Below, piece by piece: positions 1 through 38,204 of a DNA stretch of 38,204 nucleotides. The stretch lies in the IMG/VR virus record IMGVR_UViG_3300034106_001695, positions 1 through 38,204 of that record; one strand, given 5' to 3'. Made by a program: the position numbers and the translations under genes. The notes below the pieces were generated by a model that did no database searches, was not told the origin of the DNA, and worked only from the letters and a program-made list of their open reading frames with translations. The DNA comes from a virus. The number at the start of each line of letters is the position of its first letter. Position 1 is the first letter of the stretch.

Positions 1-100
1 AGGTAGTTGAGCGGGAGTACATGATGCAGATGTATTCAGCCGGAAAGCTCGAAGGCATAAAAGAAGGTCCGCAAACAGCTAACGAATATTTTACCGAGAC
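1..100. repeat. Terminal overlap, left arm (matches 35128-35227)
   Basis: These first 100 bases are identical by eye to 35128-35227. Together with the longer match of 814-3484 to 35534-38204 this shows that the window runs once around a circular or circularly permuted genome and re-enters its own start. The match breaks at 101, where this copy carries an insert that the right-hand copy lacks. Confidence 0.95.
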
Positions 101-113
101 TTATGGCAACTAA
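3..113 (+). CDS. AVEWL-family small phage protein, 5'-truncated by the window edge
   Basis: This is the 3' part of the gene seen complete at 35025-35240. The reading frame enters at base 3 and ends with TAA at 111-113. The last residues differ from the complete copy (ending T-Y-G-N rather than T-F-N-S) because the insert starting at 101 replaces the original 3' end. It overlaps the next start (ATG at 103) by 11 nt. Function is unknown; the family is common in Bacteroidota phages next to replication and recombination genes. Confidence 0.75.
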   Translation, partial: VVEREYMMQMYSAGKLEGIKEGPQTANEYFTETYGN

Positions 114-516
114 GACAGTAACTAAGACAGCCGTTCAATGGCTGATTGAATCTATTAATAAAAAAATAGATTTGACCACATTGAAATATTGGGACGAAAT
201 TGATGCAATAGTTCAACGAGCCAAGGAAGTTGAAAAAGAGCAGATTGTTGAGGCGTTCAATGATGGGGCTCTTGACGGTATTCAATTGGGAGAGCAGTAT
301 TATAAATTCACTTACAATAAATAACATCATGAACGGATACATTAAAATAAAAACAATCAATCTTGAGCCTGATAAATTTGGCAAGCACATCAAGATTACA
401 AGAGTTGGCATCTATGATGAGAATGATAAATGGATTAAGTGGCTTCCATTAAACCAACAATTGGCTGACTTTTTTGAACAGCAAAAAATAAATGTCCTAA
501 TCAATCCTGATGTCCT
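101..516 (+). other. Variable two-gene insert present only in the left copy of the terminal overlap
   Basis: Positions 101-516 (416 nt) stand where the right copy has only 9 nt (35228-35236). The insert is more AT-rich than its flanks and carries two small genes, 103-324 and 329-520. The first is a divergent paralogue of the gene it abuts (35025-35240). Seventeen single-base differences follow downstream between 537 and 813, crowded nearest the insert, after which the copies are identical. I read this as two strains in the sampled population differing by a small cargo insertion spread by homologous recombination. An assembly chimera is a less likely alternative. Confidence 0.8.
103..324 (+). 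CDS. AVEWL-family small protein (paralogue of 35025-35240)
   Basis: A 73-residue protein of unknown function. It shares the family layout with the 71-residue product of 35025-35240: an N-terminal T-A-V-x-W-L segment, a central A-K-x-V-E-x-E motif (residues about 39-47), a G-x-L-x-G-I-x-x-G segment and an aromatic tail ending near Y-Y/F. This is a small, mostly helical family seen repeatedly in Bacteroidota phages. The start ATG at 103 overlaps the end of the upstream gene by 11 nt, suggesting translational coupling. It lies in the polymorphic insert and is absent from the right-hand copy of the locus, so it is dispensable in some members of the population. Confidence 0.75.
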   Translation: MATKTVTKTAVQWLIESINKKIDLTTLKYWDEIDAIVQRAKEVEKEQIVEAFNDGALDGIQLGEQYYKFTYNK

Positions 517-520
517 ATGA
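329..520 (+). CDS. Hypothetical protein, 63 aa, insert cargo
   Basis: I choose the ATG at 329 because it directly follows the stop of 103-324 (ending at 324); an upstream start at 230 would overlap that gene by about 95 nt. The protein begins M-N-G-Y-I-K-I-K, has alternating hydrophobic residues in the first half that suggest a beta hairpin, and a charged, Asn/Gln-rich end. The stop overlaps the next start (ATGA at 517-520). I do not recognise the family. It belongs to the polymorphic insert and is absent from the right-hand copy. Confidence 0.65.
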   Translation: MNGYIKIKTINLEPDKFGKHIKITRVGIYDENDKWIKWLPLNQQLADFFEQQKINVLINPDVL

Positions 521-1107
521 CACGCGAAGAATACATAACCTACCCAGCAGTAAGCGCAAGCCGAATCAAACGGCACTACACCGGAGACATCAGCTACGCT
601 AAGGCATCGCTTAACTATGGCAAGGACTTCCACTACTCACTACTTGAATGCGAGTATGAGACAATGGGCGATGCAGTGCGCAACACCTACGATGCAATTC
701 ACCAGGTCGAGCTGCTTGGTGAGCTGTTCGACAAAAGCGAAAAGGAGCGCATCGTTGTCACTGAGCTGACCTTCGGGGATAAGACCGTGCTCGCCAAGGG
801 TGCGATGGATATCTGCTGGGATGACATGAAGATTATCGCTGATGTGAAGACCACAACGGCGAAGAACCTGCAAGCCTTTGCCGATGACATGATAAAGCAC
901 TTCAACCATGTGCAGGCTGTGTGGTACTGCATGCTGATGGGCTGGGATCCGAAAGACTTCTACTACATCGGAGTGCCTCCAAAGGTTAAGAAGTCGGGGC
1001 AGTTCAAAGACCTCTACCTCTACCGCCATAACCAGCAAGAGCTTGACCATGCTTACGAGCTAATCGCAGGCTTTCTCAATCAATTCGATGGCAACTATGG
1101 GAAGTAA
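517..1107 (+). CDS. PD-(D/E)XK exonuclease (RecE/Cas4-like, DUF3799 type)
   Basis: A 196-residue nuclease, probably the 5'-3' resection enzyme of a phage recombination system acting on dsDNA ends. Seen in the sequence: A-K-G-x-x-D98, then I-A-D109-V-K111-T-T about ten residues later, which is the D...D/E-x-K active site, followed by Q133-x3-Y137, the QxxxY motif of RecB-like nucleases. The spacing fits PDDEXK proteins of the exodeoxyribonuclease VIII-like family. In the circular map the upstream neighbours are the putative ssDNA-binding protein (33687) and a coiled-coil protein (34398), consistent with a recombination module. It has 17 base differences from its right-hand copy (35237-35827), nearly all synonymous (T8N and V12I are the only changes seen). 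Confidence 0.85.
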   Translation: MTREEYITYPAVSASRIKRHYTGDISYAKASLNYGKDFHYSLLECEYETMGDAVRNTYDAIHQVELLGELFDKSEKERIVVTELTFGDKTVLAKGAMDICWDDMKIIADVKTTTAKNLQAFADDMIKHFNHVQAVWYCMLMGWDPKDFYYIGVPPKVKKSGQFKDLYLYRHNQQELDHAYELIAGFLNQFDGNYGK

Positions 1108-1717
1108 GCGACACGGCCAGCTGGTCATCGATTACGTTGTTGAGTATTACTCGCACACCAAGACGGCAGAGATCGCCAAAGTGCTTGGCATATCTGAGTC
1201 GAGCGTTTATAACATCGCATTCAGGCTCGGGCTAAAGAAAGCGCCTGAGTACCTCAGCGAAATACATGGCGCAATGGTGAAAATGGCTGGCAAAAGACAC
1301 CGATTCACTAAAGGCCACACCCCTTGGAACAAAGGCGTGAAAGGCAACAACAATGCACCCGAGTATACGCACTTTAAGACTGGCCACATTCCAGCAAATT
1401 ACAAGCCTGTGGGCTGGACTCGCATCGATGCTGAAGGCTATCACTGGACAAAGGTTAAGGAAGGGCTCAATGGCTGGGTGATGACTCACCGGCTTGCCTG
1501 GGAAATCGAGAACGGACCAATCCCGAAAGGCAAATTCCTTCGCTTCATCGATGGCAATAAGGAGAACTGGCAAATCGAGAACCTCATGCTGGTAGATCGC
1601 GAAAGCAACATGCGACTTAATACCATACATCGCTATCCTGAAGAGCTCAAATCAACAATGAAAATTCTTTCTAAACTAAAACGTAAACTAAAAAATCATG
1701 GCAAGGAACAAGATTGA
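1088..1717 (+). CDS. HNH endonuclease with N-terminal helix-turn-helix
   Basis: A 209-residue freestanding endonuclease. Residues about 24-50 (T-K-T-A-E-I-A-K-V-L-G-I-S-E-S-S-V) form a helix-turn-helix that would bind DNA. Residues 72-102 contain K-G-H-T-P-W-N-K-G, a segment often seen in these phage HNH proteins. The nuclease core is H134-R-L-A-W, G-P-I-P-K-G, then F153-I-D155-G-N-K-E-N160 and N165-L. In many relatives the residue at 153 is His; Phe here may mean a subfamily variant or weakened catalysis. It overlaps both neighbours by exactly 20 nt, as expected of a homing-type gene inserted at a gene junction. The start at 1088 is chosen for length; ATG at 1097 is an alternative. Confidence 0.8.
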   Translation: MATMGSKRHGQLVIDYVVEYYSHTKTAEIAKVLGISESSVYNIAFRLGLKKAPEYLSEIHGAMVKMAGKRHRFTKGHTPWNKGVKGNNNAPEYTHFKTGHIPANYKPVGWTRIDAEGYHWTKVKEGLNGWVMTHRLAWEIENGPIPKGKFLRFIDGNKENWQIENLMLVDRESNMRLNTIHRYPEELKSTMKILSKLKRKLKNHGKEQD

Positions 1718-1910
1718 ACACCTAAGAGACCACCTATTCGAAGTAATCGAAATGCTTAAAGATGGTGACATGGAAATCGAAAAGGCGAAAGCCATCACTG
1801 ATGTGGCTCAGACCATAATCAACTCTGCAAAGGTTGAGGTAGATTTCATCAAGACAGTACACGGCAATGGCTCGGACTTTATACCAATGGATAAAAGACT
1901 GGACGCATGA
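1698..1910 (+). CDS. Conserved small helical phage protein, 70 aa
   Basis: The product starts M-A-R-N-K-I-E-x-L-R-D-H-L-F and continues with I-E-K-A-K-A-I-x-D-V-A-Q-x-I-I-N-S-A-K-V-E-V-D-F, a pattern I recognise from small proteins of unknown function in many phages and prophages, often near replication or regulatory genes. The predicted fold is two long helices, possibly a dimer. The ATG lies 20 nt inside the HNH gene and the stop overlaps the next start (ATGA at 1907). A regulatory or DNA-associated role is possible but not shown by the sequence. Confidence 0.75.
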   Translation: MARNKIEHLRDHLFEVIEMLKDGDMEIEKAKAITDVAQTIINSAKVEVDFIKTVHGNGSDFIPMDKRLDA

Positions 1911-2092
1911 AAAAGCAGACGCGTTTATTAGTTCAATTTGTTAGCGATGATCCATTTGGAGGAAAGCTTGAAGAGCTGGGTATATTTAAAACACCTGACG
2001 AAGCTTTTAAGGCTGCTATGCCTTACATGAATGATATCACAGTAAAGGCGATTTTTATAAATCATGACAAACAGTGGTTTCAAATATCATGA
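1907..2092 (+). CDS. Hypothetical protein, 61 aa
   Basis: A small protein of unknown family, starting in an ATGA overlap with the previous stop and ending in an ATGA overlap with the helicase start at 2089. The pattern (basic start, a beta-like L-L-V-Q-F-V segment, a helix around F-K-T-P-D-E-A-F-K-A-A, then I-F-I-N-H-D-x-x-W-F) suggests a compact alpha/beta fold. Base composition is more AT-rich than the flanking genes, hinting at a separate origin. Confidence 0.6.
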   Translation: MKKQTRLLVQFVSDDPFGGKLEELGIFKTPDEAFKAAMPYMNDITVKAIFINHDKQWFQIS

Positions 2093-3645
2093 CCCTTCGC
2101 CCCTACCAGGAGACTTTCATCAATAACATCGCAGCGAGCCTGCGCAGCAATCGCAAGGTGGTTGCGCAGCTCGCAACTGGTGGAGGCAAAACCGTGTGCT
2201 TTTCTGCGATTTGCGACCGCTTCACAGCACGCAATAGCACGGACATCCTAATCCTTGTGCATCGTGAAGAACTGCTCCATCAAGCTTCACGCGCCATCGC
2301 ATTACCCACACAAGCCGTGACCGCTGGCATGAAGTCAATCCCACATGCTCGAGTTTATGTGGCAATGGTTGAGACTGCTTATAAACGGCTTGACAAGTTC
2401 ACCAACATCGGGCTGGTCATTGTCGATGAGGTGCATATCGGCAATTTCACAAAGGTCATCGATCACTTCACATCTCAGTATATCATTGGCTTTACAGCAA
2501 CGCCATTGGCAGCTCGCAAGACCAATCCATTGCTCAACTACTTTGATGACATTGTATGCGGCATCGATATCCCCGACCTGATTGAGCAGGGCTATTTATG
2601 CCCTGAGCTGACCTACTCAGCCGCTCAGATTGTCGACAGGGCAAAGCTAAAGATGAAAGCTGGCGAGTTCGATGCAGCCCAGATGGCAGCTGCATTCAAA
2701 GCACCTAAGTACATCGAGACAACAGTGAACGCCTACAAGGCACACTCACTTGGCCGCAAGACCATAATCTTCAATTGCAATGTCGAGCACTCGATGGCCG
2801 TCAATGCAGCATTCCAAGCCGCTGGCTTCAACTCGCGCCATCTCGATGCTGGCTCGCCTGATCGCTCTGAGGTGCTCCAATGGTTCGCCAACACACCCGA
2901 TGCAATTCTCAACAACATCGGCATCGCAACCACCGGATTCGACCAGCCAGACATCGAGACCGTCATAGTAAACAAGGCCACAGCATCAATGCCGCTTTGG
3001 CTTCAGATGTGCGGGCGTGGGGCAAGGCCGCATAATGTCAAGCTCGCATTCACCATCATAGACCTTGGAGGGAACTGCATGACACATGGCCTCTGGTCAT
3101 CGCCTCGCAATTGGAGCGATATCTTCCACAACCCGAAGAAGCCAGGCAATGGAGTAGCTCCAGTTAGGCAGTGCCCAAAGTGCGGAGCTCTGCATCACAC
3201 CGCAAAGAAGGTATGCGATGCGCAATATATCGGAATGTTGTTTCCTTGCGGCCATGTCTTCCCAGTAATCAAGCCAAAGGACGAGGCCATCGAGAAGTTT
3301 ATCCAAGTCAGCAAGGCTATTGATGTAAAAAAACTAATCGAATCAAAGGCACATTATAAAACATACCACTCTCTGCATGTATTAGTTGAGCAAGTTTTTA
3401 ACAGTGCTAAAAAGATAACTCCCGAAATCACCCCCATAATTCAAGAAAAAATTCATGAACTTGCAAGGCTCTGGTGCAAAGAGCATAAAAAGCGATTTGA
3501 TGCCTATCACCGGAATTTTGTAGACGATAAATTACACACACTATGCTCATCTCACAATACAAAAACATCTATGACAGTCAAGACATTGACATCGAACTCA
3601 GCTCCTTTCTGGAAGGAGTCAGAACCGGAAAATGGCAGGACATAG
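2089..3645 (+). CDS. SF2 DEAD/DEAH-like DNA helicase
   Basis: A 518-residue ATP-dependent helicase of superfamily 2. Motifs in order: L-R-P-Y-Q at the start (Q-motif region), Walker A A-T-G-G-G-K34-T35, DEVH box at 113-116 (Walker B), T-A-T at 136-138 (motif III) and Q-M-C-G-R-G-A-R at 306-313 (motif VI). C362, C365, C376 and C387 could bind zinc. I start at ATG 2089 (M-T-L-R-P-Y-Q), which overlaps the previous stop, not at 2074. The 3' part from about 3325 is AT-rich, and the last 34 codons or so overlap the primase start by 103 nt and look low-complexity. Likely role: origin opening or replication-fork/recombination helicase next to the primase. Confidence 0.88.
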   Translation: MTLRPYQETFINNIAASLRSNRKVVAQLATGGGKTVCFSAICDRFTARNSTDILILVHREELLHQASRAIALPTQAVTAGMKSIPHARVYVAMVETAYKRLDKFTNIGLVIVDEVHIGNFTKVIDHFTSQYIIGFTATPLAARKTNPLLNYFDDIVCGIDIPDLIEQGYLCPELTYSAAQIVDRAKLKMKAGEFDAAQMAAAFKAPKYIETTVNAYKAHSLGRKTIIFNCNVEHSMAVNAAFQAAGFNSRHLDAGSPDRSEVLQWFANTPDAILNNIGIATTGFDQPDIETVIVNKATASMPLWLQMCGRGARPHNVKLAFTIIDLGGNCMTHGLWSSPRNWSDIFHNPKKPGNGVAPVRQCPKCGALHHTAKKVCDAQYIGMLFPCGHVFPVIKPKDEAIEKFIQVSKAIDVKKLIESKAHYKTYHSLHVLVEQVFNSAKKITPEITPIIQEKIHELARLWCKEHKKRFDAYHRNFVDDKLHTLCSSHNTKTSMTVKTLTSNSAPFWKESEPENGRT

Positions 3646-5666
3646 TCTTGCAAGTTCGCGCAACTCCCGACAAGGAAGAGCGCGACAAAAAGAAAAAATC
3701 CGCACCGCTTGTCACCATCAGCGGCTCATTCTCGGCCCGAAAGGATGATGCCATCCGAGCGCACTCAGGATTCATCGCCATCGATATCGATAACATCGAC
3801 AATCCTGAAGACACCAAGAAGCTCGTACAGGGCGATTCTTACGTTTATGCTGCGTTTACTTCCATAAGTGGACATGGACTATGCCTGATAATGAAAATCG
3901 ATGGCACACGCCATCTCGATGCGTTTAATGGCATCGCATCTTACTTATACCACACCTACCAACTCATCGTTGACCAGTCAGGCAAAAACGTATCGCGTGC
4001 TCGCTTCATCTCTTATGACCCTTGGATTCACATCAACACCAAGGCCGTCATGTTTAAGAAGTACCTCGCCAAACCGAAGGAGCGCAAGCTCGCAAAAGTC
4101 GCGGTAGTCAAAACCGACTTCGATGCCATGATTGCCGCGATGGACCGCAAAGTGCTTAACCTCTGCGAAGATTACTCCGAGTGGATTCAAATCGCCTACG
4201 CACTGGTGTCCGAATTCGGGGAAGGTGGTCGCGACTACTTCCACACGCTGTCATCGCATTCTTCCAAGTACAACTCCGATGATTGCAATGCGCAGTACAC
4301 AGCCTGCCTGAAGAACCACAGCGAAAGCAAGGGCAAGCGGTCCACAATAGCAACCATATACTACCACGCAAAGCAAAACGGCATACAAGCCTACTCCGAA
4401 CAGACCAAGGAGATTCTCCGCGCTGCGAGCTCGCAACGTGCCGCTGGGCTTTCGCCTGAAGCCATCGTCAAGTCGCTCGAAGTGGCAGGCATCAGCCCGG
4501 AAGAAAGCACGAAAGTTGTCAATGAGATAGTAGCAAAGGATATTAAATTCAAATCGGAGAACGTAAGCGCTGACATTGCGGCATTTATCCGAACTTTTGA
4601 CCTTAGAAAAAACGTAGTTACGCGCAAGATTGAACTCAATGGAAGGGCCATCGATGACAGTGACATTAACTCGATTTTTCTCGATTGCAAAGCCGTATTC
4701 AAAGAGTCCACAAAAGACCTTGTGACTTCCATTATTTTCTCCAATCGCATCGAGACATACAACCCGCTGCATGAGTTCTTTGAGGATGAACTGCACACCG
4801 AGGACGAATGCCCGAACCTTACCCATCTGCTTAACAGCGTAATCACTGACACACCAAATGCAGACAAGTGGATCTGCAAATGGCTGGTCTCAGTGGTGGC
4901 ATCTGCATATGGCAATCACTCGCCATTGGTGCTCATATTCTCCGGTGAGAAGCAAGGCACAGGAAAGACACATTGGTTTCGTTATTTGCTACCCAAGCAG
5001 CTCAGGTACCTATTCGCTGAGTCGAAGATGGATGCCGGAAAGGATGACGAGATTCTCATGTGCCTGAAGCTAATAATCCTCGATGACGAATATGGTGGTA
5101 AATCCAAAAAGGAAGAGAAGCGACTAAAGGAACTAACATCGAAGGAGTTCATCAACGTGCGCGAACCCTATGGCCGCGTGTCGCTCGACCTTCGTAGGCT
5201 TGCAGTTTTTTGCGGTACATCGAACGAAACGCAGATACTTAACGATCCAACTGGTAACCGTAGGCAGATACCTATTCACATACTTGGGATTGACCAAAAT
5301 GAATACAACAAGTGCGATAAGGTTGCCCTATGGCGTGAGATTTATGCCATGTATCGCAACGGCTGGGATTACACAGTATTGCGCCAAGATATCGAAGAGC
5401 TCAACGAATCAACCAGCGCATTCAAGCATTCAACACCTGAAGAGGACCTAATCTACAAGAAGCTCTCACCTGGAAGCACATCGAACTATGGCGAGTGGAT
5501 GTCACTTACCGACATTCAGCAATTCCTAATTCTGGAGACGAAGTTCAATTACCTCAACACGCAGCGTATCGGCTCACTGTTGTCTGCACTCGGATATCAA
5601 AAGGACCGAAAGACTAAAGGCAATTCAAAGGTTACAATGTACTATGTGGGCAAAAATCTCATCTAA
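3543..5666 (+). CDS. Primase-helicase fusion (VirE_N/BT4734-like primase, PriCT_2, VirE-type ATPase)
   Basis: A 707-residue replication protein. Residues 1-170 resemble the VirE_N/BT4734-like archaeo-eukaryotic primase domain: F-I-A-I-D81-I-D83 is the metal-binding D-x-D and S-x-S-G-H111-G follows. Residues about 185-285 match a PriCT_2-type primase C-terminal domain (E-W-I-Q-I-A-Y-A-L, H-x-x-S-x-K-Y). Residues 415-600 are a VirE/DUF5906-like SF3-type ATPase with Walker A G468-E-K-Q-G-T-G-K475-T, L-I-I-L-D-D-E as Walker B, and C-G-T-S-N-E as motif C. It would prime and unwind phage DNA. The start near M-L-I-S-Q-Y-K-N agrees with the family's N-terminus, so the 103-nt overlap with the helicase seems real. 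An iteron region follows immediately. Confidence 0.9.
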   Translation: MLISQYKNIYDSQDIDIELSSFLEGVRTGKWQDIVLQVRATPDKEERDKKKKSAPLVTISGSFSARKDDAIRAHSGFIAIDIDNIDNPEDTKKLVQGDSYVYAAFTSISGHGLCLIMKIDGTRHLDAFNGIASYLYHTYQLIVDQSGKNVSRARFISYDPWIHINTKAVMFKKYLAKPKERKLAKVAVVKTDFDAMIAAMDRKVLNLCEDYSEWIQIAYALVSEFGEGGRDYFHTLSSHSSKYNSDDCNAQYTACLKNHSESKGKRSTIATIYYHAKQNGIQAYSEQTKEILRAASSQRAAGLSPEAIVKSLEVAGISPEESTKVVNEIVAKDIKFKSENVSADIAAFIRTFDLRKNVVTRKIELNGRAIDDSDINSIFLDCKAVFKESTKDLVTSIIFSNRIETYNPLHEFFEDELHTEDECPNLTHLLNSVITDTPNADKWICKWLVSVVASAYGNHSPLVLIFSGEKQGTGKTHWFRYLLPKQLRYLFAESKMDAGKDDEILMCLKLIILDDEYGGKSKKEEKRLKELTSKEFINVREPYGRVSLDLRRLAVFCGTSNETQILNDPTGNRRQIPIHILGIDQNEYNKCDKVALWREIYAMYRNGWDYTVLRQDIEELNESTSAFKHSTPEEDLIYKKLSPGSTSNYGEWMSLTDIQQFLILETKFNYLNTQRIGSLLSALGYQKDRKTKGNSKVTMYYVGKNLI

Positions 5667-5946
5667 CTGGACAACTTGGACAACTTGCTCAAAAGTAAGT
5701 TGTCCGCTTGAACACCCATATTTTACAACACTTTCAGCCAATATGGACAACTTACAACTTACTTTTATACCTTAACAATATATATACACACACACACACA
5801 TGCACACACACACACACACATGTTATAGTAAAACGCCTTTTTTTGGCACTAAGTTGTCCAAACCGCTGAAACACTTGACAGCTTTGGGATTCAAGAGATT
5901 TTTTGTTAATCATTGGACAACCTCAAGGTTGTAAGCTGTCCTGTCC
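5667..5946. promoter_or_regulatory. Iteron-rich intergenic region, candidate replication origin or operator array
   Basis: The longest gene-free stretch in the window (280 nt). It holds repeats of TGGACAACTT: direct copies at 5668-5677, 5677-5686 and 5744-5753, inverted copies at 5697-5705 and 5851-5860, and a one-mismatch copy at 5914-5923 that forms the near-palindrome ACAACCTCAAGGTTGT (5917-5932). A partial copy, ACAACTTAC, lies at 5754-5762. Between them are an AT-rich stretch and a CA-dinucleotide tract. Repeats plus an AT-rich region directly behind the primase-helicase gene are typical of a phage origin bound by its initiator. Binding sites for a repressor of the downstream genes are the main alternative. 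Confidence 0.65.
5787..5820. repeat. CA-dinucleotide microsatellite
   Basis: Two runs of CA, 5787-5800 (seven units) and 5803-5820 (nine units), are separated by TG. Such alternating purine-pyrimidine tracts can adopt unusual helical forms and vary in length by slippage. It lies in the middle of the iteron region. Confidence 0.9.
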
Positions 5947-6273
5947 ATGAGCGAAGTAAAAGCCCAATCCAAAGCATTCACAAACCTATGGAACGCCCGC
6001 CCCGACTTGCGTGGAAGAGTATTCGCCATCAATAACAACAGCGTGAACGGCATCAAGGGTGCAATGAACAAAGCGATGGGAGTTGTGCCTGGCGTTGCCG
6101 ATATGTGCTACCTGAAGCCGGAAGGTCGGACATGCTGGATTGAATGGAAGACAGACACCGGCAAGCAGTCGGAAGAGCAAAAGCGATTTGAGAAGATTTG
6201 CCGATCACTCGGCCATGAGTACCACATAGTGCGCAATGAAGAAGAATTCTTAAACATCATAAACCATGACTAA
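5947..6273 (+). CDS. VRR-NUC family nuclease
   Basis: A 108-residue standalone VRR-NUC nuclease of the PD-(D/E)XK fold. Seen: G45-V-V-P-G-V-A-D52-M, then C-W-I-E66-W-K68 (the E-x-K catalytic pair), G-K-Q74-S-E-E-Q78-K-R-F and G-H-E-Y-H-I-V near the end, which is the standard order for this family. Phage VRR-NUC proteins are thought to cut branched or flapped DNA during replication or recombination; the exact substrate here is unknown. It is the first gene after the iteron region and overlaps the next gene by 8 nt. Confidence 0.87.
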   Translation: MSEVKAQSKAFTNLWNARPDLRGRVFAINNNSVNGIKGAMNKAMGVVPGVADMCYLKPEGRTCWIEWKTDTGKQSEEQKRFEKICRSLGHEYHIVRNEEEFLNIINHD

Positions 6274-6502
6274 GTACGACAAGATAATTCACTACATGAC
6301 CGAGATGCGTCCAGATGAGGCAACGCTTGTGGATGGGCCGCTAACTTATACCTCAACGCAACAGGCGCACCAATCGCTTGCGAGGTATCTCACAACAGCT
6401 GCGCATGGCACATCAGTGCATCGCACATACACGATTAAGGCATTGAACTGGCTGAGGCTTCTGCACAAGAATAACATTAATTTGCAAAACAGAAACAAAT
6501 AA
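6266..6502 (+). CDS. Hypothetical protein, 78 aa
   Basis: This small protein overlaps the nuclease stop by 8 nt. The middle is rich in Thr, His and Ala (T-S-T-Q-Q-A-H-Q-S-L-A-R-Y-L) and the C-terminal part (Y-T-I-K-A-L-N-W-L-R-L-L-H-K) looks like a basic helix. It could be a small DNA-binding winged or helical protein, but I do not recognise it. Its last codons contain the -33 element of the next promoter. Confidence 0.6.
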   Translation: MTKYDKIIHYMTEMRPDEATLVDGPLTYTSTQQAHQSLARYLTTAAHGTSVHRTYTIKALNWLRLLHKNNINLQNRNK

Positions 6503-6511
6503 ATAACTTTG
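6481..6511 (+). promoter_or_regulatory. Bacteroidota-type promoter
   Basis: TTTG at 6481-6484 and TAACTTTG at 6504-6511 are separated by 19 nt, matching the Bacteroidota sigma-ABfr consensus (TTTG at -33, TAnnTTTG at -7). The start codon at 6517 lies just downstream, so the 5' leader would be very short. It would drive the late region that starts with the small DNA-binding gene. Confidence 0.75.
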
Positions 6512-6516
6512 CACAC

Positions 6517-6705
6517 ATGAACACAGAAAAAAGAGGCGGTAGGCGATCAGGTGCCGGGCGAAAGTCGATGTACGGCGAAGCTATGTCAACGATATCCTTC
6601 CGCGTTCCACTATCAGCAAAAGAGACCGTGCGCATGATGGTCCGCAATTATCTTTCGAGCTTGACGATTAAACCAAAGAAACACGAACCTGAACACGGTT
6701 GCTGA
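6517..6705 (+). CDS. Small DNA-binding protein with GGRRSGAGRK motif
   Basis: A 62-residue basic protein. The N-terminus R-G-G-R-R-S-G-A-G-R-K is a motif of small phage DNA-binding proteins and small-terminase-like proteins. It is followed by S-T-I-S-F-R-V-P, a strand that in ribbon-helix-helix proteins precedes two helices (S-A-K-E-T-V-R-M-M-V-R-N-Y-L). A repressor-like role or a role in packaging are both possible. It is the first gene behind a strong promoter. Confidence 0.65.
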   Translation: MNTEKRGGRRSGAGRKSMYGEAMSTISFRVPLSAKETVRMMVRNYLSSLTIKPKKHEPEHGC

Positions 6706-6749
6706 ACTTTGGCACGATAACTGCAATACACAATCAAAACACACACACT

Positions 6750-6962
6750 ATGACAGAATACCAAGAATACAAAGAGCAGATGTGCTTAAAGCACTTCGGG
6801 ATTGAGACAGAAAACCTCGGGCATCCGAATTCCTTCAGATACCTCAGAGACATGCAATATGCTCCAGCGAACAATCACCCAATTGATGACGATGACGAAG
6901 AGCCAGAACTTGATTGGATAGACTTAGATTGCATGCGATATCACTCACGCAAAGATGACTAA
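6750..6962 (+). CDS. Hypothetical acidic protein, 70 aa
   Basis: I start at ATG 6750 (M-T-E-Y-Q-E-Y-K) after an A/C-rich leader; an upstream start at 6699 would overlap the previous gene. The protein has an acidic run D-D-D-D-E-E-P-E around residues 47-54 and no recognisable domain. Its end overlaps the next start by 8 nt. Confidence 0.6.
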   Translation: MTEYQEYKEQMCLKHFGIETENLGHPNSFRYLRDMQYAPANNHPIDDDDEEPELDWIDLDCMRYHSRKDD

Positions 6963-7338
6963 CCAAACCACGAGACTCAGAGCCGGCATGTTTGTCGACT
7001 CTGAGTACATGCGCGACCATTGTTATTTTGGTTACTTAACGCATCCGGCACTCGAGTATGACATCGCAGTTGGCATCACCATTGACGATGTTCGCAAGTT
7101 CAGCAAGATTAACAAACTTGTTCTGAGCAAGGAGCGCGATGTCGAGTACAAGCTCGGCATCCTATTGCCAACCTCTGACAAAAGCGGCATTGAGGGCTTC
7201 ACGGCAAAGGCTTTCATCGATGGTGGCCTGCATGACTTATTCATCTACCAATCGCAGTACCAAGAGATAGTTGAGCGAGGCTTCAGCATCAACATCACTC
7301 AGGAAGGTAAGATGTACGAAAATTTAGTAAATTTGTAA
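6955..7338 (+). CDS. Hypothetical protein, 127 aa
   Basis: A soluble alpha/beta-looking protein with no signal peptide or membrane segment. Features seen: F-V-D-S-E-Y-M-R-D-H-C-Y-F-G-Y near the start, and G-I-L-L-P-T-S-D-K-S-G-I in the middle. The family is not recognised. It is coupled to the upstream gene by an 8-nt overlap, and the gap to the next gene is 3 nt. Confidence 0.6.
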   Translation: MTNQTTRLRAGMFVDSEYMRDHCYFGYLTHPALEYDIAVGITIDDVRKFSKINKLVLSKERDVEYKLGILLPTSDKSGIEGFTAKAFIDGGLHDLFIYQSQYQEIVERGFSINITQEGKMYENLVNL

Positions 7339-7341
7339 ATT

Positions 7342-7482
7342 ATGCCACTATTCCAAGGAGACAGTCAAGAGGTCATTTCGATGAACATCCGCAAGCTAAT
7401 AGGCGAAGGATATCCACCTCAGCAAGCGGCTGCAATCGCACTGGCTGAGGCTGAGAAGTACCGCAAAGCACGCAGAAGGTAA
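7342..7482 (+). CDS. Conserved small phage protein (MPLFQG... family), 46 aa
   Basis: ATG at 7342, TAA at 7480-7482. The product M-P-L-F-Q-G-x-S-x-E-V-I-S-x-N-I, then G-x-P-P-Q-Q-A-A-A-I-A-L-A, ends basic. This pattern (start MPLFxG, later PQxQAVAIAL) is a very common tiny phage and prophage protein of unknown function, often near packaging or structural genes. It is well supported by the motif despite its size. Confidence 0.8.
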   Translation: MPLFQGDSQEVISMNIRKLIGEGYPPQQAAAIALAEAEKYRKARRR

Positions 7483-7499
7483 ACAACGACAAAACAGCG

Positions 7500-7817
7500 A
7501 TGCCAAAGCCGGAAAACATAGAGCCGCATAAGTTCAAGAAAGGGCAGACAGGCAACCCTAATGGGAGACCGCGTAAGCTGCCAGAACTCAGCAAGCTAAT
7601 GGCTGACATCTTGGGGGATGAGAAGAACGGACTGAGCACAGCGGAGCGCATCCTTAAGGCGATTGAGGCCAAGGCATTACGTGGCGATATAAAGGCAGCT
7701 GAGATGCTTCTCGACCGAGGCTACGGCAAGCCTAAGCAGACCAACGAGACCACGCTCAAGACTACCGAGCCGCTTGTGATTATAAGAACAGTTGAAAAAG
7801 ACAAAGGCAATGAATGA
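7500..7817 (+). CDS. Small-terminase-like protein (DUF5681 type)
   Basis: A 105-residue basic protein with K-F-K-K-G-Q-T-G-N-P-N-G-R-P-R-K near residues 11-26, the hallmark of DUF5681-type phage proteins that usually sit directly before the large terminase. The rest is helical (A-E-R-I-L-K-A-I-E-A-K-A-L-R-G-D-I-K-A-A-E-M-L-L-D-R-G-Y-G-K-P). A role in DNA recognition for packaging is inferred from the N-terminal motif and the gene order. The HNH gene starts 8 nt before its end, and so now separates it from the terminase. Confidence 0.7.
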   Translation: MPKPENIEPHKFKKGQTGNPNGRPRKLPELSKLMADILGDEKNGLSTAERILKAIEAKALRGDIKAAEMLLDRGYGKPKQTNETTLKTTEPLVIIRTVEKDKGNE

Positions 7818-8346
7818 AATTTGGAAAGCATTTAACGCAGAAGCTGAGGTTTCAAACTTTGGCAACGTAAGAACAATTGACCGAAAGGTTAAATATTGTG
7901 ATAAGTACATCAATGTAAAAGGCCGTACATTAAAGCCAGCAGCAGATAAAAAAGGATATTTAAGAGTAGCCTTCAAGCATGAAGGAAAGCATACTACATT
8001 CAAAGTTCATCGATTAGTTGCTCAACTATTTGTAAGCAACGATTTGAATAAGCCAATGGTTAACCACAAGGACGGCAACAAAAAGAACAACAATTTTCAA
8101 AACCTTGAATGGATGACTAACGCGGAGAATGTTCAGCATGCGTTTGACAACGGCTTGATAAAAGCTAAGCGCCTGCATGAAAGCCCGAGAAGCAAGCAAA
8201 CAAAAGAGGGCATTGAGTTCATGTATTTTCTTAGGGGTTTAGGCATGAGCTATAATTCAATTGCAAACGAAGTTGGAGTTTCTAAAAGCGTTGCAATGAA
8301 AAACATTAAAAACTATGAACTTTACGCTAACGCCAACACAAACTAA
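7810..8346 (+). CDS. NUMOD4/HNH homing endonuclease inserted upstream of terL
   Basis: A 178-residue homing-type endonuclease. Residues 1-50 are a NUMOD4-like DNA-binding module (I-W-K-x-F, E-V-S-N-F-G-N-V-R-T-I). The HNH core is H67-R-L-V-A-Q-L-F, V-N-H86-K-D88-G-N-K-K-N-N94, N98-L-E-W-M-T-N-A-E-N, with all key residues intact. Residues 145-168 (S-Y-N-S-I-A-N-E-V-G-V-S-K-S-V) form a C-terminal helix-turn-helix of the NUMOD1 type. ATG at 7810 overlaps the upstream stop by 8 nt, and the gene runs 32 nt past the terminase start (8315). It is clearly more AT-rich than its neighbours, a sign of recent arrival. I infer it is one half of a mobile cassette with the 39-nt gap in terL. Confidence 0.9.
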   Translation: MNEIWKAFNAEAEVSNFGNVRTIDRKVKYCDKYINVKGRTLKPAADKKGYLRVAFKHEGKHTTFKVHRLVAQLFVSNDLNKPMVNHKDGNKKNNNFQNLEWMTNAENVQHAFDNGLIKAKRLHESPRSKQTKEGIEFMYFLRGLGMSYNSIANEVGVSKSVAMKNIKNYELYANANTN

Positions 8347-9631
8347 AGCCTACGATATGGCTATCAACGAAGACTGCCGAGTTGTGGTTTTCGGTGGTGC
8401 CATACGATAATCGCCCCTGCTGGCAACGGTGGGGGCAAAGTCCCGTGGTGGCAAAACGTATTGGCTGTTGCTAACTCTCAGCTACCTCGCGCTGCAATAC
8501 CCGCGCAGCCGATGGGTGATTATTCGACGCAGCCTGCCCGACCTGAAGCGCACAACCTTCCCGAGCTTCAACTCGATACTTGACGATGGCGTGAATCAGT
8601 ACGTGGAAAGTTGGAACCGCGACACGCAAGTGGTGACATTCATCAATGGCAGTGAGTTGCTGTTCATGGCAGAGAGCTTTGACGATGACAAAGACCTCAA
8701 CCGCTTCAAGGGGCTCGAGGTGAACGGCGCTGGCTTGGATGAAGTTAACGAGCTGCAAGAGCAGACATTCTATAAGGTGCAAGAGCGCATCGGTAGTTGG
8801 AACAAGGCAATAGGCCAGCCGCCGATCGTGTGCCTGGCAACTTGCAACCCGGCCAACAACTGGGTGAAGTCAATCATTTACGAGAGGTACAAGGAGGGCA
8901 CGTTGCCCGAGCGGTGGACATTCATCCCGAGCAAGATTACCGATAACCCGCACATACCCGCTGAATACCTCGAGAGCCTGAAGGAGTTACCGCCCGTGCA
9001 GTACGCCCGATTCGTGGAGGGGGATTGGGATGTGATGGACGATGTGGCGAATCCATTCCTCTATGAGTGGGATGATGCGAAGCACATCGATGACAGCGTG
9101 CAGCTGAACCGCAATATGCCAGTGCACATCAGCGTTGACTTCAACATCAACCCGCTGTGCGCGCTTGTGATGCAGCACGTTGGCAGAGGCGCTGTGGTGG
9201 TGGATGAAATAAAGATTGAGAAGGGCAGCGTTGATGCGTTCTGCGATACTGTGCTTGCGCTCGGCATCCCGATGGGGCTGATACGCATCACAGGCGATGC
9301 GATGGGTAAGGGTGGCACGGTGCAACAGCGAGATAACTCAAGCGCCTACACCATGATAAAGCGGCGGCTCGGTATGAGCGATAGCCAGTTTCTGATTCCG
9401 GCTAACCCAACGCACTACAATAGCCGCATCGATTGCAACGCTGCATTGCGCAAGCTCGACATCCGCGTGAACTCAAAGCGGTGCAAGGGATTCGTGTTCG
9501 ATGCGAAGCAAGTGCAGTGCGATGCCAATGGCAGCATCATAAAGACCAATCGAAAAAACATTGCCGAGCGTGCTGACTTCTTAGATTGTTTTCGTTACTT
9601 TGTCAATGCAATACTAAAGCGATACTTATGA
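8315..9631 (+). CDS. terL: Terminase large subunit, interrupted in the P-loop by a 39-nt untranslated gap
   Basis: Packaging ATPase/nuclease. Starting at ATG 8315, codons 1-31 give the adenine (Q) motif L-T-P-T-Q9 and R-V-V-V-F-G-G-A-I-R31, then an in-frame TAA at 8408. The same frame resumes at 8447 with G-G-K-T-Y-W. Omitting 8408-8446 yields a 425-residue protein with Walker A G28-A-I-R-G-G-K34-T35, Walker B D129-E130, and the RNase H-like nuclease with D262 (V-D-F-N), D315 (G-D-A-M-G) and an Asp about residue 411. Without the first 31 codons the protein would lack the Q motif and first strand. A start at GTG 8429 is the conventional alternative. The ORF after the gap has no other defects, so it is probably a working gene. 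See the bypass element for the mechanism proposed. Confidence 0.88.
8405..8446 (+). other. Candidate translational bypass element in terL (take-off CGA, 39-nt gap, landing CGT)
   Basis: Take-off codon CGA (8405-8407) is followed at once by stop TAA (8408-8410). The gap contains a hairpin: arm 8413-8421 (GCCCCTGCT), loop GGCAAC (8422-8427), arm 8428-8436 (GGTGGGGGC), giving nine pairs, three of them G-T wobbles. The landing codon CGT (8444-8446) is Arg like CGA and both can be read by one tRNA-Arg with inosine in the anticodon. Decoding resumes at GGT. Skipping exactly 39 nt keeps the frame and restores G-A-I-R-G-G-K-T. These are the hallmarks of the 50-nt hop in T4 gene 60: stop after take-off, matched codons, hairpin in the gap, homing endonuclease next door. 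The mechanism itself is inferred. Confidence 0.7.
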
Positions 9632-9975
9632 GCGTATGTTCACCATGTTTCGATTCAGGCATCAGCGTTGCAGCTTGCAATGGCGGCATTCAGTTCGGCT
9701 ATGTAACACCGGAGGAAAGCTACACGATAACCATAACGCACAACGCAACCAAGCGCATGCAGACCTTTATTGCAACATCCGAACTGGATGGCACACTGAT
9801 GATCGAGGGCGCGAAGATTGACGCGCTGCAAGGCTACACGATTAGACTTGATGGCTGTGCAAAGTTCACCATCTGCGAAGTTGAGTATGACTGCATCAGC
9901 TTCAGCGTAGTGAATAAGGACATCGTGACTGAGGAACCCGCTTTTGTAAACTTACTCGAATGCTTGGACTGCTAA
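9628..9975 (+). CDS. Cys-rich small putative structural protein, 115 aa
   Basis: I start at ATG 9628, in ATGA overlap with the terminase stop, not at 9586. The N-terminus C-S-P-C-F-D-S-G and later C residues, together with T-P-E-E-S-Y-T-I-T-I-T, resemble short beta-rich proteins that sit in Bacteroidota phage structural regions. Alternating hydrophobic residues suggest an Ig-like or beta-sandwich fold. Function unknown; a small tail or head decoration role is possible from position. It ends 16 nt into the next gene. Confidence 0.6.
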   Translation: MSVCSPCFDSGISVAACNGGIQFGYVTPEESYTITITHNATKRMQTFIATSELDGTLMIEGAKIDALQGYTIRLDGCAKFTICEVEYDCISFSVVNKDIVTEEPAFVNLLECLDC

Positions 9976-10178
9976 AGAAACTAAAGAGCATCGCACACGG
10001 CTGGGCGCTGTGGGCGTTCGACACCAAGGAGAGCCGCGAGGTATCGAAGCCGCGCATGGAGATTTGCAAGACATGCCCATACCGCATTAAGCTAACTGAC
10101 ACTTGCCGCGAATGCGGATGCTTCCTCCCCGCTAAGACCAGAGTGCCTGATGAAACCTGCCCGCTGCTCCGTTGGTGA
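9960..10178 (+). CDS. Small zinc-ribbon-like phage protein, 72 aa
   Basis: The pattern R-M-E-I-C-K-T-C-P-Y-R-I-K, then C-R-E-C-G-C-F-L-P-A-K-T-R-V-P-D-E-T-C-P, has two CxxC pairs plus further Cys, fitting a zinc ribbon. This is a recurring small family in phage late regions. Function is unknown. It overlaps the previous gene by 16 nt and is followed 1 nt later by the next ATG. Confidence 0.7.
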   Translation: MLGLLKKLKSIAHGWALWAFDTKESREVSKPRMEICKTCPYRIKLTDTCRECGCFLPAKTRVPDETCPLLRW

Positions 10179-10179
10179 C

Positions 10180-10434
10180 ATGATGACCGGCTTCATCTTG
10201 GTTAGTGCCTTGCAGCACAAGGATGAAGTGGACGAGCTGCTCGACAAGGACGAGCGATGGCTTGACCTGATTATAAACACCAGCGACATCAGCGTGGTGT
10301 ATGAGGATGAGAGCGCAGAGCGGACATTCATAACGCTAATGAGCAACGATAAAGAGATTACCACAAAGAACACACTGGATGAAATTATTCAAAAGATTAG
10401 GCGAGCGACTTCGATCAACATTTACTCGCAGTAA
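10180..10434 (+). CDS. Hypothetical acidic protein, 84 aa
   Basis: I start at ATG 10180, just after the zinc-ribbon stop (10178); an ATG at 10150 would overlap that gene. The protein is acidic (D-E-V-D-E-L-L-D-K-D-E-R) with a mostly helical appearance and no known motif. Its last 56 nt overlap the tail chaperone gene. Its place just before that gene suggests a tail-assembly or connector-related job, but nothing in the sequence proves it. Confidence 0.55.
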   Translation: MMTGFILVSALQHKDEVDELLDKDERWLDLIINTSDISVVYEDESAERTFITLMSNDKEITTKNTLDEIIQKIRRATSINIYSQ

Positions 10435-11002
10435 GAAGCAGAAGCCATTGCGCCCGATGGTTGAGTTATTCAAACACGAAGGGCATACCTACTATCGATT
10501 CCCGAAGGAACTCAACCTACCGCTCGAGAGGTTCTCCATGAGCATGAGCCTAATGGAGCGCATCAGCTCTGGGCTATCCGGCAGCGAGATGGAGCGCATA
10601 CTTAGCGGCATGGAGAAGGCATTGAGTGCTGGCTTGAGCAACCCAAAGAACGCAGCCGTAGTGGCTGGCTATATCCACGTAATACGCGAGCGGCAAGATA
10701 CAGTCATCCATCGAGACCTATTGCTTAACCTTGCTGCGACATGGGTGGTGCTTGACGATGAAGACCCCGGCGTTATCGACCCGACTATCCATCAAAAGAA
10801 ACTTGAGTTATTCGAAGCGATGTGCAAGGAGGCTTCGCACGATTTTTTTACTCGCTTGGATATCGCTCCGCTGATGCCATTGTTAACTATGTCTCCACAA
10901 GACTTTCAGATATTGTGGGAGTACAACGTGGAGGAACAGCGAAAGCTGACACAAGCGCTCAAGCATCTCAATACTCACCTCGATACCGGGCGAAAAAAGT
11001 AG
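10379..11002 (+). CDS. Tail assembly chaperone, zero-frame product (gpG-like)
   Basis: A 207-residue, mostly helical cytoplasmic protein directly upstream of the tape measure gene, which is the usual site of the gpG/gpGT chaperone pair that coats the tape measure before tail assembly. Starts M-K-L-F-K-R-L-G-E-R-L and ends in L-N-T-H-L-D-T-G-R-K-K. A T-run at 10843-10849 lies at codons 155-157, and a second overlapping frame continues past the stop to 11148, the hallmark of a frameshifted chaperone. Sequence similarity to any gpG is not visible to me, so the call depends on position and the frameshift. Confidence 0.65.
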   Translation: MKLFKRLGERLRSTFTRSKKQKPLRPMVELFKHEGHTYYRFPKELNLPLERFSMSMSLMERISSGLSGSEMERILSGMEKALSAGLSNPKNAAVVAGYIHVIRERQDTVIHRDLLLNLAATWVVLDDEDPGVIDPTIHQKKLELFEAMCKEASHDFFTRLDIAPLMPLLTMSPQDFQILWEYNVEEQRKLTQALKHLNTHLDTGRKK

Positions 11003-11148
11003 TCGATGACCTAAGGGCTCAAGTGATGGATTTGTGCGCTGGCAACATCGTTGAGTTCAATACTCTTATGGCTTCCGATGTTTCAACTTATTTGCTTAAA
11101 TTTGAGCTGTTCATAAAGCAGCAAAAAAATGGCATCAGCAAAGGTTGA
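10379..11148 (+). CDS. Tail assembly chaperone, -1 frameshift product (gpGT-like)
   Basis: The ribosome would shift back one base on T-TTT-TTT at 10843-10849 and continue at TAC (10849), giving residues 1-157 of the zero-frame protein joined to about 99 more (Y-S-L-G-Y-R-S-A-D-A-I-V-N-Y-V..., ending G-I-S-K-G). The -1 frame is open from 10822 to 11148, well beyond the zero-frame stop, and ends 20 nt inside the tape measure gene. A product of about 256 residues fits the GT pattern. The long form would link the chaperone to the tail tube protein. There is no independent start with good context for the second frame apart from ATG 10822. Confidence 0.65.
10843..10849 (+). promoter_or_regulatory. 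-1 ribosomal slippery heptamer (T TTT TTT)
   Basis: Seven T residues sit exactly in the X-XXY-YYZ register of the chaperone frame (GAT-TTT-TTT-ACT). Both tRNA-Phe positions re-pair perfectly after a one-base backward slip. I do not see a strong hairpin just downstream, so stimulation may come from elsewhere. Confidence 0.72.
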
Positions 11149-13699
11149 GATAATTTACGAAGCCGAAGCATCCAGCCTCAAGGCAACGGTCAACGAAGTA
11201 ATCAAGGCCAATGATGCGATTGTTACCGATACGAAGGAAACAACGAAGGAGGTCAGCGATGAATACAAGAAGATTGGAGCCTCCGCTTCCGCTGCCTTTG
11301 GCGGCACTCAAGTAAAGGCCGCACTCGATCAGCTCAACAAAGAATCGGATAAGCTAACGGCCAACCTCAAGGAGTTGCAGAAAGAGCAGATACTACTTGT
11401 CGGCTCCGGCAATAAACTTACCAAGTCTTACCAGGATAACATCAAGGCACAGGCCGCGCTGAAGAGTCAGATAAGCCAAGTCAATCAGGAGCAAGCGGAA
11501 TTGAATCGCACCTTCGGCCAGACCGAGGAAAAGCAAAAGACATTGACCGGGCAGTTGCGTGGACTCAAGCAAGAGCTCGCGTTACTCGAAGAGCAGGGCA
11601 AGGATAACACTGATGAGTTCAATAAGTTGTTATTCACAGCGGCAAAGCTCGAGGACCAAATCGGCGATACACGCGAGCGTGTGCGTGTGCTGGCATCTGA
11701 CACGTTCAAGTTCGATGCAGCGGTAGGCGCAACGCAAGCTCTGGCATCAGGCTTCGAGGTTGCGCAAGGTGCGGCGGCTTTGTTCGGTTCGGAAGGCAAG
11801 GAGTTACAGGAAGTGATCGCGAAGACCACAGCTGTGACTGCCATCGCTAACGGCGTGAATGACCTGGCTAATCAAATCACTGGGCAAGGTCCGCTCAAGC
11901 TTGCGCTGTATGCTGCTGGGCAAAAGGCTGTTGCTGTTGCCACTGCCATCAGCACCGGAGCAATCAGCGCATTCAGGGTGGCATTGGCTGCGACTGGCAT
12001 TGGTTTGTTCATCACTGGCGTTGCTTTGCTTGTAACCAAGTTACAAGATGCCGCAGCAAATCAGGCATCACTTAATCGCAGCTTGGAGTTATCTAAGGCC
12101 GCTGCTGAAAATTCAAAGAAAGCAATTGAAGAATTAAGGAATGCACAACTTGATTCAGCTACCAGAACATTAATTGCAACGGGTCAATTAAGCCAAGCAG
12201 AGGCTGACAGACTTGAAAGTATAAAAGGTATAAGAAAGCAAGTAGATGAAAACATAAATGTAGAACTTGCAGCTCAAGCAAAGCTAATTGTAGAAAAGCA
12301 AAAATTAGAACAAAGGCTTGCTGTATTCAAAGACGCAGTTGATGGCGATGTAATTAGAAAGCAAAGAAAGAATATACAAGACCAGATTGACAACCAAGAG
12401 GCTGAGATTAAGAAGAGCCAAGAGAATATTAGACAAATTAGGCAAGCAGGCTTGTTAAGTGAAGCTCAGTTTAATCAGGCGTTAAGAAGCGAAGAATCAG
12501 CTAAGGACAGAGAGGAAGCACAGAAGCTCGCCGATGACGCTGCGAAGCAAGCCAAGGCCAATGCTGAGGATATAGCAAAAGCACAGCGTGAAACATTCAA
12601 CGCGTTGCGACAAGAGACAGCTTCATTGCAAATTGCTTTCGATAATCAAGTGGCAGAAGAGCGCAAGAAAAATGAGGCAAGGCTTCAGGTAGAACTTACT
12701 GACCTTGCAGATACATCATTGCAGACTCAGCTCGATACAAGGCTTGCATTCCTTCGTACTCTTGAGATTGAAGAAGGCAGTTCGCTGGATAGAAGGATTA
12801 ACATTATCGAACTTGAAGCACAGAAGAGACAAGATGCGATTCGCAATAGTGTTGCCGACCAAACGCTTGCTAACAAGTTAATACTTGAGGACCAAGCAAA
12901 GACCGAGCAAGCCATCCGCGATGAGCGAAAGAAATCACGCGATGAAGCAATCGACCAAGCGTTTGAGATTGCAAGTGCTTCGGCTGATGCGCTTGATAGT
13001 ATCTTGAAGTTTCAAAGCCAGCTAACCGAGAACCGAATTGCTGAGATACAAAGCACCAGCGAAAAGGAACTCGAAGCGATTAACAGCTCACTCGAAAGCG
13101 AAGTAGTTAAAGCCAACAAACGCGAGGCATTGGAGAAGCGCACACAATCGAAGATAGCAGCCGAAAAGCAAAAGCAAGCGCGTCAAGAGAAGGCATTGAA
13201 TATCTTCCGAGCAACCATTGACACGGCTGCATCAATTGTTAAGACAGGGGCGCAGCTCGGTTATCCCGCAGCGCTTCCATTCCAAATCCTTGCCGGTATT
13301 GTTGGAGCTGCTAACATCGCAGCAATCGCAGCACAGCCATTGCCTAAGTTCAAGAAGGGTGGTATGGTAGGCGGGCGAAGCCATGAAGCGGGCGGTACAT
13401 TGATTGAAGCCGAGCGTGGCGAGTACGTTGTGAATAAGAACTCAGTGATGCGCAACCGCCGCGAACTGGATGCGATTAACACATCGAGCGCAGCGTTCAA
13501 GCGGTTAATTGATGAGCGTTACGTGCGCCCTGCCATACTTAGCTATGCGATGAATAACAAGCGCGATGGCATAACGGTTAACGCTTCGCTGAACAGCAAT
13601 TCGATGGAGAAAGAGCTCAAGGGATTGCGAAAGGACATGCGCAATAAGAACACCATTGTAAACATTAACGGCGGGGATTCGCGATACACATGGCAGTAG
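11129..13699 (+). CDS. Tape measure protein
   Basis: An 856-residue protein that sets tail length and helps DNA pass into the cell. The N-terminal two thirds is Ala/Gln/Glu/Lys-rich coiled coil. A hydrophobic segment lies near residues 283-305 (G-I-G-L-F-I-T-G-V-A-L-L-V-T-K-L) and another near 700-735. The end has K-K-G-G-M-V-G-G-R-S-H-E-A-G-G-T-L-I and then E-R-G-E-Y-V-V-N, a C-terminal module typical of tape measures in this phage group. At about 1.5 angstroms per residue the tail would be near 130 nm. The stretch about 12060-12500 is notably AT-rich compared with either side, suggesting a replaced internal segment. ATG 11129 overlaps the chaperone end. Confidence 0.9.
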   Translation: MASAKVEIIYEAEASSLKATVNEVIKANDAIVTDTKETTKEVSDEYKKIGASASAAFGGTQVKAALDQLNKESDKLTANLKELQKEQILLVGSGNKLTKSYQDNIKAQAALKSQISQVNQEQAELNRTFGQTEEKQKTLTGQLRGLKQELALLEEQGKDNTDEFNKLLFTAAKLEDQIGDTRERVRVLASDTFKFDAAVGATQALASGFEVAQGAAALFGSEGKELQEVIAKTTAVTAIANGVNDLANQITGQGPLKLALYAAGQKAVAVATAISTGAISAFRVALAATGIGLFITGVALLVTKLQDAAANQASLNRSLELSKAAAENSKKAIEELRNAQLDSATRTLIATGQLSQAEADRLESIKGIRKQVDENINVELAAQAKLIVEKQKLEQRLAVFKDAVDGDVIRKQRKNIQDQIDNQEAEIKKSQENIRQIRQAGLLSEAQFNQALRSEESAKDREEAQKLADDAAKQAKANAEDIAKAQRETFNALRQETASLQIAFDNQVAEERKKNEARLQVELTDLADTSLQTQLDTRLAFLRTLEIEEGSSLDRRINIIELEAQKRQDAIRNSVADQTLANKLILEDQAKTEQAIRDERKKSRDEAIDQAFEIASASADALDSILKFQSQLTENRIAEIQSTSEKELEAINSSLESEVVKANKREALEKRTQSKIAAEKQKQARQEKALNIFRATIDTAASIVKTGAQLGYPAALPFQILAGIVGAANIAAIAAQPLPKFKKGGMVGGRSHEAGGTLIEAERGEYVVNKNSVMRNRRELDAINTSSAAFKRLIDERYVRPAILSYAMNNKRDGITVNASLNSNSMEKELKGLRKDMRNKNTIVNINGGDSRYTWQ

Positions 13700-15699
13700 A
13701 AATTAAATTCCTTATCGACAATCTCGACCGAGGCCAGCCGCTTAACCCTGAGGACTTCGGCATTAACATTACCACAGACGATAACATCGGAGCCCGCATT
13801 GTTTCGTTCGATAATGAGTTAACCTTTGGCGGTGATGTATTCACTTATCTATACACTAAGCTCGAGACATCAGGTTACTGCGAGCTTGTGCGCGTGACCG
13901 TGCAATACCTTTGCAGCTCGGGTACCTGGGAGAAGTTGGTCGATGGCTACATCATTGTAACCGAATCGAACTTTCTGCTTGATAGGTGTCAAGTAAAGAC
14001 TAAGTTATACGATGAAACCTTCAGCACTAAGATTAACAACAACAAAAGCATCCCATTCTCGCTGTCCTTATCCACATCAAAGAACGGCACACCCATAACG
14101 CCGCCAGTGATGCGGAGACTTGATATATTCAACCCGGCCACCGGAACCTATGAAGCGCAGTTTGCATTTGGATATGCGCTGTACGATGTGTTCCAGCATT
14201 TGATTAATTGCATGAGTGATGGATTAATTGACTTTGCTTCAAACTTTTTCTCATACTTTTATCCTGATTCTAGCTTACCAGTATACACGCAGGGCAATGT
14301 CCTAAGACAGCGACAGCCATTCGAGATGACTGCGACATTCGAGAAACTATATCTCGCAATGAAGCAAAAGCTAAACCTCGGCATCGGCTTCGAGAAGCAA
14401 GCGAATGGCAGACCATTGCTACGCATCGAGCCGATTGCATACTTCCAGCAATCAGGCGCATCGGCTAACCTTTACGATCAGCCGGACATCGAGATGAAGT
14501 TCGACACCACACGGCTGTATGCGGCTGTTGAATTCGGATCTGACCCATTCCTCGAACAGGCTGAGTGCGATGGTGGCAATACTGCCTGCACGTTTGTGCA
14601 AACGCCATTCAGAGGATTCAGGATTGAAACCTTTGGATTCATTGGCGAATGCAATACATCGAACGTGCTTAATGTTAAGAGCGGCGATATCATATTCGAT
14701 GCGAATGTTATTGAAGATGTTATTCGCTTTGCATCGCCGAGCTATGACCTAAACAACTTCATCATTCAGTCGAGTTATAGTGCATTCTACACGCCGAACG
14801 GATTTATCGCTATCCAATTTGACCCTTATACAATAGGGCAAACCGTATACAACGGATTGTACACGAACATCAATGTCTCAGCTAATTGGTTGAGCGGTTA
14901 CCCTAATAGTCTATTCAGTTTCTTGAATGCACCATTCACGCCATCACAAGCTGAGTGCGAGGTAAGAATAGGCTCATCGCCTTTCCCTGTATTCGATGCG
15001 AACGATAACTCCGTTCAAAGTTATTTTGGATTTAACGGAGTTTATATTCCGTTTTCCAATCAGTTCAATGACCCGAACAATCTTTACTCAGGCGATTCTT
15101 ATGTATGCCCTTATGCGGGCGTTTACACAATAGTGCTGCAATTGATTAGAGATACAGGACTCGACCCAACTGTCGGCAATGTCGTAAACTTTTGCTCAAT
15201 CGTTCGCCGCGATGCTAACGATATATTCATTGCTGAGGTTCCATCATTCCCACCTCTTACGCAAACATATCCATCATTCTCGTTGGTAACTGTTACCACT
15301 ACATTCGTCTGCAATCAGGGCGATAAGATAAGCGCAAACTTCTACGCGCAAGTGCAGAACGGCACGAACATACCGATAAGGATTGCGAATACAACTGGAG
15401 GCGGTGGCCCTGTTAGCTTTATGGACATCACAGCCGTTCCATTAAACGCGAACAACCCAGACCAAGACCTCGACCCAGTTAACATCGACGATGTGCAAGC
15501 CTACCTCTACAAGTTCAAGCGCCCGCTATCGATGGCAGAGATTAACGCCATCACATCGGAGACATCCAAGCCGATACAACTGGGGCGCAGGGATGACAGC
15601 CTTGCCGTGATTGACACCTACATAAAAAACATTCAGATTGAGTCAGTGATGCGCAAGGCCGCGCAATTCGAACTACGTTCAAACAAACTACTTCCATGA
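13690..15699 (+). CDS. Tail tip/baseplate protein with a C1q-like insert
   Basis: A 669-residue beta-rich protein following the tape measure, the place of distal tail or baseplate proteins. Residues 1-270 and 600-669 look like the conserved frame of a tail protein (L-V-D-G-Y-I-I-V-T-E at about 85; P-L-S-M-A-E-I-N-A-I near 620). Between about residues 430 and 600 lies a segment with G-D-S-Y-V-C-P-Y-A-G-V-Y-T-I-V-L-Q-L, T-F-V-C-N-Q-G-D-K-I and G-G-G-P-V-S-F-M-D-I, which resembles a C1q/TNF-like jelly roll. DNA around 14750-15330 is more AT-rich than the ends. Such a domain could bind host glycans. The start overlaps the tape measure stop by 10 nt. Confidence 0.7.
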   Translation: MAVEIKFLIDNLDRGQPLNPEDFGINITTDDNIGARIVSFDNELTFGGDVFTYLYTKLETSGYCELVRVTVQYLCSSGTWEKLVDGYIIVTESNFLLDRCQVKTKLYDETFSTKINNNKSIPFSLSLSTSKNGTPITPPVMRRLDIFNPATGTYEAQFAFGYALYDVFQHLINCMSDGLIDFASNFFSYFYPDSSLPVYTQGNVLRQRQPFEMTATFEKLYLAMKQKLNLGIGFEKQANGRPLLRIEPIAYFQQSGASANLYDQPDIEMKFDTTRLYAAVEFGSDPFLEQAECDGGNTACTFVQTPFRGFRIETFGFIGECNTSNVLNVKSGDIIFDANVIEDVIRFASPSYDLNNFIIQSSYSAFYTPNGFIAIQFDPYTIGQTVYNGLYTNINVSANWLSGYPNSLFSFLNAPFTPSQAECEVRIGSSPFPVFDANDNSVQSYFGFNGVYIPFSNQFNDPNNLYSGDSYVCPYAGVYTIVLQLIRDTGLDPTVGNVVNFCSIVRRDANDIFIAEVPSFPPLTQTYPSFSLVTVTTTFVCNQGDKISANFYAQVQNGTNIPIRIANTTGGGGPVSFMDITAVPLNANNPDQDLDPVNIDDVQAYLYKFKRPLSMAEINAITSETSKPIQLGRRDDSLAVIDTYIKNIQIESVMRKAAQFELRSNKLLP

Positions 15700-17369
15700 G
15701 CTATACATCGATACCCAACCAACCGATAATATTCAATACTCAACTGCCCGAGGTATGCGAGGGATGCGGCTCTGAGTTCGCGCAGCTTGCCGACTTCAAT
15801 GATCAACTGTTCTGGCAGCTCGAAGCAGGGGAGTGCGGTTACTTGCGATTCAATGAGATTGTGGTTGTCAATGATGCGACTGTTGATGGCTTTAACATAA
15901 CCTTTCCCGGCAGCAATGACGATACCGCACTTGTTGCATATACCTTCTTCAAGTTCATCAACTGCCTCGAGTATAAGCTAACAATCACAATCAATACCGG
16001 CTCGGTCGGTACGCTTATCGTTGGCTTTACCAATGGTGATTCGGTGAACATCAGCGCGGTGGGTACGCACACGATTTACCTCAAGGCTCTCGACATCCCT
16101 GCCAACACCAACAGCAACATTCAGGACTTAATCATTGCCACGAATAACACCGTCCAAGAGTTCATCGGAAGCGTTACCATTGATGAACTCCAACCCAATT
16201 GCAACGGCGCGTTATTCGCGGGCATAGTGGATGCTACAACGCTGGCAGTGGTTGATCGGCTCGACCCAGTGCTTACAACGAAGGACCAATACCTCACGGC
16301 GGGCATTGCCTTGGCTGATTACGAACTTGAGCCTGGCTGCTATCGGTTAGCGATTGCGGACTTCTGCACCAACACTTGCGGGCAGTATTACATTTACAAT
16401 CCATACTTCAACGATTGGGGTGGCTGCATCGATTGCCCGCCGCTTGGGTGGGATAACGTGGCTGTTGTGGGCGGCGACACTTGGAACATCGGCGGCGGCG
16501 AAGCACAGATTGACCTGACGGCAATCGGCAATGCCACAAGCCTTGAGTCGATTACTGAGCTTTGCGAGGATACGGATTACTATGTGACTATTGAAGTGGA
16601 TTCGATTGTCAATGCACGGCTACGGCTTCAGGTCGATGGGGTTAACTACGCCACAGCAATAAGCACAGCGGGCACGTATAACTTCACTATAACGGTAACG
16701 CAGAGCGGAGCATTGAGCCTACTCGGTTCGCAGTTTGGTGCTTCGCTCGATGGCGAGATAACGGTTACGCGCATCACGGTGCGAGCTGATAAGAACTGGG
16801 CGAAATATGACAAGTACAGCGACCTGATTCAGATTGGTGACTTCACGGATGAATGCCGATTTTTCAAGATTGAAGGCTGCAATGGTGAGAGCCAATTCGG
16901 GCTCGGCTTCAGCGGAACATCATTCTTGCCAGGCATCCGATTGGAGGGGCGCAGATTCCAACCGCAATACGATACCGATAGCGACCTCTTCAGATACGCA
17001 TCGGGTAGATGGCAGGCGAGCTTTGTCGACCGTAAAAAGAAACTAAGCTACCACTTCGGGCGCTTGCCTGAGTACGTGCTCGACTTCCTCTCGATTGTAT
17101 TCTACTTTGATAACTGCTATGTGAATGGGGAGCTATCCTTCCCAGCCGACAATGAATTCCCGACGATTGAATACGATAATGCCGATGACCTTGGCAGCTT
17201 GACAATCGAGCTGTATAAGAAGCGCGAGAAAGTGCGTAAGACGGTCTGTGTTGGCGTGGATGCTGACTGCCTACCTTCGATATTGGACAACGCAGATGAG
17301 CCGTTTATACTAACGCAGGATAACGAGCGCATCACAACTGAGAACTTCATCAATTTGTATCAGGAATAA
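15696..17369 (+). CDS. Large beta-rich tail/baseplate protein, 557 aa
   Basis: Start in ATGA overlap with the previous gene. Beta-rich throughout with Cys pairs (C-E-G-C-G, C-T-N-T-C, C-I-D-C). Two segments, about residues 60-170 and 255-365, have the strand pattern of carbohydrate-binding jelly rolls (Y-K-L-T-I-T-I, T-I-Y-L-K-A near 115-125; Y-Y-V-T-I-E-V, Y-N-F-T-I-T-V-T-Q-S-G later). The last 180 residues (Y-D-T-D-S-D-L-F-R-Y..., V-D-R-K-K-K-L-S-Y-H-F-G) look like a structural anchor. A baseplate protein that contacts cell-surface sugars is a fair inference. No enzyme motif is visible. Confidence 0.65.
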   Translation: MSYTSIPNQPIIFNTQLPEVCEGCGSEFAQLADFNDQLFWQLEAGECGYLRFNEIVVVNDATVDGFNITFPGSNDDTALVAYTFFKFINCLEYKLTITINTGSVGTLIVGFTNGDSVNISAVGTHTIYLKALDIPANTNSNIQDLIIATNNTVQEFIGSVTIDELQPNCNGALFAGIVDATTLAVVDRLDPVLTTKDQYLTAGIALADYELEPGCYRLAIADFCTNTCGQYYIYNPYFNDWGGCIDCPPLGWDNVAVVGGDTWNIGGGEAQIDLTAIGNATSLESITELCEDTDYYVTIEVDSIVNARLRLQVDGVNYATAISTAGTYNFTITVTQSGALSLLGSQFGASLDGEITVTRITVRADKNWAKYDKYSDLIQIGDFTDECRFFKIEGCNGESQFGLGFSGTSFLPGIRLEGRRFQPQYDTDSDLFRYASGRWQASFVDRKKKLSYHFGRLPEYVLDFLSIVFYFDNCYVNGELSFPADNEFPTIEYDNADDLGSLTIELYKKREKVRKTVCVGVDADCLPSILDNADEPFILTQDNERITTENFINLYQE

Positions 17370-17382
17370 ATTCGTATATTTG
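17354..17382 (+). promoter_or_regulatory. Bacteroidota-type promoter of the major tail protein gene
   Basis: TTTG at 17354-17357 and TATATTTG at 17375-17382, 17 nt apart, just before a short leader. The -7 box is a perfect TAnnTTTG. It allows separate high expression of the tail tube gene. Confidence 0.78.
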
Positions 17383-17454
17383 CACTACATCATAGGAACG
17401 TAGGGGTTATGCCGTCCTATTCAACAGGCTGACAATAATTAAATCTCTACTACT
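17383..17454 (+). promoter_or_regulatory. Structured leader of the major tail protein mRNA
   Basis: A 72-nt leader. It starts with CACTACATCATAG (17383-17395), the exact reverse complement of 23831-23843 in the major capsid leader. A hairpin can form from ATAGGAACG (17392-17400) with CGTCCTAT (17413-17420) with one bulge. No Shine-Dalgarno is evident; bases before ATG 17455 are A/T/C-rich. Confidence 0.6.
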
Positions 17455-17994
17455 ATGGCTTGTGTAAGCTACTGCGACTCTTCGCTACTTGACCACAACT
17501 TAGTAAACTGCAATGAATACAAGCTCGGCGGCGTGTCTGCTATCCTTGTGGGTGCATGCGGTACCGAATTGGTTAACCCTTCAGATGAGGTCGAAGTCGA
17601 GGCATTAATAACTGCCGGAACTGCGAAGCTAATTGAGGACATCCGTTTCGCGTTGCCTGCTGGCTCACCAGTGACTGTTGATAGCCCGATCGGCTGCGGT
17701 ACTCCAATTCGTATCAACGAAGACCGTACTGCAACCTTGTACGATGCAAACGTTACCGATGAAAACAATACTTTCTGGAATGATGTTAACAATCGCCGCA
17801 TCGCATGGGTGCTCGCATTCATGTGCGACAGCGGTAAAGTGATTTACATCAATCCTCCGGTTGGTATTACCACATCGGCGAACTTCATCCTACCTGAGCA
17901 GAACAATGAATTGCAGCGCTACGAAGTTACGTTCTCATGGCGCGATAAGAATATCCCAGCACAATACGATGCCCCTGCTGGCATCTTTGGATAA
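17455..17994 (+). CDS. Major tail (tube) protein
   Basis: A 179-residue protein with its own promoter and a structured leader, as expected of a high-copy virion protein. Cys pairs near the start, a beta-rich middle and the end Y-E-V-T-F-S-W-R-D-K-N-I-P-A-Q-Y-D-A-P-A-G resemble major tail proteins of Bacteroidota siphophages. Codons look regular and GC-balanced. It lies downstream of, not upstream of, the tape measure, unlike most siphophages. Another high-copy structural role is possible but the tube is the best fit since no other candidate is present. Confidence 0.7.
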   Translation: MACVSYCDSSLLDHNLVNCNEYKLGGVSAILVGACGTELVNPSDEVEVEALITAGTAKLIEDIRFALPAGSPVTVDSPIGCGTPIRINEDRTATLYDANVTDENNTFWNDVNNRRIAWVLAFMCDSGKVIYINPPVGITTSANFILPEQNNELQRYEVTFSWRDKNIPAQYDAPAGIFG

Positions 17995-18914
17995 TGGATA
18001 TTCAAACCACAAATCAAAGCGGCAAGCCTACCTCAAGCGGGGTGGTGCTTGTTGCTTTTGGTAAGCCTCAATACTATTGGGCTGCTTACAACTTAGCGTA
18101 TTCGATTAAGCGATTTAATAAGGATTTGCAGATTGCGCTTATCAGCGATTCTAAGGACAGGGCATTGTATCATTGCCATGACTTGACAAATCAAATCGAT
18201 GTGTATGTTGACCTGCCCGAGCAGCACATATACACGAATAAGAAACTTGACCCCGGCAAGGCGAAGGTATTGCTCTTCGATTACTTGCCGTTCCATTACA
18301 ATCTCTACCTCGATGTCGATGCTGTATGCCTGAAGGACTTGCAGCCATTGATTGACCAGCTAATTGCGAACGATGCAAAGTATGCCACGCGAGTTGTGGG
18401 TGAGCATACCATCGACCAAGGCCGCGATTTCAAGGAGATGCAATGGGCATGGGCTGACCAACTATGGCAGCACTTTGGCCTCGCTAAGAGCGACAAGATT
18501 TATGCGATAAATAGCAGCATCCAGTTCATCGAGAAATGTCCAGAAGCCGAAGCTATTTACCGCACAGCTGCCGACCTATACCTCAACAATCCGATGCCGA
18601 TTAACAAGCTACGGATGAAATGGGGTGGCGGGCAACCCGATGAGCTTTACTTCAATGTTTCATTCGGCAAGAATAACTTCAAGCCGTATGAAATTGATGC
18701 CATCTGCTTTCAGATGAATCGTGAGTTCAGCTATGCGCAAATCGAAGAGCGCTTCTACCTGATGAGCTACTATGGCGGCAAAGGATTCACGCCGACCTTT
18801 TACATCGAATGGCTCGACCGAAAGCTCAAAGCATGGATGCAACAGGACGGCATCCAGCACAAATACTTTATTCACCGAATAACCGACCATAAGCATGCAG
18901 ACCCTAAGCGATAA
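17994..18914 (+). CDS. Glycosyltransferase, GT8-like
   Basis: A 306-residue GT-A fold enzyme. Seen: G-V-V-L-V-A-F-G-K-P-Q-Y-Y-W-A-A-Y-N-L near residues 16-34, L-I-S-D at about 49-52, the metal-binding D-V-D (L-Y-L-D-V-D-A-V) at about 103-108, and W-G-G-G-Q-P-D-E-L near 205, which together match glycosyltransferases that use a nucleotide sugar and a divalent metal. The product could add sugar to virion proteins, phage DNA or host surface. It overlaps the tail tube stop (TAATG) and is followed by a methyltransferase, both between tail and portal genes, so virion decoration is an attractive but unproven role. Confidence 0.75.
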   Translation: MDIQTTNQSGKPTSSGVVLVAFGKPQYYWAAYNLAYSIKRFNKDLQIALISDSKDRALYHCHDLTNQIDVYVDLPEQHIYTNKKLDPGKAKVLLFDYLPFHYNLYLDVDAVCLKDLQPLIDQLIANDAKYATRVVGEHTIDQGRDFKEMQWAWADQLWQHFGLAKSDKIYAINSSIQFIEKCPEAEAIYRTAADLYLNNPMPINKLRMKWGGGQPDELYFNVSFGKNNFKPYEIDAICFQMNREFSYAQIEERFYLMSYYGGKGFTPTFYIEWLDRKLKAWMQQDGIQHKYFIHRITDHKHADPKR

Positions 18915-19461
18915 GCCAAAGAGAGGCAGACCTAAGAAGATTGTAACAACTGCGACATTCAACGAAGTGGCACGCCACGGATGGAACAGCGAGCCCGATG
19001 TATGTCAGTTCATTGGCTCACTCATTAAGATGAACATTTCAGCGAACGTGCTCGAGATTGGCGTGTTCGAAGGCGAGACAGCCGTTAAGATGATTGAAGC
19101 CCTGCCATATGGCGGTAAGTACACAGGCATAGACATCAACAACTATTTGAAGCATGACCTCAAATCATTCGGCACTGATGTCGACTTTGTGCTTGGCGAA
19201 TCCATAACATTGCTCAAAGGCTATCCGGCAAATCACTTCGACTTTATCTTTGTCGATGGCGACCATAGCTGGGAGAATATATTGCCCGAGTTCAAAGAGG
19301 TTGAGCGCGTGCTTGCGAAGGATGGCATCGTTGCCTACCATGACACGATTCACATTCCTGATGTAAAGAAGCTGATGGAGTACGCAGCGCATTATAACTA
19401 CAATGTGATTACGTTAAACACATCCGAGGGGCGTGGCCTTTCGCTAATTCAGAAACCATGA
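18895..19461 (+). CDS. Class I SAM-dependent methyltransferase (Methyltransf_24-like)
   Basis: A 188-residue Rossmann-fold methyltransferase. V-L-E-I-G-V-F-E-G-E-T-A at about residues 46-57 is motif I (SAM binding), Y-T-G-I-D-I at 73-78 is motif II, and F-D-F-I-F-V-D-G-D-H-S-W-E at about 113-125 is the acidic motif of the Methyltransf_24/CmcI-type group. The N-terminus has K-R-G-R-P-K-K, similar to an AT-hook. These enzymes often methylate sugars or small molecules, so it may act on the sugar added by the adjacent glycosyltransferase. It overlaps that gene by 20 nt and is coupled to a tiny gene that follows. Confidence 0.8.
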   Translation: MQTLSDKPKRGRPKKIVTTATFNEVARHGWNSEPDVCQFIGSLIKMNISANVLEIGVFEGETAVKMIEALPYGGKYTGIDINNYLKHDLKSFGTDVDFVLGESITLLKGYPANHFDFIFVDGDHSWENILPEFKEVERVLAKDGIVAYHDTIHIPDVKKLMEYAAHYNYNVITLNTSEGRGLSLIQKP

Positions 19462-19538
19462 AAGCACTTACCTTTTGCCGCTCTAAGTCATGCGGCTCGC
19501 ACATCATAAACCAACCAAGTACTAAAGCAACTGCGTAA
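19458..19538 (+). CDS. Tiny Cys-containing ORF, 26 aa, between methyltransferase and portal
   Basis: ATG 19458 overlaps the previous stop (ATGA) and TAA 19536-19538 overlaps the portal start (TAATG). The product contains F-C-R-S-K-S-C-G-S-H and has no hydrophobic segment. The perfect fit between two stop-start overlaps suggests it is translated, at least to carry ribosomes to the portal start. No family recognised. Confidence 0.5.
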   Translation: MKALTFCRSKSCGSHIINQPSTKATA

Positions 19539-21445
19539 TGGCACTAAGCATAGAGGACATTGATAAGATTGTGAATAGGTTTGCAATGCTGCATAAGGGC
19601 TGGGAAGCCGCAGCAATGAAGACACCTATCAATCCAATCACTAAGCAGCGCACAGGCGTGAGTCAATATCCTGAGTATTGGCCGGGGTATAACTATGCCG
19701 CTAAGATGTATGACAGCATCTTGCCGCATACCCGGCCTGATATTTACCCAGCACATCTACTCAGCGTTCGCGCACCTAACCAAACCGATGCACAGGCTGA
19801 GTACATCCGAGCGAACTATAAGCCAACAACGCTGAGTGTGTTCGAGGACTTCAAAGCCACGATAAGCCGTGCGTTCGCGGACCAGAACTGGAGCATCCGA
19901 TACAGCCCCGAGCTTGAGCCAATCTTTGGCGAGGATACGTTCCAGCGTTATGTCAACCAAGAGATTGAACGCTTCGGCTCTTTGGAAGCATTCGTTAAGA
20001 CGATGCTCCCAACGCTGAAGCTAATCGACCCGAATGGCATTATCGCAATCGAGCCGAATGATGTAGACACATACGAGAATGAGGACGGCGAAGAGATAAT
20101 CAGCAACGAGCTAATTAATCCGATGCCTGAATACTACTCATGCAAAAGCATCGTAGGGCAAAAGTACGGCGAGTATTACATGGTCATAACCGATGACTAT
20201 TCAAAGGTGCGCAATGGAAGCAAGGAAGAGAAGAGCGGCATCGTGTTGGAGATTTATGACACGATGAATATTTGGAAGGTTTACCAAATTGGTAAGAAGT
20301 CGGACTACACATTCAGCGAACCCGAGCTCTACTATTCGCACAACCTCGGATATGTGCCAGCGCAAAAGCTGCAAGGGATGCCTCAGCTTATCGGTGGGGA
20401 GATAAACTTCCAGTCTCCATTCATCACAGCCGTGCCATTGCTCGACCAGGTTATTCTCGATGAGTCATACTTGCAAATCAGCAAAGCCACAAGTGCATTC
20501 CCTTTCATGGTTGCTCTGGGTGAGATTTGCGAGTTCACTGATCGCGAAGGTAACAAGTGTCAGGATGGTCAAATCTTCGACCCCATCAATGGCGGTTACC
20601 GTACTTGCTCGAGCTGTAATGGCTCGGGCGTGAAGAGCCGATTCAGCCCAACTGGGATGCTATTAATCAAGCCTAAGACAGCATTGAGCGAAGGCGACAG
20701 CGCACTCAGCGGAGAGTATCTTAAGTTCGTGAGCCCACCGATGGACACGCTGAACTTCCTACGCACAGAGATTGAGCAGCAAATGGCAAAGGCTCGCAGG
20801 ATATTGCACTTGCCAAGTTCAGACGAAACCGGAACCATCGGCGAGGCATCGACAGCCACAGGCTCATTGAATAAGCTACGTGCGCTCTATGCTTTCATTA
20901 AGCCTATTTCAGACCAGCTATTCAACCTTTACGAGTTTTGCTTGGTGACGATGGGGCGGATGCGTTACGGCGAAAACTTTGGCGGTGTCAATCTTGTGTA
21001 CCCGACCAGCTTCGACATTAGCACCCCGAGCGATTACTTAGCTGTAATCAGCGAAGGAGTTAAGGCAGGCGTACCGCCATCGATTACGTTCAGCAATGTG
21101 TACAACTACATCAAGGCAATTCACTACACCGATGAAGAGACGAGCGCGGTATATGACCTTATCCTCAACGCTGATGAATTACTACTCATGAGCTCGGCCG
21201 ATATTGCCCTGCGCGTTGCTAATGGCACCATCGAGAAGTACCAAGATGTAATCCATCACAGTGCGCCTCAGCTAATCATGGAGCTTATTCGCAATCACAT
21301 CCCGACCGAGGGTGCTCAGCGCTTCATCGACCTACCGATGGCCGAACAGATTGCAGCACTTAACCGCTTAGCATCGGATAGGATTGCCGTACAGCTCGAC
21401 CCGATTCAACAGGCGCAACAGGAACTATTGAATGGCATCATTTGA
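19538..21445 (+). CDS. Portal protein
   Basis: A 635-residue protein in the usual place before the Mu gpF-like head protein, of the length and layout of portal proteins in Bacteroidota phages. An N-terminal helical wing, a central beta region (Y-M-V-I-T-D-D-Y, I-W-K-V-Y-Q-I-G) and long C-terminal helices with E-I-E-Q-Q-M-A-K-A-R-R-I-L and T-A-T-G-S-L-N-K-L fit the ring-forming portal fold. A Cys cluster about residues 330-365 (C-E-F..., C-Q-D-G, C-S-S-C-N-G-S-G) could bind zinc and looks inserted. It forms the dodecameric DNA gate and binds the terminase. The end overlaps the next gene by 14 nt. Confidence 0.82.
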   Translation: MALSIEDIDKIVNRFAMLHKGWEAAAMKTPINPITKQRTGVSQYPEYWPGYNYAAKMYDSILPHTRPDIYPAHLLSVRAPNQTDAQAEYIRANYKPTTLSVFEDFKATISRAFADQNWSIRYSPELEPIFGEDTFQRYVNQEIERFGSLEAFVKTMLPTLKLIDPNGIIAIEPNDVDTYENEDGEEIISNELINPMPEYYSCKSIVGQKYGEYYMVITDDYSKVRNGSKEEKSGIVLEIYDTMNIWKVYQIGKKSDYTFSEPELYYSHNLGYVPAQKLQGMPQLIGGEINFQSPFITAVPLLDQVILDESYLQISKATSAFPFMVALGEICEFTDREGNKCQDGQIFDPINGGYRTCSSCNGSGVKSRFSPTGMLLIKPKTALSEGDSALSGEYLKFVSPPMDTLNFLRTEIEQQMAKARRILHLPSSDETGTIGEASTATGSLNKLRALYAFIKPISDQLFNLYEFCLVTMGRMRYGENFGGVNLVYPTSFDISTPSDYLAVISEGVKAGVPPSITFSNVYNYIKAIHYTDEETSAVYDLILNADELLLMSSADIALRVANGTIEKYQDVIHHSAPQLIMELIRNHIPTEGAQRFIDLPMAEQIAALNRLASDRIAVQLDPIQQAQQELLNGII

Positions 21446-22343
21446 TTCGTTAGTCCGCGATAAAATTAAGCTCTTCGAGTCGGTGCCGGATAAACTGGCA
21501 ACGGCTGCGATTAAGACACAGGCTGATATATGGCGCAAGATACGCCCGATTCTCGATGACATGGATGTCAGCGCAGCCGGAAACATCGAGCAAACCGAAG
21601 GCAACATTAGGCGCATCGGCCTTATTGCTGATGAACTCAAGAAGGTGCTCGCAGGCAGCGAATACAAGGAAGCAGTTCGTGCTTTCCTCGGCTCAATCGA
21701 TGAAGGGGTGCAGCTCACTAACGAGATTGCACGAACCTTTGAAAGCGCATTCGAACCTACCGAAGTGCAAAAGCAATTGCTGCAAATCAGTAAGCAGAAT
21801 GCGATTAATACATTCTTTGGTGCGGGCTTGGATGCACGATTCACGCAGCCCTTCCTCGAGCAACTAACCACGAACATCGCAGCACGCGCACCACTAAGAG
21901 AGGCCGTTGTTGCACTGGAGGGATTGGTCACCGGCACAGAGGCGAATGATGGGCGGCTGCTTGCCAATATCAAGACCACAGCCACCACCGCGCAAGCCGT
22001 TGCAGACCGAAGCTATTCAGCAGCTGTCAATGACGAGCTCGGCATCGAGTGGTTTGAATACCTCGGCGGCGAGATATCTACAACGCGGCCATTCTGCGAG
22101 AATCGCGAGGGTGGCATCTACCATCGCAAGGAGATTGAGGCGTGGGGCGCTGGTAAGAATAGTGCTGGCATCAATGACATTCGTGACGGCACATGGGCTG
22201 GGCGCATTGACGGCACAGATAGTAAGTCGATATTTACACTTGTAGGGGGGTGGAACTGTCGGCACTATCTTGTGCCAGTGCCCGAAAGAAAAGTGCCGGA
22301 CACGGTCAAAGCTCGAGCGAGAGCTGAGGGGTTTATTGATTAA
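21432..22343 (+). CDS. Mu gpF-like head morphogenesis (minor capsid) protein
   Basis: A 303-residue protein. The N-terminal two thirds is helical; the C-terminal part has R-P-F-C-E-N-R-E-G-G-I-Y-H, a W-A-G segment and G-G-W-N-C-R-H-Y-L-V-P-V at the end. The C...G-G-x-N-C-R-H signature is that of the gpF/SPP1 gp7-like minor head family, which joins the portal to the capsid shell in early assembly. It is directly downstream of the portal and upstream of the scaffold, the standard order. Confidence 0.85.
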   Translation: MASFDSLVRDKIKLFESVPDKLATAAIKTQADIWRKIRPILDDMDVSAAGNIEQTEGNIRRIGLIADELKKVLAGSEYKEAVRAFLGSIDEGVQLTNEIARTFESAFEPTEVQKQLLQISKQNAINTFFGAGLDARFTQPFLEQLTTNIAARAPLREAVVALEGLVTGTEANDGRLLANIKTTATTAQAVADRSYSAAVNDELGIEWFEYLGGEISTTRPFCENREGGIYHRKEIEAWGAGKNSAGINDIRDGTWAGRIDGTDSKSIFTLVGGWNCRHYLVPVPERKVPDTVKARARAEGFID

Positions 22344-22361
22344 ATAAATTTTATACCTTTG
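22332..22361 (+). promoter_or_regulatory. Bacteroidota-type promoter before the scaffold region
   Basis: TACCTTTG at 22354-22361 matches TAnnTTTG. TTTA at 22332-22335 is a near match to -33 TTTG with 18 nt between. The next ATG (22366) is only 4 nt after the -7 box, so its mRNA would be leaderless or it may serve mainly the scaffold start at 22490. Confidence 0.6.
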
Positions 22362-22365
22362 CTAT

Positions 22366-22632
22366 ATGAGACACTTGATACTGTCAGATGGCCGCATCAT
22401 TCAAGCATCAGACATGGTGGCCGAGCACCTACTTACTAAGAAGGGCGCAAAGGAATTAATACTGCAACCAATTAAAACCCCTCAAATATATGCCGATCAA
22501 ACCGGAGGAAGCACTGGAGATAGTGAACTTCCTAAACCTAAACGAAGCCGAGAACCTCGAGGAAGCAAAGGAGAAATTCCAGGAGAACTGGGTCAACTCA
22601 AAGGAGCTAAGCGAAAAGCTCGGAAAGATTAA
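22366..22632 (+). CDS. Hypothetical protein, 88 aa, overlapping the scaffold gene
   Basis: Starts M-R-H-L-I-L-S-D-G-R-I-I, then A-E-H-L-L-T-K-K-G-A-K-E-L, a pattern seen in small proteins at this position in other phages. Only the first half or so has that look; the second half (K-R-S-R-E-P-R-G-S-K-G) is basic and low in complexity, and overlaps the scaffold start by 143 nt. The start is just after a promoter, so leaderless initiation would be needed. Its function is unknown. Confidence 0.5.
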   Translation: MRHLILSDGRIIQASDMVAEHLLTKKGAKELILQPIKTPQIYADQTGGSTGDSELPKPKRSREPRGSKGEIPGELGQLKGAKRKARKD

Positions 22633-23314
22633 CGGCACAATTGCGCACGTTGCTAAACGAGCTTTTGAGCCCTTCGGAGTTACGCTCACTGAAGAAGATT
22701 TCAAGGACAAGAAGGCGCAAGATGTATTGCGCATGGCATCCGAGCGAGCTCGAGAGGCTTATGAGAAGCAGCAAGAAGAATGGCAACAGCGAGCCGATAA
22801 GTCAGGCAGCGAAGAGCTGGTGAAGGAATGGGAGAAGAAATACAAATCCCTCGAGAAGAAAGTGACGGACATCGACTCAGCCCGGCAAGATGCCATCAAT
22901 CAGTTCGACCAGTTCAAGCTAAAGATGGCAGAGGAACAAAAGCAGAGCAAGATAAACCACACCTTCGAGAAGGAGCTCTCAGCAATCAAGCTCGACCCAT
23001 CGGTGAATGAGTTTACCATCAAAGGCTTTAAGGCTACCATCGGGGAAAAGTACGCAATAGACCTGGAAGAGGATGGTAATGTATTCGTGAAGGATAAGAA
23101 CAGCGGCGAACGATTGAAGAGCAAAGAGAAAGCAGGCTCATTCCTGAACCTCTCCGATGTGCTGCTTGCTGAAGCTACGGCGGCGGGCATCATCATGAAG
23201 AACCCATCAGCCGGGCAGCGTGTGCCGAGACCGGGGCAGGCTATCATCCCTCCGATTGAGGCACAATCCGACAAGCGTATCAAAGGTGTCAACCCTCGAT
23301 TCTTCACGAAATGA
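22490..23314 (+). CDS. Capsid scaffolding protein
   Basis: A 274-residue, highly charged protein with a long coiled coil (about residues 85-160, E-K-K-Y-K-S-L-E-K-K-V, Q-F-D-Q-F-K-L-K-M-A-E-E-Q-K-Q) followed by a smaller folded end. Placed between the gpF-like head protein and the capsid gene, this is the pattern of scaffolding proteins that guide prohead assembly and then leave. A protease motif was looked for and not seen. Start chosen because ATG 22490 gives the expected length. Confidence 0.72.
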   Translation: MPIKPEEALEIVNFLNLNEAENLEEAKEKFQENWVNSKELSEKLGKINGTIAHVAKRAFEPFGVTLTEEDFKDKKAQDVLRMASERAREAYEKQQEEWQQRADKSGSEELVKEWEKKYKSLEKKVTDIDSARQDAINQFDQFKLKMAEEQKQSKINHTFEKELSAIKLDPSVNEFTIKGFKATIGEKYAIDLEEDGNVFVKDKNSGERLKSKEKAGSFLNLSDVLLAEATAAGIIMKNPSAGQRVPRPGQAIIPPIEAQSDKRIKGVNPRFFTK

Positions 23315-23466
23315 CAATCAAGCAAGCCTATAAAATATTGGTGCATCACGCAGATTGGCGGCAAGGCAAACACAGCGAAATGGTTAGCCCTGCCGACCTG
23401 ACCAAAGCACTTGAGATTGTGCTTACATATCTCGAAAACAAACTAACACAGAGCGCTCATGCCTGA
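23311..23466 (+). CDS. Conserved small phage protein, 51 aa
   Basis: ATG 23311 (ATGA overlap with the scaffold stop), TGA 23464-23466. It begins M-T-I-K-Q-A-Y-K-I-L and contains H-x-x-W-R-x-G and S-P-x-D-L-x-K-A-L-E-I-V-L-T-Y-L. I recognise this as a short, helical family that recurs in tailed phages; its function is not known. It overlaps the next gene by 8 nt. Confidence 0.7.
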   Translation: MTIKQAYKILVHHADWRQGKHSEMVSPADLTKALEIVLTYLENKLTQSAHA

Positions 23467-23731
23467 ATATGAAGGTTACAATGTCACGGCATCCGATCGA
23501 GCTGGCAAAAAGTATAAAGCGGTAGACGATGACGGCAATGAGATTCACTTTGGCGCTGAAGGGTATCGGATTAACCCCGGCACGGATGCAGGCAACTCTT
23601 ACTGCGCTCGTAGTAATGGCATCCCTTCTCCGAAAGGCTCGGCGAATTGGTGGGCTCGTCAGCTTTGGAGCTGCGAGGGGCGAAGGTCGGTAAGCGATAA
23701 ACCTTTTTTTGGTAGAATCGAATTGCCTTAG
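23459..23731 (+). CDS. Conserved phage protein (KKYxx...IHFG...NWWAR family), 90 aa
   Basis: Pattern D-R-A-G-K-K-Y-K-A-V, N-E-I-H-F-G-A-E-G-Y, S-Y-C-A-R-S-N-G-I and S-A-N-W-W-A-R-Q-L-W-S-C, a recognised small family of phage proteins (also in crAss-like and Cellulophaga phages) of unknown function, often near the capsid gene. Starts in overlap with the previous gene. It is the last gene before the terminator at 23784. The C-terminal tail after W-S-C is not conserved in my memory of the family. Confidence 0.7.
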   Translation: MPEYEGYNVTASDRAGKKYKAVDDDGNEIHFGAEGYRINPGTDAGNSYCARSNGIPSPKGSANWWARQLWSCEGRRSVSDKPFFGRIELP

Positions 23732-23783
23732 TATATTGCAGCTCGTTCTTTATTCTCTCATACAATTGTTTAGGCACAATTTG

Positions 23784-23813
23784 AAAAGGCTTGCAGAAAT
23801 GCAGGCTTTTTTT
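23784..23813 (+). terminator. Rho-independent terminator before the capsid gene
   Basis: AAAAGGCTTGCA (23784-23795), loop GAAA, TGCAGGCTTTTTTT (23800-23813). About 12 pairs with two G-T wobbles and seven T residues. It ends the transcript of the portal-scaffold block. The T-run flows straight into the -7 box of the next promoter. Confidence 0.88.
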
Positions 23814-23816
23814 ATT

Positions 23817-23824
23817 TATCTTTG
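23817..23824 (+). promoter_or_regulatory. Bacteroidota-type promoter of the major capsid gene
   Basis: TATCTTTG, a perfect -7 box. The -33 element is weak (CTTG near 23790-23793) and lies within the terminator hairpin, so the promoter and terminator share DNA. Confidence 0.75.
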
Positions 23825-23919
23825 TAGCATCTATGATGTAGTGAGCCGCAACTTATCGCGGCAAAGTAGGCGCACCTGTCGGCCTTTGCAACTGGCAGAA
23901 ACTCCAAACTACATTAATC
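23825..23919 (+). promoter_or_regulatory. Structured leader of the major capsid mRNA
   Basis: A 95-nt leader. CTATGATGTAGTG (23831-23843) is the reverse complement of the first bases of the tail tube leader. A hairpin GCCGC (23845-23849)/GCGGC (23858-23862) competes with a second pairing, GCAAAG (23861-23866) with CTTTGC (23884-23889). Such structures may stabilise the mRNA or regulate its translation. Confidence 0.6.
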
Positions 23920-24966
23920 ATGTCTATATCTCGCATTCTATCGGAGTGTCCTAATGTGCAAATGTCACTTAGCGAACTCTTCATCGAAGTTGGACAGCGT
24001 GAGCAATTGCCTTTCTTAGAGTTCTTGCTTTCGCCTGAAAACGCAAAACTAATCCGCACTGAGGTTGCACCCGGCGGAGGTAAATTAAAAACAGTACAAG
24101 CTCGTTGGATTCAGCGTTTACCTGAGACCGAAGTTGAGACAGATGGTGACATCTTAGCTTGTACCTCAACGAACACTTACGGAGACAGCACAACCACGTA
24201 CACCTTGGATGTGACTGACACGTACCAAGCATCTCAGCTGATCAATGCTGCTGACATCGCTCGCCATTGCCAGGAGAACTCTCGCTATGTGCTTGAGTCG
24301 GTAATGCGTTTGATGGATGTACTTGATCGCAAGGTGGCTTCTGCTGCCGCTGTTCAGGCTGTTGCTGATATCGGAACGTGGGGCACTGAGGTGTCAGGGT
24401 ACTACACTGTAAGTGGTGACTGCTTGCGCATTGCAACACGCCAAACAGGTGGGCAAGCATTGAACGAGTTCGCCCTTGCTGACATCCTTCAAGCAACTCG
24501 CATGGCTAACTATCCAGGTGCGCCTGTGGTATTTGGCGGTGCTGAGATGCAGCGTTATGCTAACGCGGTGCAGGCTGGTTGCTGCACTCAGTTCGGCATC
24601 GACCTTCTTGCAATCTCTCAGCAGAACGGATTCGGCTTCGCTTACGATTCTCGCGTTGCAGCGGCTCAAGGTTCGCAGCTTAAGAACTTGGTAACTACAG
24701 CCGGAGCAATCCAGTGGTTGTCATTCAACTTGGCTGATTGGAATCAGGGCATTACGCCTGTGGCTGGTTCAAACTACTCTAAGACCTTGGTGTTCACACC
24801 GGCTGGAGTTCCTGTTGACCTTACTATGAAGGATGATTGCGGTAATTTGTCGATTGTGTTGACTACAACTGGTAAGATTGTAACTCTTCCGACTGACATC
24901 TACGAGTCTTCTGACAAGTATGCTGGCGTTAACTACGTGAACTGCGTTGAAATCGCAAACCCGTAA
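23920..24966 (+). CDS. Major capsid protein
   Basis: A 348-residue protein flanked by its own terminators and promoter, after scaffold and before connector genes, as expected for the capsid. Seen: L-S-E-L-F-I-E-V-G-Q-R-E-Q-L-P-F-L-E-F at the N-terminal arm, a T-rich beta region near 80-100 (E-loop-like, D-S-T-T-T-Y-T-L-D-V-T-D), long helix with R-H-C-Q-E-N-S-R-Y-V-L-E-S-V-M-R-L-M-D-V-L-D-R, and a beta-rich end. This is consistent with the HK97 fold. Codon use differs slightly from neighbours (more CTT, GCT), as for highly expressed genes. Confidence 0.85.
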   Translation: MSISRILSECPNVQMSLSELFIEVGQREQLPFLEFLLSPENAKLIRTEVAPGGGKLKTVQARWIQRLPETEVETDGDILACTSTNTYGDSTTTYTLDVTDTYQASQLINAADIARHCQENSRYVLESVMRLMDVLDRKVASAAAVQAVADIGTWGTEVSGYYTVSGDCLRIATRQTGGQALNEFALADILQATRMANYPGAPVVFGGAEMQRYANAVQAGCCTQFGIDLLAISQQNGFGFAYDSRVAAAQGSQLKNLVTTAGAIQWLSFNLADWNQGITPVAGSNYSKTLVFTPAGVPVDLTMKDDCGNLSIVLTTTGKIVTLPTDIYESSDKYAGVNYVNCVEIANP

Positions 24967-25044
24967 TCGGGTTAATGAGCCTGCTATCCCAAGCGGATGA
25001 GGACTTGTTAACCCAAAGCGGATTAGATAATCTAACCACGCAAT

Positions 25045-25074
25045 AAAGGGAGGGCTTCGTGCCCTCCTTTTTTT
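25045..25074 (+). terminator. Rho-independent terminator after the capsid gene
   Basis: AAAGGGAGGGC (25045-25055), loop TTCGT, GCCCTCCTTTTTTT (25061-25074). Eight GC-rich pairs, extended by A-T pairs, and a T-run. It keeps capsid transcripts separate from those downstream. Confidence 0.9.
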
Positions 25075-25077
25075 ATT

Positions 25078-25085
25078 TATCTTTG
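25078..25085 (+). promoter_or_regulatory. Bacteroidota-type promoter after the capsid terminator
   Basis: TATCTTTG directly behind the terminator T-run. The 21 bases 25067-25087 are identical to 23806-23826, so the same terminator-promoter joint occurs on both sides of the capsid gene. The next ATG is at 25100. Confidence 0.75.
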
Positions 25086-25099
25086 TAAAAACTAAAGAG

Positions 25100-26137
25100 A
25101 TGTGCATTGAATCACTACTCGGATTAAGAGACTGCGAATCACCAGAGCCATCGACTGGGCTCTACATCGATGACCTCGGCATCAACCAAACCTTTCTCGG
25201 GCAACTAATCACAGACCAATACCGCAACGGCGTTGAGCTGTTTGAAGATAAACGAGCATTCGCATGGCGCAAACTTTCATCGGATGTGCTGACTAAGCTC
25301 AGCCCAATGATGAAGAGCGACACGATAATCGAGAGCAAGCGCGTTGGACAAGTTGTGTCGAATTATGCCAATGTGCAGACTGCTCTTGGTGCTGGCAACT
25401 ATGGCGGCATTAGGTTGAAGATTGACCCGAACACGGTTAGCTATCTGAACTTTTACCTTGCCGACATTAACCTTGCAATCGACTCGGCTAATGTGAACGT
25501 GCCGGTGCTTATCTTCGACATGACCACAGGCAAGTTGATTGAAACAATCACCTATGCTGAGGGCGCGCTCGATCAGTTCATCGGCAAGACATTCACCTCA
25601 GCGAAGCGTAAGATGGACATCGCCATCGTCTATGAGTCGGATATAAACACGGTAAAGTTCACGCCAAAGAGAGGCACTTGCACAAGCTGTGGGGGTGGCA
25701 TTAAGGAATCGCATATCTGCCCATTCGTGGATGCGATAGGCATCGAGCTTACAACGGATGGCACGAACGTGCTGACAAGCAAATCGAGTAAGTACACCAC
25801 AGGCATGAGCCTCACGTATAATGTGAACTGCGACCGCCAAGGATGGCTTTGCTCGGTAGGTGGCACGATGGCATTAGCGTTAGCCTATGCCACAGCGGTT
25901 GAGATTTACAACTATGCCCTTACGATTAGCCCGAATCAGCGAGTGAATACAACGGTAATTGTGAATAGGGGGCAGAACAAGGCCGAGCTCATGGATGGAA
26001 TCATGGCAGCTCGCGACATCGCAGCAACAAGGTACAGCGAAGACCTTGGCGCTACGTTGCAGAACATGCGCTTGCCTGACGATACGCATTGCTGGGATTG
26101 CAGAAAGAACATGAAGTACGTTACAGCCCTGCCATAA
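25100..26137 (+). CDS. Putative head/connector protein, 345 aa
   Basis: A conserved-looking 345-residue protein after the capsid, in the position of head completion or connector proteins. Cys pairs C-T-S-C-G-G-G (about residue 193) and C-W-D-C (about 335) could bind metal. The N-terminal helix L-I-T-D-Q-Y and later beta-rich segments (I-R-L-K-I-D-P, L-N-F-Y-L-A-D) do not place it in a family I can name with certainty. It has its own promoter and is coupled to the next gene (2-nt gap). Confidence 0.6.
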   Translation: MCIESLLGLRDCESPEPSTGLYIDDLGINQTFLGQLITDQYRNGVELFEDKRAFAWRKLSSDVLTKLSPMMKSDTIIESKRVGQVVSNYANVQTALGAGNYGGIRLKIDPNTVSYLNFYLADINLAIDSANVNVPVLIFDMTTGKLIETITYAEGALDQFIGKTFTSAKRKMDIAIVYESDINTVKFTPKRGTCTSCGGGIKESHICPFVDAIGIELTTDGTNVLTSKSSKYTTGMSLTYNVNCDRQGWLCSVGGTMALALAYATAVEIYNYALTISPNQRVNTTVIVNRGQNKAELMDGIMAARDIAATRYSEDLGATLQNMRLPDDTHCWDCRKNMKYVTALP

Positions 26138-26138
26138 C

Positions 26139-26714
26139 ATGCCGACACCTGCCGAAATTCAAAAGAACTTAGACTCGTTGTATGAGGGATGGACATCCAA
26201 GTTCACTGCCTTATACGGCCCTGTTCGTGAATTGAAGCGCATCATGTTTAAGCGGATATTCGGCACTGGCTCGACCGGAGGCACGAACACGGCGGGCGAT
26301 AAATTGCCATCGGTACCATACAAAACAACTCCGATATATGTTAGCCCTCGAACTTTGGCAAGTGCGCCGAGTAGGTTCAAGGTTGGCAAACTTGGTGAGC
26401 CGATTAAATCGCTTTACTTTCCAGACGGCTACGCACAATTGAAACAAGAAACATCACGCAAGTTACCGCTCGAATTAACTGGCAGGCTGAAGGGTGGATT
26501 CTTATCGCAAGAAGTAATTACGGAAGGATTAACAGCGGGCATCGGATTGCCCGATTCTGAAAAGGAGAAAGCGCAAGGGCTTCAGTTTGGCAATGGTAAG
26601 AGATTCAAAGGCTACGGCCCTATTTTCCAACCTACAGCGGAAGAGCAAGCCGAGATGCTTGAAGACCATGCAGCCGAGCTTGTGCAACAAATCATTAACG
26701 CAATGAATAAATGA
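26139..26714 (+). CDS. Head-tail connector/minor tail protein (Mu gpG/HK97 gp10-like)
   Basis: A 191-residue protein. P-S-V-P-Y-K-T-T-P-I-Y-V-S and L-E-L-T-G-R-L-K-G-G-F, followed by E-K-E-K-A-Q-G-L-Q-F-G-N-G-K-R-F-K-G-Y-G and I-F-Q-P-T-A-E-E, resemble the phage virion morphogenesis/HK97 gp10 family that joins the head neck and tail. A long C-terminal helix ends in I-I-N-A-M-N-K. It overlaps the next gene by 4 nt (ATGA). Confidence 0.65.
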   Translation: MPTPAEIQKNLDSLYEGWTSKFTALYGPVRELKRIMFKRIFGTGSTGGTNTAGDKLPSVPYKTTPIYVSPRTLASAPSRFKVGKLGEPIKSLYFPDGYAQLKQETSRKLPLELTGRLKGGFLSQEVITEGLTAGIGLPDSEKEKAQGLQFGNGKRFKGYGPIFQPTAEEQAEMLEDHAAELVQQIINAMNK

Positions 26715-29011
26715 ATATACTTTCTACCATTCTCGACAGGCTAAACCAGCGCATTGAGGTCGGCAATATCTTCGATAAGATTTACGGCCTTAGCGAGCTT
26801 GTAGGCGAGGGCAATGATAAGGCGTGGGCGTTCTACATCGGCAATGGCCAAGCGATTCCTGTAACCGATTACGATGCTAAACAGGGCACGCTCTTTTGGG
26901 CCAAGCGTGGCAAGATTAACGTGACCAAAAACGATTCGCTCAAGCTAGCAGGCTGCCGCTCAATCTATGAGACACGCTTCAGCATGACAGCATACGCAAT
27001 GGTGCGCAAGTCGCATCTACCTTGCGACTCAGCCGATGCACAGGATTGGGTAGCATCAAGGGTGCTGCGACTAATTAGCGGCACTGACCCGCAATTCAAA
27101 ACGGCTATCGGGGCGATTGCTTATGAGGTAGTGCCAAGCGGGTACGCGAATGAGATTAAGTATTTGCCAGTTAACTATGAGTGGGCAGCGGTTGCAATTG
27201 ATGTGGATGTGAATGTCAGCACCTCATCCGAGGACGGCTGCTATGATACTTGCGCAACCGGAGACATTCCTCTGCCCGATTTCGAGCCATGCGAGCCTTG
27301 CCTTACCGAGGTTGCTGTGGATGGGGTAACAATCACAGGCAACGGCACACCATCGGATCCTTTGGTTGCAATTGGTGGCGGTGGTGGAACACCATTGCGC
27401 ACTCAGGATGAAGGCACCAACGTAAGCACCAACACAACCACGCTGAACTTTACCGGCGCTGGCGTGACGGCTTCGCTTACTTCGCCTGGAGTGGTTGAGG
27501 TGAATGTGCCAGGCGGTGGCGGTGGCGGTGTAACATCCGTAACAGGCACAGCCCCGATTGCCTCAAGCGGTGGGGCAACTCCCGATATCAGCATTACGCA
27601 AGCATCGAGCGGCTCGGATGGGTATCTCAGCTCGGCTGATTGGAATACGTTTGATGGCAAGTTCGATGTGCCAACAGGAACAAGCTCGGACTATCTCGAT
27701 GGAACTGGAACGCCTACGCCGTTTCCAACGCTTACAAATGGAACGGTCACATCGGTAGCGGCAACAGTACCTAACCCGACAAACCCAGCATTCAGCGTTG
27801 CAGTACCGAACCCAAACACAACGCCAAGCATTGACATAACTGCTAACGGAGTTGTGAGCCAGTACGTGCGTGGCGATGGCTCACTCGCTAACTTCCCTTT
27901 AGGCGGTGGCGGTGGCGCATCGGTTAACTATTACCTCAACGGCTCGATAAGTCAAGGCACGATTGGAGGTAATGCCTACTTCCAAATGAGCCGCGTGCCA
28001 GTGCTTGGACCGGGCACTAACTTCACACGCACAAACGCGCAGGGCAATGGCTACATCGCGCAATTCATAACGGATGCAGGTGACCCAAATCTCTTGGCAA
28101 TCCCTTCAGGAAATTGGACATTTGAAACCTACTTCAATGCTTCGAGTGGCGGTGGCAATCCGAGCTTTTACATCGAGCTTTACAAGTACGATGGCGCAAC
28201 CTTTACGCTTATCTCATCAGGGTCAACAAACCCAGAAGCGATTACAGGCGGCACGGTAGTCGATTTGTATATTAGTGCCCTTGCAGTACCTTCGACAGTA
28301 TTGGCTGCAACTGATAGGCTCGCAGTACGCATTTTCGTAACTACATCGGGGCGTAACATTACGCTGCATACTGAGGATAATAACCTCTGCCAAGTAATTA
28401 CAACCTTCACAACTGGGCTTAACGCATTAAATGGCTTGACCGCGCAAGTGCAAAACTTTGCAACTGGTACAAGTGGCACGGACTTCGGCATCAGCTCGGC
28501 AAGCAGCACGCACACATTTAACCTACCAACTGCAAGCGCAAGCAACAGAGGCGCATTAAGCAGCGGTGATTGGACTACATTCAACGGCAAGTTTAACACC
28601 CCAAGCGGCACTACCTCGCAGTATGTGCGCGGCGATGGCTCGCTTGCTTCATTGCCTTTTGAGTTGGTAGTTGCTGCATCGGATGAAACAACGGCACTAA
28701 CGGCAGGCACGGCGAAGATTACATTCAGGATGCCGCGAGCTGTTACCCTTACAGCCGTTCGCGCATCGCTTACCACAGCGCAAGCAAGCGGCAATATATT
28801 CACCGTTGATATTAACGAGGGTGGCACGTCAATACTAAGCACTAAGCTAACCATTGATAATACCGAAAAGACAAGCACCACGGCTGCGACACCTCCAGTA
28901 ATAAGTGATACCGCTTTGGCTGATGATGCAGAAATGACAATCGACATCGACCAAATCGGCAACGGAACGGCAACAGGATTGAAGGTTGCATTAATAGGTA
29001 CTTACGCATGA
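26711..29011 (+). CDS. Tail-fibre protein fused to an N-terminal connector-like domain
   Basis: A 766-residue protein in two parts. Residues 1-195 are a compact alpha/beta domain (F-Y-I-G-N-G-Q-A-I-P-V-T-D-Y, R-F-S-M-T-A-Y-A-M-V-R-K-S, L-P-V-N-Y-E-W-A-A-V-A-I-D-V) that resembles separate tail-completion proteins following the gp10-like gene. After a C-rich joint come Gly-rich linkers and fibre modules: two S-x-D-W-x-T-F-x-G-K-F repeats and S-Q-Y-V-R-G-D-G-S-L-A twice, a beta sandwich (Y-Y-L-N-G-S-I-S-Q-G-T) and a C-terminal module with S-D-E-T-T-A-L-T-A-G-T-A-K-I-T-F. The fibre part would bind the host surface. Confidence 0.72.
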   Translation: MNILSTILDRLNQRIEVGNIFDKIYGLSELVGEGNDKAWAFYIGNGQAIPVTDYDAKQGTLFWAKRGKINVTKNDSLKLAGCRSIYETRFSMTAYAMVRKSHLPCDSADAQDWVASRVLRLISGTDPQFKTAIGAIAYEVVPSGYANEIKYLPVNYEWAAVAIDVDVNVSTSSEDGCYDTCATGDIPLPDFEPCEPCLTEVAVDGVTITGNGTPSDPLVAIGGGGGTPLRTQDEGTNVSTNTTTLNFTGAGVTASLTSPGVVEVNVPGGGGGGVTSVTGTAPIASSGGATPDISITQASSGSDGYLSSADWNTFDGKFDVPTGTSSDYLDGTGTPTPFPTLTNGTVTSVAATVPNPTNPAFSVAVPNPNTTPSIDITANGVVSQYVRGDGSLANFPLGGGGGASVNYYLNGSISQGTIGGNAYFQMSRVPVLGPGTNFTRTNAQGNGYIAQFITDAGDPNLLAIPSGNWTFETYFNASSGGGNPSFYIELYKYDGATFTLISSGSTNPEAITGGTVVDLYISALAVPSTVLAATDRLAVRIFVTTSGRNITLHTEDNNLCQVITTFTTGLNALNGLTAQVQNFATGTSGTDFGISSASSTHTFNLPTASASNRGALSSGDWTTFNGKFNTPSGTTSQYVRGDGSLASLPFELVVAASDETTALTAGTAKITFRMPRAVTLTAVRASLTTAQASGNIFTVDINEGGTSILSTKLTIDNTEKTSTTAATPPVISDTALADDAEMTIDIDQIGNGTATGLKVALIGTYA

Positions 29012-29799
29012 GCTTCATTGTTAATCCTTATGTTTATGGTTCGCCATTGTGCGCGGATGCTGATGGCAATGCTTTTTTAATTGCAACAGGCATAACAAAC
29101 CCGACAATCGCATCGGCTATTTGTACTCTGGTTACATCAATGAAAGCTGATGGAACTTGGGCAAAGATGAGTGCGATTTATCCTTTTGTTGGTGGCACTG
29201 CTACGACGCATAAATTCAATCTAAAAAACCCTGCTGATACTAACGCAGCATTTAGGCTTAGCTTTATTGGAGGTATTACCCATAGTTCGAACGGAATTAC
29301 TGGTAATGCAGTAAATGGATATTGTGATACTTTTATAGCAAATACAGCCGTTGCAGTAAACTCAAATCATATAGCAACTTATTCACGCAGTTCGTTTAAT
29401 GAAAACTCGGTGGACATTGGCACGTATGGTCAAAACCCACCAGACACTTGGGGTATTCATCATAGCGCAAGGGGTTTTGGGATAGGTATGTTTTTTAGAA
29501 ATCAAAATGGATCCTTTGCTAATGCGTCAAATGCAGATGGTAGAGGCTTATACATTAGCACAAGAACTGCATCAAATTTTGCAGCGATGTATAAAAACGG
29601 AACTCAAACTTGTAGTTTAGCTGCAAGCCCCGTTGCAATGTTAAATGAGAATTTTCAGATTTTAGCCATTAATAACGCATTCCACAGCTCAAGAAATTTA
29701 GCATTTGCATCAATAGGCGATGGATTGACAAATACAGATGCATCCAATTTATACAGCACAATTCAAACCTTTCAAACCACATTAGGACGGCAAGTATGA
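29008..29799 (+). CDS. Tail fibre/receptor-binding protein, 263 aa
   Basis: A protein of a family widespread in Bacteroidota and freshwater phages: D-A-D-G-N-A-F-L-I-A-T-G-I-T-N-P near the start, I-Y-P-F-V-G-G-T-A-T-T-H-K-F-N-L-K, and the C-terminal S-I-G-D-G-L-T...F-Q-T-T-L-G-R. It is often found downstream of long fibres and thought to bind receptors. DNA from about 29200 is clearly AT-rich compared with flanks, suggesting a recently swapped host-range gene. It overlaps the previous stop (ATGA). Confidence 0.7.
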   Translation: MSFIVNPYVYGSPLCADADGNAFLIATGITNPTIASAICTLVTSMKADGTWAKMSAIYPFVGGTATTHKFNLKNPADTNAAFRLSFIGGITHSSNGITGNAVNGYCDTFIANTAVAVNSNHIATYSRSSFNENSVDIGTYGQNPPDTWGIHHSARGFGIGMFFRNQNGSFANASNADGRGLYISTRTASNFAAMYKNGTQTCSLAASPVAMLNENFQILAINNAFHSSRNLAFASIGDGLTNTDASNLYSTIQTFQTTLGRQV

Positions 29800-30002
29800 T
29801 TGAAGTATTCCAACTCACACCCGAACAAGCTGAGCAATTGCGCGGCGTTCAATATGTAGCTGATATGACATTCAACCCTATACAAGATGCGAATGGCAAT
29901 TGGATAATAAGCAGCGAAGAGGTAAGCAGCAGCACCATCGACTGGGTGAAGCAATTGCCAGCGATTGAATATATTCCAAAAGAATCACTACCTTTGTTCT
30001 AA
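29796..30002 (+). CDS. Small fibre-associated protein, 68 aa
   Basis: Overlaps the previous stop (ATGA). N-P-I-Q-D-A-N-G-N-W-I-I-S-S-E-E-V and W-V-K-Q-L-P-A-I-E-Y-I-P form a pattern I recognise from small genes just behind tail fibres in this phage group. It may be a fibre chaperone or tip; that is an inference from position. Confidence 0.6.
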   Translation: MIEVFQLTPEQAEQLRGVQYVADMTFNPIQDANGNWIISSEEVSSSTIDWVKQLPAIEYIPKESLPLF

Positions 30003-30017
30003 GCAAAAACAACAATT

Positions 30018-30512
30018 ATGGCAGGCGTAAAAGTAACCGACCTTACAACCTTAGCAACGGCAGCAAACGATGACATCATGTATATCGTTGATACAAGCAG
30101 CAACACATCGAAGCAAATCGAGGTGCAAGACATCTACTCAGGGATGCCGCAGTTTGCCAGTGGCGAGTTTACGCCTGTAATCTCTGATGAATCGGGATTA
30201 ACCATATCAGTATTGAAAGGCATTTACAGCCGTGTTAATGATGTTGTAACAATGTCGCTTTACTTAAGTGTTACATTTGATGTAACAGGTGGAGGAGGTT
30301 CATTTCAGGTAGCATTGCCTGTTGCAAGCACTTTTGCAACCCCACGAGATTGTTACGGTAATATAACAGTGATTACCAATGATATTTCTGATATGACAAA
30401 TTGCAGTATTGCTGCTGACACTGCGACTGATAAATGCTTTATAACTATGCAAGCAAATACTGGGATTGACGGTTTCACATTTGTTGCCATAAGTCAATAC
30501 TTAGTGCTTTAA
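30018..30512 (+). CDS. Short tail fibre-like protein, 164 aa
   Basis: Begins M-A-G-V-K-V-T-D-L-T-T-L-A-T-A-A-N-D-D-I-M-Y-I-V-D-T-S, an N-terminal module of short phage fibres that attach to other virion parts. The rest is a beta-rich domain with G-G-G-G-S-F-Q-V-A-L-P-V near residue 95. It lies between the fibres and the endolysin. The second half is AT-rich like the preceding fibre gene. Starts 15 nt after the previous stop with an A-rich leader. Confidence 0.62.
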   Translation: MAGVKVTDLTTLATAANDDIMYIVDTSSNTSKQIEVQDIYSGMPQFASGEFTPVISDESGLTISVLKGIYSRVNDVVTMSLYLSVTFDVTGGGGSFQVALPVASTFATPRDCYGNITVITNDISDMTNCSIAADTATDKCFITMQANTGIDGFTFVAISQYLVL

Positions 30513-30515
30513 CAA

Positions 30516-30974
30516 ATGCGCTCCACCTCGATTCTCGGGCTTAATCTGATTAAGAAGTACGAGGGATTGAGGCTCTCAAGCTATCTATGCCCCGCCGGAG
30601 TGCCGACCATAGGCTACGGCTCGACACGCTACCCGAATGGTAAGAAGGTAATCCTCGGCGAAAAGCTGAGCGGCGAAAAGGAAGCAACGCAATTGCTACT
30701 ATCCACACTTGACCCATTCGAGGCAGCCGTCAATAAGCACCTACCTAACCTCAATCAATGCCAGTTCGATGCGCTTGTGTGCTTCGCATATAACGTAGGC
30801 ACAGGCGCGTTGGTTAAGTCAACGCTGCTAAAGAAAGCCAAAGCCAACTCAGCCGACCCGAGCATCCTCGATGAGTTCCTTCGTTGGAACAAGGCAGGCG
30901 GGAAGGTGCTCTCAGGGCTTACAAATCGCCGCCGGGAAGAGGCGAATCTCTATTTCTCACTTTGTAACATTTAG
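30516..30974 (+). CDS. Endolysin, GH24 (T4-type) lysozyme
   Basis: A 152-residue muramidase that cuts peptidoglycan at lysis. Catalytic pattern E16-(x8)-C25-(x5)-T31 matches the GH24 E-D/C-T triad spacing of T4 lysozyme (E11, D20, T26). The segment I-K-K-Y-E-G-L-R-L-S-S-Y-L-C-P-A-G-V-P-T-I-G-Y-G is family-typical, and G-L-x-N-R-R-x-E-E is the C-terminal motif. No signal peptide or membrane anchor is seen, so a holin should release it. A GC-rich hairpin (30990-31004) lies after the gene. Confidence 0.92.
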   Translation: MRSTSILGLNLIKKYEGLRLSSYLCPAGVPTIGYGSTRYPNGKKVILGEKLSGEKEATQLLLSTLDPFEAAVNKHLPNLNQCQFDALVCFAYNVGTGALVKSTLLKKAKANSADPSILDEFLRWNKAGGKVLSGLTNRRREEANLYFSLCNI

Positions 30975-31019
30975 CGCCATCTTGCCCCAACGCCGCGCTG
31001 GCGTGTGCGTATATTGAGT

Positions 31020-31223
31020 ATGCGAAAAAGGGCTACCAAGCAAAGGCGAATACTCGATGTGATTGTGAAGCACTGGCGCGGCACAATCGGTTCGCTGATG
31101 ATTTTGGTATCAATCTTTTTGCTAATCTTCAAAGTGATAACAGCCGAGACATTAACAGCCATAATTGCAGCACTCATAGCCGCAGGATATATCCCAAAAG
31201 CCAAAAGCGATGCAACAGATTAG
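31020..31223 (+). CDS. Small membrane protein, holin candidate, 67 aa
   Basis: I start at ATG 31020; GTG 31005 is an alternative adding five residues. A basic start (M-R-K-R-A-T-K-Q-R-R) is followed by a hydrophobic segment about residues 21-40 (G-T-I-G-S-L-M-I-L-V-S-I-F-L-L-I-F-K) and a second, weaker one at 42-58. Size, basic ends, two membrane segments and location right after the endolysin fit a holin. It overlaps the next gene by 14 nt. Confidence 0.6.
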   Translation: MRKRATKQRRILDVIVKHWRGTIGSLMILVSIFLLIFKVITAETLTAIIAALIAAGYIPKAKSDATD

Positions 31224-31602
31224 AAGAGATACCATCAAAGTAGTGCGCCACAGCAAGCTCAACATTGACACGATGAGCTGGGAGGCTGCTAATGCCGACA
31301 CATCATTCGCCCAGGCGAATCGTGAGAGCTTTCACGCTGTTATGGCGCAACCGCCAAAGCCGAAAGTGCTAACAGCATTCGACACGATTCAGCCGTGTGA
31401 TGTATCTTTATACCCAGCCGCCACGTATTACATCCCGAAAACTCACGCTGTAAGAAAGGAGCCGGAAATGCCAACGCCTATGAATTACGATATACTCGCA
31501 AATGGAATTGTGCTGACATTCACGATGCTGCTTACCATCAAGTATGCGCTCGGATGTGTGCCAGCATGGCGTTCATTAATTGCGGATTTGCGTTCGGTTT
31601 AA
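31210..31602 (+). CDS. Single-pass membrane protein in the lysis cassette, 130 aa
   Basis: Residues 1-90 are soluble, with no signal peptide; a hydrophobic segment about 97-117 (A-N-G-I-V-L-T-F-T-M-L-L-T-I) near the C-terminus should anchor it, followed by a short tail. It could be a second lysis protein (antiholin or spanin-like) but I recognise no family. It ends just before the promoter of the next gene. Confidence 0.5.
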   Translation: MQQIRRDTIKVVRHSKLNIDTMSWEAANADTSFAQANRESFHAVMAQPPKPKVLTAFDTIQPCDVSLYPAATYYIPKTHAVRKEPEMPTPMNYDILANGIVLTFTMLLTIKYALGCVPAWRSLIADLRSV

Positions 31603-31604
31603 CG

Positions 31605-31612
31605 TATCTTTG
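31605..31612 (+). promoter_or_regulatory. Bacteroidota-type promoter just before the PAS-HisKA gene
   Basis: TATCTTTG is a perfect -7 box. TTTG at 31587-31590 is 14 nt upstream, shorter than usual for -33. The start codon 31617 is only 4 nt downstream, so the mRNA would be leaderless or the start lies further in. Confidence 0.6.
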
Positions 31613-31616
31613 CAGC

Positions 31617-32183
31617 ATGGCATCGCTGCACATCCTTGAGTCATCAATTGACCTCTTCTATGTGATTACTGATAAGGATGGCAACATCGTCACCACTAAC
31701 GACCTATTCCGCGAATACTCAAGCCACATAAAGCCCGGCAATATCCTCGACATCGCAGCGCAAGACAGCGACCGCGATGAACTGCTTGCAGCCATTCGCA
31801 AGGCGCAAACCAAATCGCCTGACCCGATTCGGGCATACGCAAAGACCAAGCAGAAGATAAGCTCGGAGCGTTTCAACATGTGGAATGTTTACGCCATTGT
31901 CGATATGCTGCACTTCATCGGCATTCAGCTTGTCGATGTTACTTCCATCTCAAGCCATGAATACGAACGGCAAAAGATGCTGCTCGAAGAGTTCCGCTTT
32001 ACCCTATCGCATGAGCTTCGTCAGCCTTTAACCTCGATCGGCGGCTTGGTGAAGATGATAAACGAGCACACGTGGGCAACCGATCAGGAGCGCGATGGCG
32101 TGATGAAGATGCTCGAAGATAGCGTTGAAAAGCTCGACAATGTGATTCGGCTATTGGTCAAAAAAGCAACGCGGCAATTATGA
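31617..32183 (+). CDS. PAS-HisKA protein lacking a kinase catalytic domain
   Basis: A 188-residue protein. Residues about 8-100 look like a PAS sensor domain (S-I-D-L-F-Y-V-I-T-D-K-D-G-N-I-V-T-T-N, later W-N-V-Y-A-I-V-D-M, G-I-Q-L-V-D-V-T). Residues 117-188 are a HisKA dimerisation and phosphoacceptor domain with the H-box F-T-L-S-H132-E-L-R-Q-P-L-T-S-I. It stops after the second helix of that domain: there is no HATPase with N, G1 and G2 boxes, in this or the next gene. I start at ATG 31617, not 31554. It may form dimers with, or draw phosphate from, a host two-component kinase. The next start overlaps its stop. Confidence 0.8.
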   Translation: MASLHILESSIDLFYVITDKDGNIVTTNDLFREYSSHIKPGNILDIAAQDSDRDELLAAIRKAQTKSPDPIRAYAKTKQKISSERFNMWNVYAIVDMLHFIGIQLVDVTSISSHEYERQKMLLEEFRFTLSHELRQPLTSIGGLVKMINEHTWATDQERDGVMKMLEDSVEKLDNVIRLLVKKATRQL

Positions 32184-32374
32184 GCAACCTACCGGCCACC
32201 GATTGCGAATGCGATGAGCGCTTGGTTAAGGTGCTGGCTGTGTACATAGCCGAGAAGTCAATGCCGATTAAGGTGGCGGGCGATATATTGCTCAACGAGC
32301 TGCGCGATAAAAGCACCTACCTCAAACGATTAAACGAACTTATACTATGCAGCAAAGCAACATCAGCACGTTAA
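32180..32374 (+). CDS. Hypothetical protein, 64 aa
   Basis: ATGA overlap with the previous stop. A small helical protein (L-V-K-V-L-A-V-Y-I-A-E-K, I-L-L-N-E-L-R-D-K) with two Cys near the start (C-E-C). No family recognised. Coupled to the PAS-HisKA gene, it could be its partner. Overlaps the next gene by 28 nt. Confidence 0.55.
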   Translation: MSNLPATDCECDERLVKVLAVYIAEKSMPIKVAGDILLNELRDKSTYLKRLNELILCSKATSAR

Positions 32375-32991
32375 GCCTATTTGCAATATGCCTTTTCCTT
32401 TTGCTGCTATTGCTTCGAACGTGCGGGGCATTGGGCGAGGCTGAAAGCAATGCGATGTACCTGGATTCGCTGAACAATGAGTACGCTGTGCGCATTGCGA
32501 GAGATAGCACGCTCATGTACTCGCAAGGCGTGCAGCTCGCGGCGGCAGGCACCAAGCTGCGAGCCTTGGAGCTGAAAGAGCCGGAGGTGGTGATCAGGTA
32601 CCAAACGCGGACCAAGGTGGTGACGCAAGTAGAACTCGGCGAGACCGTGTACATTGATAGCTTTCCACACTTGCGCCTGCCTCGCACCTTCCATCGGCCG
32701 GGTAAGTGGCTCGAGATAGGTGGGCAAATTAACCGCTTAGGACGGCTTCAGTTGGATTCAATTATCATTCCGGTAAGTTATACCGTTGCAATCGGAGATA
32801 CGCTGCGTAAGGGCTTCCTATCGCGTAAGCGCGATAAGGTGGTAAGGCTTGGCATCGATAATCCATACGTGCATGTCACCGGCATGAACAATATAATCGT
32901 GGCCCAGCCGCCGAAGAAGTGGTATGAGACACGCGCATTCGCTTTCGCGCTTGGCGGGCTTGTTGGTGTCGCAATTGGTCGCGCAAAATAA
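32347..32991 (+). CDS. Membrane-anchored protein, DUF6549-like, 214 aa
   Basis: One strong transmembrane segment at residues about 8-24 (L-S-L-F-A-I-C-L-F-L-L-L-L-L-L), then coil, then R-Y-Q-T-R-T-K-V-V-T-Q-V-E-L-G-E-T-V-Y-I, I-G-D-T-L-R-K-G-F-L and D-N-P-Y-V-H-V-T-G-M-N-N, with a second weak hydrophobic end (F-A-L-G-G-L-V-G-V-A-I-G). This matches a family of membrane proteins frequent in Bacteroidota phages near the lysis genes. It may act as a spanin-like or envelope protein; the role is unproven. Confidence 0.7.
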   Translation: MQQSNISTLSLFAICLFLLLLLLRTCGALGEAESNAMYLDSLNNEYAVRIARDSTLMYSQGVQLAAAGTKLRALELKEPEVVIRYQTRTKVVTQVELGETVYIDSFPHLRLPRTFHRPGKWLEIGGQINRLGRLQLDSIIIPVSYTVAIGDTLRKGFLSRKRDKVVRLGIDNPYVHVTGMNNIIVAQPPKKWYETRAFAFALGGLVGVAIGRAK

Positions 32992-33056
32992 TTGCGTTGA
33001 TTATTAAGCACTTGCGATTTTTTGCGCTGGTGGTTTACTTTTTTCTTTGTTTTAGT

Positions 33057-33087
33057 ATTGTGAATTCAAAATAAGGATTTACATTTG
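33057..33087 (+). promoter_or_regulatory. Bacteroidota-type promoter
   Basis: TACATTTG at 33080-33087 with ATTG at 33057-33060 (one off TTTG), 19 nt between. It starts the early/replication block. The gap 32992-33108 holds nothing else that I can identify. Confidence 0.65.
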
Positions 33088-33108
33088 TCAAACAAAACAA
33101 TCACAGCC

Positions 33109-33300
33109 ATGACAACAGCAATTGAAGTAACCAAAGAAATTCGCTCAGACATTTTCAAATCAATTATTGAAACACAAAATCTAATCGATAAAGAAAATGC
33201 GTATTCTGAAGATTTGCGAAAAAAAGATGTTGTAGAACAATATATCGCGCACTTAGCGAATTTGAATCAATACTTAATCGATGGGTATATTCCCCTATAA
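33109..33300 (+). CDS. Hypothetical small helical protein, 63 aa
   Basis: I start at ATG 33109, downstream of the promoter; a TTG at 33085 overlaps the -7 box and is unlikely. The protein (M-T-T-A-I-E-V-T-K-E-I-R-S-D-I-F-K, ...Q-Y-I-A-H-L-A-N-L) looks helical and soluble, is AT-rich in DNA, and has no known domain. It has its own promoter and terminator, so it is an independent small transcript. Confidence 0.6.
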   Translation: MTTAIEVTKEIRSDIFKSIIETQNLIDKENAYSEDLRKKDVVEQYIAHLANLNQYLIDGYIPL

Positions 33301-33315
33301 TTTTACTAACCTTAA

Positions 33316-33340
33316 GGGGGCCTAACCGCCCCCATTTCTT
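33316..33340 (+). terminator. Hairpin terminator
   Basis: GGGGGC (33316-33321), loop CTAACC, GCCCCC (33328-33333), then ATTTCTTTCT. A strong stem with a broken T-run. Confidence 0.7.
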
Positions 33341-33365
33341 TCTAAACTTTTACACCTTTATACAC

Positions 33366-33677
33366 ATGAACACACCAGAACTATCACCAGCGACAACCTT
33401 CAAGAATTGGAAGGGCACAGAATTTTTTCACTACAACCACCTCACCGGCACAATGGTCATGGTTGTAAATGACGGCTGCATCAAGGGCCTTTACACCCGA
33501 TGCGACAGCCAAGCCGCAAACCTTGCACGCCAGTATCACCGCTCGATGGAGCACGGCGTGGCACCTGAGAAGCGCATCTATGACCCTTGCAATATGGAAG
33601 AATTCCATAATCAGTTTGCATTCGTCACTGAATACCTTCACGAACAATCAACTCAAGCACTTTTAACCTCAATTTAA
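33366..33677 (+). CDS. Hypothetical protein, 103 aa
   Basis: A soluble protein with F-K-N-W-K-G-T-E-F-F-H-Y-N-H-L-T-G-T-M-V near the start, and E-E-F-H-N-Q-F-A-F-V-T-E-Y-L at the end. It has conserved-looking aromatic and His residues but no family I know. It precedes the putative ssDNA-binding gene by 9 nt, so is likely part of the replication/recombination block. Confidence 0.6.
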   Translation: MNTPELSPATTFKNWKGTEFFHYNHLTGTMVMVVNDGCIKGLYTRCDSQAANLARQYHRSMEHGVAPEKRIYDPCNMEEFHNQFAFVTEYLHEQSTQALLTSI

Positions 33678-33686
33678 TCTTTAATC

Positions 33687-34334
33687 ATGAAAGCACCAGT
33701 AAACTCAGGCGGAAGTCAAACCCGCCAAATCGCACCCGAAGGCGCATATCCTGCGCGCTGCTACCAAATCATTGACAAGGGCACAACCTTCGATGAAAAG
33801 TGGGGCAACAAAAAACGCAAAGTTCAATTCCTCTTTGAACTGCCAACCGAGACCGCTGTGTTCAGCGAGGACAAAGGCGAACAGCCGTTCTACGTGAAGG
33901 GCGTGTTCAACCTAACAATGGGCGAGAAGGCATCCCTTCGCAAGTTCATCGAGTCATGGATTGGCAAGAAGCTCACCGATGCGCAAGCCGCTGACTTCGA
34001 CATCACCAAGCTACTCGGACATCCCGGCATGATTAACATCGCACACAATGGCAAAGAGGACCGAGTGTATGCCAACATCATGGGTATCTCTCCGCTGCCG
34101 AAGGGCCTTACTTGCCCGCCTGCCATCAACGAGCTGCTGGCCTATGACACAACCGAGCACAATGCTGAGGTATTCGCAAAGCTGCCTGAGTTCCTTCAGG
34201 AAGATATTCGCAAGAGCGATGAATGGATTGCGCGAACTACCGCCAAGCCAGCTGTGCCAGCTCCAACATGGGAAGCATCTGCCACAGACTTCGATTCACT
34301 ATTTTCAGAGTCAGACGATAAGACTCCATTCTAA
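33687..34334 (+). CDS. Putative ssDNA-binding/recombination-associated protein
   Basis: A 215-residue protein with P-E-G-A-Y-P-A-R-C-Y-Q-I-I-D-K-G-T near residues 19-35, K-R-K-V-Q-F-L-F-E-L, then L-R-K-F-I-E-S-W-I-G-K-K-L-T and an I-S-P-L-P-K-G-L-T-C-P-P segment. This is the layout of a family of phage proteins encoded beside recombination exonucleases and sometimes annotated as single-strand binding proteins (OB-fold plus acidic tail). The C-terminus is acidic, D-F-D-S-L-F-S-E-S-D-D-K-T-P-F, as in SSBs, where that tail recruits partners. This tail feature supports the call. Function remains inferred. Confidence 0.7.
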   Translation: MKAPVNSGGSQTRQIAPEGAYPARCYQIIDKGTTFDEKWGNKKRKVQFLFELPTETAVFSEDKGEQPFYVKGVFNLTMGEKASLRKFIESWIGKKLTDAQAADFDITKLLGHPGMINIAHNGKEDRVYANIMGISPLPKGLTCPPAINELLAYDTTEHNAEVFAKLPEFLQEDIRKSDEWIARTTAKPAVPAPTWEASATDFDSLFSESDDKTPF

Positions 34335-34345
34335 TTTCTAACCAC

Positions 34346-34383
34346 AAAAAAAGCCCGGCATACACACTATAGCCGGGCTTTTA
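34346..34383. terminator. Bidirectional hairpin terminator
   Basis: AAAAAAAGCCCGGC (34346-34359), a 12-nt loop, GCCGGGCTTTT (34372-34382). The A-run upstream and T-run downstream would stop transcripts from either side. Confidence 0.85.
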
Positions 34384-34397
34384 CTAATACAAAACAC

Positions 34398-35021
34398 ATG
34401 AACAGTATCGCAAAGATAACAATTCCTATCGAGAAATTGTATCAATCAATAAATTCTACCGAGACATTAAATGCTCAGAGGCTAACGGCTAACATTCAGC
34501 CAATCGAAAGCCCAAACCAATACACCGCCGCATCCAACGCCATCGCTCAGGTTAACGCTGCTGTTAAGGCAATTCAGGATGCGCGTAAGATGGTCACCGG
34601 TCCGCTCGATGCCTACAAGAAAGAACTCATGCGCATAGAGTCAGATGCCACCGAACCTCTCCAGGCTTTCATCGCATCGACCAAAGCTGAGATGCTGAAG
34701 TACACAGCCGAGCTTAATCGCAAGCAGCAAGAAGAACAAAAGCGCATACAGGAGCAATCCCGCTCGATGGCCGACTTGACCGATCAGCTCGCTGATGTAA
34801 GCATCCAGCACAGCCACATCAAAGGCATTCGCACAATCCGCCGCACTCGCATCACTGGCGAAGTGGATTGGATGAAGGTGCTCAGTGTCCTGTTCGGTTC
34901 GGGAATGTACAAGCCCGAAGACCTCACGCAGAACTTGCTCAAGGCAATGGAAAAATGCGGCGTTACCGCCATCGCTGGCATCGAGATTTACGAAGAACAA
35001 ATACAAACCATAACACGATAA
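34398..35021 (+). CDS. Coiled-coil phage protein of the recombination module, 207 aa
   Basis: Long coiled coil about residues 50-125 (Q-V-N-A-A-V-K-A-I-Q-D-A-R-K, E-L-N-R-K-Q-Q-E-E-Q-K-R-I-Q-E-Q). The end has R-R-T-R-I-T-G-E-V-D-W-M-K-V-L-S and C-G-V-T-A-I-A-G-I-E-I-Y, a C-terminal module with the I/V-P-G-I/V-x-V/I-Y-E ending seen in phage proteins next to ssDNA-annealing genes. I think it is a recombination accessory factor. It ends 3 nt before the next ATG. Confidence 0.6.
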   Translation: MNSIAKITIPIEKLYQSINSTETLNAQRLTANIQPIESPNQYTAASNAIAQVNAAVKAIQDARKMVTGPLDAYKKELMRIESDATEPLQAFIASTKAEMLKYTAELNRKQQEEQKRIQEQSRSMADLTDQLADVSIQHSHIKGIRTIRRTRITGEVDWMKVLSVLFGSGMYKPEDLTQNLLKAMEKCGVTAIAGIEIYEEQIQTITR

Positions 35022-35024
35022 AAC

Positions 35025-35240
35025 ATGCCAACTAAAATGACAGCAGTTGAATGGCTGCGACTAACCATTCAAAACAAGCTCGCCTCCGAAATGGGGCCTT
35101 TCTTTGCAGAGGCATTCGAAACCGCCAAGGTAGTTGAGCGGGAGTACATGATGCAGATGTATTCAGCCGGAAAGCTCGAAGGCATAAAAGAAGGTCCGCA
35201 AACAGCTAACGAATATTTTACCGAGACATTCAACTCATGA
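35025..35240 (+). CDS. AVEWL-family small protein, 71 aa (complete copy of 3-113)
   Basis: Begins M-P-T-K-M-T-A-V-E-W-L-R-L, contains A-K-V-V-E-R-E-Y-M-M-Q-M-Y-S-A-G-K-L-E-G-I-K-E-G and ends E-Y-F-T-E-T-F-N-S. It is a family of small Bacteroidota phage proteins of unknown function. Its stop overlaps the exonuclease start (ATGA). Where the left copy has the two-gene insert, here the two genes are directly joined, so this is likely the ancestral arrangement. Confidence 0.75.
   Translation: MPTKMTAVEWLRLTIQNKLASEMGPFFAEAFETAKVVEREYMMQMYSAGKLEGIKEGPQTANEYFTETFNS
35128..35227. repeat. Terminal overlap, right arm (matches 1-100)
   Basis: Identical by eye to the first 100 bases. Match ends where the 101-516 insert begins in the left copy. 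Confidence 0.95.
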
Positions 35241-35827
35241 CACGCGAAGAATACATCAACTACCCAGCGATAAGCGCAAGCCGCATCAAGCGGCACTACA
35301 CCGGAGACATCAGCTATGCTAAGGCATCGCTTAACTACGGCAAGGATTTTCATTACTCACTGCTTGAATGCGAGTATGAGACAATGGGCGATGCAGTGCG
35401 CAACACCTACGATGCAATTCACCAGGTCGAGTTGCTTGGTGAGCTGTTCGACAAAAGCGAGAAGGAGCGCATCGTTGTCACTGAGCTTACCTTCGGGGAT
35501 AAGACCGTGCTCGCCAAAGGTGCGATGGATATATGCTGGGATGACATGAAGATTATCGCTGATGTGAAGACCACAACGGCGAAGAACCTGCAAGCCTTTG
35601 CCGATGACATGATAAAGCACTTCAACCATGTGCAGGCTGTGTGGTACTGCATGCTGATGGGCTGGGATCCGAAAGACTTCTACTACATCGGAGTGCCTCC
35701 AAAGGTTAAGAAGTCGGGGCAGTTCAAAGACCTCTACCTCTACCGCCATAACCAGCAAGAGCTTGACCATGCTTACGAGCTAATCGCAGGCTTTCTCAAT
35801 CAATTCGATGGCAACTATGGGAAGTAA
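35237..35827 (+). CDS. PD-(D/E)XK exonuclease, second reading of 517-1107
   Basis: Same 196-residue nuclease as at 517, with two residue differences (N8 and I12 here, T8 and V12 there) and 15 silent base changes, all before 35534. Catalytic residues (D98, D109, K111, Q133) are the same. This copy follows the AVEWL gene directly without the insert. I take it to be a strain variant of the same locus, not a second gene. Confidence 0.85.
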   Translation: MTREEYINYPAISASRIKRHYTGDISYAKASLNYGKDFHYSLLECEYETMGDAVRNTYDAIHQVELLGELFDKSEKERIVVTELTFGDKTVLAKGAMDICWDDMKIIADVKTTTAKNLQAFADDMIKHFNHVQAVWYCMLMGWDPKDFYYIGVPPKVKKSGQFKDLYLYRHNQQELDHAYELIAGFLNQFDGNYGK

Positions 35828-36437
35828 GCGACACGGCCAGCTGGTCATCGATTACGTTGTTGAGTATTACTCGCACACCAAGACGGCAGAGATCGCCAAA
35901 GTGCTTGGCATATCTGAGTCGAGCGTTTATAACATCGCATTCAGGCTCGGGCTAAAGAAAGCGCCTGAGTACCTCAGCGAAATACATGGCGCAATGGTGA
36001 AAATGGCTGGCAAAAGACACCGATTCACTAAAGGCCACACCCCTTGGAACAAAGGCGTGAAAGGCAACAACAATGCACCCGAGTATACGCACTTTAAGAC
36101 TGGCCACATTCCAGCAAATTACAAGCCTGTGGGCTGGACTCGCATCGATGCTGAAGGCTATCACTGGACAAAGGTTAAGGAAGGGCTCAATGGCTGGGTG
36201 ATGACTCACCGGCTTGCCTGGGAAATCGAGAACGGACCAATCCCGAAAGGCAAATTCCTTCGCTTCATCGATGGCAATAAGGAGAACTGGCAAATCGAGA
36301 ACCTCATGCTGGTAGATCGCGAAAGCAACATGCGACTTAATACCATACATCGCTATCCTGAAGAGCTCAAATCAACAATGAAAATTCTTTCTAAACTAAA
36401 ACGTAAACTAAAAAATCATGGCAAGGAACAAGATTGA
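35808..36437 (+). CDS. HNH endonuclease, second reading of 1088-1717
   Basis: Identical 209-residue protein to that at 1088-1717: N-terminal helix-turn-helix, then HNH core with H134-R, D155-G and N165-L, Phe at 153. See that entry for details. The same 20-nt overlaps with both neighbours are present. Confidence 0.8.
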   Translation: MATMGSKRHGQLVIDYVVEYYSHTKTAEIAKVLGISESSVYNIAFRLGLKKAPEYLSEIHGAMVKMAGKRHRFTKGHTPWNKGVKGNNNAPEYTHFKTGHIPANYKPVGWTRIDAEGYHWTKVKEGLNGWVMTHRLAWEIENGPIPKGKFLRFIDGNKENWQIENLMLVDRESNMRLNTIHRYPEELKSTMKILSKLKRKLKNHGKEQD

Positions 36438-36630
36438 ACACCTAAGAGACCACCTATTCGAAGTAATCGAAATGCTTAAAGATGGTGACATGGAAATCGA
36501 AAAGGCGAAAGCCATCACTGATGTGGCTCAGACCATAATCAACTCTGCAAAGGTTGAGGTAGATTTCATCAAGACAGTACACGGCAATGGCTCGGACTTT
36601 ATACCAATGGATAAAAGACTGGACGCATGA
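36418..36630 (+). CDS. Conserved small helical phage protein, second reading of 1698-1910
   Basis: Identical to the 70-residue product at 1698-1910, in the same arrangement between the HNH gene and the 61-residue gene. Confidence 0.75.
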   Translation: MARNKIEHLRDHLFEVIEMLKDGDMEIEKAKAITDVAQTIINSAKVEVDFIKTVHGNGSDFIPMDKRLDA

Positions 36631-36812
36631 AAAAGCAGACGCGTTTATTAGTTCAATTTGTTAGCGATGATCCATTTGGAGGAAAGCTTGAAGAGCTGGG
36701 TATATTTAAAACACCTGACGAAGCTTTTAAGGCTGCTATGCCTTACATGAATGATATCACAGTAAAGGCGATTTTTATAAATCATGACAAACAGTGGTTT
36801 CAAATATCATGA
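36627..36812 (+). CDS. Hypothetical protein, second reading of 1907-2092
   Basis: Identical to the 61-residue product at 1907-2092, with the same ATGA overlaps on each side. Confidence 0.6.
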   Translation: MKKQTRLLVQFVSDDPFGGKLEELGIFKTPDEAFKAAMPYMNDITVKAIFINHDKQWFQIS

Positions 36813-38204
36813 CCCTTCGCCCCTACCAGGAGACTTTCATCAATAACATCGCAGCGAGCCTGCGCAGCAATCGCAAGGTGGTTGCGCAGCTCGCAACTGG
36901 TGGAGGCAAAACCGTGTGCTTTTCTGCGATTTGCGACCGCTTCACAGCACGCAATAGCACGGACATCCTAATCCTTGTGCATCGTGAAGAACTGCTCCAT
37001 CAAGCTTCACGCGCCATCGCATTACCCACACAAGCCGTGACCGCTGGCATGAAGTCAATCCCACATGCTCGAGTTTATGTGGCAATGGTTGAGACTGCTT
37101 ATAAACGGCTTGACAAGTTCACCAACATCGGGCTGGTCATTGTCGATGAGGTGCATATCGGCAATTTCACAAAGGTCATCGATCACTTCACATCTCAGTA
37201 TATCATTGGCTTTACAGCAACGCCATTGGCAGCTCGCAAGACCAATCCATTGCTCAACTACTTTGATGACATTGTATGCGGCATCGATATCCCCGACCTG
37301 ATTGAGCAGGGCTATTTATGCCCTGAGCTGACCTACTCAGCCGCTCAGATTGTCGACAGGGCAAAGCTAAAGATGAAAGCTGGCGAGTTCGATGCAGCCC
37401 AGATGGCAGCTGCATTCAAAGCACCTAAGTACATCGAGACAACAGTGAACGCCTACAAGGCACACTCACTTGGCCGCAAGACCATAATCTTCAATTGCAA
37501 TGTCGAGCACTCGATGGCCGTCAATGCAGCATTCCAAGCCGCTGGCTTCAACTCGCGCCATCTCGATGCTGGCTCGCCTGATCGCTCTGAGGTGCTCCAA
37601 TGGTTCGCCAACACACCCGATGCAATTCTCAACAACATCGGCATCGCAACCACCGGATTCGACCAGCCAGACATCGAGACCGTCATAGTAAACAAGGCCA
37701 CAGCATCAATGCCGCTTTGGCTTCAGATGTGCGGGCGTGGGGCAAGGCCGCATAATGTCAAGCTCGCATTCACCATCATAGACCTTGGAGGGAACTGCAT
37801 GACACATGGCCTCTGGTCATCGCCTCGCAATTGGAGCGATATCTTCCACAACCCGAAGAAGCCAGGCAATGGAGTAGCTCCAGTTAGGCAGTGCCCAAAG
37901 TGCGGAGCTCTGCATCACACCGCAAAGAAGGTATGCGATGCGCAATATATCGGAATGTTGTTTCCTTGCGGCCATGTCTTCCCAGTAATCAAGCCAAAGG
38001 ACGAGGCCATCGAGAAGTTTATCCAAGTCAGCAAGGCTATTGATGTAAAAAAACTAATCGAATCAAAGGCACATTATAAAACATACCACTCTCTGCATGT
38101 ATTAGTTGAGCAAGTTTTTAACAGTGCTAAAAAGATAACTCCCGAAATCACCCCCATAATTCAAGAAAAAATTCATGAACTTGCAAGGCTCTGGTGCAAA
38201 GAGC
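36809..38204 (+). CDS. SF2 helicase, second reading of 2089-3645, cut by the window end
   Basis: The first 465 codons of the helicase, with Walker A (A-T-G-G-G-K-T), DEVH, T-A-T, Q-x-x-G-R-G-A-R and the Cys cluster all present. The reading frame stays open to the last base because the window ends here. It is the same gene as 2089-3645. Confidence 0.85.
   Translation, partial: MTLRPYQETFINNIAASLRSNRKVVAQLATGGGKTVCFSAICDRFTARNSTDILILVHREELLHQASRAIALPTQAVTAGMKSIPHARVYVAMVETAYKRLDKFTNIGLVIVDEVHIGNFTKVIDHFTSQYIIGFTATPLAARKTNPLLNYFDDIVCGIDIPDLIEQGYLCPELTYSAAQIVDRAKLKMKAGEFDAAQMAAAFKAPKYIETTVNAYKAHSLGRKTIIFNCNVEHSMAVNAAFQAAGFNSRHLDAGSPDRSEVLQWFANTPDAILNNIGIATTGFDQPDIETVIVNKATASMPLWLQMCGRGARPHNVKLAFTIIDLGGNCMTHGLWSSPRNWSDIFHNPKKPGNGVAPVRQCPKCGALHHTAKKVCDAQYIGMLFPCGHVFPVIKPKDEAIEKFIQVSKAIDVKKLIESKAHYKTYHSLHVLVEQVFNSAKKITPEITPIIQEKIHELARLWCKE

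Follow-up and report, generated by a model that had tools for sequence, protein, structure and literature searches.

A probable mobile translational bypassing element in the terminase P-loop codons of environmental phages

The gene for the large terminase subunit (terL) of an IMG/VR virus is interrupted within the codons of its P-loop by a short structured insert. We interpret this insert as a mobile programmed translational bypassing element, similar to that of T4 gene 60 and spread by homing, and assign this reading a probability of about 87% in the absence of protein, RNA, or reporter data. The gene lies in a stretch of 38,204 nucleotides (record IMGVR_UViG_3300034106_001695, positions 1 to 38,204), which was analyzed as a whole and is referred to here as the window. 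Sequence comparisons establish the insert, its site, the frames involved, two conserved RNA structures, constraint on the coding sequence, linkage to an HNH endonuclease gene, and repeated transfer.

Within the window, terL starts at ATG 8315, and its first part yields the product MNFTLTPTQTKAYDMAINEDCRVVVFGGAIR before a TAA codon at 8408-8410 is reached (Table 1). A sequence-only reading of this DNA had described VVFGGAIR ending on CGA, followed by TAA, a gap, CGT, and GGKTYW, and this description is borne out. Its count of a 39-nt hop holds as well, if measured from take-off to landing codon as is done for the 50 nt of T4, while the gap itself comprises 36 nt. The proposal that leaving out the gap gives an intact P-loop, and the expectation of uninterrupted TerL homologues, both found support in 106 gapless homologues that read GG[AGS]IRGGKT, which is the product expected of a CGA-to-CGN hop; the gapless product of the window, FGGAIRGGKTYW, corresponds to the sequence of these proteins. 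With 31 and 394 amino acids from its two parts, the window protein reaches 425 amino acids, the length of an uninterrupted homologue (L012). A mechanically called open reading frame starts at GTG 8429, within what would be the Walker A loop, and on the bypass reading this frame is an annotation artefact. No solved structure of the window terminase was found by sequence.

Table 1. Positions in the window of the terminase locus and of the putative bypassing signals.
Feature	Position	Strand	Basis or remark
DUF5681 gene, in the position of the terminase small subunit	7500..7817	+	Pfam PF18932, E=1e-15; upstream of terL also in HNH-free loci
Homing endonuclease gene, NUMOD4 + HNH_3	7810..8346	+	Pfam NUMOD4 7e-9, HNH_3 3e-9
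terL N-terminal coding part, 31 codons, end GGAIR	8315..8407	+	Open from ATG 8315; dN/dS about 0.17 (insert-bearing genes)
5' stem-loop, with CG of the take-off codon as the last bases of its 3' arm	8353..8406	+	Fold; family conservation
Putative take-off codon CGA (Arg31)	8405..8407	+	CGA here in all interrupted genes, also via searches not demanding CGA
Putatively bypassed gap, 36 nt, TAA first	8408..8443	+	Absent from 106 homologues; 36/37/38 nt in 44 contexts
Gap hairpin, 10 bp, GCAA (GNRA) tetraloop	8413..8436	+	Fold; covariation
Putative landing codon CGT (Arg)	8444..8446	+	GGT 8447 would be the next codon decoded
terL C-terminal coding part, 394 codons + stop	8447..9631	+	Terminase_6N, E=6e-9 (Pfam)

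Relatives were gathered from IMG/VR by searches with the C-terminal part of terL, and duplicates were removed. Together with searches for the insert pattern and for two spacing patterns that did not demand a hairpin, these unbiased terL searches resulted in 44 distinct terL contexts with an insert at the same site, compared to the 106 uninterrupted terL genes. It should be noted that the regular expression behind the final list of 44 demands ATACGA, whereas the terL searches did not; an earlier classification had asked only for the presence of GG[AGS]IRGGKT, and the interrupted family members found in this way all had ATACGA at this place, too. The one other sequence without GG[AGS]IRGGKT (L207) is 30% identical, uninterrupted, and has a different P-loop. 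In every interrupted gene, the insert follows ATA CGA and precedes CGN GGN GGN AAR. Its length is 36 nt (19 contexts), 37 nt (1), or 38 nt (24), so that all three frames occur with the same product. The sequence-only reading had treated an assembly error as possible, but 44 distinct contexts on many independent contigs with the insert at one site rule against it, and the interruption of terL is confirmed as a real observation at the level of DNA sequence.

The codons flanking the gap are matched in all 44 contexts, with CGA before it and CGN after it (CGA in 19, CGT in 14, and CGC in 11), and they are thus synonymous but not always identical. The codon next to the take-off codon is more variable (TGG, 25; TAA, 14; GGT, 2; GGC, TAG, and TGT, 1 each). 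A stop after the take-off codon, which had been proposed as part of the signal, is therefore present in the window but is not a conserved feature, with TAA or TAG in only 15 of 44 contexts as opposed to TGG in 25. A zero-frame stop occurs somewhere in all gaps listed in our comparison of N-terminal parts and gaps. In most of the 38-nt cases, the downstream frame has a TAA right in front of the landing codon, which leaves no start codon for the C-terminal part upstream of the P-loop. The earlier argument that tRNA-Arg pairs poorly with CGA and better with CGU does not generalize, given the 19 landing codons that are CGA and the GCT-to-GCA pair of another terminase described below; I-A wobble was dropped as a general driver of the hop, since the landing codon is often CGA. 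Elements in other genes were sought with a pattern free of ATA, which gave just three extra contigs, apparently by chance.

Both coding parts of insert-bearing genes are under constraint, with pN/pS values of 0.23 in the N-terminal part and 0.17 over the first 200 codons of the C-terminal part. As far as examined, the C-terminal part is open in 42 of the 44 contexts. The two broken ones, L071 with one in-frame stop codon and L121 with an apparent deletion and change of frame, are probably isolated errors, likely from assembly.

The gap contains a hairpin, as the sequence-only reading had noted, although with a different geometry: instead of 9 bp and a 6-nt loop, its arms (8413-8422 and 8427-8436) form 10 bp closed by GCAA. 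Across the family, the covarying hairpin has 9-10 base pairs and a GNRA loop (GAAA or GCAA), and it begins 5-6 nt after the take-off codon, or 8-9 nt when counted from the first base of CGA. In the helix, 98.9% of cells are paired, and changes on both sides occurred at 4 of 9 pairs; 4 pairs are invariant, and 4 of the remaining 5 show compensatory changes. The types observed at pair 6 include UA, GU, CG, UG, and GC, and those at pair 9 include AU, GC, CG, and GU.

A second structure lies upstream, within the coding sequence of terL. A common 5' stem-loop is formed in 25 of 26 distinct insert-bearing N-terminal parts, and 94% of its cells are paired in insert-bearing compared to 59% in insert-free genes. 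The mean minimum free energy of the 66-nt N-terminal part is -23.8 kcal/mol with and -14.0 kcal/mol without the insert, and synonymous shuffling yields mean z values of -3.06 and +0.51, respectively, without overlap between the groups. The value for the window itself (z = -1.7) is modest as a single value. Taking both helices jointly (29 distinct sequences), 95.7% of cells are paired compared to 42-54% with the 3' partners slid, and 66 cells changed on both sides compared to 20 in shuffles. According to the folding comparisons, genes with the insert are under strong selection for the 5' stem-loop, which insert-free genes lack; the relatedness of the sequences inflates the significance of such structure statistics. 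In one insert-bearing gene, L029, the N-terminal part shares its ancestry with those of insert-free relatives (about 80% identical) and the common stem is missing; it folds a stem-loop of its own at -23.4, whereas those relatives mostly range from about -16 to -19, with L031 (-20.2) and L022 (-11.7) as exceptions. No extra structure was found in the 66 nt past the landing codon (z of +0.36 compared to +0.05), and a comparison of N-terminal parts for a nascent-peptide signal, made by eye only, revealed nothing resembling KKYK that is specific to insert-bearing genes.

The insert is linked to a homing endonuclease gene with NUMOD4 and HNH_3 domains, which sits between the small-subunit-like gene and terL and overlaps the start of the latter. 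This gene and the 5' stem-loop, the features that make the parallel to T4 strong, had been missed in the sequence-only reading. Where the HNH gene is absent, the DUF5681 gene adjoins terL. Counting only loci that extend at least 900 nt upstream, the window among them, an HNH gene precedes terL in 21 of 41 with the insert but in 0 of 103 without it (Fisher's exact test, 3e-14, uncorrected for relatedness). On a tree of the C-terminal part of terL, the state of the insert requires 20 changes, at least 16 of which are forced by well supported branches. Furthermore, the window and its nearest insert-free gene are 96% identical in the 300 nt downstream but only 55% in the 75 nt upstream, where the window is identical to another carrier. 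Such a pattern would be left behind by homing events in which the flank upstream of the insert was co-converted. Judged by these comparisons, the N-terminal region tracks the insert and the rest tracks the host gene, i.e., the element is a mobile cassette. Close relatives of the HNH protein (54-100% identical) are all encoded at the terL locus, except for L227, where the contig ends before terL; the next relatives reach at most 45% over most of their length, apart from a shorter segment of L235 at 53%. One HNH protein (L069:2374-2898) combines a C-terminal half of the window type with an N-terminal half of the L054 type, which suggests domain exchange among these endonucleases.

A covariance model of both structures was then run over the neighborhoods of the remote HNH relatives, and it matched L238 as well as the identical L254 and L257, in each case just downstream of the HNH gene. 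The terminase of L238 belongs to another family (Terminase_3) and is unrelated to window terL. Its N-terminal part ends with GGT GGT GCT GCT, followed by a 37-nt gap with a hairpin and then by GCA GGA GGT GGT AAA TCT. The terL of Flavobacterium phage 11b, which is 72.8% identical, is gapless and reads YGGAAGGGKS, the product expected from a GCT-to-GCA hop in L238. The 5' stem-loop of L238 has a z value of -3.6, compared to +1.0 and +0.6 for the uninterrupted genes of 11b and phi10:1. We therefore infer, in agreement with phage 11b, that L238 carries the same architecture in an unrelated terminase, with a putative Ala-to-Ala hop. In L254 (2513-3195) and L257, the HNH gene is accompanied by a 5' stem-loop (z of -3.4), ATACGA-TGA, and a 39-nt gap with a GUAA hairpin, but the landing place is AGT (followed by GGT GGA AAA) without an Arg codon, so that the rule of matched codons is poorly met. 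A third bypass element is likely here, although its landing codon is not matched, and we leave the case open. In L237 (2495-3160), an HNH gene lies directly upstream of a terL that is 62% identical to that of L254, and the P-loop of this terL has the sequence ATACGA-C-AGC-GGCGGTAAA, shifted out of frame by one nucleotide, which may reflect a gap of very small size, a relic, or a sequence error. Because this relative reads ATACGA-C-AGC, the native P-loop of the L254 family is unclear.

On the bypass reading, the hop, the order of its steps, and the target of the endonuclease are inferred. The ribosome would translate the 31 codons up to CGA, where it would meet the gap hairpin near the A site and the mRNA entry, and the hairpin may impede decoding of the codon after take-off; if so, a stop at this position would be helpful but not required. 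Peptidyl-tRNA-Arg would release CGA, and the ribosome would slide 39 nt without decoding, while the emerging 5' stem-loop may refold behind it and help its forward movement. The tRNA would then re-pair with the synonymous CGT just past the hairpin, and decoding would resume at GGT to give the Walker A motif GAIRGGKT; the presence of a synonymous codon on the far side of the insert would follow from this need for re-pairing. The insert could persist, since terL would be tolerably preserved and the site of the adjacent HNH endonuclease broken, provided that the endonuclease cleaves insert-free terL, which is assumed here. Homing would carry the endonuclease gene, the N-terminal part of terL, and the insert jointly into phages that have no insert. 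The sequence-only reading had also arrived at a bypass, and although the hop remains experimentally unproved, this explanation is supported in that it predicts the sequence of the uninterrupted homologues exactly and accounts for the occurrence of gaps in all three frames, for the structure within the gap, and for the selection acting on either coding part.

The main rival is removal at the RNA level, where a very small intron or the hairpin would be excised and the transcript religated before translation. The same protein product and the same conserved structures would be expected, and DNA alone cannot exclude it. However, Rfam gave no match in positions 7400-9000 of the window at E<=1, group I and II introns included, and gaps of just 36-38 nt are missing an intron core. 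Moreover, the flanking codons are synonymous, yet often non-identical, in two unrelated terminases (CGA with CGT or CGC; GCT with GCA). Such codons are required by the re-pairing of one tRNA but not by splicing, which argues against RNA removal, and the layout of two hairpins at the take-off codon fits T4 gene 60. We thus regard RNA removal as unlikely. Even less credence can be given to two separate proteins, with termination after GGAIR and re-initiation at or near GTG 8429. While the window does have this in-frame GTG (giving MGAKSRGGKT), from which the mechanical frame starts, and most other 36-nt cases have an in-frame start as well, no start lies between the TAA abutting the landing codon and the P-loop in most 38-nt relatives, and the 36-nt cases L098 and L099 are also devoid of one. 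Re-initiation furthermore leaves the 5' stem-loop, the constraint on the N-terminal part, and the exact homologous sequence unexplained.

A stop codon and shifted frames within an essential gene could also point to a pseudogene or an assembly artefact, but the 44 distinct contexts, the 42 open C-terminal parts, the dN/dS of about 0.17 in the N-terminal part, and the covarying RNA structures render this explanation hardly tenable. The same verdict applies to read-through or frameshifting, by which the gap would be translated and residues added to the P-loop. For the 36-nt class, only one in-frame stop would have to be read; the three gap lengths, however, would demand three different events, in most 38-nt cases a TAA at the landing site shuts the downstream frame, and about 13 residues would enter the Walker A loop.

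Among known systems, T4 gene 60 shares with the terL element a short non-coding gap, matched codons, a 5' stem-loop, a hairpin, and an HNH gene, mobA, just upstream (PMC5009743, PMC11194080, PMC3014915; T4 record). It has likewise been proposed to be a mobile cassette whose gap protects against an endonuclease, namely a nuclease that spread with the gap (PMC5009743), and refolding behind the ribosome is the role ascribed to its 5' stem-loop (PMC11194080, PMC5009743). Hairpins at 11-12 nt have been shown to block A-site binding, and the hairpin of T4 itself was seen in the A site (PMC7282821); at 8-9 nt from the first base of the P-site codon, hairpins of the window type would be slightly nearer than this. 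There are differences, too: the interrupted gene encodes a topoisomerase in T4 but the P-loop of a terminase ATPase here, Gly codons are used there and Arg (or Ala) codons here, and the gap before the landing codon measures 47 nt in T4 compared to 36-38 nt. The T4 hairpin contains the take-off codon, whereas that of terL starts 5-6 nt after it, and the stop after take-off, a stimulator in T4 rather than the defining act, is not conserved in the terL inserts. In the same 66-nt test, T4 gene 60 as a control gave a z value of only -0.6, so that the signal of the terL 5' stem-loop is stronger, while no counterpart was found for the nascent-peptide (peptides compared by eye) and 3' stem-loop signals of T4. 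Finally, T4 is one case, whereas the terL element has dozens of carriers and repeated transfer. With the hop inferred, we consider the terL element best described, by analogy, as working like that of T4 gene 60, as a mobile and much commoner variant.

The byp elements of Magnusiomyces capitatus mitochondria are also short inserts in coding sequences that are skipped by the ribosome, but these 81 inserts belong to yeast mitochondria and seem not to depend on mRNA context (PMC5009743), whereas the terL element occupies one site and shows elaborate conserved structures, HNH linkage, and a bacterial host. That a bypass in a terminase would be new, as the sequence-only reading had supposed, needs correction, since one was proposed for Streptomyces phage Hau3; it is, however, of another kind, in that its gap is much shorter, is linked to a UUA codon, and is considered possibly regulatory, and the review mentions no homing endonuclease cassette (PMC5009743). 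A 29-nt hop has been reported for a Prevotella loescheii adhesin, in the phylum of the likely host, but this is a single report without follow-up, and the review mentions no mobile element (PMC5009743).

The closest insert-bearing phages are uncultured, and named phages gave no DNA match to window positions 8300-8500. Nearest relatives of the primase-like protein of the window occur in phages of Flavobacteriia, so that the host probably belongs to the Bacteroidota. A search of host genomes returned remote terminase relatives only, and the covariance model, applied to 395 Bacteroidota genomes to look for elements in other genes, found nothing, a weak result without a positive control there. No tRNA genes were found in the window. 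Its ends repeat (1-3484 and 34721-38204, offset 34720); they are identical from about position 1000 but increasingly differ nearer to position 1, as would be seen if the assembly had brought together two strains or the edge of a recombination event. Within these repeated ends, another HNH_3 protein is encoded (1088-1717 and 35808-36437), with a weak match resembling sigma-70 region 4 that is under the curated cut-off.

To our knowledge, a single proven gene has for decades been the basis of programmed bypassing of a long gap in phages. We found no earlier report of the present element in the open-access literature, with subscription papers and preprints largely uncovered. It appears likely that widespread mobile elements in essential phage genes, over which ribosomes are made to jump without splicing, combine a minimal bypass signal of about 40 nt with a 5' stem-loop, are spread by several NUMOD4/HNH endonucleases, and occupy Walker A codons of terminases in at least two unrelated families. 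If this is true, the annotation of some terminase genes as truncated or as starting at the P-loop is likely wrong, and the natural variant family would, through its covariation, its variable A-site and landing codons, and its independent origins, reveal the essential parts of the signal. One could also test whether homing endonucleases generally find shelter in bypass elements as an alternative to introns and inteins, and T4 gene 60 would count as one remnant of a general strategy.
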